Below, piece after piece: positions 1-62,276 of a stretch of DNA of 62,276 nt. The number at the start of each line of letters is the position of its first letter. Positions within the stretch are counted from its first letter, which is position 1. The notes under the pieces are model-generated. The model was not told the DNA's origin. It saw only the letters and a program-made list of their open reading frames with translations, and did no database searches. Source of the stretch: Candidatus Gastranaerophilales bacterium (GTDB lineage: Bacteria > Cyanobacteriota > Vampirovibrionia > Gastranaerophilales > JAILCC01); the NCBI GenBank assembly GCA_028696075.1, contig JAQVHS010000011.1, positions 1 through 62,276 of the forward strand, read 5' to 3'. The translations under genes were made by a program, and so were the position numbers.

Positions 1-1
1 C

Positions 2-1981
2 TCTCATCTGACAAAAGAGATGCAGAAAACTATCATTGACAAGAAAATTAAATTCTACAACATTAACGTTGAAGAATTAATTAAAAAACAGGCCGGTTTG
101 CGCGGTAAAGGTGCAAATACGGTAATGATGGTTGCTTACTTTAAGGTTTCGGGCATTATTCCTTTTGAACAGGCATATGAAGGTATGAAAGAAATGACAG
201 TCAAAACCTTTAAGAAAAAAGGTGATGATATCGTGAATATGAATTTGGCTTTAATCGATGCGGCAGTAGATGCTTGTGAAGAAGTACCTGTTCCCGAATC
301 ATTAGATGTTGTTACCTGTGCTATTGATGATGTTAAATTACTTTCTGATGATGCATCTGATTTTGCCAAGAAAATCATTGAGCCTTCAATGAGACAAAAA
401 GGTGATGATATCCCTGTTTCAGCTATGTCGGATGACGGTGTAATTCCTGTAGGCACATCTTGTTTGGAAAAACGTCGTATAGCCCCCAGAGTTCCACACT
501 GGAATGCGGAAAACTGTATTCAATGCGGTATCTGTGCTAACGCTTGTCCTCACGCCGTTATCAGAACAAAATTGATTAAACCCGAAGATTTGGTTAACGC
601 GCCTGAAACCTTCCATACAATTGATGCAAAACCCGGCGACGGCGAAAAATTCAAAGTACAAGTTTACTGCGAAGATTGTACCGGCTGCGGTGTTTGTGTT
701 GACCAATGTCCTATAAATTCAATGAAACCTCAAACACCTGCGTTAGTTTGGTCTACAGTTGAAGAAGAAGAAGCAAACTGCGAAATAGTTAATGCAAAAT
801 TCTTCGACGAGTTGCCTGATAACGTAATGGGTAAAAATACAACCAAAACCGTTAAAGGTGCAATGCTTAGAAAACCTCTGTTTGAGTTTTCAGGCGCTTG
901 CGCGGGCTGCGGAGAAACACCGTACGTTAAATTGGTATCCCAGTTGTTTGGCGAAAATATGATTGTGGCAAATGCAACAGGATGTTCATCAATTTATTCA
1001 GGCACATTCCCGACTATTCCTTATACAAAAGGTAAAGACGGCAGAGGTCCTGCTTGGGCTAACTCATTATTCGAAGACAACGCCGAGTTTGGTTTTGGTA
1101 TGAGATTAGCTGTAGAGCAAAACAGAGAAACATTGAAAGTTTATGTAGATAAAGTACTTTCCAATGAAAAAACTCCTGCTGACCTTAAAGAAGCTATAGA
1201 AGCTTCTATGGCGCTATGGGATAACTCTAAAACCGATGAGGCAATTGCTGCTCAAGATAAAGTACAGGCAGTTTTGGCTAAATACGCTGATGTTGACTGT
1301 CCTGATTTAGCCAAAGTAATGGAACTTCAAGACTACTTTACGGATAAATCGGTTTGGATTATAGGCGGTGACGGCTGGGCTAACGATATCGGATACGGCG
1401 GTATTGACCACGTATTGGCGCAAGGTAAGAACGTTAATATCCTTGTTCTTGATACAGAGGTTTACTCAAATACAGGCGGTCAAGCTTCTAAATCAACACC
1501 TACAGGTGCTGTTGCGAAGTTTGCTACCGGCGGCAAACCTACATATAAGAAAAACATGGGCTTAATGAGTATGTCTTATGGCTACGTATACGTGGCATCA
1601 GTTTCATTGGGCGCTGATAGAGGTCAAACGCTTAAAGCCTTCCAGGAAGCTGAAGCGTACGACGGACCATCAATCATATTTGCTTATGCGCCTTGTATAG
1701 CTCACGGTATTGATATGAGCAAAACCCAAACAGAACAAAAACGTGCAGTGGAAGCAGGATACTTCCCATTGTACAGATATAACCCTGCAAGCGAAAATCC
1801 TTTCACTTGGGACGCTAAAGAGCCTAAAGAAAGTTATCAGGACTTTATCAGAAGTGAAGGGCGTTATAAACAGCTTATGAAAACCAATCCTGAAGCAGCA
1901 GAAGCGCTTTATCAGCAAGCAGAAGCGGATGCGGCTAAGAGAATGGCTGTTTATAAAGCAGTAGGCGAATTGATGAAATAA
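2..1981 (+). CDS. nifJ: Pyruvate:ferredoxin (flavodoxin) oxidoreductase, C-terminal part; gene cut by the window start
   Basis: Oxidative decarboxylation of pyruvate to acetyl-CoA with electrons passed to ferredoxin or flavodoxin, in the cytoplasm. The reading frame is open back to base 2, so the ATG at 20 is internal; about 655 of the family's usual ~1170 residues are visible. Counting from the codon at 20, a first 4Fe-4S motif (CIQCGICANACP) lies near residue 165 and a second (CTGCGVCVDQCP) near 222. The CAGCGETP segment near 292 supplies ligands of the third cluster, and the thiamine-diphosphate pocket (GGDGWANDIGYGG) is near 448. The end is intact and followed by a strong terminator. This fits a strictly anaerobic metabolism and feeds the AdhE encoded further on. 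The assignment is firm; only the N-terminal half is unseen. Confidence 0.97.
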   Translation, partial: SHLTKEMQKTIIDKKIKFYNINVEELIKKQAGLRGKGANTVMMVAYFKVSGIIPFEQAYEGMKEMTVKTFKKKGDDIVNMNLALIDAAVDACEEVPVPESLDVVTCAIDDVKLLSDDASDFAKKIIEPSMRQKGDDIPVSAMSDDGVIPVGTSCLEKRRIAPRVPHWNAENCIQCGICANACPHAVIRTKLIKPEDLVNAPETFHTIDAKPGDGEKFKVQVYCEDCTGCGVCVDQCPINSMKPQTPALVWSTVEEEEANCEIVNAKFFDELPDNVMGKNTTKTVKGAMLRKPLFEFSGACAGCGETPYVKLVSQLFGENMIVANATGCSSIYSGTFPTIPYTKGKDGRGPAWANSLFEDNAEFGFGMRLAVEQNRETLKVYVDKVLSNEKTPADLKEAIEASMALWDNSKTDEAIAAQDKVQAVLAKYADVDCPDLAKVMELQDYFTDKSVWIIGGDGWANDIGYGGIDHVLAQGKNVNILVLDTEVYSNTGGQASKSTPTGAVAKFATGGKPTYKKNMGLMSMSYGYVYVASVSLGADRGQTLKAFQEAEAYDGPSIIFAYAPCIAHGIDMSKTQTEQKRAVEAGYFPLYRYNPASENPFTWDAKEPKESYQDFIRSEGRYKQLMKTNPEAAEALYQQAEADAAKRMAVYKAVGELMK

Positions 1982-2000
1982 GTAATTCAATAATCTTAGA

Positions 2001-2038
2001 AAAGGCAAGTGCTTTTTAGCACTTGCCTTTTTTGTTTT
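2001..2038 (+). terminator. Rho-independent terminator after the PFOR gene
   Basis: A perfect 12-bp stem (AAAGGCAAGTGC pairing with GCACTTGCCTTT) with a 6-base loop is followed by a T-rich tract. It lies about 20 bases after the PFOR stop codon. Confidence 0.93.
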
Positions 2039-2048
2039 AATCCGGTAT

Positions 2049-2077
2049 TTGTATTTAATTTGCAAATACTGTACAAT
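2049..2077 (+). promoter_or_regulatory. Predicted sigma-70-type promoter for the small membrane protein
   Basis: TTGTAT (2049-2054) and TACAAT (2072-2077) are separated by 17 bases. They lie just after the PFOR terminator and upstream of the ribosome binding site of the next gene. Confidence 0.5.
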
Positions 2078-2111
2078 AAATACGCTTACTAAGATAAGAA
2101 AGAGGTTGTTA

Positions 2112-2339
2112 ATGCCCCCTGTGCTTATAGGAAATGGATTTGATGTTTTAATTAGTTTACTTGTAGCGGTGCTTTTATTCTTAATCGGAATGGGGAAAAT
2201 AAAAATCGGGAATGTACCCTCAGATGTCAACACTTTCAGCAAAAAATACGGTAAATTTTTTATAGTACTCAGTATTTTTTCGTTTCTTAATGCCATAGTT
2301 TTAATAGTGAAAAAGTTTTTTAATTTCAATATTTTTTAG
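2112..2339 (+). CDS. Small hypothetical two-helix membrane protein
   Basis: A 75-residue protein of unrecognised family. A longer in-frame reading starts at 2049, but that start lies inside the predicted promoter. The ATG at 2112 has a purine-rich ribosome binding site (AAGAAAGAGG) about 7 bases upstream and is preferred. Two hydrophobic segments are visible, one near residues 8-25 (LISLLVAVLLFLIGMG) and one near residues 50-68. Between them is a short hydrophilic stretch containing SDVNTFSKKYGKF. It has its own promoter and terminates tail-to-tail with the S41 protease gene, overlapping it by 14 bases. A small inner-membrane protein is likely; no function can be assigned. Confidence 0.62.
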   Translation: MPPVLIGNGFDVLISLLVAVLLFLIGMGKIKIGNVPSDVNTFSKKYGKFFIVLSIFSFLNAIVLIVKKFFNFNIF

Positions 2340-3540
2340 CCAACTTCACAGCCGCATCAAGCTGAGGGTCTTTGCCTGTTTTTAAATCACTGATAGTATA
2401 ATCAATTTTTATATCGGGTTCGATACCCTTTTTGTTTATATCATGACCTTGCGGAGTAAGATATTTGGCTATTGTGATATTAATCCCTGTGTTAGACGGC
2501 AGCGGCGTTATTCTCTGGATTAAGCCTTTGCCGTAGGTCTTTTCGCCTATAAGTACCGCCCTTTGGTGTTCTTTGAGAGTTGCCGCCAAAATCTCACTGG
2601 CGCTTGCGCTTGAAGAATTTATAAGTACAATGACCGGTCTGTCATCTGAAATGAAAACTTTTTGGACATTTAAATCTTCAGTTGCTCCGTTTTTTTGTTT
2701 CATTGAAACTATTTTACCTGACGGTAGAAAAACACTTGCTATAAAAGAAGCGTTTTGCAATAAGCCGCCCTGATTACCCCTAAGGTCTATGATGACGGTT
2801 TTTGCATTAGCCGTGTTTTTCAGTGCGTCAACAAATTCAACTGCAACGTTGTGGCTCATAAAGGTTGAAACTTTTATATATGCAACATTGCCTATCATTT
2901 TGTGGCTGACACTTTTTATATCTATTTTTTTTCGTGTAATATTTTTTACCAACGATACATCTTTGCGCAAAAGAGTTAATTCAACCTTTGTATTTTCTTT
3001 TCCTCTTATTTTTTCTGCGACTTTTCTTACATCCATTCCGCTGACAGAAGTACTATCGACTTTTATAATTACATCATTTTTCCTTAAGTCATTCTGCAGC
3101 GCAGGGGAATTTTCTATTACATCAACAACGTTGATTTTGCCGTCCTTTGATGAAATCACGACACCTACGCCGGTAATACTGGAATCTATGTTTTCATTTT
3201 GGTCTTCATATTCTTCTTTTGTTAAAAACCTTGTATAAGGGTCATCAAGGCTCTCTACCATTGTATCTATTGCAACATAGGCATCTTGTATATTGTTGAT
3301 TTTATCAAGATAGCGGGTTCTCCAGTAGTTCCAGTCCTGTTTATCAATATTTGTACCGTAAGACTGTTCCTTTATTTCAACCCAGCTTTTTAAAAACAGA
3401 TATTTTGCACAAGCAGGTTCTGATTTTTGCTCACACAAAAATTTATTTCTAGGAACTTCGACATCAAAAGAAGTATTGCAGCCTGATAAAAATATTACAA
3501 ATGATAATAAGCAAATATAAATCGGAAGATTTTTTTTCAT
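2326..3540 (-). CDS. ctpA: C-terminal processing peptidase (S41 family), lipoprotein
   Basis: Serine protease of the CtpA/Prc family that cleaves C-terminal tails of envelope proteins. The 404-residue product begins with a lipoprotein signal (LLSFVIFLSGC, lipid-carrying Cys21), so it should be membrane-anchored on the outside of the inner membrane or in the outer membrane. A PDZ domain spans about 115-195. The peptidase core carries SASASE at 311-316, where Ser313 is the expected nucleophile, and GEKTYGKG at 332-339 with Lys338 as the expected base. This Ser-to-Lys spacing of 25 matches E. coli Prc. The gene follows map with a 2-base gap, so both are probably co-transcribed. The family call is strong; the substrate is unknown. 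Confidence 0.93.
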   Translation of the reverse strand: MKKNLPIYICLLSFVIFLSGCNTSFDVEVPRNKFLCEQKSEPACAKYLFLKSWVEIKEQSYGTNIDKQDWNYWRTRYLDKINNIQDAYVAIDTMVESLDDPYTRFLTKEEYEDQNENIDSSITGVGVVISSKDGKINVVDVIENSPALQNDLRKNDVIIKVDSTSVSGMDVRKVAEKIRGKENTKVELTLLRKDVSLVKNITRKKIDIKSVSHKMIGNVAYIKVSTFMSHNVAVEFVDALKNTANAKTVIIDLRGNQGGLLQNASFIASVFLPSGKIVSMKQKNGATEDLNVQKVFISDDRPVIVLINSSSASASEILAATLKEHQRAVLIGEKTYGKGLIQRITPLPSNTGINITIAKYLTPQGHDINKKGIEPDIKIDYTISDLKTGKDPQLDAAVKLAKKY

Positions 3541-3542
3541 AG

Positions 3543-4295
3543 TTAATCTCGTTTAGTTAAAATTAATGGCCCGTTATCTGTAATAGCAACAGTGTGTTCA
3601 AAATGGGCGGAAGGTTTTTTGTCATTTGTTACGACTGTCCAGCCGTCAGCCAATGTGTGAACATCATCGCAGCCTAAATTAAGCATTGGTTCTATAGCTA
3701 TTACCATCCCTGTTTTGAGCAACGGTCCTTTGTTTCCTGTTCTATAGTTGAATAAAAACGGGTCTTCATGCATTTTAGCGCCTACGCCGTGTCCGCCGTA
3801 TTGTCTTACAATACCAAGCTTATATGATAAAGCAACATCTTCTATCGCTCCTGAAACATCTTCAAGATAATTTCCTGCAGACATTTTTTCAATACCTGCA
3901 AAAAGCGCTTCATTGGTCGCTTTTAATAGTGTTTTTATTTCCTCTGATACGCTGCCTACTGCATGGGTTCTTGCGCTGTCGCCAACCATTCCTCTGAATG
4001 TCGCACCGATATCAACGCTGATTATATCGCCGTCTTTTAAAATAATATCCTTAGACGGGATACCGTGAACGACCTGTTCGTTTACAGAAGCACAAATTGA
4101 AGCGGGAAAGCCGTTATAGCCCTTAAAAGTTGGGAAAGCTTTGTTTCGTGTAACCACGTTGTAGGCAATTTCATCAAGCTCCCATGTGGAAACTCCCGGT
4201 TTTATTCCAGCGGCAATTTCGTCATGAGCCTCTGCTACGATGGCTCCTGCCTGCTGCATTAATTGTAGCTGATATCTTGATTTTCTGTGTATCAT
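3543..4295 (-). CDS. map: Methionine aminopeptidase, type I
   Basis: Removes the initiator methionine from new proteins in the cytoplasm. At 250 residues it is the short bacterial type I form without an N-terminal zinc finger. The five metal ligands of the family are visible in order: Asp in SVDIGA, Asp in GDSARTHAVG, His in YGGHGVG, Glu in AIEPML and Glu in FEHTVAI. The gene lies 2 bases upstream of the S41 protease gene on the same strand and probably forms a two-gene operon with it. It is not in the more usual ribosomal-protein setting (secY-adk-map-infA). Confidence 0.96.
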   Translation of the reverse strand: MIHRKSRYQLQLMQQAGAIVAEAHDEIAAGIKPGVSTWELDEIAYNVVTRNKAFPTFKGYNGFPASICASVNEQVVHGIPSKDIILKDGDIISVDIGATFRGMVGDSARTHAVGSVSEEIKTLLKATNEALFAGIEKMSAGNYLEDVSGAIEDVALSYKLGIVRQYGGHGVGAKMHEDPFLFNYRTGNKGPLLKTGMVIAIEPMLNLGCDDVHTLADGWTVVTNDKKPSAHFEHTVAITDNGPLILTKRD

Positions 4296-4338
4296 AACCC
4301 TAGATTAACATAAATTCCAACAATCTTCAAAGAATAAT

Positions 4339-4920
4339 TTACTCTGTTCTTTTTAATTCTCTTATCGCATATTCTAATATTTTAGAGAATTTTGCAAGGC
4401 TTTGATTTAATGCTGCTTCCGAGTAAGAGCCTTTTGTTTTGTAGTAAGATACAAATTGTTGATTTTTATTTATGTCATACCAATAATCACGCATTGTTTG
4501 CGAGTCGTCATTTACATCGGAAATCACCTTATATGTTCTAAAATATTTTTTATGTTTATATTTCCTTTTAAAGTCTGAAACCGTTAAATTAAGTGTATTT
4601 GAAGAGGCTACAAAATATTTTACGGATTTGTCTTCATCGGTAATTTGTTTTATTTTTTCAAGCAGTCGTCGTATTTCAGCCACGTCTTTTTCATATTGTT
4701 CATATTCGCTGTCTTTTATCAAAGACGGTTTAAATTCGGGCGGAATAGTCAGTTTATCAAGCGGAAGTATTTCAAAAGCGTCCACTGCCTCTTGAGCGGG
4801 CATATCAGGCTGCATTTTATTTGGTACGGGCAATAATTCGGGCAATTCACCAACATAGCCCGAACCGGTAAGCAAGTTTGTGCAAACTAATATTAAAACT
4901 AAACCTAGACTCTTTTTCAT
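4339..4920 (-). CDS. Hypothetical secreted protein
   Basis: A 193-residue protein of no family I recognise. It begins with a signal-peptide-like segment (MKKSLGLVLILVCTNLLTGS), followed by a Pro-rich stretch (GELPELLPVPNKMQPDMP) and a charged, probably helical body with many Lys, Asp and Tyr. A longer GTG start at 4938 would add six residues in front of the signal peptide and has no ribosome binding site, so the ATG at 4920 is preferred. It is transcribed towards map, 43 bases away, and away from the SpeE-like gene. Export to the periplasm is likely; nothing indicates a function. Confidence 0.6.
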   Translation of the reverse strand: MKKSLGLVLILVCTNLLTGSGYVGELPELLPVPNKMQPDMPAQEAVDAFEILPLDKLTIPPEFKPSLIKDSEYEQYEKDVAEIRRLLEKIKQITDEDKSVKYFVASSNTLNLTVSDFKRKYKHKKYFRTYKVISDVNDDSQTMRDYWYDINKNQQFVSYYKTKGSYSEAALNQSLAKFSKILEYAIRELKRTE

Positions 4921-5015
4921 ACAACTTTTATCAAACACCCTTAATTATTATTATACTGATTTATTTTATAAATGACAACGCGTTATCTATACTAAATTAA
5001 TGGTATTATAACAAT

Positions 5016-5924
5016 ATGATAATCCCGCCTGAATATTTTTCTTTAAATAACAGAGATGACCTGCTTGAGATATATGAGAGCAGGACGTTTGATGACACGG
5101 TTTTGAAGAGTTTTACAAGCGATAAACATAATATAAAAATCGTTGAGAACGAAATAGGACGATTTATTATGTTTGATGAAACTTATCAGGCAGGGCTTAT
5201 AGACACGCAGTTTTATAAGGGTAATATTCCTTATATAAATTATTTTTTGTTGAGTTTGAATTTTTGCCCTAAGCCTGAAAATATCCTGCTTATAGGTATG
5301 GGAAGCGGAAAACTTGCAGCTGACTTTAACAAATACGCTAACTGCAAAAGAATTGATATAGTTGATGTTGACCCGTTTATGTTTGAAATTGCCCGGGAGT
5401 ATTTCGGGTTTAAAAAGCAGGATAATATTAATTTGATAATATCAGACGGGGTTGAATTTGTTAAAGCAAGTCCCGTTAAATACGATATCATAATAGTTGA
5501 TACGGCAGGAAATGACGGGCTTTTGTCTGAATTTTGCGAGATTGATTTTTTAAAAAGTCTTAAAAATATTCTCACCAAAAAAGGGATTTTGATGCAGAAT
5601 TTATTTTCAAGTGCAGATTTTGCTTCGCCATATAATCTTATTTTAAAAAGTTTTGCGAAGACCTATATGTCTGTGTTTAAGGATGTAAAACTTATTAAAA
5701 GCAGCTATAGCGACGAAATTTTTTATCAGACGTTTTACGGAAAAAAAGAAAGATTGGTGGATTTGGTGAATGCGATTTTTATCGCATCAAAATCCCCTCT
5801 TGAAACGGTGCAAACTGTAAAAGATTTCAAAAATTATGCCAATGATGTTGGCGAAGTCGATTTTGAGTACAAAAGCGGGCATGTTTTGACCAAAGAATTT
5901 TTTGAGAGGTTTGTTTTGTATTAA
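5016..5924 (+). CDS. Spermidine synthase-like aminopropyl/methyl-transferase fold protein
   Basis: A 302-residue protein with the Rossmann-type fold of SpeE and related SAM-dependent enzymes. The nucleotide loop LLIGMGSGKLAADF lies near residue 92, followed by the acidic strand end DIVDVDPFMFEIAREYF near 115 and a DTAGND segment near 167 where spermidine synthases carry a catalytic Asp. An N-terminal beta region precedes the core as in polyamine synthases, and about 90 extra C-terminal residues follow. It stands alone with its own upstream region and no polyamine genes nearby, so the acceptor is uncertain. A genuine spermidine synthase or a SpeE-fold protein of other function are both possible. 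Confidence 0.7.
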   Translation: MIIPPEYFSLNNRDDLLEIYESRTFDDTVLKSFTSDKHNIKIVENEIGRFIMFDETYQAGLIDTQFYKGNIPYINYFLLSLNFCPKPENILLIGMGSGKLAADFNKYANCKRIDIVDVDPFMFEIAREYFGFKKQDNINLIISDGVEFVKASPVKYDIIIVDTAGNDGLLSEFCEIDFLKSLKNILTKKGILMQNLFSSADFASPYNLILKSFAKTYMSVFKDVKLIKSSYSDEIFYQTFYGKKERLVDLVNAIFIASKSPLETVQTVKDFKNYANDVGEVDFEYKSGHVLTKEFFERFVLY

Positions 5925-5990
5925 GATTTACTTAACATAGTGTTGAATTTACGTTTGTTCTTGTTTTAAACTGGATATAGGAAGTTAAGC

Positions 5991-6794
5991 ATGATATTAG
6001 CACCTGAAGATACACAGTTTCATATAATATCAAAACTTGTTGATATAGCAGCAAGAGATAAAAAACGCGCCAATCCTGTGATAAAATTTATCAAGCAGGA
6101 TTTTTTGTATCAATTGAAGAATAATTTTCAGGGTAATCGCTTAAAAACCCCTATTATGATTGCAATTACAGGCGAATCTGCCAGCGGAAAGTCGACTTTT
6201 GTGAGGGCTTTAACCGCGCAAATCAGACAAGTTGAACAGGCAAAGAACAGAAATCTTTTAAATTTTGTCAGCGCAGACAATTATTTTAACGATATTTCAG
6301 ACAAGATAGAAGAACATGGCTCTTTTGACAGTTTTTTGGCAAACGAAAATTACAACCCCGATGCACCGTCAAGCTTTCAGCTTGGTTTGATGAAATCACA
6401 TCTTGAGCGGCTGGAATATAATGAAGATGTTTGGATTCCCGAGTACAAAGTTAACGGCAGCGGCGTAAGTATGCCTGATGCAATTTTTATCAAATCATCC
6501 CCCGTAATAATTTCGGAAGGTATAGCGGTTTTGTACCCTGAGATAAGAGATGTATTTCACATTAAGTTCTACGTGGAAGTTAACGAAAAAACGAGATTGG
6601 AGCGTTATTTATCAAGGGCGGTAAATAACAGAAATCAAACGGAAAAGGACGCGCTTGAGCAATACAAAGTTGTAAATGAGTCTGCAATAGAACACCTGAT
6701 TCCACGCAGAAAGTACGCTGATGTTATTATTAACGGCGCTGCCGATATATCTGATTTTTCGGCAATTGCAAAAGAAATTTGTGATATCATATAA
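5991..6794 (+). CDS. Uridine kinase / phosphoribulokinase-family P-loop kinase
   Basis: A 267-residue cytoplasmic P-loop kinase. The Walker A motif (AITGESASGKST) is near residue 58, and FVSADNYFND near 94 matches the Asp-containing strand where uridine kinases bind the nucleoside. IISEGIAVLYPEI near 170 and a late basic segment (RYLSRAVNNRNQ) match the family pattern. It has about 45 extra N-terminal residues compared with Udk. It opens a tight operon, with rimM 25 bases on, then trmD and uppP, and has a good ribosome binding site (AGGAAG). The substrate could be uridine/cytidine or another small alcohol, so I give no gene symbol. Confidence 0.78.
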   Translation: MILAPEDTQFHIISKLVDIAARDKKRANPVIKFIKQDFLYQLKNNFQGNRLKTPIMIAITGESASGKSTFVRALTAQIRQVEQAKNRNLLNFVSADNYFNDISDKIEEHGSFDSFLANENYNPDAPSSFQLGLMKSHLERLEYNEDVWIPEYKVNGSGVSMPDAIFIKSSPVIISEGIAVLYPEIRDVFHIKFYVEVNEKTRLERYLSRAVNNRNQTEKDALEQYKVVNESAIEHLIPRRKYADVIINGAADISDFSAIAKEICDII

Positions 6795-6819
6795 ACAAAT
6801 AATCAATTTTAGGTGAAGA

Positions 6820-7335
6820 ATGTCAAATGATTTTGTTTCTATAGGGAAGGTTTTGAACTTTCATGGGATAAACGGCGAGTTCAAAGTCGGATATACAAAT
6901 TCTAAAGAAAATCAATTAAAGTCGCTCAAGACTATTTATGTTAAAAAGGACGACAGATTTAGCCCTTTAACTGTTTCAAATATCAGGTTTCATAAGGGAA
7001 ATGCAATAATAAAGTTTAAAGAAATTTCCTCTATTGATGAAGTCCTTGAATACAAAGGCGGCAGCCTTTATACCACCATAGAAAATGTTCGAAAAAATCT
7101 CAATGAAGAAGAGTATTTGGTGGATGACCTGCTCAATACCGAGGCTTATACGACTGATGGCAAATATATAGGTGTAGTGAAATACATAAATCAGCAGCCC
7201 TCAAGTGATTTATTGACAGTGAAATCGCCTGAAGGCAAGGAATATCTGATACCTTTTGTTAAGGATTTAGTGCCTGAGCTTGATTTAAAAAATAATAAAA
7301 TTTTTATAAACGCCATAGAAGGGTTGATTGATTAG
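6820..7335 (+). CDS. rimM: Ribosome maturation factor RimM
   Basis: Assists assembly of the 30S subunit head. The 171-residue protein has the RimM N-terminal barrel, starting with IGKVLNFHGINGEFKV near residue 7, and a PRC-barrel C-terminal part with DLLNTEAYTTDGKYIGVV and SDLLTVKSPEGKEYLIPFV. The family's usual PF-V-KDLVPELD ending is present. It lies directly before trmD with a 2-base gap, the pairing found in most bacteria, although the usual flanking rpsP and rplS genes are absent here. Confidence 0.95.
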   Translation: MSNDFVSIGKVLNFHGINGEFKVGYTNSKENQLKSLKTIYVKKDDRFSPLTVSNIRFHKGNAIIKFKEISSIDEVLEYKGGSLYTTIENVRKNLNEEEYLVDDLLNTEAYTTDGKYIGVVKYINQQPSSDLLTVKSPEGKEYLIPFVKDLVPELDLKNNKIFINAIEGLID

Positions 7336-7337
7336 CC

Positions 7338-8075
7338 ATGAGATTTGATGTAATAACACTTTTTCCTCAACTTATAGAAGGCTATTTTGATTTTAGTATA
7401 ATGAAAAGGGCAAAAGACAATGATGTTCTGTCTATAAATACCGTTAACCCCAGAGATTTTTCAACATCCAAGCACAAAAAAGTCGATGACACGCCGTACG
7501 GAGGCGGGGCAGGCATGGTGCTTGCTTGTGAGCCGTTTTTCGGGGCATATAATTCTATAGAAAAAGTTCCTAACTCTAAAACAATTCTTTTAACCCCGCA
7601 GGGAAAGCCTTTTAACCATGTAAAATCGCTGGAGCTTGCGCAATATGACCAGCTAATTATTTTTTGCGGTCACTATGAAGGTTACGATGAGCGAATTCGT
7701 GAGAACATAGAGTGCGAAGAGATTTCCATAGGCGATTTTGTGCTTACGGGCGGCGAGCTTCCTGCTCTTTGCATTATAGATAGCGTGATGAGGCAGGTGG
7801 AAGGCGCTTTGGGCAAAATAGAATCCGCCCATTATGACAGTTTTTCAGATGGGCTTTTGGAGTATCCTCAGTATACCAAGCCTTTTGATTACAACGGTTG
7901 GACTGTGCCGGAAGTGTTGATATCAGGCAATCATAAAGAAATCGAGCTTTGGCGGAGAAAACAGCAGTTTATCAAAACCGGAAAAAACAGACCTGATTTA
8001 TTCGCAAAATTTTTAATGCAAAAACATTCTAAACAAGATAGTATTTTATTAGCTGAGATTGAAAAAGAGGATTAG
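7338..8075 (+). CDS. trmD: tRNA (guanine37-N1)-methyltransferase
   Basis: Methylates G37 next to the anticodon using SAM, preventing frameshifting. The 245-residue length is normal. Visible SPOUT/TrmD signatures are DTPYGGGAGMVL near residue 51, the trefoil-knot segments LLTPQGKPFNH, FCGHYEGYDERI and SIGDFVLTGGELPA, and the C-terminal LISGNHKEIELWRR with the family's conserved His. It lies within the kinase-rimM-trmD-uppP operon, with 2-base gaps on both sides. Confidence 0.97.
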   Translation: MRFDVITLFPQLIEGYFDFSIMKRAKDNDVLSINTVNPRDFSTSKHKKVDDTPYGGGAGMVLACEPFFGAYNSIEKVPNSKTILLTPQGKPFNHVKSLELAQYDQLIIFCGHYEGYDERIRENIECEEISIGDFVLTGGELPALCIIDSVMRQVEGALGKIESAHYDSFSDGLLEYPQYTKPFDYNGWTVPEVLISGNHKEIELWRRKQQFIKTGKNRPDLFAKFLMQKHSKQDSILLAEIEKED

Positions 8076-8077
8076 AC

Positions 8078-8926
8078 ATGGATTATTTTCATTCATTGAT
8101 TATGGGGTTTATGCAGGGTTTGACGGAGTTTTTGCCTGTGAGCAGTTCGGGGCATCTTGTTATAACTTCTGCTATTTATAAGATTTTTACGGGTCAGGAG
8201 TTTACATCTACAGGGCAGGAGGAAATCTTTTTTGATATTATGCTGCATGTCGGAACTTTAGTGGCTGTTGTTATTTACTTTAGAAAAGATATTAAAGAAA
8301 TTTTTGAGCAGTTTTTTGTATGCCTTAAAAAAAGAGATTTTAAAGGTAATTATCTTGCGCAGCTGCCGTTTTATATTTTGGCGGGTACTTTTGTAACAGG
8401 AGCTTTGATTTATCCTGTTAAGGATATGTTGGAAGCTTTGACCGAAAAGCCTGATATTGTGGGGCTGTTAATTATGTGTACAGGGTTCATTTTACTCTTG
8501 TCGGAATTTATATCAAAGAAAATCCCTGTTAAAACCGATGAGGTCAGTTTGAAAAAAGCATTGTTAATAGGCTTGGCTCAAGGTTTGGCAGCTACTCCGG
8601 GGATATCTCGTTCAGGCTCTACAATAGCTGCGGCGCTTGCCCTTGGTGTGGACAGAAAAACCGCCGGCAAATTTTCGTTTTTGCTTAGTATACCTATAAT
8701 ATTACTTGCTTTGTTCGTTCACTCCATGGAGATGTCAGGTCTTAACGAAATAGCAAATTTTGCATGGGGTCCGATTATAGCAGGTACTGTATTGGCTGCT
8801 GTAACAGGGTATTTTTGTATTAAATATTTTATAGCATTTTTAAGTAAGTTTTCACTCGATATTTTCGCTTATTACTGCTTAAGCGTGGGGTTGGCGGCTT
8901 TTGTTTATTTCAGGTTTTTTGCCTAG
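8078..8926 (+). CDS. uppP: Undecaprenyl-diphosphatase
   Basis: Integral inner-membrane enzyme that recycles the lipid carrier of cell-wall synthesis by dephosphorylating undecaprenyl diphosphate. The 282-residue protein shows the two BacA/UppP motifs: GLTEFLPVSSSGHLVI near residue 13 (catalytic Glu, Ser and His region) and ATPGISRSGSTIAAAL near residue 170. Several hydrophobic helices follow. It is the last gene of the operon, and its end overlaps the convergent repeat-protein gene by 4 bases. Confidence 0.96.
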   Translation: MDYFHSLIMGFMQGLTEFLPVSSSGHLVITSAIYKIFTGQEFTSTGQEEIFFDIMLHVGTLVAVVIYFRKDIKEIFEQFFVCLKKRDFKGNYLAQLPFYILAGTFVTGALIYPVKDMLEALTEKPDIVGLLIMCTGFILLLSEFISKKIPVKTDEVSLKKALLIGLAQGLAATPGISRSGSTIAAALALGVDRKTAGKFSFLLSIPIILLALFVHSMEMSGLNEIANFAWGPIIAGTVLAAVTGYFCIKYFIAFLSKFSLDIFAYYCLSVGLAAFVYFRFFA

Positions 8927-9729
8927 TCTTCTAAAATCCTTACGCCTCCGCCGATACCGTAGTTATTGCCGAAATCATTTCTGGCTCCGTTTCTTGATGA
9001 ATTGTAGCTATTAGAGCCCATTCCGCCAAATTGCATGTAATTATTGTTAGGATTGTAGTTGTTGTAAGAAGAGTATGTTTGGTCGTAGGGGCCGTAGCTG
9101 TAGGAGTTTGGAGCCGTGTTTGTGTAATTGCCCAAGAACGGTATAATTACAGGAGCTAAAGACTGAAATAAGGATTTTTTCTTTGGCTGATTATCCACAA
9201 TCGGTGCTGTTGTATAATTATTATAAGGCTTTACATATTGCAGTCCGTAGCCGCCGCTTGCTACATTTGTGGTTGCACGTTTTATATTTTCTATACGGCT
9301 TAAAATATTGCCCGGCTGTACAGCGCCAAAAACCTGAATTTCTAACCTTTCAAGTCTTTCTGAAGGGTCATTTTGCGGATAAGTTCTGCTGAAAATCTGA
9401 CTTTCGGCAAAATCCAAATACCGTATTGCCATATCGTTAGTTTTATTGTTATTGATAGCTTCCAGTATATTTTGAATTCTTATATTTACGGGTAATTCTG
9501 AAAAAGTTTTATTAAAAATTTTATTTTCTATCCGATTAAGCCTTTTGTAATTATTTTCTTGAGCGAAGGTTTTGGCGAAAAGTCTTTGCTCCATATCATC
9601 AAGCGGAGTGTAGTCGCTTTGTGTGTTATATGCCACTTTTGAAAAGTTTGAGAGCGGTATAACTTCGGCATTGACGCCTGTGGAAAATAATATTAAAGCT
9701 AAAAGCACAGCACATGAAATAAATCTCAT
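8923..9729 (-). CDS. Secreted repeat protein with LE-x-x-IFG-type motifs and an Asn/Tyr/Gly-rich tail
   Basis: A 268-residue exported protein. It has a signal peptide (residues about 1-21, ending TGVNA) and then three imperfect copies of a helical repeat with the pattern E-x-x-hydrophobic-F-x-K/R-T-F/Y ... RL-x-R-hydrophobic-E. The copies are EQRLFAKTFAQENNYKRLNR, ENKIFNKTFSELPVNIRIQN and ESQIFSRTYPQNDPSERLER, the last followed by LEIQVFGAV. The C-terminal ~100 residues are rich in Asn, Tyr, Ser and Gly and low in complexity. Similar short LE/FG repeats are, to my recollection, common in proteins of Cyanobacteria and Melainabacteria, but I recognise no characterised member. An envelope or surface location is likely. 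Confidence 0.7.
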   Translation of the reverse strand: MRFISCAVLLALILFSTGVNAEVIPLSNFSKVAYNTQSDYTPLDDMEQRLFAKTFAQENNYKRLNRIENKIFNKTFSELPVNIRIQNILEAINNNKTNDMAIRYLDFAESQIFSRTYPQNDPSERLERLEIQVFGAVQPGNILSRIENIKRATTNVASGGYGLQYVKPYNNYTTAPIVDNQPKKKSLFQSLAPVIIPFLGNYTNTAPNSYSYGPYDQTYSSYNNYNPNNNYMQFGGMGSNSYNSSRNGARNDFGNNYGIGGGVRILED

Positions 9730-9831
9730 AATAACCCCAATCTGTCGCTATATAAATCATGCCTAATATAGCCTTTATTGCAGGTTTTTAAATTACCCGA
9801 TGGAGCATATATTTGAGTTACAATTTCATTC

Positions 9832-9860
9832 TTGTGTAAGATTTTGGTTCGTGTTAAACT
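9832..9860 (+). promoter_or_regulatory. Predicted promoter of pyrF
   Basis: TTGTGT (9832-9837) and TAAACT (9855-9860) are separated by exactly 17 bases. The expected transcript start is near 9867, which is downstream of the in-frame TTG at 9861. That rules out the longer reading of pyrF and supports the ATG at 9906. Confidence 0.55.
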
Positions 9861-9905
9861 TTGTCATTATCAAGAAGAGTTTTTATTAGAATAGAGTTTT
9901 GCAAT

Positions 9906-10667
9906 ATGGATAGAGAAAAGTTACCAAAAGACTATTTGGTTTTGGCATTGGATGTTGATACTATAGAAGAAGCCGCCGAGCTTGTAAGAGAATTAAAAGA
10001 TTATGTAGGAATGTTTAAAGTAGGGCTTCAGCTCTACACTTCCGAAGGTTCTGACGTTATCAAGATGATTCAGGATGAAGGGGCTAAAGTATTTTTTGAC
10101 GGTAAATTCCATGATATCCCCAATACCGTGGCAAAAGCCAGCTCTACTCTTGTAAAAAAAGGCGTAAACACTTTGACCGTGCATATTAAAGGCGGTTCTA
10201 AAATGCTTGCGACAACAGTTAAAATGGTTAAAGAAACAGCTAAAAAATATCATTTTGAACGGCCTAAAATCCTTGGCGTGAGCATATTAACAAGTTTTGG
10301 ACAAAGAACCTTGACAGAGGAAATAAAAGTCAGCCTTAATATAGATGAATACGCTCTGGCGCTGTCTAAAATGGCAAAGGATGCGGGTTTAGACGGTGTT
10401 TTGTCGGCTTCGGTTGATGTTGCGTCTATAAAGAAAACTTGCGGCGAAGACTTTATCGTTATGTGTCCTGCAGTGCGTCCGACCTGGTCGGTGGTCAATG
10501 ACCAGGTAAGAGTTATAACTCCTGCCGATGCCATTAAAGCAGGCTTTGACTATATGATAATAGGTCGGCCTATTACTTCTGCGCCTGACAGAATTTCAGC
10601 GGTTAATTTAATTTTGGATGAAATAGAAGCTACCCTTCTAAAGCAAGATGATGAAAGATTTATTTAA
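9906..10667 (+). CDS. pyrF: Orotidine 5'-phosphate decarboxylase
   Basis: Last step of UMP synthesis, decarboxylating OMP in the cytoplasm. From the ATG at 9906 it has 253 residues. The signature is clear: ALDVDTIEEA near residue 13, MFKVGLQLYTSEG near 35 and the catalytic Asp/Lys segment VFFDGKFHDIPNTV near 62. The phosphate-binding end GFDYMIIGRPIT is near 215. The longer TTG-started reading (9861) begins before the predicted transcript start and is rejected. Its 3' end overlaps the following M14 peptidase gene by 20 bases, so the two are probably co-transcribed although functionally unrelated. Confidence 0.95.
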   Translation: MDREKLPKDYLVLALDVDTIEEAAELVRELKDYVGMFKVGLQLYTSEGSDVIKMIQDEGAKVFFDGKFHDIPNTVAKASSTLVKKGVNTLTVHIKGGSKMLATTVKMVKETAKKYHFERPKILGVSILTSFGQRTLTEEIKVSLNIDEYALALSKMAKDAGLDGVLSASVDVASIKKTCGEDFIVMCPAVRPTWSVVNDQVRVITPADAIKAGFDYMIIGRPITSAPDRISAVNLILDEIEATLLKQDDERFI

Positions 10668-11322
10668 GCTTAAAACGGCTAAATCAGTTAACGGAAAGTC
10701 AATCGATTTATATCTTTATGAATCAGAGAAGAATAACCCTTTAAACATTTTATTTGTGGGTGTTACCCATGGCGAAGAGCCGCAAGGCGGATTTTTGATA
10801 TCAGAATTTTTGGAAGAGATACGCCGTAATAAGCCTTCATTTAAAAACCATCTTTATTTTCTCCCTTGTTTAAACCCTGACGGTAAAGCCGTCAATAAGC
10901 GCGGGAATGCGAATGATGTTGATTTAAACCGTAATTTTAGAACCGAAAATTGGATTGAAACAGTATTTGAGGACGGGCTTATATCGGGAACCTGCCCGCA
11001 AAGTGAGCCTGAAACTTGTTTTTTAACTCAAATTATCGAGGATTATAACTTTGATGTTATTTTAAGCATTCATGCGCCGTTTAGAGTGGTGAATTTTGAC
11101 GGTCCTGCTAAAAAAATAGCGGAAGAAATTTCTAAAATTACAAACTATCCGGTTCAAGAAGACCTGGGATACCCGACACCGGGGAGTTTTGGGACTTTTT
11201 GCGGTAAAGAAAAAAATATTCCCGTGATTACACTGGAGCTTCCCGACAATGAAACCGATGAAAATCTTTGGCTGCAAAATCAAAAAGTTTTTTATTATCT
11301 TGCGGATTTAGATACACTCTAA
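10648..11322 (+). CDS. M14-family zinc carboxypeptidase / murein peptide amidase-like protein
   Basis: A 224-residue metallopeptidase of the M14 (carboxypeptidase A) fold. The zinc-binding HGEEPQG (HxxE) is near residue 41, the VDLNRNF motif that places substrate-binding Asn/Arg is near 88, and SIHAPF with the third zinc ligand His is near 136. The Glu in VITLELP near 197 is the expected general base. The compact length resembles MpaA, which trims the gamma-glutamyl link of murein tripeptide, but family membership alone does not prove that substrate. There is no signal peptide, so it is cytoplasmic. Its start lies inside pyrF, and its end overlaps recO by 15 bases tail-to-tail. Confidence 0.83.
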   Translation: MMKDLFKLKTAKSVNGKSIDLYLYESEKNNPLNILFVGVTHGEEPQGGFLISEFLEEIRRNKPSFKNHLYFLPCLNPDGKAVNKRGNANDVDLNRNFRTENWIETVFEDGLISGTCPQSEPETCFLTQIIEDYNFDVILSIHAPFRVVNFDGPAKKIAEEISKITNYPVQEDLGYPTPGSFGTFCGKEKNIPVITLELPDNETDENLWLQNQKVFYYLADLDTL

Positions 11323-12021
11323 AAAGTTTAATGATTTAATCTTTCGCTGTGAGTGGAAGGAGATAAAGTCTTTCAAAATATTGAAGCTTTTTTCAAGCAG
11401 AGCCAAATTCTGACAGTCAAATGGATTTTTAAAAACCTCAATTACTTCCGCAGAAAAAGCATGGTTTTGTCCGCAGCTTGGGCAAATCACTCCGCCGCCT
11501 TGCATTGAAAACCCAAAGTTCTTATCATAAGGTTTGAAGCAGCATGCGCAGTTATTGAGGGCAATTTTATACCCCACAATATCCATAAGCTGCATTTGAA
11601 AATCCAATACATGCGCTAAAATATTGCTTTTACCGGCAGTGGAATTTATTTTCTCTAAAGTATCCACAAGAAGGTTATAAATAATTTCGCTGTTAAAATC
11701 ATTTTCGATACCAAATACGCTTACCAATTCCGCACAATACATGCTGAAACTCAGTTTGTTAATATCAATCCTTAAATTTTTAAAGTTATGCAAAACCTCT
11801 GCCTGAGAGACAATATCAAGGTTTCTGCCTTTTACAAGAACGAGATTATTGGCGATAAGCATATCCATTCTGCCGCTTAGTTTGCTTTTGGGCTTTTTAA
11901 CCCCTTTGGCAACTGCGCGAATAATACCATGTTCTTTAGAATACATTACAATTATTTTATCCGATTCACTTAAATTATATGAATTGATATTAATTGCATC
12001 AGTAGTATAATTTTTAGACAA
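11308..12021 (-). CDS. recO: DNA repair protein RecO
   Basis: RecO works with RecF/RecR to load RecA on gapped DNA. The 237-residue protein opens with the family pattern (AININSYNLSESDKIIVMYS), then an OB-fold segment (GIIRAVAKGVKKPKSKLSGRMD). A four-Cys zinc module (CACC ... CPSCGQ) sits near residues 155-190. The start is a TTG with a good ribosome binding site (GGGGA, about 7 bases upstream); no better ATG fits the family N-terminus. It is transcribed away from adhE and shares with it the 270-base region holding the Rex-like sites. Confidence 0.9.
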   Translation of the reverse strand: MSKNYTTDAININSYNLSESDKIIVMYSKEHGIIRAVAKGVKKPKSKLSGRMDMLIANNLVLVKGRNLDIVSQAEVLHNFKNLRIDINKLSFSMYCAELVSVFGIENDFNSEIIYNLLVDTLEKINSTAGKSNILAHVLDFQMQLMDIVGYKIALNNCACCFKPYDKNFGFSMQGGGVICPSCGQNHAFSAEVIEVFKNPFDCQNLALLEKSFNILKDFISFHSQRKIKSLNFLECI

Positions 12022-12102
12022 ATCTTAATCCCCAAAAAAGACCCTCTCCGTTATTACAATATCATTTTTAACGGAAATCGGCAAAAAATTAACAAAAAGT
12101 AA

Positions 12103-12120
12103 TAGTGATGTTATTCACAA
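12103..12120. promoter_or_regulatory. Upstream Rex-like operator in front of adhE
   Basis: The 18-bp site TAGTGATGTTATTCACAA has the form TAGTGA-N6-TCACAA. It differs at one position from the Rex consensus TTGTGA-N6-TCACAA, which is established for Rex in Gram-positive bacteria. The same twelve defined bases recur in a second site at 12256-12273. Confidence 0.72.
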
Positions 12121-12222
12121 TTGATTTTTGCCTTAAAATAATTTCTCTCCGGCTAAAAATATGCTTATTAGGCTCCTTGCTGTCATTTGGCTAATTTTTC
12201 TTAACAATTGTCAAAAATACAC

Positions 12223-12250
12223 TTGCAAAAATTTTCAAATAGGTTATACT
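12223..12250 (+). promoter_or_regulatory. Predicted sigma-70-type promoter of adhE
   Basis: TTGCAA (12223-12228) and TATACT (12245-12250) are separated by 16 bases. The second Rex-like operator begins 5 bases after the -10 element, over the expected transcript start. Confidence 0.65.
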
Positions 12251-12255
12251 AAATA

Positions 12256-12273
12256 TAGTGAATTAAATCACAA
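12256..12273. promoter_or_regulatory. Start-site Rex-like operator in front of adhE
   Basis: The sequence TAGTGAATTAAATCACAA has the same TAGTGA-N6-TCACAA half-sites as the copy at 12103. It covers the expected transcript start, an ideal position for repression by the Rex protein encoded just downstream of adhE. Confidence 0.78.
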
Positions 12274-12292
12274 TTAAAAAAGGAGACCAAAA

Positions 12293-14956
12293 ATGGCTAA
12301 AGAAAAAACTACAAAAACAGCGGTAGTAAAAGACGAACCTAAGCCGGTTGTTGCAGTTAAAAAATCTGTTACAACAACAGAAGATTTGGAACGGCTTTTA
12401 GACAGAGTGAAAAAAGCACAAGAAAAATTTGCAACATTTTCACAAGAAAAAGTTGATAAGATATTCAGAGCAGCTTCCCTGGCGGCTAATAAGGCAAGAA
12501 TCCCCCTTGCTAAAATGGCTGCGGCTGAAACAGGTATGGGGATAGTCGAAGATAAAGTTATAAAAAATCACTTTGCTTCAGAGTATATTTATAATAAATA
12601 CAAAGACAGCAAAACCTGCGGTGTTATTGAAGAAGATAAAGTTAACGGGATTAAAAAAGTAGCTGAGCCTATCGGCGTTATAGCAGGGGTTATTCCTACT
12701 ACCAATCCTACTTCTACAGCTATTTTTAAGTCATTAATTTGTTTGAAAACAAGAAACGCGCTTGTGTTTTCTCCGCACCCCCGTGCTAAAAAATCCACAA
12801 TAGAAGCGGCAAGGGTTGTACTTGAAGCTGCCGTAAAAGCCGGCGCCCCCGAGGATATTATCGGCTGGGTAGATGAGCCAAGCGTAGAGCTTTCTAATCA
12901 GCTTATGAAGCATCACTCCATAGATATGATTTTAGCGACAGGCGGTCCCGGTATGGTTAAAGCAGCTTACTCTTCAGGCAAGCCCGCATTAGGCGTCGGA
13001 CCGGGCAATACACCTGCTGTGATTGATGAAACAGCTGATGTAAAAATGGCGGTAAGTTCGATATTATTGTCTAAAACTTTTGATAACGGTATGATTTGTG
13101 CGTCCGAGCAGTCTGTAATTGCAGTAAAAGACGTGTATGAACAGGTAAAGGAAGAGTTTGTATACAGAGGGGCTTATATTTTAAATAATAAAGAACGTCA
13201 ACAAATAGCCAAAATAATGATTATAGACGGCGCTTTAAATGCCAAAATCGTAGGTCAGCCTGCATATAAAATTGCAGAATTGGCAGGAATAAAAGTTCCC
13301 GAACATACCAAAATATTGATAGGTGAAGTAAAGGACATAAGTTTAGCAGAAGAGTTTGCACATGAAAAATTATCTCCTGTTTTAGCTATGTATAAGGCAG
13401 AAGATTTTGAAGACGCGACACAAAAAGCTTATGAACTTGTTGAGCTTGGAGGGCAAGGACATACTTCTGTTCTTTATACTGATGAGCGTAAACAGGACAG
13501 GGTTAAAATATTCGGCAGAAAACTCAGAACAGGCAGGGTACTGATTAACCAACCTGCTTCACACGGTGCTATAGGTGATTTGTATAACTTTAGACTGGAG
13601 CCTTCTTTAACATTAGGCTGCGGTTCCTGGGGTGGCAATGTAGTCAGTGAAAACGTCGGGATTAAGCACTTATTGAATTACAAGACTATAGCAGAAAGGA
13701 GAGAAAACATGCTTTGGTTTAAAGTTCCGCCAAAAGTTTACTTTAAAAGAGGAGCTACCGATTTAGCTCTTAGAGAATTAAAAGGTAAAAAGCGCGCATT
13801 TATAGTAACAGACAGATTCTTGTTTAATTCAGGAGCTGTATATACTATCACTAATGTGCTTGAAGATATAGGGATGGATTTTCAGATTTTCTTTGATGTT
13901 AAACCTGACCCTACTTTAAGTACAATTAATGAAGCCCTTCAAATGGTGAAAACTTATGAACCTGATGTAATTATAGCATTTGGCGGCGGTTCTCCTATTG
14001 ATGCTGCAAAAATTATTTGGTTAATGTATGAGCAGCCTGATACTGTATTTGAAGATATAGCAATGAGATTTTTGGATATCAGAAAGAGGATTTGTGATAT
14101 TCCCGAGCTTGGCAAAAAAGCTCAGCTTGTTGCAATCCCTACAACATCAGGTACAGGCAGCGAAGTTACACCGTTTGCTGTTATTACGGATGATAAAACC
14201 CATATCAAATACCCGATTGCAGATTATGCGTTGACACCTAATATGGCTATTATAGACCCTAATTTTGTTGACAGTATGCCAAAAGGACTTTGTGCGGCAA
14301 GCGGGATAGATGCGCTAACCCACGCTATTGAAGCTTATGTATCAGCTCTTGCGACAAACTTCACAAATTCTCCTGCACTGGAGGCAATTAAATTAATCTT
14401 CAGATATTTACCCCGTTCTTATCAAAACGGTGCGGAAGATTCTGTTGCAAGAGAAAAAATGCACTACGCTTCTACTTTGGCCGGTATGGCGTTTGCTAAC
14501 TCATTCTTAGGGTTATGCCACTCTATGGCGCATAAACTGGGCGCGGCATTTAATTTGCCTCACGGTATTGCAAATGCACTGATTATTAATCAGATAATAA
14601 GATATAATGCTAACGATTGCCCTGCTAAGCAATGTGCTTTTGCTCAGTATAAATACCCTAATGCAAAGAAAAAATACGGTCAAATTGTAGATAATCTTGA
14701 TTGTGGCTGTATGAAAGAGAAAACTGAAGATGATAAAGTGGAAATATTGCTTGATATGATTACCCGGTTGAAAAAGGATGTAAGCATTCCATTGTCTATT
14801 AAGGATGCGGGTGTATCAGAAAAAGACTTCCACGACAAATTGGATGAGCTTGTTGATTTGGCATTTGACGATCAATGTACGGGCGCTAACCCTGCTTATC
14901 CGCTAATGAGCGAAATCAGAGAGATTTATATCAAAGCCTTTGAAGGAATCGTGTAA
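12293..14956 (+). CDS. adhE: Bifunctional aldehyde-alcohol dehydrogenase
   Basis: Converts acetyl-CoA via acetaldehyde to ethanol, consuming two NADH. The 887 residues match the normal two-domain enzyme. The aldehyde dehydrogenase half (about 30-450) carries the catalytic Cys in [10 protein letters not shown] near residue 267. The iron-dependent alcohol dehydrogenase half (about 480-887) carries [10 protein letters not shown] near 565, [15 protein letters not shown] near 620 and the metal-binding His residues in [14 protein letters not shown] and [10 protein letters not shown] near 745-765. A short Lys/Thr-rich N-terminal leader of about 25 residues is extra. A strong AAGGAG ribosome binding site precedes the ATG. 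Two Rex-like operators upstream and rex downstream point to NADH-responsive control. Confidence 0.97.
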
Positions 14957-14970
14957 ATCGTTTACTTCCT

Positions 14971-14993
14971 GCAGAGCCGTTTTACGGCTCTGC
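14971..14993 (+). other. Hairpin between adhE and rex
   Basis: A perfect 10-bp stem (GCAGAGCCGT/ACGGCTCTGC) with a 3-base loop lies between the adhE stop and the rex ribosome binding site. No T-tract follows, so it is more likely an RNA processing or stability element, or a weak attenuator, than a full terminator. Confidence 0.5.
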
Positions 14994-15025
14994 GGCTGTG
15001 CTTTAATTATCTTAAGGAAATAACC

Positions 15026-15646
15026 ATGAAAAAGAAAAACATGTCCGCTAAGGTTATAAACCGTTTAACCCTATACCATTGTATATTGGATGATTTTGTC
15101 GGTAAAAATATTGAATTTGTTTCCAGCCCGCAAATAGCATCGCTTTTAAAGATGGATGATTCACAAGTCCGCAAAGATATAGCACTCTTGAACAATACAG
15201 GTAAATGCAGGGTCGGTTACGATACAGCAGAATTAAAAAATGCCATAGAAAAAACGTTGGGGTTTTCCAAGACTAAAGATGCTTTTATAGTGGGAGCGGG
15301 TAATCTTGGTATGGCGCTTGCCAAGTACAGTAATTTTTCAAATTACGGGTTAAACACTCTGGCTTTATTTGATAATGACCCGCTTAAGATAGGTTTAAAG
15401 GTAAATAATAGAGAAGTCTTTGGCATTGCCAAGCTGCCTAATCTGGCACAAAGATTAAATGTTGAAATCGCTATTTTAACCGTGCCAAAAGAATTTGCAC
15501 AGGAAACCTGCGACTTTTTGGTTTCTTCTGACATAAAATATATTTGGAATTTTACCCCGACTGTTTTGCATGCTCCCGATGCAGTACAAATTTGGAACGA
15601 AAACCTGATGGGTAACTTTTTGCAGTTTACCTATAACAGTGATTAA
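15026..15646 (+). CDS. rex: Redox-sensing transcriptional repressor Rex
   Basis: Rex binds operators when NAD+ is high and releases them when NADH rises. The 206-residue length is usual. The N-terminal winged helix (about 1-80) includes SPQIASLLKMDDSQVRKDIA, which matches the family's recognition-helix region (Q-V-R-K-D). The Rossmann domain starts with FIVGAGNLGMALAKY near residue 88, followed by ALFDNDPLKIG; the C-terminal domain-swap helix (WNENLMGNFLQF) closes the protein. AAGGAAA precedes the ATG. Its position directly behind adhE, with Rex-like palindromes before adhE, makes adhE the obvious target. Rex may also act elsewhere. Confidence 0.92.
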   Translation: MKKKNMSAKVINRLTLYHCILDDFVGKNIEFVSSPQIASLLKMDDSQVRKDIALLNNTGKCRVGYDTAELKNAIEKTLGFSKTKDAFIVGAGNLGMALAKYSNFSNYGLNTLALFDNDPLKIGLKVNNREVFGIAKLPNLAQRLNVEIAILTVPKEFAQETCDFLVSSDIKYIWNFTPTVLHAPDAVQIWNENLMGNFLQFTYNSD

Positions 15647-15653
15647 AAGTTTT

Positions 15654-15983
15654 TTAATGCCCAAATTTCAAGCATACAACGCCGCTTATTATAAGCGCTA
15701 TTCCCAGTAAACGTATTAAACTCATTGAATCTTGAAAGAACATTACCCCGATTATAAATGTACAGGCAGCGCCTATTCCCGTCCAAACCGCATAAGCTGT
15801 TCCTATCGGAATATGTTTTTGCGCAAAATATAAAAACACTCCGCTTAATGTCATTGCTATTATTGCAAATATAATCCATAAAACTTTGTTGTTGGTTATT
15901 TCCGCCATTTTAAGCCCAACCGGCCACCCCACTTCAAATATTGAGGCCGCTAATAAATATATCCAGCTTAAAATCATGTTCAA
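15654..15983 (-). CDS. Small multidrug resistance (SMR) family transporter, SugE/Gdx-like
   Basis: A 109-residue inner-membrane protein with four hydrophobic helices and the conserved membrane Glu in helix 1 (AASIFEVGWPVGLK, Glu near residue 17), the proton/substrate-coupling residue of SMR transporters. The pattern EVGW-x-x-GLK is closer to SugE/Gdx guanidinium exporters than to EmrE, but I could not see a guanidine-I riboswitch in front of it. GTAYAVWTGIGA near residue 58 is the family's second signature. A good AAAGGAG ribosome binding site precedes the ATG. It stands alone, convergent with rex. Substrate: guanidinium or quaternary cations, undecided. Confidence 0.86.
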   Translation of the reverse strand: MNMILSWIYLLAASIFEVGWPVGLKMAEITNNKVLWIIFAIIAMTLSGVFLYFAQKHIPIGTAYAVWTGIGAACTFIIGVMFFQDSMSLIRLLGIALIISGVVCLKFGH

Positions 15984-16069
15984 TTCTCCTTTTATCTTAT
16001 GAAAACTGCCATTACTTTAATTTTAACATTAAAATTATCTTACCTAAAGAGGATAAATAATAACGCATT

Positions 16070-16225
16070 TTATATTGACTGCGACTTCCAATAGGACGAT
16101 ATAGCTGCACCTTCGTCCAATCTCACAAAATCACAGATTTTGAGAAACGCCGGAATCTCTTTATTATCACAAACCTCGCGGCTTAATAAAGATTTAGTAT
16201 TAACTATGATTTGAAATGATATAAT
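16070..16225 (-). other. Open frame without a start codon in the SMR/MFS intergenic region
   Basis: Fifty-one sense codons end in TAA at 16070, on the strand of the SMR gene, with no ATG, GTG or TTG start upstream of the MFS gene region. The encoded text has normal protein-like composition (for example REVCDNKEIPAFLKICDFVR, then LDEGAAISSYWKSQSI). The same DNA also forms hairpins on either strand: CAAAATC/GATTTTG around 16118-16134 and GGACGA/TCGTCC around 16094-16118. It may be the tail of a decayed gene or one copy of a dispersed element. No function is proposed. Confidence 0.3.
16220..16225 (+). promoter_or_regulatory. -10 element very close to the MFS start codon
   Basis: TATAAT ends 6 bases before the ATG at 16232, so transcription should begin at or next to the start codon. 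No ribosome binding site is present, consistent with a leaderless mRNA. The -35 region is poor (TATTAA at 16198-16203, spacing 16). Confidence 0.4.
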
Positions 16226-16231
16226 TTTTTT

Positions 16232-17467
16232 ATGAAAAAAACAATGCATAAAATATTCTCTTCAACTTTTAGAGCTTTGTATTCAAGAAATTACAGATTA
16301 TTTTTTATAGGCCAGTCTATTTCTTTGATAGGAACATGGGTTCAAAATGTTGCTATTATGTGGCTCATATATAGCCTTACCAACTCTGCTTTTTTAATGG
16401 GTGTTGTGATGTTTATAAACTCATTGCCGTCTATAATTTTTACCCCTTTTGCCGGTGTATTAGTTGACAGAGTAAACCAGTATAAAACTTTGATTTTATT
16501 GCAAATCTTATTTGGAGTGCAGTATTTTATTTTTGCTTTGTTGACCCTAAGCGGGCATATTAACATATATTATATAATTTTGTTAGGGCTTGGGATTTCT
16601 ACTACCATGGCATTTGATATGCCGTTAAGGCAGGCATTTGTTATACAACTTGTTGATAATAAAAAAGATTTAAATAATGCTATCTCCTTGAATTCTTCTT
16701 CTTTTAATCTTGCCAGGCTTATCGGGCCTTCTATTGCAGGTATTTTAATAGCTTTATTCGGTGAGGGAATTTGTTTTTTATTTAATTCATTGAGTTATAT
16801 TCCTGTTATAGCCGCTTTGCTTTTAATGAAAATAACAACAGAAACACACCTTTCTAATCTGTCCGATGATTTTTTTACGGCATTTAAGTCAGGAATTAAA
16901 TATGCTTCTGAACATAAAAGTATCAAAAATATATTGATTTTTCTCACAATCGCAAGTTTTTTAGGGATGTCTTATCCGTTGTTAATGCCTATTTTTGCAA
17001 AAGAAATACTGCATGGTGATGCACAAACTCTTGGTTATTTGATGAGCGCGGCAGGGGTGGGGGCTTTGGCGGCCTCTTTACAGCTGGCGGCAAAAGAATC
17101 GGTTGAGGGTCTTTCTAAATGGTTATATTTAGGTGCGCTTATATTATCGTTCGGTATGATAAGTTTAGGTTTTATCCATTATTTATATTTGTCTTTATTT
17201 CTTCTGTTTTTCGTAGGCTATGGAATGGTTGTTATAATGATAACATCCAATACTTTGCTTCAGCACTTGGTTGATAATAGCAAAAGAGGCTGGATAATGG
17301 GACTTTATACTATAGCTTTTATAAGTACATTACCCTTAAGCAATTTGGCGGCGGGAACTATGGCTGAAAAAATAGGCATTCTCAATACTTTTATTGTTTT
17401 TGGTTTGGCAATGCTTTTTACAGGTCTTATGTTCAGAAGCAGCTTTATTCCCCGAAAAAGCCGTTAG
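16232..17467 (+). CDS. MFS transporter, EntS-like (MFS_3 type)
   Basis: A 411-residue inner-membrane secondary transporter with about 12 hydrophobic segments. The N-terminus FRALYSRNYRLFFIGQSISL is typical of the MFS_3/EntS group of exporters. FTPFAGVLVDRVNQYKTLIL near residue 70 is the MFS loop 2-3 signature (G-x-x-x-D-R). It begins at an ATG with no ribosome binding site, right behind a TATAAT element, so it may be translated from a leaderless message. Its 3' end overlaps galE by 23 bases tail-to-tail. Substrate unknown. Confidence 0.85.
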   Translation: MKKTMHKIFSSTFRALYSRNYRLFFIGQSISLIGTWVQNVAIMWLIYSLTNSAFLMGVVMFINSLPSIIFTPFAGVLVDRVNQYKTLILLQILFGVQYFIFALLTLSGHINIYYIILLGLGISTTMAFDMPLRQAFVIQLVDNKKDLNNAISLNSSSFNLARLIGPSIAGILIALFGEGICFLFNSLSYIPVIAALLLMKITTETHLSNLSDDFFTAFKSGIKYASEHKSIKNILIFLTIASFLGMSYPLLMPIFAKEILHGDAQTLGYLMSAAGVGALAASLQLAAKESVEGLSKWLYLGALILSFGMISLGFIHYLYLSLFLLFFVGYGMVVIMITSNTLLQHLVDNSKRGWIMGLYTIAFISTLPLSNLAAGTMAEKIGILNTFIVFGLAMLFTGLMFRSSFIPRKSR

Positions 17468-18437
17468 GATGGTTTTTGTGCCAATTCCAGGCTGTTGAAA
17501 TTATTTCTTCAATATTTGTATATTGAGGCTGCCAGCCTAAAATTGATTTGGCTTTTTCACTTGAAGCTACAAGTTTAGCCGGGTCGCCTGCCCTTCTTGG
17601 TTCCGTTTTTGCGGGGATTGGATGAGATGTAACTTTTCTTGCCGTTTCTATGACTTCTTTTACGCTGAAACCTATGCTGTTGCCAAGGTTAAAAATATTG
17701 CTTTCATTACCTTCTTGCAAATAATTCACTGCTAAAATATGAGCTTGCGCCAAATCAGTTACATGTATGTAATCTCTTATACAAGTGCCGTCCTTGGTAT
17801 CATAATCATCACCGTAAATGCTTATAAACTCTCTCTGTCCGTTTGGAACCTGCAAAATCAGAGGTATCAGATGGGTTTCTGTTGTGTGGGCTTCTCCTAT
17901 TTTGCCGCTTATATGAGCGCCCGACGCATTGAAGTAACGCAAAGATACAAATTTTATATTATGTGCCAACGAAACCCATTTGAAGAGTTTTTCCATAGCA
18001 AGTTTTGTTTCACCGTAGGTATTTGTCGGGTTTGCGTTATCGGTTTCGAGAATTGGGATGTTTTCAGGTTCGCCGTAAACAGCAGCGGTAGATGAAAATA
18101 CTATTTTGTTAACGTTATTTTCAACCATTGATTTTAAAAGCATCATAGTGCCGTAAAGGTTATTGTCGTAATATTCCAGCGGTTTTGTCATACTTTCGCC
18201 TACAAGCGAATTTGCCGCAAAATGTATAACCGCATCGATTTTTTCTTTTTGAAATAAGTTATCTAAGAAGTCCTTATCCCTTATATCTCCCCGATAAAAT
18301 CTTGCCCCGGTCGGGATAGCCTCTATATGCCCGGTTTGCAGGTTATCCGCAATAACGGTATCAATGCCTTTTGCTATAAGTTCATACGCCGTATGAGAGC
18401 CTATATAGCCTGCTCCGCCTGGTATTAATAAGGCCAT
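17445..18437 (-). CDS. galE: UDP-glucose 4-epimerase
   Basis: Interconverts UDP-glucose and UDP-galactose with bound NAD, supplying surface polysaccharide precursors. The 330-residue SDR enzyme has the NAD loop GGAGYIGSHTAYEL near residue 7, FSSTAAVYGEP near 118 with the catalytic Ser/Thr, and the YxxxK pair in TYGETKLAMEK near 141. RYFNASGA and CIRDYIHVTDLAQAHI follow as in GalE. CGGAGAAG precedes the ATG. It stands alone, without other sugar-nucleotide genes. Confidence 0.95.
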   Translation of the reverse strand: MALLIPGGAGYIGSHTAYELIAKGIDTVIADNLQTGHIEAIPTGARFYRGDIRDKDFLDNLFQKEKIDAVIHFAANSLVGESMTKPLEYYDNNLYGTMMLLKSMVENNVNKIVFSSTAAVYGEPENIPILETDNANPTNTYGETKLAMEKLFKWVSLAHNIKFVSLRYFNASGAHISGKIGEAHTTETHLIPLILQVPNGQREFISIYGDDYDTKDGTCIRDYIHVTDLAQAHILAVNYLQEGNESNIFNLGNSIGFSVKEVIETARKVTSHPIPAKTEPRRAGDPAKLVASSEKAKSILGWQPQYTNIEEIISTAWNWHKNHPNGFFGE

Positions 18438-18501
18438 TTTGCTTCTCCGATTAAATCTTCGTTCTAATTATATGATAAGATTTCACAAAAGTACAATGAA
18501 A

Positions 18502-19194
18502 TTAGTCTTTATAGGTGGCTTTGTAGCCTTTGTGGCAGTGTGCGCTGTCGCAAAACGGTTTGTTTTTTGAGTTTCCGCAGCGGCAAAGTGTTTGGTCGTT
18601 TCTTATTTCATAACTTTTGCCATTTATGCTTTCTACTCTGATACTGCCTTTTACCCATATAGGACCGCTTATTTCGAGTCCTTCATCCTCCAAAATAGAA
18701 ATTTCCTGAGGCGATATATCTTCTATAACAGTTCCGTTTTTATCGGTTATTATAAATCTGCCTGCCGGGCAAAGATTAGCTTGCCTTATTACTTCTTTTT
18801 GTGCTTCTTCTGTTTCTTCAAAAATTAAATTCCAGATAGTTCCTTTTGCATCGCAAAATCTGGCTGAAGCGCATAAGTCCTCATTGTCTTTTAAAATTAA
18901 ACCGGCACCTTCATAAACTACGGTATTATTAATAACCGGTTCAAAAGAAGCTGTTTCTGTCCCGTCAAAATTATCTTTGGTATGCTCTCCATCACAAAAC
19001 GGCGCATTCTTAGTTTTGCCGCATCGGCATAGTGCTGCGGGGAATTTTTTGATTTCAAAAATTCTGCCTTGCCGGTACTCTATCGCTATATTTTCTTCAT
19101 CGCTTATTATTATTTCTTCATTGATTTTTGGAATGCCATACAGAAGGTAAGGTCCGTCTTTTGTTACTTTGATATAGATTTCTTTTGGCTGCAT
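18502..19194 (-). CDS. Protein with two CDGSH-type 2Fe-2S domains
   Basis: About 230 residues carrying two CDGSH iron-sulfur motifs, C-x-C-x2-T/S-x3-P-x-C-D-x2-H. They are CRCGKTKNAPFCDGEH near residue 57 and CRCGNSKNKPFCDSAH near residue 206, the latter nearly at the C-terminus. Each supplies the three Cys and one His ligands of a labile 2Fe-2S cluster. Between them is a segment with a (Y)EGAGLILKDNEDLCASARFCD pattern and CPAGRF, as in Fe-S binding domains fused to CDGSH proteins. A TTG start at 19212 would add six residues; the ATG at 19194 is preferred. No signal peptide, so cytoplasmic. A redox or Fe-S handling role is likely; the exact function is unknown. Confidence 0.85.
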   Translation of the reverse strand: MQPKEIYIKVTKDGPYLLYGIPKINEEIIISDEENIAIEYRQGRIFEIKKFPAALCRCGKTKNAPFCDGEHTKDNFDGTETASFEPVINNTVVYEGAGLILKDNEDLCASARFCDAKGTIWNLIFEETEEAQKEVIRQANLCPAGRFIITDKNGTVIEDISPQEISILEDEGLEISGPIWVKGSIRVESINGKSYEIRNDQTLCRCGNSKNKPFCDSAHCHKGYKATYKD

Positions 19195-19315
19195 TTGAAA
19201 ATTTTCTCTCAATTTTTATCCAAATATGATACTTTGTGACTTATTATAATGATATTGGACAATTGAATATTTAACAAGTAATATTATAATAAAATTGTAT
19301 AAAGTCAGGTGAACT

Positions 19316-19864
19316 ATGAAAATTTTTGTATTGAACGGGCATAAGTATTATCCTTTTGCGGAAGGAAAGTTAAACAAGACACTTTTTGATAAGATTGTAG
19401 AGATTGTTTCCAAAAACAATGAAGTCAAAACTACTATTGTTGAGCAGGGCTATGATATTGACGAAGAAATAGAAAAATTTCAATGGGCAGATGTTATTAT
19501 TTTTCAAACGCCTATGAACTGGTTTTCTGTTCCCTGGATTTTAAAAAAATACTTTGATGAAGTATACAGGTATGGCGCTTTTTACGCCGCTTCCGAGGCT
19601 TACGGTGAAGGCGGACTTATGAAAGGTAAAAAATACATGTATTCAATTACCTGTAATATCTCGGAAAAAGATTTTGAGAAGCCTAATACTTTCTTTGACG
19701 GTAAACAAATTGAAGATATTATTTTACCTTTGCACAAATTGCAGCAATTTTGCGGTATGACACCTGTTAAAGCCTTTTTTGCCTTTGATGTTGTGCATAA
19801 TCCTGATGTGCCGAAGTATTTAGAAGAGTTAGAGGCTCATATCAGCGCTAATATATTGGTTTAA
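19316..19864 (+). CDS. Flavodoxin-fold NAD(P)H:quinone oxidoreductase, MdaB-like
   Basis: A 182-residue cytoplasmic flavoprotein of the NQO/MdaB group. The FMN/FAD-binding start VLNGHKYYPFAEGKLNKTL is near residue 4, and FQTPMNWFSVPWILKKYFDEVY near 60-80 is characteristic of MdaB-type quinone reductases. It likely reduces quinones by two electrons at the cost of NAD(P)H, limiting radical formation. AGGTGA precedes the ATG. Its position near the CDGSH and flavodiiron genes supports a stress or redox role, though each appears to be a separate transcript. Confidence 0.86.
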   Translation: MKIFVLNGHKYYPFAEGKLNKTLFDKIVEIVSKNNEVKTTIVEQGYDIDEEIEKFQWADVIIFQTPMNWFSVPWILKKYFDEVYRYGAFYAASEAYGEGGLMKGKKYMYSITCNISEKDFEKPNTFFDGKQIEDIILPLHKLQQFCGMTPVKAFFAFDVVHNPDVPKYLEELEAHISANILV

Positions 19865-20005
19865 CTGAATTTAGAGTGACAACTCTTAAGCTTTTCACCT
19901 CTTAAGCCCTTAAGCCCAATCCCAGCCTCTCAGCTGTCTAGCTTCCTCTTTTTTAATATTAAGAAAAATTAATTTTTTGCACTATTTTTTGTAAGGTGAT
20001 TTAAT

Positions 20006-20089
20006 ATGTTTGTTAATAGTCTAACCATTCCTTTCTTGACTAATGCGGCCGCTATCGGTCGCTTTATTTTGCAAATTATTAATGTATAA
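20006..20089 (+). CDS. Possible 27-residue peptide
   Basis: ATG at 20006 with AAGGTG about 8 bases upstream opens a 27-codon frame (MFVNSLTIPFLTNAAAIGRF...). Its last codons overlap the predicted promoter of the next gene. The upstream sequence has no other gene. Translation is uncertain; it is recorded because the ribosome binding site is good and the region is otherwise empty. Confidence 0.25.
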   Translation: MFVNSLTIPFLTNAAAIGRFILQIINV

Positions 20090-20096
20090 TTATAAT
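20069..20096 (+). promoter_or_regulatory. Predicted promoter of the 163-residue membrane protein gene
   Basis: TTGCAA (20069-20074) and TATAAT (20091-20096) are 16 bases apart, giving a very short leader with AGAGG before the ATG at 20114. The -35 hexamer is the same as in the adhE promoter. Confidence 0.65.
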
Positions 20097-20113
20097 AATT
20101 AAAAGAGGTAAAA

Positions 20114-20605
20114 ATGCTCAACAGATTACCTGACTATATAAAACCGACTGTTTTTCAAAGCTCCGTCTTAGGCGCTGTCCTTGGGGTATTGCTTTTAATT
20201 CCTATTGTGAATTTTCTTACGATTTTTATTTTTTGGCTGGCAGGCGCCCTTATAGTGATTTCTTTAAAATACAATAAATTGGCAGGGCATCTGGAAAACA
20301 GAGAAGGTATTGTTATAGGCTCTATATCGGGCATGTTGACGGTAGTAGTTGCAAGTCTTGTATTTATACCATTGTCTGTTATCACCGGGCTTATTTTTAA
20401 AACAGCAAGCATAGCAGGTTTTTTAACCGCGTCTTTTGTTAACTCGGTTTTTTCTTTATTCGTCCTTTTTATCTTTGTTCTTTTTATCGGACTTATGAAT
20501 ATTGTTTTTACGATAGCATCCGCTCTTTTAGCAATTTATATTATTAACAGTTATATTGAACCTAAAGAGGAAGAAGAAATAGCTGAATTTAAAATAGATT
20601 TATAG
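20114..20605 (+). CDS. Hypothetical integral membrane protein
   Basis: A 163-residue protein with about four hydrophobic segments: near residues 18-32 and 36-52, a long one near 70-105, and one near 112-148. It ends in an acidic tail (EPKEEEEIAEF). Many Gly and Ala residues in the membrane parts (GAVLGVLLLIPIVNF, GSISGMLTVVVASL) resemble glycine-zipper or DUF5518-like small membrane proteins, but this is only a resemblance. It has its own strong promoter and lies 76 bases before the flavodiiron gene. No function can be given. Confidence 0.68.
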   Translation: MLNRLPDYIKPTVFQSSVLGAVLGVLLLIPIVNFLTIFIFWLAGALIVISLKYNKLAGHLENREGIVIGSISGMLTVVVASLVFIPLSVITGLIFKTASIAGFLTASFVNSVFSLFVLFIFVLFIGLMNIVFTIASALLAIYIINSYIEPKEEEEIAEFKIDL

Positions 20606-20681
20606 TTAGGGTATCCGGGTTACTATTTAAAACTCCTTTTCTCTGTTGTATTATTAGAAAAAGACAAACAGGAGAGATAAC

Positions 20682-21851
20682 ATGATTCAAGAAATAGTTA
20701 AAAACATTTATTATTGCGGTATAAAAGATGTGCAGAGAAAGCTTTTTGATGAATTGATACCCCTTCCCCAAGGTACTTCTTATAACTCTTATGTTGTCGA
20801 AGGTACGGAAAAAACAGCGCTTATTGATACTTGTTATCCGCCTAAAATTAATGAATATATAGAAAATTTAACCAAAAATGTAAAAAAGATTGATTATATT
20901 ATCGCAAACCACGGAGAACAAGACCACTCCGGCACTATTTTTGCTGTTTTGGAAAAATATCCCGATGCTATAGTGGTTACGAACGCTAAATGCAAAGAAA
21001 TTATACAGGATATGGTTCATGTTGAAGAAGACAAATTCAAAGTTGTATGCGACAACGAAGAACTTGAACTGGGCGGTAAAACTCTGCAGTTTAAAATAGC
21101 GCCCTGGGTACACTGGCCTGATACGATGTTCACTTATATTAAAGAGGATGAGCTTCTTTTTACATGTGATTTTTTGGGTGCGCATTATACCCAATTTGAT
21201 TTGTATTCTGATGATTCACAGGAGCTTTTGGAAGCGGCAAAACGCTATTATGCAGAAATTATGATGCCGTTTAGGACTTTTTGCAAAAAATACGTGCAAA
21301 TGATAAAAGATATGAATGTAAAAACTATTTGTCCCAGCCATGGCGCTGTTTATAAAAACCCTTCATTTATTCTTGATGCTTATGAAAAATGGACCTGCGA
21401 CACTCCTGAAAATATAGTCGTATTACCCTATGTTTCAATGTACGGCAGTACCAAGCTTCTTGTTGAAGATTTGAAATCCAAGCTTGAGGCAAAAGGTATT
21501 ACAGTAAAAGTATTTGACTTAATTCAGGCTGATATAGGAGAAATAGCAGTTGCTTTAGTTGATGCAGCTACCTTAGTGTTAGGTTCATCAATGGTTTTAG
21601 CAGGACCTCATCCGGCTGCTGTTTATGCGGCGTTCTTTGTCAATGCGCTAAGGCCAAAACTAAAAAATGTGTCGATTATCGGCTCTTACGGCTGGGGCGG
21701 AAACCTTGCAGGAAAACTGCAAGATATTTTAGCTCCGCTGAAGCTTCAAAGCCTTGAAGGTGTGATTATAAAAGGCAAACCTAAAGAAGAAGACTTTAAG
21801 AAGCTGGATGCCTTGGTTGATGCTATTTGTGAAAAACACGCTGAATTATAG
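20682..21851 (+). CDS. A-type flavodiiron protein (FprA family oxygen/NO reductase)
   Basis: Reduces O2 to water, or NO to N2O, protecting anaerobes. The 389-residue protein has the metallo-beta-lactamase-like diiron domain first: HGEQDHSG near residue 79 supplies H-x-E-x-D-H ligands, HWPDTMFTY near 146 and CDFLGAHYTQ near 164 supply others, and SHGAVYKN near 224 the last His. The flavodoxin domain follows (VSMYGSTKLLVEDL near 248). CAGGAGAG precedes the ATG. No rubredoxin domain is fused, so an external rubredoxin or similar donor is needed. The end lies back-to-back with alr. Confidence 0.93.
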   Translation: MIQEIVKNIYYCGIKDVQRKLFDELIPLPQGTSYNSYVVEGTEKTALIDTCYPPKINEYIENLTKNVKKIDYIIANHGEQDHSGTIFAVLEKYPDAIVVTNAKCKEIIQDMVHVEEDKFKVVCDNEELELGGKTLQFKIAPWVHWPDTMFTYIKEDELLFTCDFLGAHYTQFDLYSDDSQELLEAAKRYYAEIMMPFRTFCKKYVQMIKDMNVKTICPSHGAVYKNPSFILDAYEKWTCDTPENIVVLPYVSMYGSTKLLVEDLKSKLEAKGITVKVFDLIQADIGEIAVALVDAATLVLGSSMVLAGPHPAAVYAAFFVNALRPKLKNVSIIGSYGWGGNLAGKLQDILAPLKLQSLEGVIIKGKPKEEDFKKLDALVDAICEKHAEL

Positions 21852-22985
21852 TTATCTTGAATAAACTCTGGGTAGTCTTGCTTTTAAACGGCAGGTTAAT
21901 TCATAGTTAATTGTGTTGAGCAGCTTTGCCCATTCATCAATAAAAATTGTGTTTACGCCGTCTGTTCCGATAAGGGTTACCACATCGCCTATATGAACGT
22001 TTTCGACGTCGCTTACATCAAACATCATTTGGTCCATGGTAATATTGCCGATTTGTTTTACTTTTTTACCGTTTATCAGTCCGTAAATCTTATTTGATAA
22101 CGCTCTTGAAACACCATCGGCATATCCTACGGGAATTGTAGCTATTTTGGTGGGGTTATGGTCTGTTTTATAGCTGTAACCGTAACTTACACCCAAATCG
22201 GACTCTATCTCTTTCAGGTGGACTATTCTTGCTTTTAAGCTCATGGCAGGTTTCAAGGAAGGAACACTGTTAACGTTAGATGATAAATCAGGCATGAGCC
22301 CGTAAATGGCTATTCCTGAGCGTACCATATCGAATTGTTTGCCTTGGTAGCTCATTATTCCTGCTGAATTTAGGATATGAGCGGGAATAAAAGGGAATTC
22401 TTCTCTTATCGGCTCAAAGTTGCTGAATTGCATTTCAGAGATTATTTCATCCTCGGCACATGCTAAATGGCTGAAAATACTTCTTAATTCTACTTCTTTT
22501 GTGCTTATTACCTTGTTAATAAATGAAGATGCTTCTTTATAGGTCAAACCTATTCTGTGCATGCCTGTATCTATCTTGATATGGACTTTGGGCTTTATTT
22601 TTAAATGTTCAAAGGTATTAACGCAGGCGGTTAAATGTTCTTGAGTAAAAATAGAAAGCTCAAGGTCATTTTCAACGGCGCTTGCTACAGACCAGGACGG
22701 AGCAGTACCAAGAACGAGTATTGGAGCAGATACCCCGCTGTTTCTCAGTTCTATTCCTTCGTCTACCGAAGCCACCCCTAAAACATCAACGCCTGAAGCA
22801 AGCAGCGTTGGCGCTGCCATGGTAGAGCCGTGTCCGTACGCATCTGCTTTTACAACCGCAAGAAATTTTGTTTTTTCATTGCAAAGCCTTAACATAGCGG
22901 AAATATTATGCTCAATAGCCCCGAGATTTACTTCTACCCAGGCATCTCTTCTTGTTTGCAGGTAAGGTTGTCTTAGTTTTGACAT
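21852..22985 (-). CDS. alr: Alanine racemase
   Basis: PLP enzyme making D-alanine for peptidoglycan. The 377-residue length is normal. The PLP-lysine motif (AVVKADAYGHGS) is near residue 44, the catalytic Tyr region (GVSYGYSYKTDHNP) near 268, and KVHIKIDTGMHRIGL near 132 lines the active site. The C-terminal barrel contains IGNITMDQMMFDVSD, typical of the family. It is transcribed away from cimA and ends directly next to the flavodiiron gene. Confidence 0.96.
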   Translation of the reverse strand: MSKLRQPYLQTRRDAWVEVNLGAIEHNISAMLRLCNEKTKFLAVVKADAYGHGSTMAAPTLLASGVDVLGVASVDEGIELRNSGVSAPILVLGTAPSWSVASAVENDLELSIFTQEHLTACVNTFEHLKIKPKVHIKIDTGMHRIGLTYKEASSFINKVISTKEVELRSIFSHLACAEDEIISEMQFSNFEPIREEFPFIPAHILNSAGIMSYQGKQFDMVRSGIAIYGLMPDLSSNVNSVPSLKPAMSLKARIVHLKEIESDLGVSYGYSYKTDHNPTKIATIPVGYADGVSRALSNKIYGLINGKKVKQIGNITMDQMMFDVSDVENVHIGDVVTLIGTDGVNTIFIDEWAKLLNTINYELTCRLKARLPRVYSR

Positions 22986-23151
22986 TTTTATCTTTCTGTT
23001 AAAATCTTAACTAAATTATACTACTAACACGTTTTAAAACTAATGCACAAATCGAAAAAACAAATTTTCCTGACTTGCGTGGTAATCTTCTTAACTTTAA
23101 TTATTTTTATGTGCTAAAATTATTAATTATACGGAGTTCTGAGATAGCTTT

Positions 23152-24738
23152 ATGAAGATTGAAATTTACGATACGACATTAAGAGATGGCGCACAGGCAG
23201 AAGGGATATCCTATTCTGTAAATGATAAACTCAAAATAGTTAAACTCTTGGACGATTTGGGAGTTTCATATATCGAGCTGGGCTGGCCGGGCGCTAATCC
23301 TAAGGATGAAGAAGTTTTTCAGCTTGTAAAAGATATGGAATTGAAAAACGCTAAAATAACAGCCTTCGGCTGCACCAGAAAACCTAACTGTCCTGCAAGC
23401 GAAGATAAGGTTTTGCAGCAGCTTTTGCTTGCGGATACGGAAACAGTTACAATTTTTGGCAAAACCTGGGATTTCCACGTAGAATACGCTTTAAATACCA
23501 CGCTTGAAGAAAACTTAAATATGATAAAAGACTCTATAGAATATTTGATTTCTAAAGGTAAAAGGGTCTTTTTTGATGCGGAACATTTTTTTGACGGGTA
23601 TAAAAACAACCCCGAATATGCTTTAAAAGCTTTAAAGACAGCTTATGACGCAGGTGCTGCAAGAATTATTCTCTGTGATACAAACGGCGGAAATATTAAC
23701 ACATGCATTTATAAAATGACTAAAACCGTTAAAACCGAGCTTCCTGACGCTTTTTTAGGGGTTCATGTCCATAACGATTCTGATATGGCGGTGGCTTCTT
23801 CTCTGGCTGCTGTTGAAGCCGGTGTAAGGCAGGTACAATGTACTATTAACGGTTACGGCGAGCGCTGCGGAAACGCTAATTTAAGCAGTATTGCCCCTAA
23901 TTTGCAGTTGAAAATGGGGTATGAGGTTTTAGGTGATAATATTGAAAAATTATTTTATGTTTCAAGGCAAATTGCAGAAATTGCGAATAAAAAAATGAAT
24001 AACCACGCACCTTTTGTGGGGATGAGCGCTTTTGCCCATAAAGCCGGAATTCATGCCAGCGGTGTTATGAAGCATTCGGAAACTTACGAACATGTTGCCC
24101 CTGAAAAAATAGGAAACTCAAGAAGGATTTTAGTGAGCGACCAGGCAGGTATGGCAAGTATTAAAGAAAAGTTTAAAAATTTAAGGCTTAACAGCGATAT
24201 ATCGGAAGATGATATCCCGAAAATTATCAAAAGTATAAAAAAGCTTGAATGGGAAGGTTTTGCCTTTGAAGATGCAGATGCTTCGTTTGAAATTCTGCTT
24301 ATGAAAGTCCTTGACAGAATGCCGAATTATTTTGATATTTGCGGTTTTAGGGTTATTGATGATACTATTTCCCAGGCTTATGAAGGATTAAATGCGGAAG
24401 CCTCCGTAAAAATCCAAATAGGAGATGAAGTTGTTCATACCGTAAGTGAAGGTGACGGACCTGTGAATGCTTTGGATAAAGCGCTAAGAAAAGCCTTAAG
24501 GGGGCTTTATCCCGTAATTAATAATTTTAAGCTGTCTGATTTTAAAGTAAGAATTTTAGACTCAACCGAGGGAACGAAAGCAAGTACAAGAGTGCATGTT
24601 GAAACTACCGACGGGTTTAACAGATGGGATACGGTCGGAGTTTCAAGAAACGTAACAGAAGCCGCGTATCTTGCGTTAGTTGACAGTATTATTTTCGGAT
24701 TATTATTAAATAAGACAGAACCGCTGAACGCTAAATAA
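23152..24738 (+). CDS. cimA: (R)-citramalate synthase
   Basis: Condenses pyruvate and acetyl-CoA to citramalate, the entry to the threonine-independent isoleucine pathway. The 528-residue protein has the HMGL-like TIM barrel: YDTTLRDGAQAEGI near residue 4 (metal and catalytic residues), FFDAEHFFDGYKNNPEYA near 143, and VHVHNDSDMAVA near 205 with the metal-binding His pair. The C-terminal LeuA-type regulatory domain (about 400-520) ends in RVHVETTDG. The N-terminal EIYDTTLRDG and the overall length fit the CimA rather than LeuA subfamily. The leuD gene at 39.5 kb could serve the next step with a leuC outside the window. Confidence 0.93.
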   Translation: MKIEIYDTTLRDGAQAEGISYSVNDKLKIVKLLDDLGVSYIELGWPGANPKDEEVFQLVKDMELKNAKITAFGCTRKPNCPASEDKVLQQLLLADTETVTIFGKTWDFHVEYALNTTLEENLNMIKDSIEYLISKGKRVFFDAEHFFDGYKNNPEYALKALKTAYDAGAARIILCDTNGGNINTCIYKMTKTVKTELPDAFLGVHVHNDSDMAVASSLAAVEAGVRQVQCTINGYGERCGNANLSSIAPNLQLKMGYEVLGDNIEKLFYVSRQIAEIANKKMNNHAPFVGMSAFAHKAGIHASGVMKHSETYEHVAPEKIGNSRRILVSDQAGMASIKEKFKNLRLNSDISEDDIPKIIKSIKKLEWEGFAFEDADASFEILLMKVLDRMPNYFDICGFRVIDDTISQAYEGLNAEASVKIQIGDEVVHTVSEGDGPVNALDKALRKALRGLYPVINNFKLSDFKVRILDSTEGTKASTRVHVETTDGFNRWDTVGVSRNVTEAAYLALVDSIIFGLLLNKTEPLNAK

Positions 24739-24815
24739 AGTTCAAAATTCCTTTTCCTGATTGATTGAAAAAGTCTTTTTTAAGGTAAAATAATATTATA
24801 ACGGGGATTAATGTA

Positions 24816-25682
24816 ATGAGAGCAACTTACGGACTAATTCTAATTATTATTACCGGTATTTTTCTATCATCTCCTGCTTATGCAATAAAAATAGGCCTGC
24901 TTGATGATGTTAATAAAACTGCTGTTGCCGTATCTTCGGCCGGAGCTGTGTTTGACAGCAGAACAGGCAGAGAAGTGTACAAGCTTGAGCCTATGAAGCG
25001 CTATCCTCTAAAAGTCCACCGAAATAAGATAGCAATAAATATAGAAGGCAAATATTACACGCTTGGAACCGATAACGTTACTATACGTACGCAGGAGCCG
25101 AGAGGTTTTGTCTTTGTCAAAGGCAGATGGTACAGACAAAATTTAATCATTTCTAAAAAGTTTGACGGTTTGACAGTTATAAATGACATAGATTTAGAAC
25201 TTTATCTGCTTGGGGTTGTTCCTGCTGAAATGCCGAGCGGGTGGAATTTTGAAGCTCACAAGGCACAGGCAATAGCGGCAAGAAGCTATGCTGTAGCTAA
25301 CTTAGGTAAAAGAGCGGCAAGGGGCTATGATTTGAAGGATACTCCCGAAGACCAGGCTTATGGCGGCGCCAACAGCGAAACAAAAAGAACTAACAATGCC
25401 GTTATAGAAACGCAAGGTCAGGTTTTGGTCTGTAATAACAAAGTTATTTCCGCATATTACCATGCCAGCTCCGGCGGTCAAACCAAAAACAGCGGCAAGG
25501 TTTGGAATCAAAACCTTCCTTATTTAAAATCCGTTTCAGGCTTTGATATGGGTGTTCCTAAAAAAGGACATGGAGTGGGAATGAGCCAATACGGCGCTAA
25601 TAACCTTGCTAACAACGGTTATAACGCTTATCAGATTTTAGCTCATTATTATACTAACGTTACACTTGCCCAAATAAATTAA
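24816..25682 (+). CDS. Secreted SpoIID/LytB-domain protein
   Basis: A 288-residue exported protein with a signal peptide (residues about 1-23, ending SSPAYA). It then has the SpoIID domain: DIDLELYLLGVVPAEMPSGW near residue 127, EAHKAQAIAARSYAVANLGK near 149 and the C-terminal GHGVGMSQYGANNLA near 253. In sporulating Firmicutes SpoIID is a lytic transglycosylase acting on denuded glycan, and LytB is an amidase enhancer. The domain also occurs widely in Cyanobacteria and other non-sporulating bacteria. A role in envelope peptidoglycan turnover is inferred. Its end overlaps the convergent gene at 25679 by 4 bases. Confidence 0.88.
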   Translation: MRATYGLILIIITGIFLSSPAYAIKIGLLDDVNKTAVAVSSAGAVFDSRTGREVYKLEPMKRYPLKVHRNKIAINIEGKYYTLGTDNVTIRTQEPRGFVFVKGRWYRQNLIISKKFDGLTVINDIDLELYLLGVVPAEMPSGWNFEAHKAQAIAARSYAVANLGKRAARGYDLKDTPEDQAYGGANSETKRTNNAVIETQGQVLVCNNKVISAYYHASSGGQTKNSGKVWNQNLPYLKSVSGFDMGVPKKGHGVGMSQYGANNLANNGYNAYQILAHYYTNVTLAQIN

Positions 25683-26359
25683 ATTTTTAATCCGCTTGAA
25701 GGCGGGAGGATAGAGGCAGTATCTCTAAATACGGGTCTTTTGACAAACTGCTGCTCGTATTTTTTGAAGTCGACATTTCCAAATTTTTCGTTTATATCAA
25801 GTCTTTGTTCATTAGGTTTGCCCTGTTTTTTCAATTTCCATGTTTGATAAATACTTGCCAGCTTATTTCTTATTATAGGGGTTACAAGATTACAGGCTAC
25901 TACTGACCCTATAATACTTGTAATTAATCCTATCCCTTCAATCGCATTATGTGCTTCGGCGAAATTGTTAGGGCAGGTTTTCCTGACATGGTTGAAAAAC
26001 TCCTGCTGAAGCTTCTCAACCTTGAATGATTTTGGTTTAAAGTCTTTGAGATGTGGAGCAAGAGATTTGGGGATGAATTTTTTGGTTAACACTAATTTTC
26101 TGCCCCAGTCGGTTGCCCTTGAAGTTAAACACCAAAATAACGCGACATTTACCACTCCCTCCATAATTTCCTGAGGGATTAAGAATTTCTTTTCTTTGGA
26201 AGGTATTTTATCATTAATGATAATAGCCCCTACCTGAGCTAAACACGATAAAACCCAGCCTACAGTACTTACGTTTTTTAAGAATGCTGCACGATTATTA
26301 ACACCTTGCTCACAAGCTTTATCCAATAACTGTTTTCCAAAAAGCATCAGTTTATTCAT
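25679..26359 (-). CDS. Hypothetical membrane protein, second gene of a paired unit
   Basis: A 226-residue protein of no family I recognise. Hydrophobic stretches lie near residues 32-48 (VGWVLSCLAQVGAIIIN), 68-80 (VVNVALFWCLTS) and 145-165 (GLITSIIGSVVACNLVTPII), followed by a hydrophilic, Lys-rich C-terminal tail. Its start overlaps the stop of the upstream gene by 4 bases, so the two are co-translated and may form a complex in the membrane. The related build of both proteins (short N-terminal amphipathic part, several weak membrane helices, a NKLASIY or NFLAKKF-type segment) suggests a lineage-specific family. Confidence 0.65.
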   Translation of the reverse strand: MNKLMLFGKQLLDKACEQGVNNRAAFLKNVSTVGWVLSCLAQVGAIIINDKIPSKEKKFLIPQEIMEGVVNVALFWCLTSRATDWGRKLVLTKKFIPKSLAPHLKDFKPKSFKVEKLQQEFFNHVRKTCPNNFAEAHNAIEGIGLITSIIGSVVACNLVTPIIRNKLASIYQTWKLKKQGKPNEQRLDINEKFGNVDFKKYEQQFVKRPVFRDTASILPPSSGLKI

Positions 26360-26826
26360 TTAGAGCCTCCTGTTTTTTCGGGAGAGTCTTTTTTAATGAA
26401 TTTTTTTGCTAAGAAGTTAGTTCCCATTTTGGTTAAAGGTGCATCTATTAAGAAGTTAGTGAAGAGCATGACACCTATGGCAATAATATCGCCAAGTGAT
26501 TTTTGTAAATTGCTGCGGTCTTGCAGCGTTTTGAATACCTCGGGTTTTACCCTTGTTACATCGGGTAATTTTATAAATCTTGAAGCATATTTAATAGCCA
26601 GATAGCGGACACTTACGCCCACTACTGTACCTGCTATAATTTTTGACACGGTTCTGCAAACAGAATATTTTCTGGTTTTATCATCTACATTTCTATTATA
26701 ATAATCAATGAGAGGTTGTGAACAAATAGCTGTAGCCCCAAGAATTAACCTCTGTTCAGGCCCCGCTATTTTTAAAGCGCGGTTCACAAACTTCATGGAT
26801 TTTTCACCAAGTATTATAGGCCCCAT
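26356..26826 (-). CDS. Hypothetical membrane protein, first gene of a paired unit
   Basis: A 156-residue protein, unrecognised. It opens with MGPIILGEKSMKFVNRALKI; translation might instead start at the internal Met11 (MKFVNRALKI). Hydrophobic parts are near residues 27-37, 62-80 (AGTVVGVSVRYLAIKYA) and 113-128 (IIAIGVMLFTNFLI). The EQRLILGATAICSQPLIDYY segment and the RTVSKIIAGTVVG segment look like a conserved module, and I recall similar text in other Gastranaerophilales hypothetical proteins, which would need a search. It overlaps the next gene by 4 bases. Confidence 0.65.
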   Translation of the reverse strand: MGPIILGEKSMKFVNRALKIAGPEQRLILGATAICSQPLIDYYNRNVDDKTRKYSVCRTVSKIIAGTVVGVSVRYLAIKYASRFIKLPDVTRVKPEVFKTLQDRSNLQKSLGDIIAIGVMLFTNFLIDAPLTKMGTNFLAKKFIKKDSPEKTGGSK

Positions 26827-26886
26827 GTCTGTTTTTCTTATTACACTAACTTCATTCCTATTAAAGCAGAAAACAGAATGAATTTG

Positions 26887-27936
26887 CTAGCATTTTACAC
26901 ATTTTGTAATTTTTTGTAATATAAATTTAATTTCATTCGAGATATCAGACTGCCTTGAGATGTTATTTTTTAGAATTTGAGCAAATCTGGCTTTTTGAAA
27001 ATCGCCAAACCCCTTGTTTTTATAGAGTATTTTGAGTTTTTTGCACATAGGCATATCGCCTTGCAGGTCTTTTTTTGTTATTTGTCCGATTTGTGAATAA
27101 TTCTTGTTTATGGTTCGCATTATTAACGCCGGGCTTAATATATCTTCTATTTCGCCGTCAGATATAATATGAAGAGTGTCTTTCTTTAACAATACGGAAG
27201 TCAGCGAATCCAAAATATCGGTAGCATCGGCATCTAACAGAATAAATACAGGTATTTTCATAAGGTTTCTTATTTGCGTATAATATTTTACCAGCGGACT
27301 TTTCCCCCCTGCCGCAATAAGTTTTATCCCCGATTTTTCAAAACCGCTGCCTATTTTTTGGGCAAATTCGGGTAAAAGTTTTTCTTCCGTAATGCCTTCC
27401 GTTAACAAAACCAGTTTTATTGAAGTATAAAGACTTTGATAATTGTTAAAAACCTCTTGTACGCTTAGCTTTTGCAGCTTTTTAGATAGGTATACAAGTC
27501 TGTTTATGTACGTAGGCAAGTTTTTTTGATGTGAGAGGGCATTAATTATACCGTCAATTTCAAAGAATAATTGTTTTCTTAACGCATTAAAATTCTTCCC
27601 CGGCAAATTATAATCCTGGACAAGCAGCGATGTATTAAAGGTTTTGCTCTCTTCAAAAATTAAAAAATCTTTTAAAGCACTATTCTTAGGTCTTTTTATC
27701 CCAAGCCTTTCACAAGATGTATTCCAAATATAATTTGCGATTTTAAATTTATCCAAAAGACCTAATTCTGATGTCTTTTTTGCACTAACAGCAGGTGCGA
27801 TAAGATTTTTGGAAATTATCTTGTCGCACACTCTGTTAATATTAAAAAACGGATTTTTAAACCTTGTGAGCCAGTCAATATAATGGATGAAATCTTCCAT
27901 TTCAAGGGGTTTTATTTTAGCGTATTCTAATTCCAT
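26887..27936 (-). CDS. Stand-alone TOPRIM-domain protein, OLD-nuclease-like
   Basis: A 349-residue protein whose second half looks like the TOPRIM nuclease domain of OLD-family enzymes without the ABC ATPase half. The expected acidic series is visible: LVLLTEGITEEKLLPEFAQK near residue 193 (Glu), AAGGKSPLVKYYTQ near 225, VFILLDADATDILDSL near 247 (the D-x-D pair) and SDGEIEDILSPALI near 276. The N-terminal half (about 1-190) is helical, with W and aromatic residues, and resembles nothing I recognise. It ends in C-V-K-C. It stands alone with its own upstream gap. It may be a metal-dependent nuclease or RNA-cleaving enzyme, or part of a defence or repair function; this is inference. Confidence 0.62.
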   Translation of the reverse strand: MELEYAKIKPLEMEDFIHYIDWLTRFKNPFFNINRVCDKIISKNLIAPAVSAKKTSELGLLDKFKIANYIWNTSCERLGIKRPKNSALKDFLIFEESKTFNTSLLVQDYNLPGKNFNALRKQLFFEIDGIINALSHQKNLPTYINRLVYLSKKLQKLSVQEVFNNYQSLYTSIKLVLLTEGITEEKLLPEFAQKIGSGFEKSGIKLIAAGGKSPLVKYYTQIRNLMKIPVFILLDADATDILDSLTSVLLKKDTLHIISDGEIEDILSPALIMRTINKNYSQIGQITKKDLQGDMPMCKKLKILYKNKGFGDFQKARFAQILKNNISRQSDISNEIKFILQKITKCVKC

Positions 27937-27986
27937 TGCTGATTATAAGCTGTGTAACAACTTAATCATAGCATGGAAAATAGCAA

Positions 27987-28301
27987 TTACGCTACATAAT
28001 TAACACTTGAAGCATGTTTTGTTTTTACCAAATCTTTTATTTCTTCTTCTATCATTTTGGCCTTTATTTCTAAAATAGGGTCAGGTTTTTTAGTGAAAAG
28101 ATTCCAATATGTCCTGATTTTATCTTTTAAAAACGACAAAAGTGAGATATCTCCATCGGCGAAATCCGTATATACATCCCTGTTTCTTTCCAGGTAGGCT
28201 TTTACTTGTCTATTATTGTTTGGCAATGTAAGAGCCTGGGTTTCATTAGGGGTATAGGCCCTGAATATTGTATTGTCTCTAACATTTGCTATAGTTAACA
28301 T
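27987..28301 (-). CDS. Hypothetical small protein
   Basis: A 104-residue hydrophilic protein, unrecognised, starting MLTIANVRDNTIFRAYTPNE and ending in a Lys/Glu-rich helix and SVNYVA. It has a clear ribosome binding site (AAGGAAG) and its own predicted promoter, so it is probably real. Its short non-hydrophobic N-terminus followed by an amphipathic body recalls the 100-residue protein at 49.6 kb (MNTTFLLTQERATIG...), perhaps a lineage-typical class of small proteins. No function assigned. Confidence 0.6.
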   Translation of the reverse strand: MLTIANVRDNTIFRAYTPNETQALTLPNNNRQVKAYLERNRDVYTDFADGDISLLSFLKDKIRTYWNLFTKKPDPILEIKAKMIEEEIKDLVKTKHASSVNYVA

Positions 28302-28352
28302 TGTTTTTCTTCCTTAATTAGTGTACTCAAAACACTTTATCTTACAAGCATA

Positions 28353-28380
28353 TTATTAATCATAATAGAAAAAAAGTCAA
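28353..28380 (-). promoter_or_regulatory. Predicted promoter of the 104-residue protein gene
   Basis: On the minus strand TTGACT (28380-28375) and TAATAA (28358-28353) are 16 bases apart. A small GC-rich inverted repeat (CTCC-AACT-GGAG) lies just upstream. A perfect GCAGTT-A-AACTGC palindrome at 28409-28421 lies further upstream, in the 229-base gap before the histidine kinase gene. Confidence 0.45.
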
Positions 28381-28530
28381 CCCCTCCAGTTGGAGCGCCC
28401 GCGAACCCGCAGTTTAACTGCAAAAACACATTTATAATTTATAATCGTGATAAAAATAACTCAAATATTAAGTGTATTTTTTACACATCAAAGGCATGGG
28501 TTTTGCACAAGAATATATAAAATAAACCGG

Positions 28531-30372
28531 TTATTGTTGGATTATAGTATCTGTTTCAGTTTCTGATTCAGTTACTTCCCGAGTGTTATTATCAGCGCTG
28601 TCAACAGTATTTAGCGGTAATCTGAAGCCGAACTTGCTGCCGGTTCCGGCTTTGCTTTCAACAAATACTTGTCCGCCGTGATGTTTCTCAATATTAAGCT
28701 TTACAAGATGAAGTCCTAAACCCGTTCCTTTTATAGTATGAGCCTCTGTTTCAACCCTGTAAAATCTGTCAAAAACTTTATCAAGATGCTCGGACGGTAT
28801 GCCAATGCCGGAGTCTTCTATTGTACATTCAAGGTATTGACCTGTATTGTCAATTTCAATTCTGATTTTTACCCTGCTGTCTTCCGGAGAATATTTAATA
28901 GCATTGCTTAAAAGGTTTTTAAGAGATCTTTCTATACTGTCAGGGTTCATATAAACCTTTGGCAAGTCAGGCTCTGTAATTACAGAGAATTTTATATTCT
29001 TTTCGCTTGCTATAACGTTAATAGAGGCTACAGTTAATTCTACAATAGGCTTTAAATCGAGTAATTGTTTTTCTATCTTAACGTTAGGAGATTCCAGTCG
29101 CGAGAAGTCAAGGATATCATTTACCATATTATTAAGCCTTTTAGCTTCCTGATTCATAATTTGCAGGAACTCATGTTTTGTTTTTTCGTCAAAATCATTA
29201 CCGTAGTTGCATAATGTATCTATATAGCTTCTCAGAACAGTTACGGGAGTGCGAAGCTCATGGCTGACGTTTGATATAAAGTTATTTTTTAATTTATCTA
29301 TTTGCGCTTCTTTAGTTATATCATGCAATACGATTACGTAACCCAGATAATCCTCATGAGGGGTAAATATAGGTGAAATTGAAGTCTGGTATATTTTTTC
29401 TTCAATATTTGCCTGAAATACCAATGGTTCCTGCTCTATTTCTTCACGGGGGGTATTTTTAAACTCCGAAATATGCTGCTCAAAGGCAAAATTGCCGTTA
29501 ATATCACAATAAGACTGGATTTTTTTGTTTAGGATTTCTTCGGGTTTAACTTTCAAAACAGAAAGCCCCGCATTGTTTATCAGAATTACGTTATCGTAGT
29601 TATCACAAACTACAACGCCGTTTACAATACTCATTAAGACGGATTCAAGCTTATTTTTTTCATAAGCCAGCTCTTCTATATTTTCTTCTTCATATTTACG
29701 GAGTTTGGTTGACATGTGGTTAAATTCATCAAACAGCAATTTGATTTCACCCCAAAGGTCTTTTCCTTCCAGTTTGTAGCCGAATTCTCCGCTTGAGATT
29801 TTCTTTACGCCTTTAGACAGCAGTGAAATTTGTCTTGTTATGAGCAAAGTATTAATTAATACGGCAAGCATTGATAAAAGCCAAATTACGGTAAAGATAA
29901 TTATCATTGAGTTGCGTGTTGTTTTGGAAATACCGGTCATTGAAGAACCGGTAAAACCTATTTCTACGGAACCTACTATATTTTCGTTAAGATACATAGG
30001 AACATTGATGGAAAAAGCGTTTTTGTCTTCTTTTTGAGGTTTGCTGCCGAATTGATACAATACTTCCGATTCATTATTTTTATAAATAATGTATTCAATG
30101 TCCTTATTGTCATGCATTAATTTTTCGCTGTAAAATTCAAGCTTATATTTTTTATCTTCAGGAGGAAGACCTTTGATAAGGTCGGTGCTTTCTGTTGCTA
30201 AAGTCCTCGAAAGTACAAGCCCGAAATTCTGATAGCTTTCGGAAATTGTTTGCTGGGTTTTGTCTATCATAAACCATGCTATGGCGAAAATCAGCAAAGA
30301 GCTGAGGCACCAGCCTGCGATAATTATCTTGTTTTGGTTGCTTAAATTAAACAAATTGCTTTTACTCTTCAC
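28531..30372 (-). CDS. Sensor histidine kinase (HAMP-PAS-HisKA-HATPase), orphan
   Basis: A 613-residue membrane sensor. One membrane segment lies near residues 15-32 and a second near 154-178, enclosing an external sensor domain of about 120 residues. Then come HAMP (about 180-232), PAS (about 240-350), the phosphoacceptor helix NFISNVSHELRTPVTVLRSY near residue 367 and the ATPase with NLLSNAIKYSPEDSR, DSGIGIPSEHLDKVFDRFYR and GTGLGLHLVK. The architecture is that of PhoR/WalK-type kinases. It begins at a GTG without a clear ribosome binding site. No response regulator is adjacent, so its partner is elsewhere. Signal unknown. Confidence 0.93.
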   Translation of the reverse strand: MKSKSNLFNLSNQNKIIIAGWCLSSLLIFAIAWFMIDKTQQTISESYQNFGLVLSRTLATESTDLIKGLPPEDKKYKLEFYSEKLMHDNKDIEYIIYKNNESEVLYQFGSKPQKEDKNAFSINVPMYLNENIVGSVEIGFTGSSMTGISKTTRNSMIIIFTVIWLLSMLAVLINTLLITRQISLLSKGVKKISSGEFGYKLEGKDLWGEIKLLFDEFNHMSTKLRKYEEENIEELAYEKNKLESVLMSIVNGVVVCDNYDNVILINNAGLSVLKVKPEEILNKKIQSYCDINGNFAFEQHISEFKNTPREEIEQEPLVFQANIEEKIYQTSISPIFTPHEDYLGYVIVLHDITKEAQIDKLKNNFISNVSHELRTPVTVLRSYIDTLCNYGNDFDEKTKHEFLQIMNQEAKRLNNMVNDILDFSRLESPNVKIEKQLLDLKPIVELTVASINVIASEKNIKFSVITEPDLPKVYMNPDSIERSLKNLLSNAIKYSPEDSRVKIRIEIDNTGQYLECTIEDSGIGIPSEHLDKVFDRFYRVETEAHTIKGTGLGLHLVKLNIEKHHGGQVFVESKAGTGSKFGFRLPLNTVDSADNNTREVTESETETDTIIQQ

Positions 30373-30455
30373 TAAAAACTTATTCTAATAGAATTATATC
30401 ATTAAAAATACCTGCTAGACAATAAGTAAAAGCAATCAGGTTTGATTTATAAAGA

Positions 30456-31487
30456 TTAGAAATCAAATTTCTCTTCACATCCGTTTATTTTTAAGTAGAA
30501 TTCCAAAGGTTTGGGGTTATCTCTATCCCTCAATACTAATATTCTGGCTGTTCCATGCGGCGCTACAGTATAGTCTTCGGGGAACTTATAAGTATACCTT
30601 ATTGATTCTGTCTGTATATTTACTGTTCTTATCCAATCGGGGATGCATGCCAGAAGGCTTACTCCAAGAGTAAAAGGAGCCAAAAAACTGCCCGCATAAG
30701 CTGCTGCATCTACCCTGTCCAAGTCTATATAGGTGCTTTTTGTTATATCTTTAATATTAATAATGTTATCAGAATCAATTTTTTCTATTAAAAGAGTTGA
30801 ATCAGAATTGTTTTCTATAAGATATTCATAAGCATGAGCCATTTTATAGGTTTTTTGTTTCAGTTTATATTTGTTTTTTATTACTTTAAACCCGGTACCG
30901 GTGTATGTTTCGCTTGATAATTTTCTGAGTTTGATATAGGATGCATCTTCTTTGTAAGGAAGCTGCGGAACCTTTTTATTATCTTTAATTATTGTCGAAT
31001 CAATTTTATTAACCAAGTTTTCAAACCATTCTGTTCTTTTTTGTATTACAACAAAGTCTAACGGCTTATTTTCCCTTGCATATTTCACAAAATCAAACTT
31101 ATATTCCTGTATAATCTGTTTGTCTTTAGACTGTAAAAACGGAATATTATGGTTTTTCAATGTTTGTTCTATATCATTACTTTTAAACGGGCGCTTGGGT
31201 GAAGATACCAAAAAGATATTTGTATCGTTAAAATCCTGATAAAATCTTACAAAATAAGAGAAATCCCCATTTTTACCGGTTCGTTTGTAGTAGTATATGT
31301 TGTTGGCTTTATCCCTGAAAACAGTGCCGGCATTATTTTTTGCAATTTCAGTCATCATCGCCGTTTCTATTTTATTTTTTTCTGTATTTTTTATCGTATA
31401 CAGGTCATAATCAATTGTAATTGCGGCATGTGCGGTTGTATTTATAAGAAACATAAACACACCGACGTATAATAATTTTTTTAACAT
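30456..31487 (-). CDS. Hypothetical secreted protein
   Basis: A 343-residue protein with a signal peptide (MLKKLLYVGVFMFLINTTAHA), then a largely beta, Lys/Asp/Tyr-rich body. A small hydrophobic segment near residue 262 (AAAYAGSFLAPFTLGVSLLA) may be a membrane hairpin. The C-terminal part includes PHGTARILVLRDRDNPKP. No family recognised. It lies 8 bases downstream of the secreted carbonic anhydrase gene on the same strand, so both are probably expressed together in the cell envelope. Confidence 0.65.
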   Translation of the reverse strand: MLKKLLYVGVFMFLINTTAHAAITIDYDLYTIKNTEKNKIETAMMTEIAKNNAGTVFRDKANNIYYYKRTGKNGDFSYFVRFYQDFNDTNIFLVSSPKRPFKSNDIEQTLKNHNIPFLQSKDKQIIQEYKFDFVKYARENKPLDFVVIQKRTEWFENLVNKIDSTIIKDNKKVPQLPYKEDASYIKLRKLSSETYTGTGFKVIKNKYKLKQKTYKMAHAYEYLIENNSDSTLLIEKIDSDNIINIKDITKSTYIDLDRVDAAAYAGSFLAPFTLGVSLLACIPDWIRTVNIQTESIRYTYKFPEDYTVAPHGTARILVLRDRDNPKPLEFYLKINGCEEKFDF

Positions 31488-31495
31488 ATTACCTC

Positions 31496-32152
31496 CTATC
31501 TTTTTAAAAACTCAACTTCACCATCATCAAGATGATAATAAGCAGGAATCACCAGTAAGCCTTTTTCTTTAACATAATGAGAAATAATACGGTCGGATTT
31601 TACTAATTCCTCTGCTCCTATAATGGCATTTTCTTTTACTGTATTAGTTATAGTACAGCTGCCGTGATGTTTTTTACTCTCTTTTATTGCAGGCTGCAAT
31701 GATTTAATAAAACTGTCTATATATTTGCCTTCATGGGCTTTCTTAACGGCGGCAGTTACTGCGCCGCAGTCCTCATGCCCCATTATTATTACAAGCTTTA
31801 CACCCAGATGTACAACGGCATATTCAATACTGCCTATAACGTGCTTATCTAATACATTGCCTGCATTGCGGATTTCAAAAATATCTCCTAATCCCTGGTC
31901 AAATATAAGTTCGGGAGGGACCCGTGAATCAGAGCATGTTAACACAGCCGTAAACGGATGCTGCCCTTTTAACAGTTCAGCTCGTCTTTCTTTTGACAAA
32001 TCAGGGTGAGAAAGGTGCATTTCCTGAAATCTGATATTACCTTCCTTTAATTTTTGTAACGCTTCATCAGCGCTGAGATTTGACATTCCGGAGGCTATGC
32101 ATACTGATGAGGTAAATAACAACAGTATTAAACTAAATATTAGCTTTTTCAT
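31496..32152 (-). CDS. Secreted beta-class carbonic anhydrase
   Basis: Interconverts CO2 and bicarbonate with a zinc ion. From the ATG at 32152 the protein has 218 residues and begins with a signal peptide (MKKLIFSLILLLFTSSVCIA), so it should act in the periplasm. The zinc ligands and catalytic Asp-Arg are visible: LTCSDSRVPPELIFDQGLGD near residue 70 and IMGHEDCGAVTAAV near 124. A longer frame begins at 32287 but would bury the signal peptide; AAAAGGAA before 32152 supports the shorter start. Secreted beta-CAs are less common than cytoplasmic ones. It leads a probable two-gene unit with the secreted hypothetical. Confidence 0.92.
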   Translation of the reverse strand: MKKLIFSLILLLFTSSVCIASGMSNLSADEALQKLKEGNIRFQEMHLSHPDLSKERRAELLKGQHPFTAVLTCSDSRVPPELIFDQGLGDIFEIRNAGNVLDKHVIGSIEYAVVHLGVKLVIIMGHEDCGAVTAAVKKAHEGKYIDSFIKSLQPAIKESKKHHGSCTITNTVKENAIIGAEELVKSDRIISHYVKEKGLLVIPAYYHLDDGEVEFLKR

Positions 32153-32216
32153 CTTTTCTATTCCTTTTAATATGTTTTTAGCAGGATTTTGATTATTATG
32201 CAATAAAATTTTACAA

Positions 32217-33834
<1,618 letters not shown>

Positions 33835-33971
33835 TTTCTCTCCTCATTAAATTGTGATAAGCATTCTCATTTTAACCCAAATATTAAATAAAGTCCTAAA
33901 GTTTACATTATTATTTTAAAAGTTGCCCGACTGCCCTCTATTATGGTATAAAATTGATAAAAGGGAAGAAT

Positions 33972-34307
33972 ATGGAACAACGACGTTGGTATGATAATAA
34001 TGAAGATATGACAAGTATTCTTGAGGTTATTAAGGATCAGCCCGCAGAGCTGATTGATAATTTAGCCGAGAATATTATGAGTTTTTCTAATATTATCAGG
34101 GAAAATTTGCTTGAGCTTGAAACAGAAGAACCTATAAGTATAGGTAAGGAGCGGGTTTTAGGACTGTATAAATCCTTTCGCAGAAGAAGATGGTATGACA
34201 AAAACTGGACAATTTTAAGCACTATGAATATCTTGTCGACATTGCCTAATGATGATTTTGAAAAAATAGCGGCGGGCACTATGGGGCTGTTAAATGATTT
34301 ACGCTGA
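33972..34307 (+). CDS. RWYD-repeat hypothetical protein, first copy
   Basis: A 111-residue acidic protein, unrecognised, made of two copies of a ~40-residue helical repeat that starts with RRWYD. These are QRRWYDNNEDMTSILEVIKD near residue 3 and RRRWYDKNWTILSTMNILST near 68, each followed by a P-x-(D/E) turn and a second helix ending in a hydrophobic M/L cluster. The ATG at 33972 has AGGGAAG upstream; an in-frame TTG at 33954 lies within that site and is rejected. The next gene, 36 bases on, encodes a second protein of the same two-repeat build. Together they head a unit with acpS, a YitT protein and yebC. Confidence 0.72.
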   Translation: MEQRRWYDNNEDMTSILEVIKDQPAELIDNLAENIMSFSNIIRENLLELETEEPISIGKERVLGLYKSFRRRRWYDKNWTILSTMNILSTLPNDDFEKIAAGTMGLLNDLR

Positions 34308-34343
34308 AATAAGGCTTAACTAAACGAGGTATCAGGAGAATAT

Positions 34344-34694
34344 ATGAGTGAAGAAGAAAAAAAATATGTACGCTGGTATGACCAGGAGGAACAATTAAGT
34401 CTTGTTGTTAATGCCTTGGAGTTTGCTGATGATGATGTAAAATTATCTATTGCTGCAGATTTAATTCAAATGGTGATGGCTAAAAGACAGGTAGATGCCG
34501 ATGATTTTATAGAAGATATTAATGAAGAATACGTTCCTGTGCGAAAACGCTGGTACGATAAGTTCGAATCACTGCATTCCGCTATAGAAATGCTGAAACA
34601 CATGGATCCTGAAGAACGCCCCGAAATTTTAAAAGAAGTTCTTAATTCTATGATATATTTTCAATCGACCAAGACAAATAATGAGAATTTGTAA
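34344..34694 (+). CDS. RWYD-repeat hypothetical protein, second copy
   Basis: A 116-residue acidic paralog of the preceding protein. Its repeats begin VRWYDQEEQLSLVVNALEF near residue 9 and KRWYDKFESLHSAIEMLKH near 72. The shared pattern over the four copies is RWYD-x(3-5)-hydrophobic-x(6)-hydrophobic, then an acidic turn and a helix ending in Met residues. It lies 2 bases before acpS, so translation is probably coupled. A helical protein-binding module is a reasonable guess; the invariant Trp-Tyr-Asp suggests a structural cap or binding face. Function unknown. Confidence 0.72.
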   Translation: MSEEEKKYVRWYDQEEQLSLVVNALEFADDDVKLSIAADLIQMVMAKRQVDADDFIEDINEEYVPVRKRWYDKFESLHSAIEMLKHMDPEERPEILKEVLNSMIYFQSTKTNNENL

Positions 34695-34696
34695 GT

Positions 34697-35098
34697 ATGA
34701 AAATATACCTTGGTACTGATATACTTGAAATCTCAAGAATTAAAGATGCCATAGATAATTATGGTGCTAAATTTTTAGAGAAAATATTTACCGATAATGA
34801 AATAAAGTTCTGTAGTTCTAATACTTATAAACAGGCAGAGCGTTTTGCGGTTCGTTTTGCCATTAAAGAGGCTGTATCTAAGGCGCTTAAAGCCGGAATT
34901 AACAAGTTAGGCTGGGATAAAGGTATTAACTGGAAAGATGTCGAAACCATAAAACTGTCCAACGGAGAGATTTCGGTTGTATTGTACGGAAAGGCACTTG
35001 GGCTTGCAAAGCAGTTTGGAATAACAACATGGGAGCTAAGCGCTTCACATTCTAAATATCAGGCAACAGCAGCAATAATAGGTTATACCGATGGTTAG
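34697..35098 (+). CDS. acpS: Holo-[acyl-carrier-protein] synthase
   Basis: Transfers 4'-phosphopantetheine from CoA to acyl carrier protein, activating fatty acid synthesis. The 133-residue length is normal for AcpS. The two motifs are present: LGTDILEISRIKDAI near residue 4 (metal-binding Asp) and RFAVRFAIKEAVSKALKAG near 51 (catalytic Glu/Lys). It follows the second RWYD protein gene by 2 bases and overlaps the YitT gene by 8. Confidence 0.95.
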   Translation: MKIYLGTDILEISRIKDAIDNYGAKFLEKIFTDNEIKFCSSNTYKQAERFAVRFAIKEAVSKALKAGINKLGWDKGINWKDVETIKLSNGEISVVLYGKALGLAKQFGITTWELSASHSKYQATAAIIGYTDG

Positions 35099-35933
35099 GG
35101 TGAGGCTTGTTCTTAAAAATTTAATATTTCTTACAATAGGTGCGTTTATTGCGGCAACAGGATTGGAAGAGTTTTTGGTTCCTAATAATATTATAGACGG
35201 CGGCGTTGTAGGCATATCAATTATGGCAAGCTATGTTACAAAACTTCCGTTAGGTATGTTTTTGATTTGTCTTAATATACCTTTTTTAATATACGGTTAT
35301 AAGCAGCTGGGGCGTGGGTTCCTGGTATATTCTCTTTATGCTGTTGTTATGCTTGCAATTTTTGTTACGCTGCTGCACAAAAGCCCGAATGCCACTGACG
35401 ATTTATTTTTAGCCTGTATATTCGGGGGGATTATTGTGGGGCTTGGGGTAGGGCTGATTTTGAGAAATAACGGCTCTCTTGACGGTACGGAAATAGTAGC
35501 TATGTCTATCGGCAAAAATATTCCGTTTTCCGTCGGTGAAATTATTATGTTTATCAATCTTTTTATACTTGGTTCGGCAGCGTTTATTTTTGGAATTGAA
35601 AAAGCAATGTATTCTATTGCTACTTATTTTATTATTTCAAAAACAATAGATGTGGTGCTTGAAGGGTTTGAAGAATCCAAATCCGTTACCATTATTTCTT
35701 CGCTTCCTGAAAAAATAGCTGATATTATACTTCATGAATTAAAAAGAGGGGTTACATTTATTGAGGGTGAAGGAGGTTACAGCAGAGAGTATAAAAAAAT
35801 TATTTATTGTATAGTAACAAGATTAGAAATTTCCAAACTTAGACAATTGGTTTTGGAAACCGACCCAAAAGCATTTTTAGCAATAGCGAATGTACATGAG
35901 GTTGAAGGCGGAAGAGTTAAACTAAAAAGGTAA
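35091..35933 (+). CDS. YitT-family membrane protein (DUF161-DUF2179)
   Basis: A 280-residue inner-membrane protein. Five or six hydrophobic segments occupy about residues 7-190, including GAFIAATGLEEFLVPNNIIDGG near the N-terminus and LILRNNGSLDGTEIVAMSIG near 120, both typical of YitT proteins. The C-terminal cytoplasmic DUF2179 part (about 205-280) begins with SVTIISSLPEKIADIILHEL and contains GVTFIEGEGGYS. The family is widespread and poorly understood; a transport role has been proposed. It overlaps acpS by 8 bases and is followed 7 bases later by yebC. Confidence 0.9.
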   Translation: MVRVRLVLKNLIFLTIGAFIAATGLEEFLVPNNIIDGGVVGISIMASYVTKLPLGMFLICLNIPFLIYGYKQLGRGFLVYSLYAVVMLAIFVTLLHKSPNATDDLFLACIFGGIIVGLGVGLILRNNGSLDGTEIVAMSIGKNIPFSVGEIIMFINLFILGSAAFIFGIEKAMYSIATYFIISKTIDVVLEGFEESKSVTIISSLPEKIADIILHELKRGVTFIEGEGGYSREYKKIIYCIVTRLEISKLRQLVLETDPKAFLAIANVHEVEGGRVKLKR

Positions 35934-35940
35934 TTGAATT

Positions 35941-36693
35941 ATGTCAGGACACTCTAAATGGGCAACAATTAAAAGAAAAAAAGCAAAAATTGACTCGGCA
36001 AGAGGAGCGGAGTTCGCTAAATTCTCGAGGGAAATTATGGTAGCCGCAAAGCTTGGCGGAGCTGACCTGAGCGCAAATTTCAGGTTAAGAACTGTTGTTG
36101 ATAAAGCAAAAGCAGCCGGATTGCCTAACGATAATATTAAACGCGCTATTGAGAAAGCTTCCGGTTCTTCAAGTAATGAAAATTATGAAGAAATAACATA
36201 CGAAGGCTACGGACCCTCAGGTGTTGCTGTTTTCATAGAAGCTTTGACAGAAAACCGCAACAGGACAGCAGGTGATATAAGAAGTTATTTCAATAAATAT
36301 AACGGCAACTTGGGTGAAAACGGTTGTGTGAGCTGGATATTTAAGCAAGAAGGTCAAATCATCGTTAAAAAAGATAACGTTAATCAGGACGAATTGTTTG
36401 AAGCAGCGATAAATTCAGGCGCGCAGGATTTTCTGGAGGAAGAGGAAGAATATCGGATAATTACAGCACCTTCGGACTTGCAAAGTGTAGCGGAACAGCT
36501 CGAAAATTCGAGTTATAAGCTTCTGTCTTATGAGGTAACAAGAACCCCTCAAAATTCAATAGAAATTACTGACGCAGCCGATGCAAAAAATCTTTTACGC
36601 TTGCTTGACAGTATTGAGAATCATGACGATGTGCAAAATGTTTATTCTAATTTTGATATGGACAGTGATTTATACGAAAAACTTTCGGTTTAA
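35941..36693 (+). CDS. yebC: YebC/PmpR-family transcriptional regulator
   Basis: A 250-residue protein starting with the invariant MSGHSKWATIKRKKAKID and continuing with KFSREIMVAAKLGG, NIKRAIEKASG and EGYGPSGVAVFIEALTENRN, the family's signature. C-terminal SNFDMDSD is near the usual end. YebC proteins bind DNA or act on translation; recent work links several of them to relief of ribosome stalling. It is the last gene of the RWYD-acpS-YitT unit and ends 1 base from the convergent peptidase gene. Confidence 0.95.
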   Translation: MSGHSKWATIKRKKAKIDSARGAEFAKFSREIMVAAKLGGADLSANFRLRTVVDKAKAAGLPNDNIKRAIEKASGSSSNENYEEITYEGYGPSGVAVFIEALTENRNRTAGDIRSYFNKYNGNLGENGCVSWIFKQEGQIIVKKDNVNQDELFEAAINSGAQDFLEEEEEYRIITAPSDLQSVAEQLENSSYKLLSYEVTRTPQNSIEITDAADAKNLLRLLDSIENHDDVQNVYSNFDMDSDLYEKLSV

Positions 36694-36694
36694 T

Positions 36695-37858
36695 CTAAAA
36701 AGGATTGGTAGGATTACCGTTTATACGCACTTCATAATGGAGGTGAGGACCGGTTGAATATCCGGTAGAACCGACATATCCCACAGTTTGTCCTTTGCTG
36801 ATACTTGCACCCTGATTGACGGAATAACGGGACAAATGTGCATAAAGGGTAGAGGTGGGCTTTCCTTTGTAATTACCATGGTCTATGATTACAACCTTAC
36901 CATAGCCGCCGTACCAGCCCGCATATATCACAACCCCTGAATTCGTTGCTCTGACCGGAGTACCGTAAGGCGCACCTATATCCACTCCGGCGTGGAAAGT
37001 GCGGCTCCGAAATATCGGATGTATACGCCAGCCGAAAGGTGATGTGATAGGACCTGCTACAGGTCTTGAGAAATCTGTGGTAGTACTGAACTTTGAAGAT
37101 TGTTTTTTCGCCGTGCCTCTTAACATACGGGCTAAACTTTCTGACTGGTTTGCTAACTCTTTTTCAGCTCTTTCATAAGTTCTTCTGTCTGTTTGGAGTT
37201 TATTAATCAAATACTGGCTTGTGTTAATATCCTGGGCGATTTTGTCTTTTTTGTCCTGTATTCTTGCCATCGAATACAAAATGCTCTGCCTTTGCGTATT
37301 GACCTGTCTTGTATAATCCGCCAGTTTGGATGCATTTGCTTTTAGGCTTATTAACGCTTCCGTATCTTTTTGCGCAATTATTTGCTGGTAGTAAACTTTA
37401 TCCAATAATTTATTTATGTTTTCAGATAAAAATATTACATTCAAAAAGCTTATTCTCTCGCCTTTATAAATTTCTCTTAATCTTTTAGCAACTTCGTTCT
37501 GGTCGGCTTCATACTTTGCGTTAGCTTCATTAAGATTTTGTTGAAGCTTTGTGAGCCTGGCTTTCGTTTGCTCAAGATTTTGCTGGGTCATAAGGAGTTC
37601 TTTTTTTGTTATCTCCATGTTGCCCTGACTTTTATAAAGCTTATTTATTTCCTTGTTTTCTTTTACTTTAAGCTCACGAATCTTTTGTCTTGTATTTTGT
37701 CGCTTTTTCTCAATGTTATCCTTCACTTTATGTATTTTGTCGTTAGATACAGTGCCTTTGACCGCATCATTGTAAGTAAGTGCGGCAAAAGACACACTTT
37801 GTATGACAAAGAGTAAAAATACACATACTAAAACTAATATTTTAGACTTTAAAGACAT
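36695..37858 (-). CDS. Secreted M23 peptidase / murein hydrolase activator (EnvC-like)
   Basis: A 387-residue envelope protein. A signal segment (residues about 5-25, ending SVSFA) is followed by a long coiled coil (about 35-250, rich in Lys, Gln, Glu, with QQNLEQTKARLTKLQQNLNE). The LytM/M23 domain (about 268-387) contains SPFGWRIHPIFRSRTFHAGV near 274, where the first zinc ligand H of the HPIF segment and the H-A-G-V-D-I-G motif lie, and GPHLHYEV near 371 with H-x-H. All zinc-site residues appear to be present, so it may be an active endopeptidase rather than only an activator like EnvC. It would act in cell separation. Confidence 0.92.
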   Translation of the reverse strand: MSLKSKILVLVCVFLLFVIQSVSFAALTYNDAVKGTVSNDKIHKVKDNIEKKRQNTRQKIRELKVKENKEINKLYKSQGNMEITKKELLMTQQNLEQTKARLTKLQQNLNEANAKYEADQNEVAKRLREIYKGERISFLNVIFLSENINKLLDKVYYQQIIAQKDTEALISLKANASKLADYTRQVNTQRQSILYSMARIQDKKDKIAQDINTSQYLINKLQTDRRTYERAEKELANQSESLARMLRGTAKKQSSKFSTTTDFSRPVAGPITSPFGWRIHPIFRSRTFHAGVDIGAPYGTPVRATNSGVVIYAGWYGGYGKVVIIDHGNYKGKPTSTLYAHLSRYSVNQGASISKGQTVGYVGSTGYSTGPHLHYEVRINGNPTNPF

Positions 37859-37872
37859 GAAATCACATTAAA

Positions 37873-37980
37873 TTAACTGAATAAAAGCGGTATGAGAGAT
37901 AATCCTACCATCCAAAAGATAAAAACAACCGCGATAAACAAGATTACGGACTTTTGATGTTTTCTGAAAAATTCCAACAT
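37873..37980 (-). CDS. 35-residue single-span membrane peptide
   Basis: A short gene with ATG at 37980 preceded by AGGAGAG at ideal spacing, encoding a 35-residue peptide. It starts MLEFFRKHQKSVILF, runs through one hydrophobic helix and ends PLLFS before TAA. The positive residues before the helix predict an N-in orientation. The beginning resembles the membrane-anchor N-terminus of PpiD/SurA-type chaperones (MLEFFR-x-H), so it may be a free-standing anchor-like peptide or a remnant of such a gene. It lies 14 bases upstream of the EnvC-like gene on the same strand and is probably co-transcribed. Confidence 0.6.
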   Translation of the reverse strand: MLEFFRKHQKSVILFIAVVFIFWMVGLSLIPLLFS

Positions 37981-38058
37981 ATTCACTCTCCTAATAATAT
38001 TATTACATTAATAATAACTTAAAAGTATCAGCAGGGCAAAAATATTACAAAAATGCTG

Positions 38059-38325
38059 TTAAGCAAGCTTCTTGGGTTTAACGGTAAGTTCGGGATTCCC
38101 GATTTCTTTAAGCAAGCTTTGAACGACTTTTGGCATTTGACAAACAAATGAATAGTTTCCGCCTGCCACAGAACACTCGGTACAGTTGCAATTACTTCTG
38201 TAACATGCAATTGCCTGGTCAGTCCAGTTTTTGGTAATTGAGTTGGATATATTTCCTTTGTTTCTCGGTAATGTTTTTCTTGTTTCTGAATTTTTTGAGA
38301 GTCTTAATTTTTCTTTTGTTAACAT
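38059..38325 (-). CDS. Small Cys-rich hypothetical protein
   Basis: An 88-residue protein with a basic N-terminal 45 residues and a Cys cluster C-Y-R-S-N-C-N-C-T-E-C near residues 41-51, then another Cys near 62 (SFVCQMPKVVQSL). The pattern WTDQAIACY before the cluster and a short amphipathic helix after it look like a small metal-binding (Zn or Fe-S) module. The ribosome binding site is AGGGAAA directly before the ATG. No family recognised. Its own transcript lies between fba (divergent) and the 35-residue peptide gene. Confidence 0.6.
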   Translation of the reverse strand: MLTKEKLRLSKNSETRKTLPRNKGNISNSITKNWTDQAIACYRSNCNCTECSVAGGNYSFVCQMPKVVQSLLKEIGNPELTVKPKKLA

Positions 38326-38479
38326 ATTTCCCTAAACCTAAAGAACTAATTCTTTATTAATCCTACAAATAATATTGAGCAAATAAATCATCTTGATAGT
38401 GTAAAAAATCTATTTTTAGGTTATTTTTTTTGTGCATGGTAAAATTATAGGCGTAAGAAAAATTTACAAGGAGATGAAA

Positions 38480-39430
38480 ATGAGCGAAAGAAAACTCGTT
38501 GGAACGCAAGAAATGTTCAAAAAAGCATTAGAAGGCAAATATGCCATCGGCGCTTACAACGTAAACAACATGGAAATCCTTCAGGCAATCGCTGAAGCAG
38601 CGGAAGAAACAAAATCCCCCATTATTCTTCAAGTTTCGGCAGGTGCAAGAAAATATGCTAACCAGACTTATTTGATTAAATTAGTAGAGGCTGCTCTTGC
38701 TACAACTACAGTACCTATAGCGCTTCACTTAGATCACGGTGCAGACTTTGAAATTTGTAAATCCTGCATAGATGGCGGTTTTTCATCAGTTATGATTGAC
38801 GGTTCAAGGTTCCCGCTTGAAGAAAATATTGCACTGACTAAACAAGTTGTTGAGTATGCCCACGCACGAGGGGTCAGTGTTGAAGCTGAACTTGGTAAAT
38901 TGGCAGGTATTGAAGATGATGTTAATGTATCAGCTGCAGATGCTAAATTTACTAACCCTCAGGAAGCGGCAAGATTTGTAAAAGAAACAGGCTGTGATTC
39001 TTTGGCAATTGCTATAGGAACAAGCCATGGCGCTTACAAATTCTCAGGCGAAGCAAAGCTTGATTTCGACAGACTTGCAGAAATTAAAAAAGCTGTTAAT
39101 GAGGCGGTAGGATACGATTTCCCAATCGTACTTCACGGTGCTTCTTCAGTTCCGGAATATTTAGTAGCAAAATGTAATAAATTCGGCGGCAAACTTCCTA
39201 ACGCAAAAGGAGTTCCTGAAGAAATGCTTTCTTTTGCATCCAAAAACGGCGTAGCTAAAATTAATATTGATACAGATTTAAGATTAGCTATGACAGCTAC
39301 AATCAGAGAATTCTTCGTGGAAGAACCTGCTAAATTTGACCCGAGAGAATATATGGGGCCGGGCAGAACTGCTGTTAAAGAACTTGTTAAACACAAAATG
39401 CAACTTCTTGGCACTGCAGGTAAAGCTTAG
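38480..39430 (+). CDS. fba: Fructose-bisphosphate aldolase, class II
   Basis: Zinc-dependent aldolase of glycolysis and gluconeogenesis. From the ATG at 38480 it has 316 residues; AAGGAG lies 6-7 bases upstream and the N-terminus MSERKLVGTQEMFKKALEG fits the family, so the longer frame from 38432 is rejected. Zinc and substrate motifs are visible: LHLDHGADFEICK near residue 80, VEAELGKLAG near 134, IGTSHGAYKF near 177 and VLHGASSVPEYLV near 210. C-terminal NIDTDLRLAMTATIREFF is typical. A strong terminator follows. Confidence 0.96.
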   Translation: MSERKLVGTQEMFKKALEGKYAIGAYNVNNMEILQAIAEAAEETKSPIILQVSAGARKYANQTYLIKLVEAALATTTVPIALHLDHGADFEICKSCIDGGFSSVMIDGSRFPLEENIALTKQVVEYAHARGVSVEAELGKLAGIEDDVNVSAADAKFTNPQEAARFVKETGCDSLAIAIGTSHGAYKFSGEAKLDFDRLAEIKKAVNEAVGYDFPIVLHGASSVPEYLVAKCNKFGGKLPNAKGVPEEMLSFASKNGVAKINIDTDLRLAMTATIREFFVEEPAKFDPREYMGPGRTAVKELVKHKMQLLGTAGKA

Positions 39431-39450
39431 TATCAAATTTTCAAATAAAA

Positions 39451-39481
39451 ACAGAGCATTATTTAATGCTCTGTTTTTTTT
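39451..39481. terminator. Rho-independent terminator after fba, possibly serving leuD from the other side
   Basis: ACAGAGCATT pairs with AATGCTCTGT over a 4-base loop, followed by a run of eight or more T on the plus strand. An A-rich stretch lies on the other side, so the hairpin could also end the convergent leuD transcript. Confidence 0.92.
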
Positions 39482-39499
39482 ATGTGCCGATAATTTCTT

Positions 39500-39997
39500 T
39501 TATTTTGCTAATTTTTCTCTGGTGTAGTTAACCAAACCGCCCGCTTTAATAAGATTTTGGATAGACTCCGGGAATTTAGCCGTTGAGTATTCTTTATTTT
39601 GGGTTTTGTTGTATATTTTTCCCGAAGCTAAATCGACTTCTATAACATCACCTTTTTGAACTTCATCAGGAAGCTGAGAGTTTTCCAGGATAGGCAAACC
39701 TATGTTAATGGCGTTTCTGTAGAATATTCTTGCAAAAGTCTTAGCTATAACAACGCTTACTCCGCTTGCTTTTATTGCGATAGGAGCGTGTTCTCTTGAG
39801 CTTCCGCAGCCGAAATTTTCACCTGCTACTATTATATCGCCTGCTTTTACTTCTTTGGCAAAAGCTTGGTCTATATCTTCCATACAGTATTTTGCAAGTT
39901 CTTTAGGATCAGAAGTGTTTAAATATCTTGCCGGAATGATTACATCCGTATCAACATTATCTTTGTAAACCCAAGCGTTACCCGAAATATTTGTCAT
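39500..39997 (-). CDS. leuD: 3-isopropylmalate (citramalate) dehydratase small subunit
   Basis: Swivel-domain subunit of the Fe-S isomerase that converts isopropylmalate in leucine synthesis, or citramalate in the CimA route to isoleucine. The 165-residue length is that of the small bacterial/archaeal type. Motifs: [13 protein letters not shown] near residue 14, [18 protein letters not shown] near 60 and [16 protein letters not shown] near 90. No leuC is adjacent. The YLNTSDP segment near residue 25 lies in the loop that helps set substrate choice in this family, so either leucine or isoleucine use (or both) is possible. Confidence 0.93.
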
Positions 39998-40056
39998 ATT
40001 GCTCTCCTTTTAAAATCTGCTTAAATTATATATAAAACAAGCCGATAAAACAATTA

Positions 40057-41151
40057 TTATCGCCCGTAGCTTTTGGGGTCTAAAATATCTCTTATGGTAT
40101 CGCCTATTAAGTTAAAGGACAAAATTGTTATAAAAATCAAATACCCCGGAGTCAAAAGCCATGGCCTGTAGATTATATTTGTGTATTCCTGTGCTTCTTT
40201 GAGCATATTACCCCAGCTTGCGTCGGGCTGCTGAATACCTAACCCCAAAAAGCTCAACCCCGACTCGCCCAGGATATACCCGGGTACGCTTAAGGTTACG
40301 GCTACTATGACAAAACTTGCGGTTTGAGGAAGGATATGTTTCATAATAATTCTTAAACTGCTTGCCCCTATTGCTTTGGCTGATTCTACATATTCCTGTG
40401 TTTTGATGGATAAAACCATTCCCCTCACTACCCTTGAAAACCCTGCCCAGCCTATAAAAGCCAGTATTACTATTATGAGAGTAAACCTTTGTGTGCTTGT
40501 CATTCCGGCGGGCAAAAGCGCTGCTAAAATTATCAGGAGATAAAAGCTCGGTATAGACATAATCGCTTCTGCTATACGCATCATAACGGTATCGACAATT
40601 CCGCCGCTAAACCCTGCTATACCGCCGTAAATCAAGCCTATCGGAAACGATATAAATAATGCCAAAAATCCGATTGTCAATGATACCTGCCCTCCGTATA
40701 AGAGTCTTGAAAAATTATCTCTGCCGTTAATATCGGCGCCTAAAAAATACAGCCTGCCGGCAGGTTTATCAAGTCCGACGAGGTGCCTGTCCGTTTTGAA
40801 TACACCTAAAAATTTGTATTCAAACCCTTTGGCAAAAAGTTTCAAATAGTATTTTTGCGACCTGTCAAGAGTATAGTCTGTCGAAAAGGTTTCTTTGTTA
40901 AATGTTCTTGTATAGTTGTATGTATAAGGTTTTGAGAGGTTTCCACGCTGGTCTATTACAAAAATTTTAGAAGGCGGTGCATAAGAAATATGCCTGTCGC
41001 TAAAGTCTTCGGAATTTACAGCGAAAAAGTCCGCAAACGCTATCAAAATATAAAAAACGAACAATATAAAAATAGCTATACGTGCAAATTTATCTTTAAA
41101 TATTTGCCTTAGGGGGCTTCTGTTTATTTTTAACTCATTTATTTTACTCAT
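40057..41151 (-). CDS. ABC transporter permease, OppC/DppC type with a periplasmic insert
   Basis: Inner-membrane permease of a peptide/nickel-type ABC importer, 364 residues. The first membrane helix (IAIFILFVFYILIAFADFF) is near residue 23. It is followed by an unusually long external loop of about 100 residues (about 45-150) before GGQVSLTIGFLALFISFPIG, as in YejE-like permeases. The ABC contact motif EAA-like segment (YVESAKAIGASSLRIIMKHI) is near residue 253. Its start overlaps the upstream permease gene by 4 bases. No ATPase gene follows; the partner ATPases must be encoded elsewhere. Confidence 0.92.
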   Translation of the reverse strand: MSKINELKINRSPLRQIFKDKFARIAIFILFVFYILIAFADFFAVNSEDFSDRHISYAPPSKIFVIDQRGNLSKPYTYNYTRTFNKETFSTDYTLDRSQKYYLKLFAKGFEYKFLGVFKTDRHLVGLDKPAGRLYFLGADINGRDNFSRLLYGGQVSLTIGFLALFISFPIGLIYGGIAGFSGGIVDTVMMRIAEAIMSIPSFYLLIILAALLPAGMTSTQRFTLIIVILAFIGWAGFSRVVRGMVLSIKTQEYVESAKAIGASSLRIIMKHILPQTASFVIVAVTLSVPGYILGESGLSFLGLGIQQPDASWGNMLKEAQEYTNIIYRPWLLTPGYLIFITILSFNLIGDTIRDILDPKSYGR

Positions 41152-42116
41152 TCCATCACCACCCGCGGGTCAACTGATTTTAAAAGAATATCACCAATCA
41201 AATTCCCTGCAATAAGCATTATTGAGCCAATCATAAGCGATGCCATAACAAGATTAATGTCAGACTTGAGTACGGCTTCCAAAACAAGCCTTCCCAAGCC
41301 GGGGTACTGAAAAACATATTCTGTTAAGGCCGCGCCGCTCAATAAACCTGCAAACTCAAAACCTATAAGCGTTATCATAGGGTTTATTGCGTTAATTAAA
41401 GCATGTTTGTAGACTACGGTATTTTCGCTAAGCCCTTTTGCACGGGCAAGTTTTATATAATCTGATTCCAAAACATCAAGCAAATTTCCTCTCATTTGTC
41501 TTTGAAGACTTGCAAGGCTTAGTGTAAAAAGTACAAGCACGGGCAGGAATAAATGATGGGAAATATCTAAAATCTTAAAAAACCAGTTCATATTGCTAAA
41601 TCCGGGGCTGGTTAATCCTCCGACAGGAAACCATCCTGTTTTTACGGCGAAAACCAGAAGCAGCAATGCAAAGAAAAAAGAGGGGATAGCCATTCCTACT
41701 GAGGTAAATACTGTAATTATCCTGTCTATCGGCTTTCGCCAGTTTAAGGCTGCATAAATACCCAGCGGTATTCCGACAACCCAGGTGAAAAGTATTGTTA
41801 TTATTGTTAAAAGAAGAGTGTTTGGTATACGTTCTTTGAGCTTATCGGAAACCTTTTCCCCGGCGGTTGTTACTCCGAAATCTCCTCTTACAAAACTTCC
41901 TGCCCATTTAAAATACTGTTTATACAAAGGTAAATGAAGCCCGAGTCTTTGTTCCTCGGCTTTGAGAGTTGCCGCTGAAATGGCAGGGTTAAGCTTTAGT
42001 TCGCTTAAAGGGTCAATAGGACTCATTCTTATTATAAAAAAGCTGAAAATCGATACCAAAATTAATAATGGTATGGATTGCAGTATTCTTTTCAGTATAT
42101 ATAAAGGGATAGACAT
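41148..42116 (-). CDS. ABC transporter permease, OppB/DppB type
   Basis: Inner-membrane permease, 322 residues, with the family's N-terminus (YILKRILQSIPLLILVSIFS) and RLGLHLPLYKQYFKWAGSFV near residue 57. The ATPase-contact loop DYIKLARAKGLSENTVVYKH is near 218, and ALTEYVFQYPGLGRLVLEAV near 260 is also conserved. It shares a base with the stop of the upstream binding-protein gene and overlaps the next permease gene by 4 bases, so the three are translationally coupled. Confidence 0.94.
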   Translation of the reverse strand: MSIPLYILKRILQSIPLLILVSIFSFFIIRMSPIDPLSELKLNPAISAATLKAEEQRLGLHLPLYKQYFKWAGSFVRGDFGVTTAGEKVSDKLKERIPNTLLLTIITILFTWVVGIPLGIYAALNWRKPIDRIITVFTSVGMAIPSFFFALLLLVFAVKTGWFPVGGLTSPGFSNMNWFFKILDISHHLFLPVLVLFTLSLASLQRQMRGNLLDVLESDYIKLARAKGLSENTVVYKHALINAINPMITLIGFEFAGLLSGAALTEYVFQYPGLGRLVLEAVLKSDINLVMASLMIGSIMLIAGNLIGDILLKSVDPRVVME

Positions 42117-43969
42117 TATTTTATATAAATCTCCTCTAGGTTATGAACAGGACCGCCAAGAGGGGTCGGGTTGATGTTGCCCAAATGTTTTCTTATTGCA
42201 ACTATATTCAGCGGGGTATAAAGATAAATAAAAGGCTGCTGCTCGTAAGCGATTTGTTGGTATTGGTCGTAAATAGCCTTTCTTTTATTGAAGTCAAGTT
42301 CAAGGGCTCCTTTTAAAAATATATCGTCAATCTGAGCTTCCCAAGGTCTTAAATCGGCTTTATTAAGAGCATCTTTGCCCTGCCTTAAATTAAACATGTG
42401 CAAAGTCCCGTCAGAGCGCCATACATTTGCACCGTTATTGGGTTCCAGACTTGAGCCGGTAAGCCCTAATATAATCGCATCCCAATCCATAGCGCCTGTT
42501 ATTTTGCCGACTAAAACATTAAATTCTATCGGTTTAAAGTTTACCTTCATACCGAGTTCTTTGAGGTCTTCTTTTACCATTACGCCGACAGATTCTCTTT
42601 CTGTATTGCCCGCATTTGTCAGCATTGTAAATTCTACTAAATGCCCCTCCTTGTCATATAGATTCCCTTTTTTATCATAATAAAACCCTGATTTTTTGAG
42701 TAGTTCTCTGGCATAATTCAAATCTCTCGGATGTCCTTTTGCAAGTTCTTTGTCCAGAAATATAGAAGATAAGCCTTCTGCCGTAAACAACGGGGAACCC
42801 ACGCCTTCAAGGATATTTGACACTATAAAATCACGGTCGATGGCATAGTCAACAGCTCTTCTGAAATTGATATCGTTAAACCATTTTTGCTTTACGGGGT
42901 CTACGTAATATTGCCCTTTATCATTTTTTCTGCGGTTCAGATTAAAAGTTATAAAAGTGGTTCCGTCACCGGCACCAAGGTTATACATTTTGTAGTTCGA
43001 AGCTTTTTCTTTTTGTTTAAATCGTGCAACCTGATTGCCGCGCACATTCAGATAATCAATCTCGTTAGCTTCAAATTTTAATATCTGATTATTCAGGTCG
43101 CCTACTATATAAATCACGTAAGTATCAAGGTACGGGAGTTTTTGGTTTAGTTTATCCGTCATTGCAAAGTTTGGATTTTTCTCGAGAATAACACGTTGGG
43201 CAGGCACATATTCTTTTAATTTAAACATTCCGCTTACGACAAAATCTTTCGGGGCTGTTGTAACGCCCCAATATTGATTAAATTCCGCTATGCCTTTTTT
43301 TGTAACAGGCTCAAGTTTGTGTTTTGGTGCTATTGGAAAGCCGAGCATTCTTAAAAAAGGTGCAAACGGTTTTGGGGTAGTGAATTTTATCGTGTATTTA
43401 TCAACTTTTTCTGCTGCGGGCATTTTGCCGTCTACCAGCATTACATCTCGTGCGCTCGTATCGCCGTAGCCGCCTTTTATTATTGTATTAAACGTAAAAA
43501 GAACATCATCTGCCGTGATTTCTTTGTCATCTGACCATTTAAGCCCTTTTCTTAAAGTTACCGTATAAACTTTGCCCGTCTTATCCACGCTGTAGCTTTT
43601 TGCAAGACGTGGTATTACTTTGCCTGAATAGGGGTCTGTAATAAAAAGTCCTTCAAACATTGTGCCTGCAATAGATGATGAAGTTGCATCTTTTGAATTC
43701 CAATAGTTAAAAGTCTTAGGTCCTTCACCTATCATGGAAGAATAGAAAGTTCCGCCTGGTTTGCCTGTTTCACCTCTCGATTGAAGGTACTCTACTCCGC
43801 CTATTTCTACTATTTTATAAGGCGGAATTTCTTCCGGTCTGGTTTCTTCCAGGCTGCTTGTATTTTGGTGCTGCGTTTCTTTTTCAGGTACATCTCTATG
43901 CAGACATGAGGTGAATATCAGTGCTGCCAGAAATATTATTGAAAGTATTGTAAGGATTTTCTTAATCAT
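42116..43969 (-). CDS. ABC transporter substrate-binding lipoprotein, SBP_bac_5 (OppA-like)
   Basis: A 617-residue extracytoplasmic solute receptor. The lipoprotein signal ends FTSC, with lipid-bearing Cys22. The cluster C fold is recognisable from AGTMFEGLFITDPYSGKVIP near residue 100, LAKSYSVDKTGKVYTVTLRK near 122 and WSDDKEITADDVLFTFN near 146. VDYAIDRDFIVSNILEGVG near 375 is also typical. Peptides are the default guess for the family, but sugars, opines and metal complexes are also taken up by members. It leads a three-gene operon with two permeases and no ATPases. Confidence 0.93.
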   Translation of the reverse strand: MIKKILTILSIIFLAALIFTSCLHRDVPEKETQHQNTSSLEETRPEEIPPYKIVEIGGVEYLQSRGETGKPGGTFYSSMIGEGPKTFNYWNSKDATSSSIAGTMFEGLFITDPYSGKVIPRLAKSYSVDKTGKVYTVTLRKGLKWSDDKEITADDVLFTFNTIIKGGYGDTSARDVMLVDGKMPAAEKVDKYTIKFTTPKPFAPFLRMLGFPIAPKHKLEPVTKKGIAEFNQYWGVTTAPKDFVVSGMFKLKEYVPAQRVILEKNPNFAMTDKLNQKLPYLDTYVIYIVGDLNNQILKFEANEIDYLNVRGNQVARFKQKEKASNYKMYNLGAGDGTTFITFNLNRRKNDKGQYYVDPVKQKWFNDINFRRAVDYAIDRDFIVSNILEGVGSPLFTAEGLSSIFLDKELAKGHPRDLNYARELLKKSGFYYDKKGNLYDKEGHLVEFTMLTNAGNTERESVGVMVKEDLKELGMKVNFKPIEFNVLVGKITGAMDWDAIILGLTGSSLEPNNGANVWRSDGTLHMFNLRQGKDALNKADLRPWEAQIDDIFLKGALELDFNKRKAIYDQYQQIAYEQQPFIYLYTPLNIVAIRKHLGNINPTPLGGPVHNLEEIYIK

Positions 43970-44054
43970 AAATTTATTATGATTAACTTCAAATTATTTA
44001 TCAAGCCCGTTTACATTAGATAGTAGGATAAATTGCAAAATGAGATGAATAAGT

Positions 44055-44089
44055 AAAAGGTTTGCCGGTGTGCTGCCTCTGCACCTTTT
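44055..44089 (-). terminator. Probable terminator of the sigma factor cluster
   Basis: On the minus strand AAAAGGT and ACCTTTT enclose an inner GTGC/GCAC stem, giving a two-step hairpin directly behind the stop codon at 44091. A moderately T-rich stretch follows. It separates the cluster from the ABC importer genes. Confidence 0.5.
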
Positions 44090-44090
44090 A

Positions 44091-44855
44091 TCACAAATCT
44101 ATATCTTTATAATCAACCAGTGTTTTTATAAGCTGCGGGTCGTACTTTCTTCTGCCTGTTACCAAAAGCTGCAGCCCTTGCGCATCTTTATTGGAACTAT
44201 CTATAGAACATTCAACCATATTGTAGTCTTTTTTGGGGGTTATGTTTGTGTAGTAATCTTTTGGGAATTTGTCGTAAATATTTTCTATGCTGATACTGTA
44301 TTTTTTACATTTTGCCTGTATGGCAAGTTTCGTGCGCAGAGAATCAAGCTGGGTTTTGCTCAGAGTTTCTTCTTTTACCGGGTATTTTTTTACGGGCAGC
44401 TCCATTATGCGTTTTTGAGGGAATTTTTTTGTGTAAGGTTCTACCTCGAGAATTTCGTTTACGGTTTTTATACTGTTTGCTATACATATATCTTTTGCTT
44501 TGAGTCTGGTTAACTTTGGGCTAAAGCCGATTTCTTTTTTTATAGGCGGGTTGCAGGCATTTTGAAGCACTGTGTTGTAAAAACGCGCAATGCATGAGAA
44601 TTTTACCGGTTCTTTTCTTATTTTTATGGAGTTATAAAATTCCTCTTGGGTGTTTTGTATAACAAGTTTTTCTTTTAAAGTCGGATATTTACGGACTTTT
44701 GCCTGGAATTTTGTAAACTTCGATTTGTTTGTTTTCACTTCATCGGCAGGCAGAGTGTTGAATTTTACTTTTCTCTTGTTGTGTTTTATGCTGCTTAATT
44801 TGTGGGTTTTTGCAACAGAGGGTTTGATTTCACAGATTATAGGGTCAAAATCCAT
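44091..44855 (-). CDS. Lysine-rich hypothetical protein
   Basis: A 254-residue basic protein, unrecognised, beginning MDFDPIICEIKPSVAKTHKL. The longer frame from 44936 would overlap the upstream gene by 50 bases and lacks a ribosome binding site; ATG 44855 has AGGA 8 bases upstream. Repeated short K-P-V-K and YPVKEE-type segments and many Lys suggest an extended, possibly nucleic-acid- or surface-associated protein. The C-terminal part (NMVECSIDSSNKDAQGLQLL) is less basic. It is the last gene of a three-gene set with the 183-residue protein and the sigma factor. Confidence 0.58.
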   Translation of the reverse strand: MDFDPIICEIKPSVAKTHKLSSIKHNKRKVKFNTLPADEVKTNKSKFTKFQAKVRKYPTLKEKLVIQNTQEEFYNSIKIRKEPVKFSCIARFYNTVLQNACNPPIKKEIGFSPKLTRLKAKDICIANSIKTVNEILEVEPYTKKFPQKRIMELPVKKYPVKEETLSKTQLDSLRTKLAIQAKCKKYSISIENIYDKFPKDYYTNITPKKDYNMVECSIDSSNKDAQGLQLLVTGRRKYDPQLIKTLVDYKDIDL

Positions 44856-44886
44856 GAAAAATCCTAAGAAATGATTATAAATATTT

Positions 44887-45438
44887 CTAATTTTCTTTAG
44901 ATAATATGAGCTCAACGGTTTTTTGCACCCTTTCAAGCGGTTCTGTTAAATCAATAAAATTATTGGTATATTTTGTTAATTCCATTACTTTTGTATAAAC
45001 AGGGTTGTTTTCATCGACTGCTGTTGCAAATTGTATCCGCAATGGCGGGCTTGTTTTAGAAAATTTCACTATGTATTCGTTATCTTTTGTTTTTTGTATT
45101 TCGTTTTCCTGGGTTGTTTCTGCGATATTTACAGGGGACATTCTCACAATATCAACTTTTGAACTTTTATAGCCCAGCATTTGTTCGTCTTTTACGATCA
45201 GGATATCTACCTTGTTGGAGATAACTTTCATTAAACTGTCTAAAATAACATCAACTTTTAAATATTGTTCAAGTCCGCTTCCATACAATACCTGTTGAAT
45301 TTTTGTCGGTAAAATCGGGTCTGTATACTGAAATTCTAAAGGAAAACCTTTGCAGTCAGTTACCAGAATTGCCCCTATAAATCCGCTTCCTGTGGAAGAG
45401 GCTAATGCATAGCCTATTTTTGTATTTTCGTTGCTCAT
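44887..45438 (-). CDS. Hypothetical protein coupled to the sigma factor gene
   Basis: A 183-residue cytoplasmic protein of no family I recognise. The N-terminal ~60 residues look like an alpha/beta fold (KIGYALASSTGSGFIGAILV, then DCKGFPLEFQYTDPILPT), and the middle contains KVDILIVKDEQMLGYKSSKV. Its start overlaps the sigma factor stop by 4 bases (ATGA type), implying translational coupling. A partner or modulator of the sigma factor would fit that arrangement, but nothing resembles FlgM or another known anti-sigma factor. Confidence 0.66.
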   Translation of the reverse strand: MSNENTKIGYALASSTGSGFIGAILVTDCKGFPLEFQYTDPILPTKIQQVLYGSGLEQYLKVDVILDSLMKVISNKVDILIVKDEQMLGYKSSKVDIVRMSPVNIAETTQENEIQKTKDNEYIVKFSKTSPPLRIQFATAVDENNPVYTKVMELTKYTNNFIDLTEPLERVQKTVELILSKEN

Positions 45439-46265
45439 TCTACTATTTTCCTTAATTCTAACTTGTTACTTGTTAATATATTTCTCAGCTTCATTATTGA
45501 TTGCGCATGAACCTGGCAGGCACGAGATTCTGAAATTTTAAGCGCTTCTCCTATTTCTTTAAAAGTCATATTTTGGTTATAATACAATGTCAGCACAACT
45601 CTTTCTCTTTCCGGAAGTTTTGATAACCCTCTTATAAGGTCTTTTTTTGCGTCTTTTTCTTCCAGTTTATCTAACGGGTTTATGCTCTTGGTATCTTCTA
45701 TATTATCTATAATTTCGGAACTTTGGTCGGAGGCATCTCTTGTTGCATTTAACGAAATTACTATATCAGAACCGGCTTCTTTTATAATTTCGCGTATTTT
45801 TTGGATGGGCATTTCCATTCTTTGAGCAAGCTCTTCTTCGGTGGGCGGGCGTTTAAGCTCTTTTTGCATTATTTGGATAACGGCATTTATTTCTTTTTGT
45901 TTTCTCCTGACTGCTCTGGGCACCCAATCCTGCTCACGTATTTTGTCTATAATTTCCCCGCGGATTCTTGTCAGGGCATAGGTTTCAAACCTTGTGTTTT
46001 TATCTAAAGAATATCTTTCTATAGCATTAATCAAACCTTCTATCCCAAAGCTTGCTATATCTTCAGAAGCAATGCTTGACGGAAGACTTACTCTCATACG
46101 GCCTACAACGTATTTTATTAAATAAATATACTGGACAACCAGGGTGTCTTTGGCTTTTTTGTTGCTCTTATCCTTTATGTATTCAATCCACAAAGCCTCT
46201 AACTCAGCTTCTGTGAGTTTTTTTATTTTCTTTTCCGATAAGTGGATTTGATTTACCGAATCCAT
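45435..46265 (-). CDS. Alternative sigma factor of the FliA/WhiG (sigma-28) group
   Basis: A 276-residue RNA polymerase sigma factor. Region 2 spans about 30-110: VVQYIYLIKYVVGRM, then SFGIEGLINAIERYSLDKNT and RFETYALTRIRGEIIDKIREQ, then DWVPRAVRRKQ, the last typical of the FliA/WhiG/SigF type. Region 3 is near 120-170, and region 4 (LPERERVVLTLYYNQNMTFK ... ISESRACQVH) near 215-262. In motile bacteria it drives late flagellar genes. The PilZ protein gene just upstream supports a motility context, but no flagellar structural gene is in the window. Confidence 0.93.
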   Translation of the reverse strand: MDSVNQIHLSEKKIKKLTEAELEALWIEYIKDKSNKKAKDTLVVQYIYLIKYVVGRMRVSLPSSIASEDIASFGIEGLINAIERYSLDKNTRFETYALTRIRGEIIDKIREQDWVPRAVRRKQKEINAVIQIMQKELKRPPTEEELAQRMEMPIQKIREIIKEAGSDIVISLNATRDASDQSSEIIDNIEDTKSINPLDKLEEKDAKKDLIRGLSKLPERERVVLTLYYNQNMTFKEIGEALKISESRACQVHAQSIMKLRNILTSNKLELRKIVE

Positions 46266-46383
46266 TTAGTATGCCTGCTTTTCCCAAGTTATCCGAAAAA
46301 ATAGAACACGAAGTCCTATCCCTTAATATTGTCCGATTTTAAAGGCTTTTAGTCATCATTCATTTAGTGTAATTGAGGAAAAA

Positions 46384-47052
46384 TCAGATGGAGCTGAATA
46401 ATTTTTCGTTTCTTCTTTGTTCCAATTGAAATTTAAAGCAGGCTCTTATAATTTTGTTAATATCATCTGTTTGAATATTGGTGAAGTTAAGTGCATTTAA
46501 AAATATTTTGTCATTGTTCAGGTGTACTTCTCTGGTGTAAACTTTCTCACATACCAAATCGAGCTGCTCATCTTCTATGTTCAGAAGAACTTTCATTTTA
46601 TCAGCTTGCGGCAGTTCTTTTTGCGATATAAAACAGCAGCCTTTTCCCGATAAATTTTTTGTTTTAAACGCCTGTTTTAATACCAAAGAACCTTCTTTAA
46701 ACATACTCAGCTCCAGTGTGGTATGGATAGGAACTCTTACATATTCACGTCTTTGGCAATGCTGATTATTATAAGGAAAGCTTATAAATACATCCTGCCC
46801 GGGACCGAAATCTCTTTTTAATATACTTGCGTTACCTGAAAATATTCCTATCTCTGTACAAATAATTATCCTTATTTTCCCGTTTTCTTCAATGGTTACA
46901 TTTTCTTCCAAAGGCAGGGGCTTTGCTATAAGTATCTTATCTTCCTGAACTTCTTTTATTTCGCTGTTTAAAATAAAAGAAACACCAAGTTTGTCAGTAT
47001 AGACTATTTCCAACTTTGTATCTTTTGTTAAAAATTTGTAAATATCAACCAT
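46384..47052 (-). CDS. PilZ-domain c-di-GMP effector, YcgR-like
   Basis: A 222-residue cytoplasmic protein. The N-terminal ~95 residues match the YcgR-N beta-barrel (VDIYKFLTKDTKLEIVY, then VFISFPYNNQ). The PilZ domain follows, with both c-di-GMP contact motifs intact: RREYVRV near residue 103 (R-x3-R type) and NLSGKGCC near 135 ([DN]-x-S-x2-G). Such proteins slow or steer flagella when c-di-GMP is bound. It is 118 bases upstream of the sigma factor gene and downstream of prs on the same strand. Confidence 0.87.
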   Translation of the reverse strand: MVDIYKFLTKDTKLEIVYTDKLGVSFILNSEIKEVQEDKILIAKPLPLEENVTIEENGKIRIIICTEIGIFSGNASILKRDFGPGQDVFISFPYNNQHCQRREYVRVPIHTTLELSMFKEGSLVLKQAFKTKNLSGKGCCFISQKELPQADKMKVLLNIEDEQLDLVCEKVYTREVHLNNDKIFLNALNFTNIQTDDINKIIRACFKFQLEQRRNEKLFSSI

Positions 47053-47062
47053 ACATCAGCCT

Positions 47063-48034
47063 CTATTCAAATAAAGAGCTTACAGATTCATCATCGTGAA
47101 TTCTTGTAATTGCTTTTCCAAGTAACCGTGCTACATTTAATTGTATTATTTTTTTAGGTAGTTTTTCAACATCTAAAGGAATGGTATTGGTAACAATAAT
47201 TTCTTTGGCACAGGATTTTTCCAACCGTTCTATGGCAGGTCCGCTGAATACAGGGTGCGAAGCGCAGACAAATACTTCTTTTGCCCCGCATCTTTTTAAC
47301 AGATTTGCTCCTTCGCTTATAGTGCCTGCTGTATCTATCATATCATCAAAGAGTACAGCTACTTTGCTTTTAACATCACCGATAACATATTCTACTTTTG
47401 CTACATTATGCTCTTCGCGCCTTTTGTCGATAAATGCGATAGGAATATTGCCCAAAACATTTGCGAAGTGCCTCGTCCTTTCTACCCCGCCTGCATCAGG
47501 GCTTACCAGCACCAATTCTTCCGGAGGAATTTTTTTGTTTTTTATGTATTCAACAAAAATAGGCAAAGATTGAAGATGGTCAACCAAAATATTAAAATAT
47601 CCCTGGATTTGTCCCGTATGTAAATCCATGGTTAATACCCTGTCAGTGCCGGCTGTTGTAATTAAGTCGGCCACAAGCTTTGCCGTAATAGCTTCTCTGC
47701 CGGAAGTTTTGCGGTCTTGTCTTGCGTATCCGTAGTAAGGAATAACGGCAGTGATAGATTTTGCACTGGCTCTTTTAAAGGCATCAATTATTATTAAAAG
47801 TTCCATTAAGTTTTCGTTAACGGGCTTACACAGCGGCTGTAATATAAAAATATCATCACCACGTACACTTTCCTGAACTTTGATATAAATTTCACCATCG
47901 GCAAAATTCTTAATAATCATAGGTCCTACAGTAGTTCCCAAATATTCGGCTATATCTTTAGCAAGTTTAGGGTTAGCCCTGCCCGAAAATATTTTTATAT
48001 CATGTGTGGGTTTAATGGTTGTTTTAGTGTCCAT
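47063..48034 (-). CDS. prs: Ribose-phosphate pyrophosphokinase
   Basis: Makes PRPP from ribose 5-phosphate and ATP. The 323-residue length is usual. Signatures: IKIFSGRANPKLAKDIAEYL at the N-terminus, TAVIPYYGYARQDRKTSGRE near residue 95, MDLHTGQIQGYF near 135, and the PRPP loop VAVLFDDMIDTAGTISEGAN near 225. It lies 15 bases after glmU, a pairing common in Firmicutes and some other bacteria, and 10 bases before the PilZ gene. Confidence 0.97.
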   Translation of the reverse strand: MDTKTTIKPTHDIKIFSGRANPKLAKDIAEYLGTTVGPMIIKNFADGEIYIKVQESVRGDDIFILQPLCKPVNENLMELLIIIDAFKRASAKSITAVIPYYGYARQDRKTSGREAITAKLVADLITTAGTDRVLTMDLHTGQIQGYFNILVDHLQSLPIFVEYIKNKKIPPEELVLVSPDAGGVERTRHFANVLGNIPIAFIDKRREEHNVAKVEYVIGDVKSKVAVLFDDMIDTAGTISEGANLLKRCGAKEVFVCASHPVFSGPAIERLEKSCAKEIIVTNTIPLDVEKLPKKIIQLNVARLLGKAITRIHDDESVSSLFE

Positions 48035-48049
48035 TATATGGATATTCCT

Positions 48050-49462
48050 TTATTTTGTCAGACTCTTTACTTTGTTTTTTACCCAGTCATTAAAGACTTT
48101 TAACTTGCTTCTTGTTACAGCAAGGGCATTTTCGGGAACATCTTCGGTAATTACGCTTAATGCTCCTATCATTGCATTTTTTTCAATTTTAACAGGCGCC
48201 ACAAGTACGCTGTTAGCACCAATGCTTGCTCCGTCTGCAATTATGGTTTTGCATTTTTCCTGAGTTATAGAATTGTAGTTGGCGGTTATTGTACCTGCGC
48301 CTATATTGACGTCCCGTCCTATTTTGGTATCACCTATGTAGCTCAGATGGGCTACTTTTGAGCGATTGTCAATGTAGGATTTTTTTACTTCCACAAAGTT
48401 ACCTATTCTTACTTTGTCTGCTATTTCCACGCCATCCCTGATATGGGCAAAAGGTCCTATGGTCACGTTTTCTGCTATAACAGCATCGCTTACATGCGAG
48501 CAGAATATTTTAACGTTATCGGCTGTTTCTACGTTACCTTTGATAATAGTATTAGGTCCTATAGTATTTCTTTCTCCGAGAAAATTTTCTCCGTCAATAT
48601 AGCAGTTGGGATAAACCATGGAATCATTGCCTATTTCTGTTTCAGGAGAAATCCAGGTCATCATAGGGTCTACAATGGTGACACCGTTACTCATTAATTC
48701 TTCAAGCTTACGGTTTTTCAACAAAACCGCGGCTCTTGCAAGCTGTTTTTGGGAATTGATTCCGAATACTTCCAGATTATCTTCAAGAACATAAGCGTTT
48801 GTTTTATAGCCCTGTCTTACCGACCAGTCGATTATGTCGGTTAAATAAATTTCGCCCTGCACATTATTAGGCGTTAATTCTGCAAATACAGGTGCGATTT
48901 TTTGCCAATCAAAACAATATATTCCTGCATTAATTTCTTTTATTGCTTTTTGAGAGGGTGTAGCGTCTTTTTCTTCAACAATTCTAAGGACATCACCGTT
49001 ATCATCTCTGATGATTCTGCCGTAATTTATGGGGTTTGCCACAACAGCTGTCATTACGGTTAAAACAGCTCCTGACTGGCGATGCGAGTCAAGAAACTTT
49101 TCAATGGTTTCTGTCCTTATTAAAGGAGTGTCTCCGCACACTACCATAACGCTGCCCTGGAAGTCTCCCAAATGATTATAACATTTAAAAACAGCATCAC
49201 CTGTTCCCAGCTGCGGTTCCTGAAGTACGGTCATGACGTTTTTCAACGGGTATTGTTTCTCTACGAGGTCTGTTACCGTTTGGGCTTCATGTCCGACGAT
49301 AACGTAAGTCTGCTTAATATCTTCTGCCTTTAATGTGGCATTAATTACCCTCTCTAAAAGGGTTTTACCCATAATACTGTGCAATACCTTTGGGATACCG
49401 GATTTCATTCTAGTTCCTTTGCCCGCCGCAAGGATTATAGAGCGAATTTCGTCAGTTGTCAT
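48050..49462 (-). CDS. glmU: Bifunctional UDP-GlcNAc pyrophosphorylase / glucosamine-1-phosphate N-acetyltransferase
   Basis: Makes UDP-N-acetylglucosamine for peptidoglycan and lipid A. The 470-residue protein has the uridyltransferase start LAAGKGTRMKSGIPKVLHSI near residue 11, VVCGDTPLI near 107, EINAGIYCFDW near 174 and YLTDIIDW near 206. The C-terminal left-handed beta-helix (about 255-450) contains PFAHIRDGVEIADKVRIGNF and the acetyltransferase segment KVAHLSYIGDTKIGRDVNIG. It leads the run glmU-prs-PilZ-sigma. Confidence 0.97.
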   Translation of the reverse strand: MTTDEIRSIILAAGKGTRMKSGIPKVLHSIMGKTLLERVINATLKAEDIKQTYVIVGHEAQTVTDLVEKQYPLKNVMTVLQEPQLGTGDAVFKCYNHLGDFQGSVMVVCGDTPLIRTETIEKFLDSHRQSGAVLTVMTAVVANPINYGRIIRDDNGDVLRIVEEKDATPSQKAIKEINAGIYCFDWQKIAPVFAELTPNNVQGEIYLTDIIDWSVRQGYKTNAYVLEDNLEVFGINSQKQLARAAVLLKNRKLEELMSNGVTIVDPMMTWISPETEIGNDSMVYPNCYIDGENFLGERNTIGPNTIIKGNVETADNVKIFCSHVSDAVIAENVTIGPFAHIRDGVEIADKVRIGNFVEVKKSYIDNRSKVAHLSYIGDTKIGRDVNIGAGTITANYNSITQEKCKTIIADGASIGANSVLVAPVKIEKNAMIGALSVITEDVPENALAVTRSKLKVFNDWVKNKVKSLTK

Positions 49463-49554
49463 GTCATAAACCTTTACTCAATGAAACATTTTCATTTTCT
49501 CATAAATTTTGAAAAATTGGTAGTAAAAATTTATATTCATTACGTAATATATCA

Positions 49555-49580
49555 AAAGAGAAGCTTTATAGCTTCTCTTT
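49555..49580 (-). terminator. Hairpin terminator behind the 100-residue hypothetical gene
   Basis: AAAGAGAAGC pairs with GCTTCTCTTT over a 6-base loop directly behind the stop at 49588 on the minus strand; the stem itself ends in T residues. It separates this gene from glmU. Confidence 0.7.
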
Positions 49581-49587
49581 GAAATCT

Positions 49588-49890
49588 TTATTGGAATATG
49601 CTTACCAGTTTGCTTCCTATTGTTGAAACGGAGCTTTTTATTCCGTCTTTTATGAAGTCTGCTGCCAGCTTTGTTACCGGCTGCCTGTCCAAATTGTCAA
49701 AAGCCAAGTAAATTGGGTCTCTTGCATTCTTGAAATGCATTCTGTCATATACAGGGTTGAACGGGTCAAATTCACCTTTATTTTCCTTTTTTTGGACTTT
49801 TCTTAAAGGCTTATGTTTACCGTTGCCGCCTTGTGTAAGGTTGTTGCCTATGGTTGCTCTTTCTTGTGTTAATAGGAATGTAGTGTTCAT
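49588..49890 (-). CDS. Hypothetical small basic protein
   Basis: A 100-residue protein, unrecognised. It begins MNTTFLLTQERATIGNNLTQ, has a basic middle (KHKPLRKVQKKENKGEFDPF) and a conserved-looking YDRMHFKNARDPIYLAFDNL segment, then an amphipathic C-terminal helix ending in SIFQ. The DPIYLAFDNL and KLAADFIKDGI parts have clear protein character, and the hairpin behind the stop supports a real transcript. It is the last gene before the tRNA and repeat array on this side. Confidence 0.55.
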   Translation of the reverse strand: MNTTFLLTQERATIGNNLTQGGNGKHKPLRKVQKKENKGEFDPFNPVYDRMHFKNARDPIYLAFDNLDRQPVTKLAADFIKDGIKSSVSTIGSKLVSIFQ

Positions 49891-50031
49891 TTTCTTGTCT
49901 TTCTTTGCTCTCTTACTATAATAAAGTCATTAGTATATACAAAATTGCTATTTAGTATATACTATATTAAGTTTTATTAAGAAAATAAAGCCTTGAAAAA
50001 AAATAATCAGCATTGATAATAGATAAAGTAC

Positions 50032-50105
50032 GGCACAGTAGCTCAGATGGTTAGAGCGCACGGCTCATACCCGTGAGGTCGACAGTTCGATTCTGTCCTG
50101 TGCTA
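50032..50105 (+). tRNA. tRNA-Met (CAU anticodon), elongator type
   Basis: A 74-base cloverleaf without an encoded CCA. The acceptor stem is GGCACAG/CTGTGCT (first pair G-U), the D arm starts GCTCAGATGGTTAGAGC, and the anticodon stem CACGG/CCGTG carries loop CTCATAC with CAT at 50066-50068. The variable loop is AGGTC, and the T arm GACAG/CTGTC has loop TTCGATT. The paired first acceptor base argues against an initiator tRNA. A tRNA-Ile2 with modified CAU is less likely but cannot be excluded by sequence alone. Its 3' end is the repeated core of the array that follows. Confidence 0.94.
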
Positions 50106-50500
50106 TTTTTGTTAGGTTCGACAGTTCCGCGGATGTGATTTTTTACGCACGTTGTGCTTAAAAATCTACATCTCCGACCCGTCAAACTACGGCTCATAAA
50201 TTCACCTTGTTTGTCGTGCGATTCTGTCCTGTGCTATTTTTGTTGGGTTCGACAGTTCCGCGGATGTGATTTTTCACGCACGTTGTGCTTAAAAATCTAC
50301 ATCTCCGACCCGTCAAACTACGGCTCATAAATTCACCTTGTTTGTCGTGCGATTCTGTCCTGTGCTATTTTTGTTAGGTTCGACAGTTCCGCGGATGTGA
50401 TTTTTTACGCACGTTGTGCTTAAAAATCTACATCTCCGACCCGTCAAACTACGGCTCATAAATTCGCCTTGTTTGTCGTGCGATTCTGTCCTGTGCTATT
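50088..50500 (+). repeat. Tandem array of three 131-bp units anchored on the tRNA-Met 3' end
   Basis: The tRNA 3' end CGATTCTGTCCTGTGCTATT occurs at 50088, 50219, 50350 and 50481, giving an exact 131-bp period and three complete units. Units differ by only a few substitutions (for example GTTAGG versus GTTGGG, TTTTTTAC versus TTTTTCAC, ATTCACC versus ATTCGCC). Each unit begins with a copy of the tRNA T-arm text (GGTTCGACAGTTC, one base longer than in the tRNA). It then holds a long stem-loop of about 45 bases (50131-50175, 50262-50306, 50393-50437). An anticodon-arm-like ACGGCTCATA follows, and the unit ends with the true tRNA 3' end. No coding frame was recognised. The layout resembles repeated integration or duplication at a tRNA gene. 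Confidence 0.93.
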
Positions 50501-50514
50501 AGTTTTTAGAACTT

Positions 50515-50553
50515 TAGATATAAGTTACCCGGGGAGAGATCTCTAAATATCTA
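50515..50553. repeat. Nested palindromes after the tRNA array
   Basis: TAGATAT (50515-50521) and ATATCTA (50547-50553) enclose CCCGGG (50528-50533) and the perfect AGAGATCTCT palindrome (50535-50544). The structure lies between the array and the end of the 62-residue gene and may act as its terminator or as a recombination or protein-binding site. Confidence 0.55.
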
Positions 50554-50588
50554 TTAATACTGGAGTTCTTAAGCAAGAATGACTATTA

Positions 50589-50777
50589 TTAATATTCCAT
50601 ATCAATAAATAGGTCATTCAATTTGTCAATGTTATCATGGAGATATTCTACCAATGAATATAAATTAAGAATTTCATCAAGGTCATTATTATTAGCTTTG
50701 CAATATTCTTTTAATACAGAACTAAGATTGTAAATTCTCTCTGAAAGTAACGCTAATTCTTCTATCTTATTATTCAT
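50589..50777 (-). CDS. Small helical hypothetical protein divergent from the XRE regulator
   Basis: A 62-residue acidic protein (MNNKIEELALLSERIYNLSS...) predicted to be two long helices with regular Leu/Ile spacing. A clear ribosome binding site (AGAGGAT) precedes the ATG. It is divergent from the XRE gene across a 96-base region that contains two palindromes. The pair could form a small regulatory or toxin-antitoxin-like module, but no toxin family is recognised and the protein may simply be a helical partner. Unknown function. Confidence 0.55.
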   Translation of the reverse strand: MNNKIEELALLSERIYNLSSVLKEYCKANNNDLDEILNLYSLVEYLHDNIDKLNDLFIDMEY

Positions 50778-50826
50778 TTTTATCCTCTTGTCCTTGCATC
50801 TTGTTATTTTTATAACCTAAAGATAT

Positions 50827-50832
50827 TATAAT
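50827..50832 (+). promoter_or_regulatory. -10 element of the XRE gene
   Basis: TATAAT at 50827-50832, with a weak -35 (TTATTT at 50804-50809, spacing 17). The expected start of transcription falls in the first palindrome at 50837-50852. Confidence 0.5.
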
Positions 50833-50836
50833 TTAC

Positions 50837-50852
50837 TGACACTTTAGTGTCA
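50837..50852. promoter_or_regulatory. Palindrome over the XRE transcript start, probable operator
   Basis: TGACACTTTAGTGTCA has 7-bp perfect arms (TGACACT/AGTGTCA). Its position just after the -10 element fits autoregulation by the XRE protein. Confidence 0.6.
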
Positions 50853-50854
50853 AT

Positions 50855-50872
50855 ATGTGATAATAATCACAT
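50855..50872. promoter_or_regulatory. Second palindrome before the XRE start codon, Rex/CRP-like
   Basis: ATGTGATAATAATCACAT has 7-bp arms and contains TGTGA-N6-TCACA. That matches 10 of the 12 defined bases of the Rex consensus and also the CRP-family core. It lies between the first palindrome and the ATG. Confidence 0.55.
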
Positions 50873-50873
50873 T

Positions 50874-51101
50874 ATGAAAAAAGAATTAGCTAGAAAATTT
50901 GGATTAAGGGTTAAATTCGAGCGAATGAAAAAGGATTTAACACAAGAACAGCTTGCTGAATTGGCGGATATTAGCCGTGCAACAATTACAAAATTAGAAA
51001 AAAATCTTTCCTCGCCTACTCTTGATATTGTCGAGGATATAGCAAGGGCTTTGGGTTATGAGCCTTATGAACTTTTTATTTTTAAAGATTTAGAAATCTA
51101 A
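50874..51101 (+). CDS. XRE-family helix-turn-helix regulator
   Basis: A 75-residue DNA-binding protein consisting almost only of a Cro/C1-type HTH: KFGLRVKFERMKKDLTQEQL, then AELADISRATITKLEKN with the recognition helix, then LSSPTLDIVEDIARALG. From the ATG at 50874 there is no ribosome binding site; an in-frame GTG at 50847 lies inside the first palindrome and is an unlikely start. Two palindromes in front suggest autoregulation. Its neighbours are the divergent 62-residue gene and the tRNA repeat array, a position where mobile-element regulators are often found. Confidence 0.85.
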   Translation: MKKELARKFGLRVKFERMKKDLTQEQLAELADISRATITKLEKNLSSPTLDIVEDIARALGYEPYELFIFKDLEI

Positions 51102-51128
51102 ATATTCTTTATTCCTTCAGCCGGTCCT

Positions 51129-51710
51129 CTACCAATGGTAAGAGCCGTATTCTTCCCAAGGTTTGATTTTTTCTTTGATAAGATTTTCAAGCTCTGTTGT
51201 TGTCATATTTTTACCCGGGATTTCACCTTCTGCGTAGAGTATTTGGCATTCATACAAATATTCCTTCAACTTACGTACAGTTCGTTTTGTTTCCTCTTTT
51301 TTATTAAATTGCCAGCCTTCAAACCCGCAATTGGGCGGCATTAACGACCAGGCATTGGCAGGAGCTTTTCTACAGGCCCCGGGTCTTGTTTTGTGAATTT
51401 TACATAATTTATTTTCATCAAGGTGCGGGCAGTAGTAAAAGCTTATTTTTGATTCATCGTAGCCGGGGGATTTTCTTAATTCTTCCAGAACTTGGTCTAC
51501 ATGCTCGGGACAGGCATTTCTGGCTGCTGCTATGTTGTCATAGCGTTTAAAAATATCTATAAAGGTGGAAGCTTCCCCCTCACCTTGTTTTGCAAGTTCT
51601 ATAAGCTCTTCATGAGAATAGGCGGGAATTATTGCAATACAACATCTGCCGCACATACGACAAAGTCTTTGAGGTCTGTTAATTCCCAGGTTTTCTTGTT
51701 CGTCCGTCAT
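51129..51710 (-). CDS. YkgJ-family Cys-cluster protein
   Basis: A 193-residue cytoplasmic protein with the YkgJ pattern of Cys residues, thought to bind zinc or an Fe-S cluster. These are CRMCGRCC near residue 17, ACPEHV near 65, YYCPHLDENKLCKIHKTRPG near 92 and ACRKAP following. The order C-x2-C-x2-CC ... C-P-x-L ... C-x-I-x2-x-RP-x-x-C is diagnostic of the family. It lies 6 bases behind atpG on the same strand, so it is probably the last gene of the ATP synthase operon. No role in ATP synthase is established for the family. Confidence 0.85.
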   Translation of the reverse strand: MTDEQENLGINRPQRLCRMCGRCCIAIIPAYSHEELIELAKQGEGEASTFIDIFKRYDNIAAARNACPEHVDQVLEELRKSPGYDESKISFYYCPHLDENKLCKIHKTRPGACRKAPANAWSLMPPNCGFEGWQFNKKEETKRTVRKLKEYLYECQILYAEGEIPGKNMTTTELENLIKEKIKPWEEYGSYHW

Positions 51711-51716
51711 AATATC

Positions 51717-52628
51717 CTATTCTATAGCGTTTGCACCGCTTACAACTTCCAAAATATCTTGAGTAATAGAGTATTGACGCGCCTTGTTGTATTCTATTGA
51801 TAAAGAGCGAGCCATTTCTTCGGCATTTTTGGTAGCGTTGCTCATAGCGTTCATTCTGCTTGCAAGCTCTGATGCCATTGCCTCTCTTAAAGAAGTAAAT
51901 ACTATGTTTGATAAATATAAAGGAACGATTTTTTGCAGAACAGCCCCTTCTGACGGTTCAAAAATCATTTCGCCGTTGAGTTTTACTTCTTTATTGTCAG
52001 GAGGATTAACAGGCAAAAGGTCAAAAGACTCTACGCTGTAAGAAAGCATTGTTTTAAATTTTGTTGTTATTACTTCGATTTTATCTATTTGTTCATTTAC
52101 AAAAGCTGTTGCTAAGTCTTCAGCTACCATATTTGCTATTTCTATCGTAACAATAGGTGGAATTTTAGAATATTTTTTTACAATTTCGACTTCTGTATTA
52201 AAATAAATTTTCTTTAGCGCCGAGATACCTTTTAATCCGACAACAAATAATTTAACCCCTAACCCTTCTTTTTGCAGTTTATCAACGGTTTCTGTTGTGC
52301 GTTTGACAATATTGGTATTATAAGCACCCGCCAAACCTTTGTCAGAAGTTATTACAAACAAACCTACCGTCTTAATATCACGTTTTGTAAGTAGTTTAGG
52401 GTAGTTTTCTATTGCGTTTTTGAATTTCTTATTGGTTTCTATATCAGGTCTGGAGTTGAGTACTTCGCTGAAAACTTTTATAAGGCTTAATGCATAAGGG
52501 CGGGATTCCTTGGCTGACTTTTCTGTTTTTTTTACTTTGGAAGCCGCAACCATTTTCATAGCCTGGGTAATCTTACCCGTACTTTTAACGCTTTTTATTC
52601 TGGTCTTTATGTCTCTTAGATTTGCCAT
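51717..52628 (-). CDS. atpG: ATP synthase gamma subunit
   Basis: Central shaft of F1. The 303-residue protein has the N-terminal helix MANLRDIKTRIKSVKSTGKI, then TQAMKMVAASKVKK, the Rossmann-like middle (FVITSDKGLAGAYNTNIVKR near residue 95) and the C-terminal helix EMARSLSIEYNKARQYSITQ, then DILEVVSGANAIE. I see no clear extra cyanobacterial/plastid-type regulatory insert with paired Cys in the middle. It lies 10 bases behind atpA in the operon; beta and epsilon genes do not follow, as in Cyanobacteria. Confidence 0.96.
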   Translation of the reverse strand: MANLRDIKTRIKSVKSTGKITQAMKMVAASKVKKTEKSAKESRPYALSLIKVFSEVLNSRPDIETNKKFKNAIENYPKLLTKRDIKTVGLFVITSDKGLAGAYNTNIVKRTTETVDKLQKEGLGVKLFVVGLKGISALKKIYFNTEVEIVKKYSKIPPIVTIEIANMVAEDLATAFVNEQIDKIEVITTKFKTMLSYSVESFDLLPVNPPDNKEVKLNGEMIFEPSEGAVLQKIVPLYLSNIVFTSLREAMASELASRMNAMSNATKNAEEMARSLSIEYNKARQYSITQDILEVVSGANAIE

Positions 52629-52638
52629 AAGTTTCTTT

Positions 52639-54177
<1,539 letters not shown>

Positions 54178-54738
54178 TTATACTAATTGCTTTTCAAAAT
54201 GTTTAAGTTTATTTGCCAAAGAGGCATCTATTATTTTATCCCGAAATTTTAACATTAACCCTGCAAGGATAGAAGGGTCTGTTTTATATTCAGGTTTGAT
54301 TTCTTTTTGAAGTTTATTTTCAAGTTTTGCTTTAAGAGAGGTTTTTAAATCTTCGTCTATTTCTATTGCGGAAATTACTTCAACCTTTACTATATTCTTG
54401 ATTTCATCATATTCTTCTTCGTAAGTGTAGATAATAGTCGGAAGCAAATTAATCTTGTTTTCATCAACCAGCAAAAATAAAAAATTCAGTGTTATATTTG
54501 ATATTTTGCCATCAAATACTGATTTTAAAACATCTTTTTTGTCATTTATTGTAACAACCGGATGGAGTAAAAATTCTGCCATATCAGAGGAATTTGAATA
54601 AGTTTCATCGACTAATTTAAGGTCGTTAAATACTGTATCAAGCTCGTTTTTTTCTTGTGCTGTTTTAATAAGAGCTTTAGAGTATCTTCTTGCCAGCGAA
54701 GATAGTTTATTATTTATTTTTGTAGTGTTTTCCGCCAT
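54178..54738 (-). CDS. atpH: ATP synthase delta subunit
   Basis: Peripheral stalk top that links F1 to the b dimer. The 186-residue protein has the family's N-terminal helical domain (SSLARRYSKALIKTAQEKNE) and the C-terminal signature segment TDPSILAGLMLKFRDKIIDA, then SLANKLKHFEKQL. It shares one base with the stop of the b subunit gene, indicating coupling, and lies 15 bases before atpA. Confidence 0.93.
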   Translation of the reverse strand: MAENTTKINNKLSSLARRYSKALIKTAQEKNELDTVFNDLKLVDETYSNSSDMAEFLLHPVVTINDKKDVLKSVFDGKISNITLNFLFLLVDENKINLLPTIIYTYEEEYDEIKNIVKVEVISAIEIDEDLKTSLKAKLENKLQKEIKPEYKTDPSILAGLMLKFRDKIIDASLANKLKHFEKQLV

Positions 54739-55241
54739 TATATTTCCAGTCCGTCTATGTTATCTATAACCTGTGATATAAATTTGCGATGGAGTTCTTT
54801 GTTATCGCTTAATGTTGATGTAATTTGTTTTTTTGCCGCGGTCAGGGATTTTTCGCCTATGTATTTTACAAGGCGTGAGTTCGTTTGATTTTCTTCGTTA
54901 ACAATTCTTTTGTCGCTTGTTTTCTTTGCATTGTCAATTAGAGATTCAAGCTCTTCTTTTGTTTTAGCTTCAAAAGACTCGATAGTTTGTTTTGCTGCAT
55001 TAATTATTTCTTTCAGTTCTTCTTCAAGATTTTCTAAAGATTTCTGTGTTTTGTGAAGTTCCTGTTTTGCATTTTCTTTTAACTCATCAGAATGATTGAT
55101 GTTATTGTGAACATCCTGTTTCGCGGTTTCGATTTTTTCACCTGCTTTTGCAGCCTTCCAAATCCACACAAAAACCAATACCATTAGTATAAAGTTAAAG
55201 GCGTTTGAATTTAATATATTGCTCCAGCTAAAATCAAACAT
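54738..55241 (-). CDS. atpF: ATP synthase b subunit
   Basis: Membrane-anchored peripheral stalk. The 167-residue protein has a hydrophobic N-terminus (NAFNFILMVLVFVWIWKAAK, about residues 12-31) followed by a long charged helix rich in Lys, Glu and Gln. It is one of two b-type subunits in this operon, as in photosynthetic bacteria and Cyanobacteria. Its start overlaps the b-prime gene by 8 bases, and its end overlaps atpH by 1. Which of the two is b and which b-prime is judged from gene order. Confidence 0.9.
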   Translation of the reverse strand: MFDFSWSNILNSNAFNFILMVLVFVWIWKAAKAGEKIETAKQDVHNNINHSDELKENAKQELHKTQKSLENLEEELKEIINAAKQTIESFEAKTKEELESLIDNAKKTSDKRIVNEENQTNSRLVKYIGEKSLTAAKKQITSTLSDNKELHRKFISQVIDNIDGLEI

Positions 55242-55704
55242 TCATGACCTCATCAATTTCTTTTTCATTAAGCGGGGTGTAGGTCACCCCTTCGCCTAAA
55301 ATTTTTGCCGTGATTTGGTTTGCCAAATCCGCAACATGAGTTCTTAAACCGCCAATCGCAACATTTTTCTGATTTTCAAGCTCCTGTTTTTTTGCTTCAA
55401 AATCAGAATTCAGGTCAGTCTTTACCTGAGATAACTGTTTGCTTTTGTTTGCTTTTATTTCTTCTGTTTTTGCAGTAAACATATCTCTTGACTGTATTTT
55501 TGTATCATGCACTTTTCTGTTTTTGTTTTCAATAAGTGTAGTTGCTTTTTGAAGATGATTTTGCGCTTCTGTTTTATTGTTTTCAATATAAGATTCACGC
55601 TCGTCAATAATTTTTGCAATAGGCTTATACATAATGGAATTCATTATGAAAATAAAAATCAAAAACGAAATAGTTGATGCAATAATTGTTGCGTTGATTT
55701 CCAT
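55234..55704 (-). CDS. ATP synthase b-prime subunit
   Basis: The second b-type peripheral stalk subunit, 156 residues. The N-terminal membrane segment (IIASTISFLIFIFIMNSIMY, about residues 7-26) is followed by KPIAKIIDERESYIENNKTE, the pattern typical of b-prime (often named atpF-prime or atpG in Cyanobacteria), then a long coiled coil. It lies 6 bases behind the c subunit gene. A b/b-prime heterodimer replaces the b homodimer of E. coli. Presence of both genes in this order is a cyanobacterial-lineage feature. Confidence 0.9.
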   Translation of the reverse strand: MEINATIIASTISFLIFIFIMNSIMYKPIAKIIDERESYIENNKTEAQNHLQKATTLIENKNRKVHDTKIQSRDMFTAKTEEIKANKSKQLSQVKTDLNSDFEAKKQELENQKNVAIGGLRTHVADLANQITAKILGEGVTYTPLNEKEIDEVMNV

Positions 55705-55710
55705 TAAAAA

Positions 55711-55956
55711 CTATCCTATAAGTTGCAAAGCTATAAATAACGCATAGATTGCAGTTGCTTCAGCCAGCCCCGCACCGATAATGAAGTAAATCAAAGCTTG
55801 CCCCGCAATTTCAGGTTGTCTTGAGATAGCTTCCATTAGACCTTTTGTGGCAATACCAAGCCCAAGCCCTGCACCTACCGCACCAAAACCGATAGCAATA
55901 CCTGCGCCTAATTTTGCTAAATCTAAACCTTGAGCTGCTACTTGTTCTACTGACAT
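55711..55956 (-). CDS. atpE: ATP synthase c subunit
   Basis: Proteolipid of the rotor ring, 81 residues, two membrane helices joined by the conserved polar loop (ISRQPE near residue 45). The ion-binding Glu is in GLAEATAIYAL near residue 65. In Na+-coupled rings a Gln in helix 1 and a Ser/Thr directly after the Glu are expected. Here helix 1 reads GAGLGLGIATKG (Leu in place of Gln) and the Glu is followed by Ala, so proton coupling is predicted. The N-terminus carries an extra MSVEQVAAQGLDLAKLG lead. Confidence 0.96.
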   Translation of the reverse strand: MSVEQVAAQGLDLAKLGAGIAIGFGAVGAGLGLGIATKGLMEAISRQPEIAGQALIYFIIGAGLAEATAIYALFIALQLIG

Positions 55957-55975
55957 AATTTTTCTCCTATATAAA

Positions 55976-56665
55976 CTAATGTTCTTCTACTTGTGTTGCT
56001 GTTGCAATGTATGCTGTTGAAAGCAATACAAAAACCAACGTTTGCAAAAATGCGACGAATACTTCAAACAACATAAAAGGTAACGGTAAGAAGTAAGCGC
56101 ACATTCCGACAAAGGTAAATACTAATATTTCGCCTGCCAAAATATTGGCAAAAAGCCGCAGAGCCAATGAAAAAGGTCTTATAATCATTTCTAACAGTTC
56201 AATTATTGCCATAATGATTCCTACAAAAGAAAACTCGTGCAGGAAGAATTTGAAGCCCTTCACCCTTACGCCATGGTAAACATAATAAATTAACACCATA
56301 ATAGCCATAGCTGCTGTCATGTTAATATCGTTGGTAGGTGAAGCCAATTCGCCGGTAACCTTAAGGTGGTAAATTCTCCATGGAATTTGCCCCATTAAAT
56401 TAGCTGTTAATATAAACAAGAATAATGATGCCAAAATAGGAATATGAATTCTTCCTGATTTGCCTATCATAGAATCCGTCAGCCCCATAAATCCGCCGAC
56501 GATTTTTTCTGCTGTCAATTGAAGTTTATTTGGAAATATAGAGATTTTTCTGGTAGCTATAAAAGCAAAAACAATAACTGCCGCCATGGCGACCCACATA
56601 GTAACAAGTGTATCCATGTTAAAGCTTAAATTTCCCGCCTGTACTACCCAATGTTCTGATGACAC
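55976..56665 (-). CDS. atpB: ATP synthase a subunit
   Basis: Proton channel subunit next to the rotor ring, 229 residues with about five membrane helices. The essential Arg lies in PFSLALRLFANILAGEI near residue 170, and the second channel helix is FEVFVAFLQTLVFVLLSTAYIA near the C-terminus. LILTANLMGQIP-type text (FILTANLMGQIPW) near residue 86 is also conserved. It is the first gene of the operon; no atpI is seen before it, since the preceding gene is convergent in purpose and ends 75 bases away. Confidence 0.95.
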   Translation of the reverse strand: MSSEHWVVQAGNLSFNMDTLVTMWVAMAAVIVFAFIATRKISIFPNKLQLTAEKIVGGFMGLTDSMIGKSGRIHIPILASLFLFILTANLMGQIPWRIYHLKVTGELASPTNDINMTAAMAIMVLIYYVYHGVRVKGFKFFLHEFSFVGIIMAIIELLEMIIRPFSLALRLFANILAGEILVFTFVGMCAYFLPLPFMLFEVFVAFLQTLVFVLLSTAYIATATQVEEH

Positions 56666-56740
56666 CCTTATTCCTCATAAAAAAATCTTTCCCTCTAATT
56701 ATGATACTAAACATTTGAATTTAAAACAATTATTTTCTTT

Positions 56741-57976
56741 TTATTTTTTGCAAAGGCTGATAAATTCATCAACCCCCAAAGCTTTTAATTGAGGTACTTG
56801 GGCGATAGTTTGGGCAGGTGTTGCAAAAGTGTTTGCTGCAGGTGTTTTCAAGATTGTTTTTTGCGGAAATATTTTATCCTTGAAAATAAACGCCAATAAT
56901 GCACATGTCGCCAACAAAACAGAGCTTAAGATTAATCCGATTTTAGTTTTGGACATTTTTTTTACAACAGGTTCAATCGGATTGTTTTTTGCCCAATTTT
57001 TTTCAAAGAAAAGCTCTTGCGAATTTTTGTAAAAGATTTTTTCGGTAATTTCATCGGCTTCATTGCCAAAATTGTCTTTAATCATTGTTTTAAGCCCGGA
57101 AATGGTTTTTTCGTAGGCTTCTTTTGCGCTCAATCCATTTTTTAATTTTTCACCAAAACAACCTAAGGGCGCGTCTGTTCCGAATAGAATTCTATCAAGG
57201 GCATCCCGCTTTTTTAGTTCGGTGATAAGGGTTTTCACTTTGGAATGAACTCCGTCCGGCAAATCGTTTTTCCAATCAAGCCAAGAAATATCACAGTATA
57301 ATTTTGCATCTTTGTTTTCAATTGAACTTTTTAAAACCTCAAGCGCTTCGTTAAAATTGGCATCAGACCCTGCCCCGGTATGCCCTAATATGACGGGTAC
57401 ATCTTTGAATTTATTTTGAATTAATTTATAAATCTCTTTTGCCCCTGAAATATCGCTATCACAGTGGAATAAACAAGGGAGTTTTTTTTCTTGAGCAAGT
57501 TTCATATAATTTTCATACCACTTGTGACTTGCGGATATTTGCTCACCGCTTGGTGTCATAGATAAATCTCTGGGGTGGAATTTCAATCCGACAAATTTGC
57601 CGTCATTTTCTATCAAAAGCCTCCTGATTTCACTTGTATCACCGCCTGTTATATTAGGCTGGCAAACAGCCAAAGGTGCAAGTTTATTATTTTTTGCGGC
57701 TGCATTCAGGGCAGTCATATTGCCCTCACGCTCACTTGCATAAGTACCGTTTTGCACTATACAATCCAAGTTTGAAAACAGGCCTTTGTTAATAGTATCT
57801 TGTTGTTTTACACCGCTTACCACGATATTAAGAGAGTCGTTTGTAAACACGTCTAAAACTTCGGGCGAATAATGTACAAGGTTTTTATCAGCATCAACCC
57901 AATGCCCGTTGTGAAGGTGCGCATCGTTAATAAGACCCTTAAATGATATTGAATTAGTTTGGTTTAATTTCATCAT
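56741..57976 (-). CDS. Amidohydrolase (Amidohydro_2-type) with a C-terminal membrane anchor
   Basis: A 411-residue protein. The N-terminal ~320 residues form a metal-dependent TIM-barrel hydrolase: INDAHLHNGHW near residue 16 (metal-binding H-x-H), VGLKFHPRDLS near 130, LFHCDSD near 168, VILGHTGAGSDANF near 194 and LFGTDAPLG near 266, all positions where amidohydrolase-2 enzymes keep ligands and catalytic Asp. A membrane helix follows near 350-366 (IGLILSSVLLATCALLAFIF), then a Pro/Thr/Ala tail. An anchored amidohydrolase of this build is unusual. It starts MMKLNQTNSISFKG, a beginning I associate with many Gastranaerophilales proteins. Substrate unknown. Confidence 0.8.
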   Translation of the reverse strand: MMKLNQTNSISFKGLINDAHLHNGHWVDADKNLVHYSPEVLDVFTNDSLNIVVSGVKQQDTINKGLFSNLDCIVQNGTYASEREGNMTALNAAAKNNKLAPLAVCQPNITGGDTSEIRRLLIENDGKFVGLKFHPRDLSMTPSGEQISASHKWYENYMKLAQEKKLPCLFHCDSDISGAKEIYKLIQNKFKDVPVILGHTGAGSDANFNEALEVLKSSIENKDAKLYCDISWLDWKNDLPDGVHSKVKTLITELKKRDALDRILFGTDAPLGCFGEKLKNGLSAKEAYEKTISGLKTMIKDNFGNEADEITEKIFYKNSQELFFEKNWAKNNPIEPVVKKMSKTKIGLILSSVLLATCALLAFIFKDKIFPQKTILKTPAANTFATPAQTIAQVPQLKALGVDEFISLCKK

Positions 57977-58168
57977 ATAAATCTCTACACTACAATTCTA
58001 TTAATATTTGCTTTCTAAAAAGTATAAATAAAGGTAAATAATTGTTTTTGATATTAAATTAAACTATTATTTATATTTTTTTACATTTTCATTATTACCC
58101 GGTTACTTAATATTTGGCAAAAACGCAACAATATGCAACAATAAAGCTATGACGTTGAGAGGTACTTT

Positions 58169-58789
58169 ATGTTCAAAAGAATATGCAAAATTATATTTGT
58201 CAGGCATGGTGCTACCATTTACAGCCAGCAAAAGAGATTATACGATGCTGATGATTATCCGCCTTTGAACCAGGAAGGCAGAGAAGAAATAAAAAATCTC
58301 ACCGAATGGCTTCAGCTAAGATGCCCTCATATTGATGCCATATATTCAAGTTCTGCTCTTCGTTCTATTCAAAGCGCCAGAATAATATCTAAAGAATTTG
58401 GCGCTGATTATGAAATTTTAGACGGCTTATACGAAAGAAAAAGCGGGATTTGGGCAGGGCTTACTTTTGACCAGATAGAGGAAAAATACCCTCATATGCT
58501 TATGGAATACAAAAATAACCCCAACGAATTTTCCCCTGAAGGCGGAGAATCAACCTCGGAATTTAAAAAGCGTGTAGGGCTTATAATCGATAAAATAGTT
58601 AATGATAATATCAGTAAAACAATTATTGTGGTGTCGCATGCCGGAGTTATACAATCTGCTATAGCACATGCCCTGCAAATCCCGTCGAAACACCAGTCAA
58701 AAATAGTCATTCCTACCGGAAGTGCTACTCAGATAAACTATTATGATGATTGGGCATCACTTGGATATTCAGGCTGTATAGCTATTTAG
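58169..58789 (+). CDS. Histidine phosphatase (phosphoglycerate mutase-like)
   Basis: A 206-residue cytoplasmic phosphatase of the histidine-acid superfamily. The phospho-His motif FVRHGATIYSQQKRLY is near residue 10, IYSSSALRSIQSARII near 58 holds the second Arg, the acid residue lies in LYERKSGIWAG near 86, and VVSHAGVIQSAIAHAL near 155 supplies the second His. The set fits cofactor-dependent phosphatases such as CobC, PhoE or GpmB-like enzymes; no cobalamin genes are nearby. GAGAGG precedes the ATG. It lies 9 bases before punA and is probably co-transcribed. Confidence 0.86.
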   Translation: MFKRICKIIFVRHGATIYSQQKRLYDADDYPPLNQEGREEIKNLTEWLQLRCPHIDAIYSSSALRSIQSARIISKEFGADYEILDGLYERKSGIWAGLTFDQIEEKYPHMLMEYKNNPNEFSPEGGESTSEFKKRVGLIIDKIVNDNISKTIIVVSHAGVIQSAIAHALQIPSKHQSKIVIPTGSATQINYYDDWASLGYSGCIAI

Positions 58790-58798
58790 GGGTTTGAA

Positions 58799-59605
58799 AT
58801 GCTGAATCATACCGTTGAATTTATAAAAGAACATACAAAAGGGAAATATAACCCAAAGACCGCGCTTATTCTGGGTTCAGGTTTGGGTGATTTGGCAAAT
58901 GAAGTCAGTGGTGTAAGAATTAGGTACCATGAAATCCCTGCCTTTGTCCAATCAAGTATAGAAGGTCATGCGGGGCAGCTTGTAATCGGTAAGCTTGAAG
59001 GTAAACAAGTTTTGGTAATGCAGGGACGTATTCATTACTATGAAGGGCATGAAATTCAAAAGATTGTTTACCCCGTGAAAGTTATGAAAAAACTGGGTGT
59101 AGAAAACCTTATAATAACCAACGCTGCAGGCGGGGTAAGTGAAAAAGTTACAATCGGTGATTTAATGCTTATTAATGACCACATTAATTTTATGGGGGTA
59201 AATCCTTTAATAGGCGCTAACGCTAATGATTTAGGCGAAAGATTTCCCGATATGAGTGAGGTTTATAATCCTGCATTAAGAGAAAAAACAAAAAAAATCG
59301 CAGCAAAACTCGGCATAAACTTAAAAGAAGGCATTTATGCGGCAACAAGCGGACCCAGTTATGAAACACCGGCGGAAATTAAGATGTTTAGGACGCTTGG
59401 CGCCGACGCTGTCGGGATGTCCACAGTACCTGAAGCTATTGTAGCTAACTATTGCGGAATGAAAATCCTTGGTATTTCCTGTATTACCAATATGGCAGCA
59501 GGTGTTACGGGTAAAAGGCTTAACCACAGTGAAGTTATAGAAGAAGGACAAAAAGTTAAAGAAAATTTTACCAAACTAATCAGGCAGGTTATTAGACACA
59601 TTTAG
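58799..59605 (+). CDS. punA: Purine nucleoside phosphorylase (PNP-I, trimeric type)
   Basis: Splits inosine and guanosine with phosphate for purine salvage. The 268-residue length fits the trimeric class. Visible are LILGSGLGDLANEV near residue 22 (phosphate loop), SSIEGHAGQLVIGKLEGKQV near 52, MQGRIHYYEGHEIQKIVYPV near 75 and TNAAGGVSEKVTIGDLMLI near 108. The purine-binding Glu region TSGPSYETPAEIKMFRTLG is near 182, with SCITNMAAGV near 228. It follows the histidine phosphatase gene by 9 bases. Confidence 0.95.
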   Translation: MLNHTVEFIKEHTKGKYNPKTALILGSGLGDLANEVSGVRIRYHEIPAFVQSSIEGHAGQLVIGKLEGKQVLVMQGRIHYYEGHEIQKIVYPVKVMKKLGVENLIITNAAGGVSEKVTIGDLMLINDHINFMGVNPLIGANANDLGERFPDMSEVYNPALREKTKKIAAKLGINLKEGIYAATSGPSYETPAEIKMFRTLGADAVGMSTVPEAIVANYCGMKILGISCITNMAAGVTGKRLNHSEVIEEGQKVKENFTKLIRQVIRHI

Positions 59606-59677
59606 TTTTTAGTTTGTAATTCTTTAAAAAAAATGATTAAATATAATATGCGTTTTACCTAGTATAAGGATGATTTT

Positions 59678-60103
59678 ATGAATTTTTTAGACAAAATTTT
59701 GGGGTTAACAGAAGGGTTTTTAGGAGGAACAAAGGCTCTTGTTGATAAAATTTCCAATCAAAAAATGGAAACAACGGGTTCAATATGGTCTGAAGACGAA
59801 ATGAAGTTCTATGAACACAGGGCTGCGGAAGCCGCCCAAAAACAAGCCGACTTAACAACTATACCGGGTACGCCCGAAGATCAAGGTTCTGAAGACGAAA
59901 TAAAGTTCTATGAACACAGGGCTGCGGAAGCCGCCCAAAAACAAGCCGATTTAACAACTATACCGGGTATGCCCGAAGATCAAGTTTCCGAAGACGAAAT
60001 AAAGTTCTATGAACACAGGGCTGCGGAAGCCGCCCAAAAACAAACCGATTTAACAACTATACAGGGTATGCCCGAAGATAAAACGGATTTGAATAAGGAT
60101 TAA
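59678..60103 (+). CDS. Protein with three near-identical 33-residue repeats
   Basis: A 141-residue protein, unrecognised. The first ~37 residues (MNFLDKILGLTEGFLGGTKA, then LVDKISNQKMETTGSIW) form an amphipathic lead. Three 33-residue repeats follow with only a few changes: each begins SEDE(M/I)KFYEHRAAEAAQKQ, continues with (A/T)DLTTI and ends GxPED. The repeats are 99 bp each and almost identical in DNA, so they duplicated recently. The protein is acidic and soluble. It is followed 7 bases later, tail-to-tail, by an HNH gene. A helical binding repeat is likely; repeat number may vary between strains. Confidence 0.75.
   Translation: MNFLDKILGLTEGFLGGTKALVDKISNQKMETTGSIWSEDEMKFYEHRAAEAAQKQADLTTIPGTPEDQGSEDEIKFYEHRAAEAAQKQADLTTIPGMPEDQVSEDEIKFYEHRAAEAAQKQTDLTTIQGMPEDKTDLNKD
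59789..60085 (+). repeat. Three tandem 99-bp in-frame coding repeats
   Basis: Units start at 59789, 59888 and 59987. Differences are limited to a handful of bases, mostly third-position or single amino acid changes, indicating recent expansion or homogenisation. Confidence 0.92.
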
Positions 60104-60109
60104 TATTTT

Positions 60110-60481
60110 TTAAGTAAAAATATCTCTGCCCAACACTTTTGCCAAAGTTTTTCTGACTTCATCCGCCCATACTATACCTTCAACCACTATGCCATGCTTG
60201 GATTTTACTGTTTCTACTATGTTTTTTTCAAAGCTGGGATGCTGTCTTAAAAATTCATCAAGCGGCATATTACCTCTCTGCGAGTTTATACTCTTTGCTA
60301 CAATCAGGTAGTTGGAAACATGGTTTAGTGAACCTTCAAAGCTATGCGGAACTATGTGCTCTACACTTCTGGGATTGTTTCGCGTAAAAACCTTACCTGT
60401 ATAAGCACACCTGTCAAACATTTGTTTGAAATACTGCCTGCCGTTGAAATTTATAAAATTATTTTGAAAATTCACAATCAT
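60110..60481 (-). CDS. Small HNH-type nuclease-like protein
   Basis: A 123-residue protein with an HNH pattern. CAYTGKVFTRNNPRSVEHIV near residue 25 gives the lead Cys and the catalytic E-H-I-V-P-H segment, HVSNYLIVAKSINSQRGNMP near 54-73 gives the central Asn and the following Asn/Arg, and LDEFLRQHPSF follows. A single Cys replaces the usual Cys pairs, so a full zinc site is not obvious. Short stand-alone HNH proteins act as restriction, homing or phage packaging nucleases, but here the role is unknown. It is convergent with the repeat-protein gene. Confidence 0.72.
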   Translation of the reverse strand: MIVNFQNNFINFNGRQYFKQMFDRCAYTGKVFTRNNPRSVEHIVPHSFEGSLNHVSNYLIVAKSINSQRGNMPLDEFLRQHPSFEKNIVETVKSKHGIVVEGIVWADEVRKTLAKVLGRDIFT

Positions 60482-60615
60482 TTTTATCTCCTTGCTTAAT
60501 CTTTATAAACTCTTAAAAATTATTTTTTGCTATCGTATAAAATTTTGATAAAGAAATGTTAATATTACTGATTTTTTCTGTAATATTAAGCTAATACACA
60601 TAACGAGGAATTATT

Positions 60616-61416
60616 ATGCTTACAATCAACCAATCCGCTTATATTGACGAAACCGCCCAAATAGGCGAAAACGTAGAAATCCAGCCTTTTGCATACATAG
60701 GCAAAAATGTTGTTATAGGAGATAACGTAAAAATAGGTTCCGGAGCCAAAATTGAATACGCTGCAATAGGTAAAAATACTTCAATAAGTTCACATGCAGT
60801 CATAGGTACGGAGCCGCAGGATTTAGGCTACAAAGGCGAGCCGACGGGTGTAATTATCGGTGAAAACTGCCAAATAAGAGAGTTTGTAACAGTAAACAGA
60901 GCAAGCCACGAGGGTAATACAATAGTAGGTGATAATTGCCTGCTTATGACAAGCGTACATGTGGCCCATAACTGTAAGCTTGAACATAACGTTATTTTAG
61001 CAAACGCAGCTACGTTAGGCGGACATTCTGCCGTAGGCGCAGGCGCTTTTTTAGGCGGTATGGTGGTGGTTCATCAAAATGTAAGGATAGGAACTTTAGC
61101 TATAATGAGCGGATTTTCAGGTACAAGACAGGATATCCCGCCCTATGCCAAAACAATGGGCGCCCCCTCGAGGATTGCAGGCACCAACGTTATAGGATTG
61201 CGCAGAAGCGGACTTAATCAGGATGAGCGTAATTATGTAAAAAGAGCTTATAAATATTTATGGTTTTCTGATTTGTCCATGCAGCATGCATTGGAAGAAA
61301 TAGAAAAAAATATCCCTCAAACAGAGCAGGTTAAACATTTGGTTGAATTTTGCAGAACTTCTAAAAGAGGGGTTATAAAGACTTACAAAGAAGATGATAA
61401 TCAGGATGAAATTTAG
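60616..61416 (+). CDS. lpxA: UDP-N-acetylglucosamine acyltransferase
   Basis: First step of lipid A synthesis, transferring an R-3-hydroxyacyl group to UDP-GlcNAc. The 266-residue protein is a left-handed beta-helix of hexapeptide repeats ([20 protein letters not shown] ...), with [19 protein letters not shown] near residue 90 and the catalytic His in [13 protein letters not shown] near 117. The C-terminal helical part includes [20 protein letters not shown], typical of LpxA rather than LpxD. GAGGAA precedes the ATG. It is not beside fabZ, lpxB, lpxC or lpxD. It supports a Gram-negative outer membrane. Confidence 0.95.
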
Positions 61417-61438
61417 GTATATTTTTGATAAGATACCT
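61415..61438. promoter_or_regulatory. Inverted repeat between lpxA and the rubrerythrin gene
   Basis: AGGTAT and ATACCT are separated by 12 bases, just before the rubrerythrin ribosome binding site. It could be an operator for a peroxide-responsive regulator or only a weak hairpin. Confidence 0.3.
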
Positions 61439-61469
61439 GGGTGAGTATTTTCATGTAGGAGATTATCTT

Positions 61470-62012
61470 ATGCCTAAATTTATTTGTACTGTGTGCGGTT
61501 ATATTGCAGAAGGCGAAGCACCTGAAAAATGTCCCCAATGCGGCGCTTCTAAAGAAAAATTCAAAGAACAATCCGCGGATATGGCTTGGGCTGATGAACA
61601 TGTTATCGGTGTTGCTGATTCCGCAATTGATAAAGAAGTTTTGGAAGGCTTAAAGCTGCACTTTGCAGGCGAATGCACGGAAGTAGGAATGTATCTTGCG
61701 ATGAGCAGACAAGCTGATAGAGAGGGATACCCCGAAGTAGCGGAAGCTTATAAAAGAATAGCTTTTGAAGAAGCTGAACACGCTTCTAAATTTGCCGAAC
61801 TTTTGGGTGAAGTAGTAACTTCTTCTACGAAAAAGAATTTGGAAATGAGAGTTGAAGCCGAATATGGCGCTTGCCAAGGTAAAAAAGATATTGCAACCAG
61901 AGCTAAACAGTTAGGCTATGATGCAATTCACGATACAGTGCATGAAATGTGCAAAGATGAAGCAAGACACGGCATGGCTTTTAAAGGACTTCTTGAAAGA
62001 CATTTCAAATAA
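61470..62012 (+). CDS. Reverse rubrerythrin (rubredoxin-like domain first)
   Basis: A 180-residue peroxide/oxygen defence protein. The rubredoxin-like domain comes first: [20 protein letters not shown] near residue 5 gives four Cys ligands for one iron. The ferritin-like diiron domain follows ([19 protein letters not shown] near 65 and [17 protein letters not shown] near 98, with a later CKDEARHG near 161). This reversed order is that of reverse rubrerythrin, an O2/H2O2 reductase of anaerobes. ATG 61470 has AGGAG 8 bases upstream; the longer frame from 61425 is rejected. Confidence 0.94.
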
Positions 62013-62062
62013 AGCCCGAACGCCCCTTGACTTCTCTGAAAAATAGACCCCATGGATGATTG

Positions 62063-62101
62063 CATGTTGTCAATTTGGATGATGAGAACCGTCACAACAT
62101 G
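62063..62101. repeat. Inverted repeat in the region after rubrerythrin
   Basis: CATGTTGT (62063-62070) and ACAACATG (62094-62101) enclose 23 bases, and a further GCAACATG follows. The 264-base end of the window holds no gene I can support; this inverted repeat and the terminator at 62237 are its only visible structures. Confidence 0.5.
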
Positions 62102-62236
62102 TGGCAACATGGATACTACCAGAGCATACTCTGATTTTATAAAAAACTTGGGGAGTGCTTTTTGAATGAGGTATATCATTCAATTTTTAGGGAAAGAGAG
62201 AGAAATGGGCTAGAAAAACAAAATTTTCAACGCTCA

Positions 62237-62272
62237 AAAATGGCTAATCGATAGGTTAGCCATTTTGTTTTG
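62237..62272 (+). terminator. Rho-independent terminator near the window end
   Basis: AAAATGGCTAA and TTAGCCATTTT pair over an 8-base loop, followed by TGTTTTGTT. It lies 225 bases behind the rubrerythrin stop, so it ends either that transcript or one from an unseen small gene. Confidence 0.82.
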
Positions 62273-62276
62273 TTAT

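What the first reader, a model, noticed from the sequence alone, without database searches (positions are those of the whole stretch)
50032..50500. tRNA-Met followed by a tandem array of 131-bp units carrying pieces of the tRNA
The tRNA 3' end (CGATTCTGTCCTGTGCTATT) recurs four times at an exact 131-bp step. Each unit also holds a T-arm-like piece (GGTTCGACAGTTC), an anticodon-arm-like piece (ACGGCTCATA) and a ~45-base hairpin, with no coding frame. Direct repeats of a tRNA 3' end are what site-specific integrases leave behind, but here the elements are tiny, tandem and nearly identical. This could be a chain of minimal non-autonomous elements, an expanding satellite seeded on a tRNA gene, or a tandem array of small structured RNAs.
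Basis: seen in the sequence. Interest (0 to 1): 0.82.

Follow-up and report, generated by a model that had tools for sequence, protein, structure and literature searches.

The report
Hairpin repeats nested in tRNA fragments
Behind a tRNA gene of a gut Gastranaerophilales-type bacterium sits a short tandem array in which each unit is a broken piece of that same tRNA with a structured hairpin module lodged in its loop; about half of the tRNA genes in this genome carry such partial copies, and a long-known odd array in E. coli (tyrT/rtT) has the same layout.

Summary
In detail: tRNA-Met (50032-50105) is followed by three 131-bp units plus a final 20-bp tRNA 3' end (98% identical). Each unit is a partial copy of this tRNA: the T-arm 5' half ending at C56, a 91-bp two-hairpin module ("X"), then the tRNA from R57 to its 3' end. 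The "anticodon-like" piece belongs to X, not to the tRNA. X has a conserved core (GTCAAACTACG-[variable stem]-CTTGTTTGTCG) with compensatory changes; a core model hits 40 of 286 genomes of the order, and an exact-pattern scan of the phylum found it only in that order. In 27 units beside tRNA-Met, Pro, Asp and Leu genes the tRNA parts match the local tRNA while X is shared, nearly always joined at 56/57. In this genome 17 of 35 tRNA genes have such partial copies (upstream, downstream or both), versus 0-2 of about 25 sampled in five other genomes. E. coli's tyrT/rtT repeats show the same anatomy when re-read. Best reading: hairpin modules lodged in tRNA loops together with duplication of the local tRNA end, then tandem amplification. 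The agent is unknown: no Y1 transposase or reverse transcriptase was detected here, and only two tyrosine recombinases.

The parts
49993..50020 (+). promoter-like site TTGAAA-16-GATAAT upstream of the tRNA
   Evidence: consensus scan, 10 of 12 matches; not evidence of function by itself
50032..50105 (+). intact tRNA-Met (CAT)
   Evidence: ARAGORN, Rfam tRNA 68.3 bits
50118..50127 (+). unit 1: copy of the tRNA T-arm 5' half (TCGACAGTTC, ends at C56)
   Evidence: identical to 10 nt of the local tRNA
50128..50218 (+). unit 1: module X (first hairpin plus conserved core hairpin 50177-50219)
   Evidence: core model 68.4 bits; structure conserved with compensatory changes
50219..50238 (+). unit 1: tRNA 3' part from the T-loop (CGATTCTGTCCTGTGCTATT)
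   Evidence: identical to the tRNA 3' end
50249..50258 (+). unit 2: T-arm 5' half copy
50259..50349 (+). unit 2: module X (core 50308-50350)
   Evidence: core model 68.4 bits
50350..50369 (+). unit 2: tRNA 3' part
50380..50389 (+). unit 3: T-arm 5' half copy
50390..50480 (+). unit 3: module X (core 50439-50481)
   Evidence: core model 72.2 bits
50481..50500 (+). unit 3: last tRNA 3' part; the array ends here

Best explanation
The array is a tRNA-seeded satellite. A small structured module, X, lies in the T-loop between C56 and R57 of a partial copy of the local tRNA, while an intact tRNA is kept upstream. The event that lodges the module also duplicates the local tRNA end: here from about nucleotide 47 of the tRNA to just past its 3' end, and past the terminator at other tRNAs. 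The result is an intact gene followed by an interrupted fragment. This compound unit (T-arm 5' half, X, tRNA 3' end, trailer) is then multiplied in tandem by slippage or unequal recombination. The same has happened with several module families at about half of the tRNA genes of this genome, at D-loops in 5' flanks and at T-loops in 3' flanks. Shown: the anatomy, the nearly fixed junction, the local origin of the tRNA parts, the sharing of modules between tRNA loci and genomes, conserved structure, and the genome-wide pattern. Inferred: that modules are or were mobile, that insertion and duplication are coupled, and that amplification is by ordinary recombination. The enzyme is unknown.
For: 27 units beside tRNA-Met, Pro, Asp and Leu genes: tRNA parts match the local tRNA (mean runs 8.7 and 17.0 nt versus 4.9 and 5.5 for other unit-bearing tRNAs), 3' part starting at R57 in nearly all. 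Core shared across 15 genera of the order and, as exact pattern, only there in the phylum sample. G177 has 21 copies over many contigs, most away from tRNA pieces, so the module can disperse. 17 of 35 own tRNAs have local partial copies versus 0.38 expected from non-local tRNAs and 0-2 of about 25 sampled in five other genomes. Other modules recur in loops of several tRNAs. Near-identical 131-bp steps and arrays that stop part-way through a unit fit tandem amplification.
Against: No transposase, integrase or other agent is tied to the module; this genome has no detected Y1 transposase or RVT_1 and only two tyrosine recombinases. X is on average more alike at the same tRNA across genomes (0.83) than within a genome (0.76), so many insertions are old. 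No empty site was seen, so coupling of insertion and duplication is not observed. Some upstream units carry inverted arm copies, which insertion alone does not explain.
Confidence: 0.5

Rival explanations
1. Remnants of site-specific integration: a tyrosine integrase recombined small circles (or now-deleted islands) at the T-loop, giving a regenerated tRNA and a displaced 3' fragment. The palindromic X core is the recombinase's own site, and repeated integration made the chain.
For: Intact tRNA plus displaced 3' fragment is the mark of tRNA-integrated islands (PMC4383910), and T-loops are used as attB (PMC1762012). The X core is an imperfect palindrome of two similar arms. The junction is almost always at 56/57.
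Against: The fragment is interrupted by X. Both arms are copies of the local tRNA at several different tRNAs, so a circle cannot have carried them in. D-loop arrays upstream of tRNAs follow the same plan. Only two tyrosine recombinases, of Xer size, were found in this genome.
Confidence: 0.17
2. No insertion enzyme: replication forks stall at tRNA genes, and the hairpin arms provoke template switching, which makes tandem partial copies with inverted arm pieces; modules are older products spread by gene conversion.
For: Inverted D-arm and T-arm copies beside direct copies in many arrays; in the cases read closely each module stays closed by a stem; no mobility genes detected in this genome.
Against: Conserved module cores shared by 15 genera and found away from tRNAs and the nearly fixed C56/R57 junction ask for more than slippage. 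The window array has no inverted arm copy.
Confidence: 0.2
3. The units are small functional RNAs made from the tRNA transcript, like rtT RNA of E. coli, and are kept by selection.
For: Promoter-like site and no intrinsic terminator found between tRNA and array; units fold better than shuffles, z -3 to -4 on the tRNA strand; compensatory changes; [quoted passage not shown]
Against: Patchy presence (40 of 286 genomes); no RNA data; module families differ between tRNAs; at other tRNAs the array lies after a terminator-like hairpin; no Rfam match.
Confidence: 0.1
4. The partial tRNA copies act as decoy attachment sites that divert integrases from the real tRNA genes.
For: Units copy the arms that integrases use, next to the gene.
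Against: Purely inferential; the loop is interrupted, which should weaken a decoy; no test here.
Confidence: 0.03

Closest known systems
E. coli tyrT/tyrV 178-bp repeats (rtT / RttR RNA, Rfam RtT)
   Same: Tandem units directly 3' of a tRNA, each ending with the tRNA 3' part from within the T-loop (nt 67-85 of tRNA-Tyr); read here, each unit also has the T-arm 5' half (AAGGTTCGA), a hairpin-rich insert in the T-loop and an inverted T-arm piece.
   Different: Different module sequence; Rfam RtT does not match the window; one locus was examined in E. coli, many tRNAs here, and 5' arrays exist here; the E. coli record annotates a protamine-like ORF (tpr) inside the unit.
Tyrosine-integrase islands in tRNA genes (Islander type; mycophage Ms6 T-loop attB)
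   Same: Intact tRNA followed by a displaced tRNA 3' fragment; break in the T-loop (PMC4383910, PMC1762012).
   Different: No integrase or cargo; fragment interrupted by a module; both arms local; also at D-loops.
REP/REPIN and BIME short palindromic repeats (from memory)
   Same: Short, non-coding, hairpin modules, dispersed and in mosaic tandem arrays.
   Different: No Y1 (RAYT-type) transposase detected in this genome and in only 1 of 16 genomes scanned; habitat here is tRNA loops.
Integron attC sites (from memory)
   Same: Imperfect palindrome with a bulged base and a variable terminal stem; tandem cassette-like arrays.
   Different: Core box GTTTGTC does not fit GTTRRRY; no gene cassettes in the arrays.

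Membership tests
tyrT/rtT repeats (Rfam RtT) | tandem units 3' of a tRNA, each with the tRNA 3' end starting in the T-loop | tested here: met
   E. coli compared
tyrT/rtT repeats (Rfam RtT) | match to the Rfam RtT covariance model | tested here: not met
   only tRNA and one sub-threshold antisense hit over the tRNA at E <= 10
tyrT/rtT repeats (Rfam RtT) | unit-length RNA released from the tRNA transcript | not testable with these tools
   needs RNA data
Tyrosine-integrase island in a tRNA gene | regenerated tRNA plus displaced, uninterrupted 3' fragment | tested here: not met
   fragment is interrupted by X at 56/57
Tyrosine-integrase island in a tRNA gene | integrase gene in the element | tested here: not met
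   unit is 131 bp and non-coding; genome has only two PF00589 genes, elsewhere
REP/REPIN with RAYT | Y1 transposase (PF01797) in the genome | tested here: not met
   none in G000, one genome of 16; a mobilising RAYT lost in the past is not excluded
Integron cassette array | attC boxes RYYYAAC / GTTRRRY | tested here: not met
   GTCAAAC / GTTTGTC, consensus from memory
Integron cassette array | integron integrase gene | tested here: inconclusive
   two PF00589 genes of Xer size in this genome, not typed further
Group II intron / retroelement | reverse transcriptase (PF00078) in the genome | tested here: not met
   none in G000
CRISPR array | constant repeats with differing spacers | tested here: not met
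   whole 131-bp units are 98% identical

The most novel reading that the evidence does not exclude
There is a previously unrecognised class of hairpin modules that enter the loops of tRNA arms (D-, anticodon- and T-loop) by a process that at the same time duplicates the local tRNA end and leaves an intact gene. The old E. coli tyrT/rtT array is one isolated member, and in this lineage the process has remodelled the flanks of about half of all tRNA genes.
Probability: 0.35. Interest if true: 0.87.

Novelty: new variant of a known kind. Interest (0 to 1): 0.72.

Why it matters
tRNA genes are common landing sites of bacterial mobile DNA, yet repeats built from the tRNA itself were known to me only as isolated curiosities such as E. 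coli tyrT. Here the same design recurs at many tRNAs, with a nearly fixed insertion point and shared modules, so the origin of such arrays becomes testable. Where transcribed, the arrays would add structured RNA to pre-tRNA leaders and trailers, which may bear on tRNA processing. At least one such array lies at contig ends (C12/C16) of this genome, so they may also break assemblies of these gut bacteria.

Tried and rejected
ORF reading of the units: a ~44-codon minus-strand ORF overlaps itself between units, but its ATG is missing in some relatives, so rejected as a gene. Anticodon-arm copy: rejected, part of the X core. Rfam RNA families: no match besides tRNA above threshold. Phage origin: exact core pattern absent from IMG/VR. 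RAYT, retroelement and extra tyrosine integrases in this genome: not found. attC: boxes do not fit. Papers: searches on Gastranaerophilales or Melainabacteria with tRNA repeats returned nothing; palindromic elements in tRNA genes returned only organelle or unrelated genomes. A Chitinophagaceae hit of the pattern (L048) lacks the rest of the module and was treated as chance.

Full report
Observation. The window is a 62-kb contig of a 1.84-Mb, 99.6% complete genome. Matches of the module in named collections are almost all Candidatus Gastranaerophilales MAGs. A tRNA-Met at 50032-50105 is followed by three 131-bp units and a last 20-bp tRNA 3' end; the array is 98% identical without indels. There is a promoter-like site upstream and no terminator-like site was found in the region.

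Anatomy of a unit. Reading with the tRNA, each unit is: a copy of the T-arm 5' half of this tRNA ending at C56 (TCGACAGTTC); a 91-bp module X made of a first hairpin and a core hairpin; then the tRNA from the T-loop (R57) to its 3' end and a T run. So X sits in the T-loop of a partial tRNA copy, while the intact tRNA stands in front. The 'anticodon-like' ACGGCTCATA belongs to X.

The module. X was found beside other tRNA genes of this genome: tRNA-Asp (two 228-bp units) and tRNA-Leu (one unit). Variants occur at two tRNA-Ser genes and, degenerate, at tRNA-Gln. In other genomes X stands beside tRNA-Pro (three isoacceptors), Met and, on the 5' side, Gln. Its core is GTCAAACTACG-[variable, usually self-complementary stem]-CTTGTTTGTCG. 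In an alignment of 26 copies the structure pairs in 98.9% of cells (37-53% when slid), with 17 compensatory cells against 3.5 in shuffles; the number of pair types is not above shuffles. Units fold better than shuffles (z -3.1 to -4.0 on the tRNA strand; -2.7 for the window unit on the other strand). Three core cells are C-A on this strand, which would be G-U on the other strand, so the folding strand (RNA or DNA) is not settled.

Local origin of the tRNA parts. For 27 units next to tRNA-Met, Pro, Asp and Leu genes, the flanking tRNA-derived runs match the local tRNA (means 8.7 and 17.0 nt) better than the other unit-bearing tRNAs (4.9 and 5.5). The 3' part starts at R57 in nearly all, 5-6 nt after the core. 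X itself is shared. Hence module and tRNA parts have different histories: the module is common property, the tRNA parts are made on the spot or kept matched to the local gene.

Range. The core model hits 40 of 286 genomes of the order, in 15 of 50 genera. The exact outer pattern was found in 18 of 386 genomes of the phylum, all inside the order, with no hit of the reversed control, and none in IMG/VR. One genome (G177) has 21 copies over many contigs, most flanked by other repeats rather than tRNA pieces. Some rabbit-gut MAGs also have copies without a tRNA near.

A genome-wide pattern. I scanned the 35 tRNA genes found in this genome for partial self-copies of at least 12 nt within 700 bp: 17 have them, against 0.38 expected from non-local tRNAs of the same genome. 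In five other genomes the count is 0/24, 1/23, 1/26, 2/24 and 1/27 (only part of the tRNAs of each was sampled, and in G104 the known tRNA-Pro arrays were not in the sample). G001, another genus of the same family, has 7 of 16 with an 11-nt criterion. Upstream arrays (Phe five copies; Ala, Arg-tct, Arg-ccg, Gly and others) repeat leader + first 11-21 nt of the tRNA + hairpin module + an inverted or direct remainder of the D-arm. By eye the first copy at Gly-tcc and Arg-tct follows what looks like the native promoter, so these arrays would lie in the pre-tRNA leader. Downstream arrays (Lys, Phe, Gly, Pro-ggg, Arg-tct, Met) repeat a trailer, mostly with a terminator, + inverted T-arm piece + module + tRNA 3' end. 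Other module families are shared between tRNAs and genera, for example CTCTGCCGA-[stem]-GAGAG in D-loops of several tRNAs in three genomes and, reversed, in an anticodon loop. A 138-bp module also occurs away from tRNAs, twice right after a terminator-like hairpin. In the cases read closely the module stays closed by a stem, either the two halves of the arm or one half and its inverted copy.

Closest known. E. coli K-12 tyrT/tyrV carries 3.1 repeats of 178 bp, each ending with nt 67-85 of the tRNA. Reading that sequence here, each unit also contains the T-arm 5' half AAGGTTCGA, a hairpin-rich stretch, then AATCC...CCA, and an inverted T-arm piece GGGGAAGGAT: the same plan as the window array, with unrelated module sequence. 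The E. coli RNA (rtT) is released from the transcript (PMC4986893). The Rfam RtT model does not match the window. So this works like the tyrT array in layout but is not a sequence member of RtT.

Mechanism. Tyrosine-integrase islands leave a regenerated tRNA and a displaced fragment (PMC4383910, abstract) and can use the T-loop (PMC1762012). Here the fragment is interrupted, both arms are local, there is no integrase in the element, the genome has only two tyrosine recombinases of Xer size, and D-loop arrays exist too. No Y1 transposase or reverse transcriptase was found in this genome. X is on average more alike at the same tRNA across genomes (0.83) than between tRNAs of one genome (0.76) or neither (0.69), so many insertions are probably old, with some spread or homogenisation within lineages; the samples are small. 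The best-supported account is insertion of a hairpin module into a tRNA loop coupled to duplication of the local tRNA end, followed by tandem amplification. Position, structure, locality and sharing are shown; mobility, coupling and the enzyme are inferred. Template switching at hairpin-forming tRNA genes explains the inverted arm copies and is the main rival for how the duplication arises.

Limits. These are MAGs; copy numbers are as assembled, and some arrays contain N gaps or lie at contig ends (C12 and C16). Independent assemblies of many species show the same units, which argues against artefact. Serine recombinases, DDE and IS110 families were not searched. Transcription is untested.

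Noticed in passing
G000 tRNA-Phe, Ala(ggc), Arg(tct), Arg(ccg), Gly(tcc) upstream flanks (L187, L190, L184, L199, L188): Tandem arrays (about 84-103-bp steps in most) of leader + tRNA 5' end + hairpin + inverted D-arm between what look like the native promoter and the intact tRNA.
   Followed up: partly
L340, L345, L346, L348 (G000 C1, C4, C5): A 138-bp palindromic module (GCGGATTTGCGG...AAATCCAAGACA) forms mosaic tandem arrays away from tRNAs, twice directly after a terminator-like hairpin, and also sits in tRNA-Leu, -His and -Met flanks.
   Followed up: partly
L109 1060-3790 (G000 C2): Two copies of an X-type unit near tRNA-Ser(TGA) bracket about 2.6 kb holding an ATPase-like gene, as if a larger element had used the array as its ends.
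   Followed up: no
L389 (G269 tRNA-Met): Module F, reversed, sits in the anticodon loop of partial tRNA-Met copies in 223-bp units.
   Followed up: no
G177, 21 loci (L092-L108): The X core is dispersed over many contigs among other hairpin repeats, mostly not beside tRNA pieces.
   Followed up: partly
L402 (E. coli NC_000913.3 1286.7-1287.3 kb): The tyrT/rtT units contain a T-arm 5' half and an inverted T-arm piece around a hairpin-rich insert, a feature I had not known described.
   Followed up: partly
window 59789-60079: A 99-bp tandem repeat, 2.9 copies, 96% matches, whose period is a multiple of three (possibly coding).
   Followed up: no
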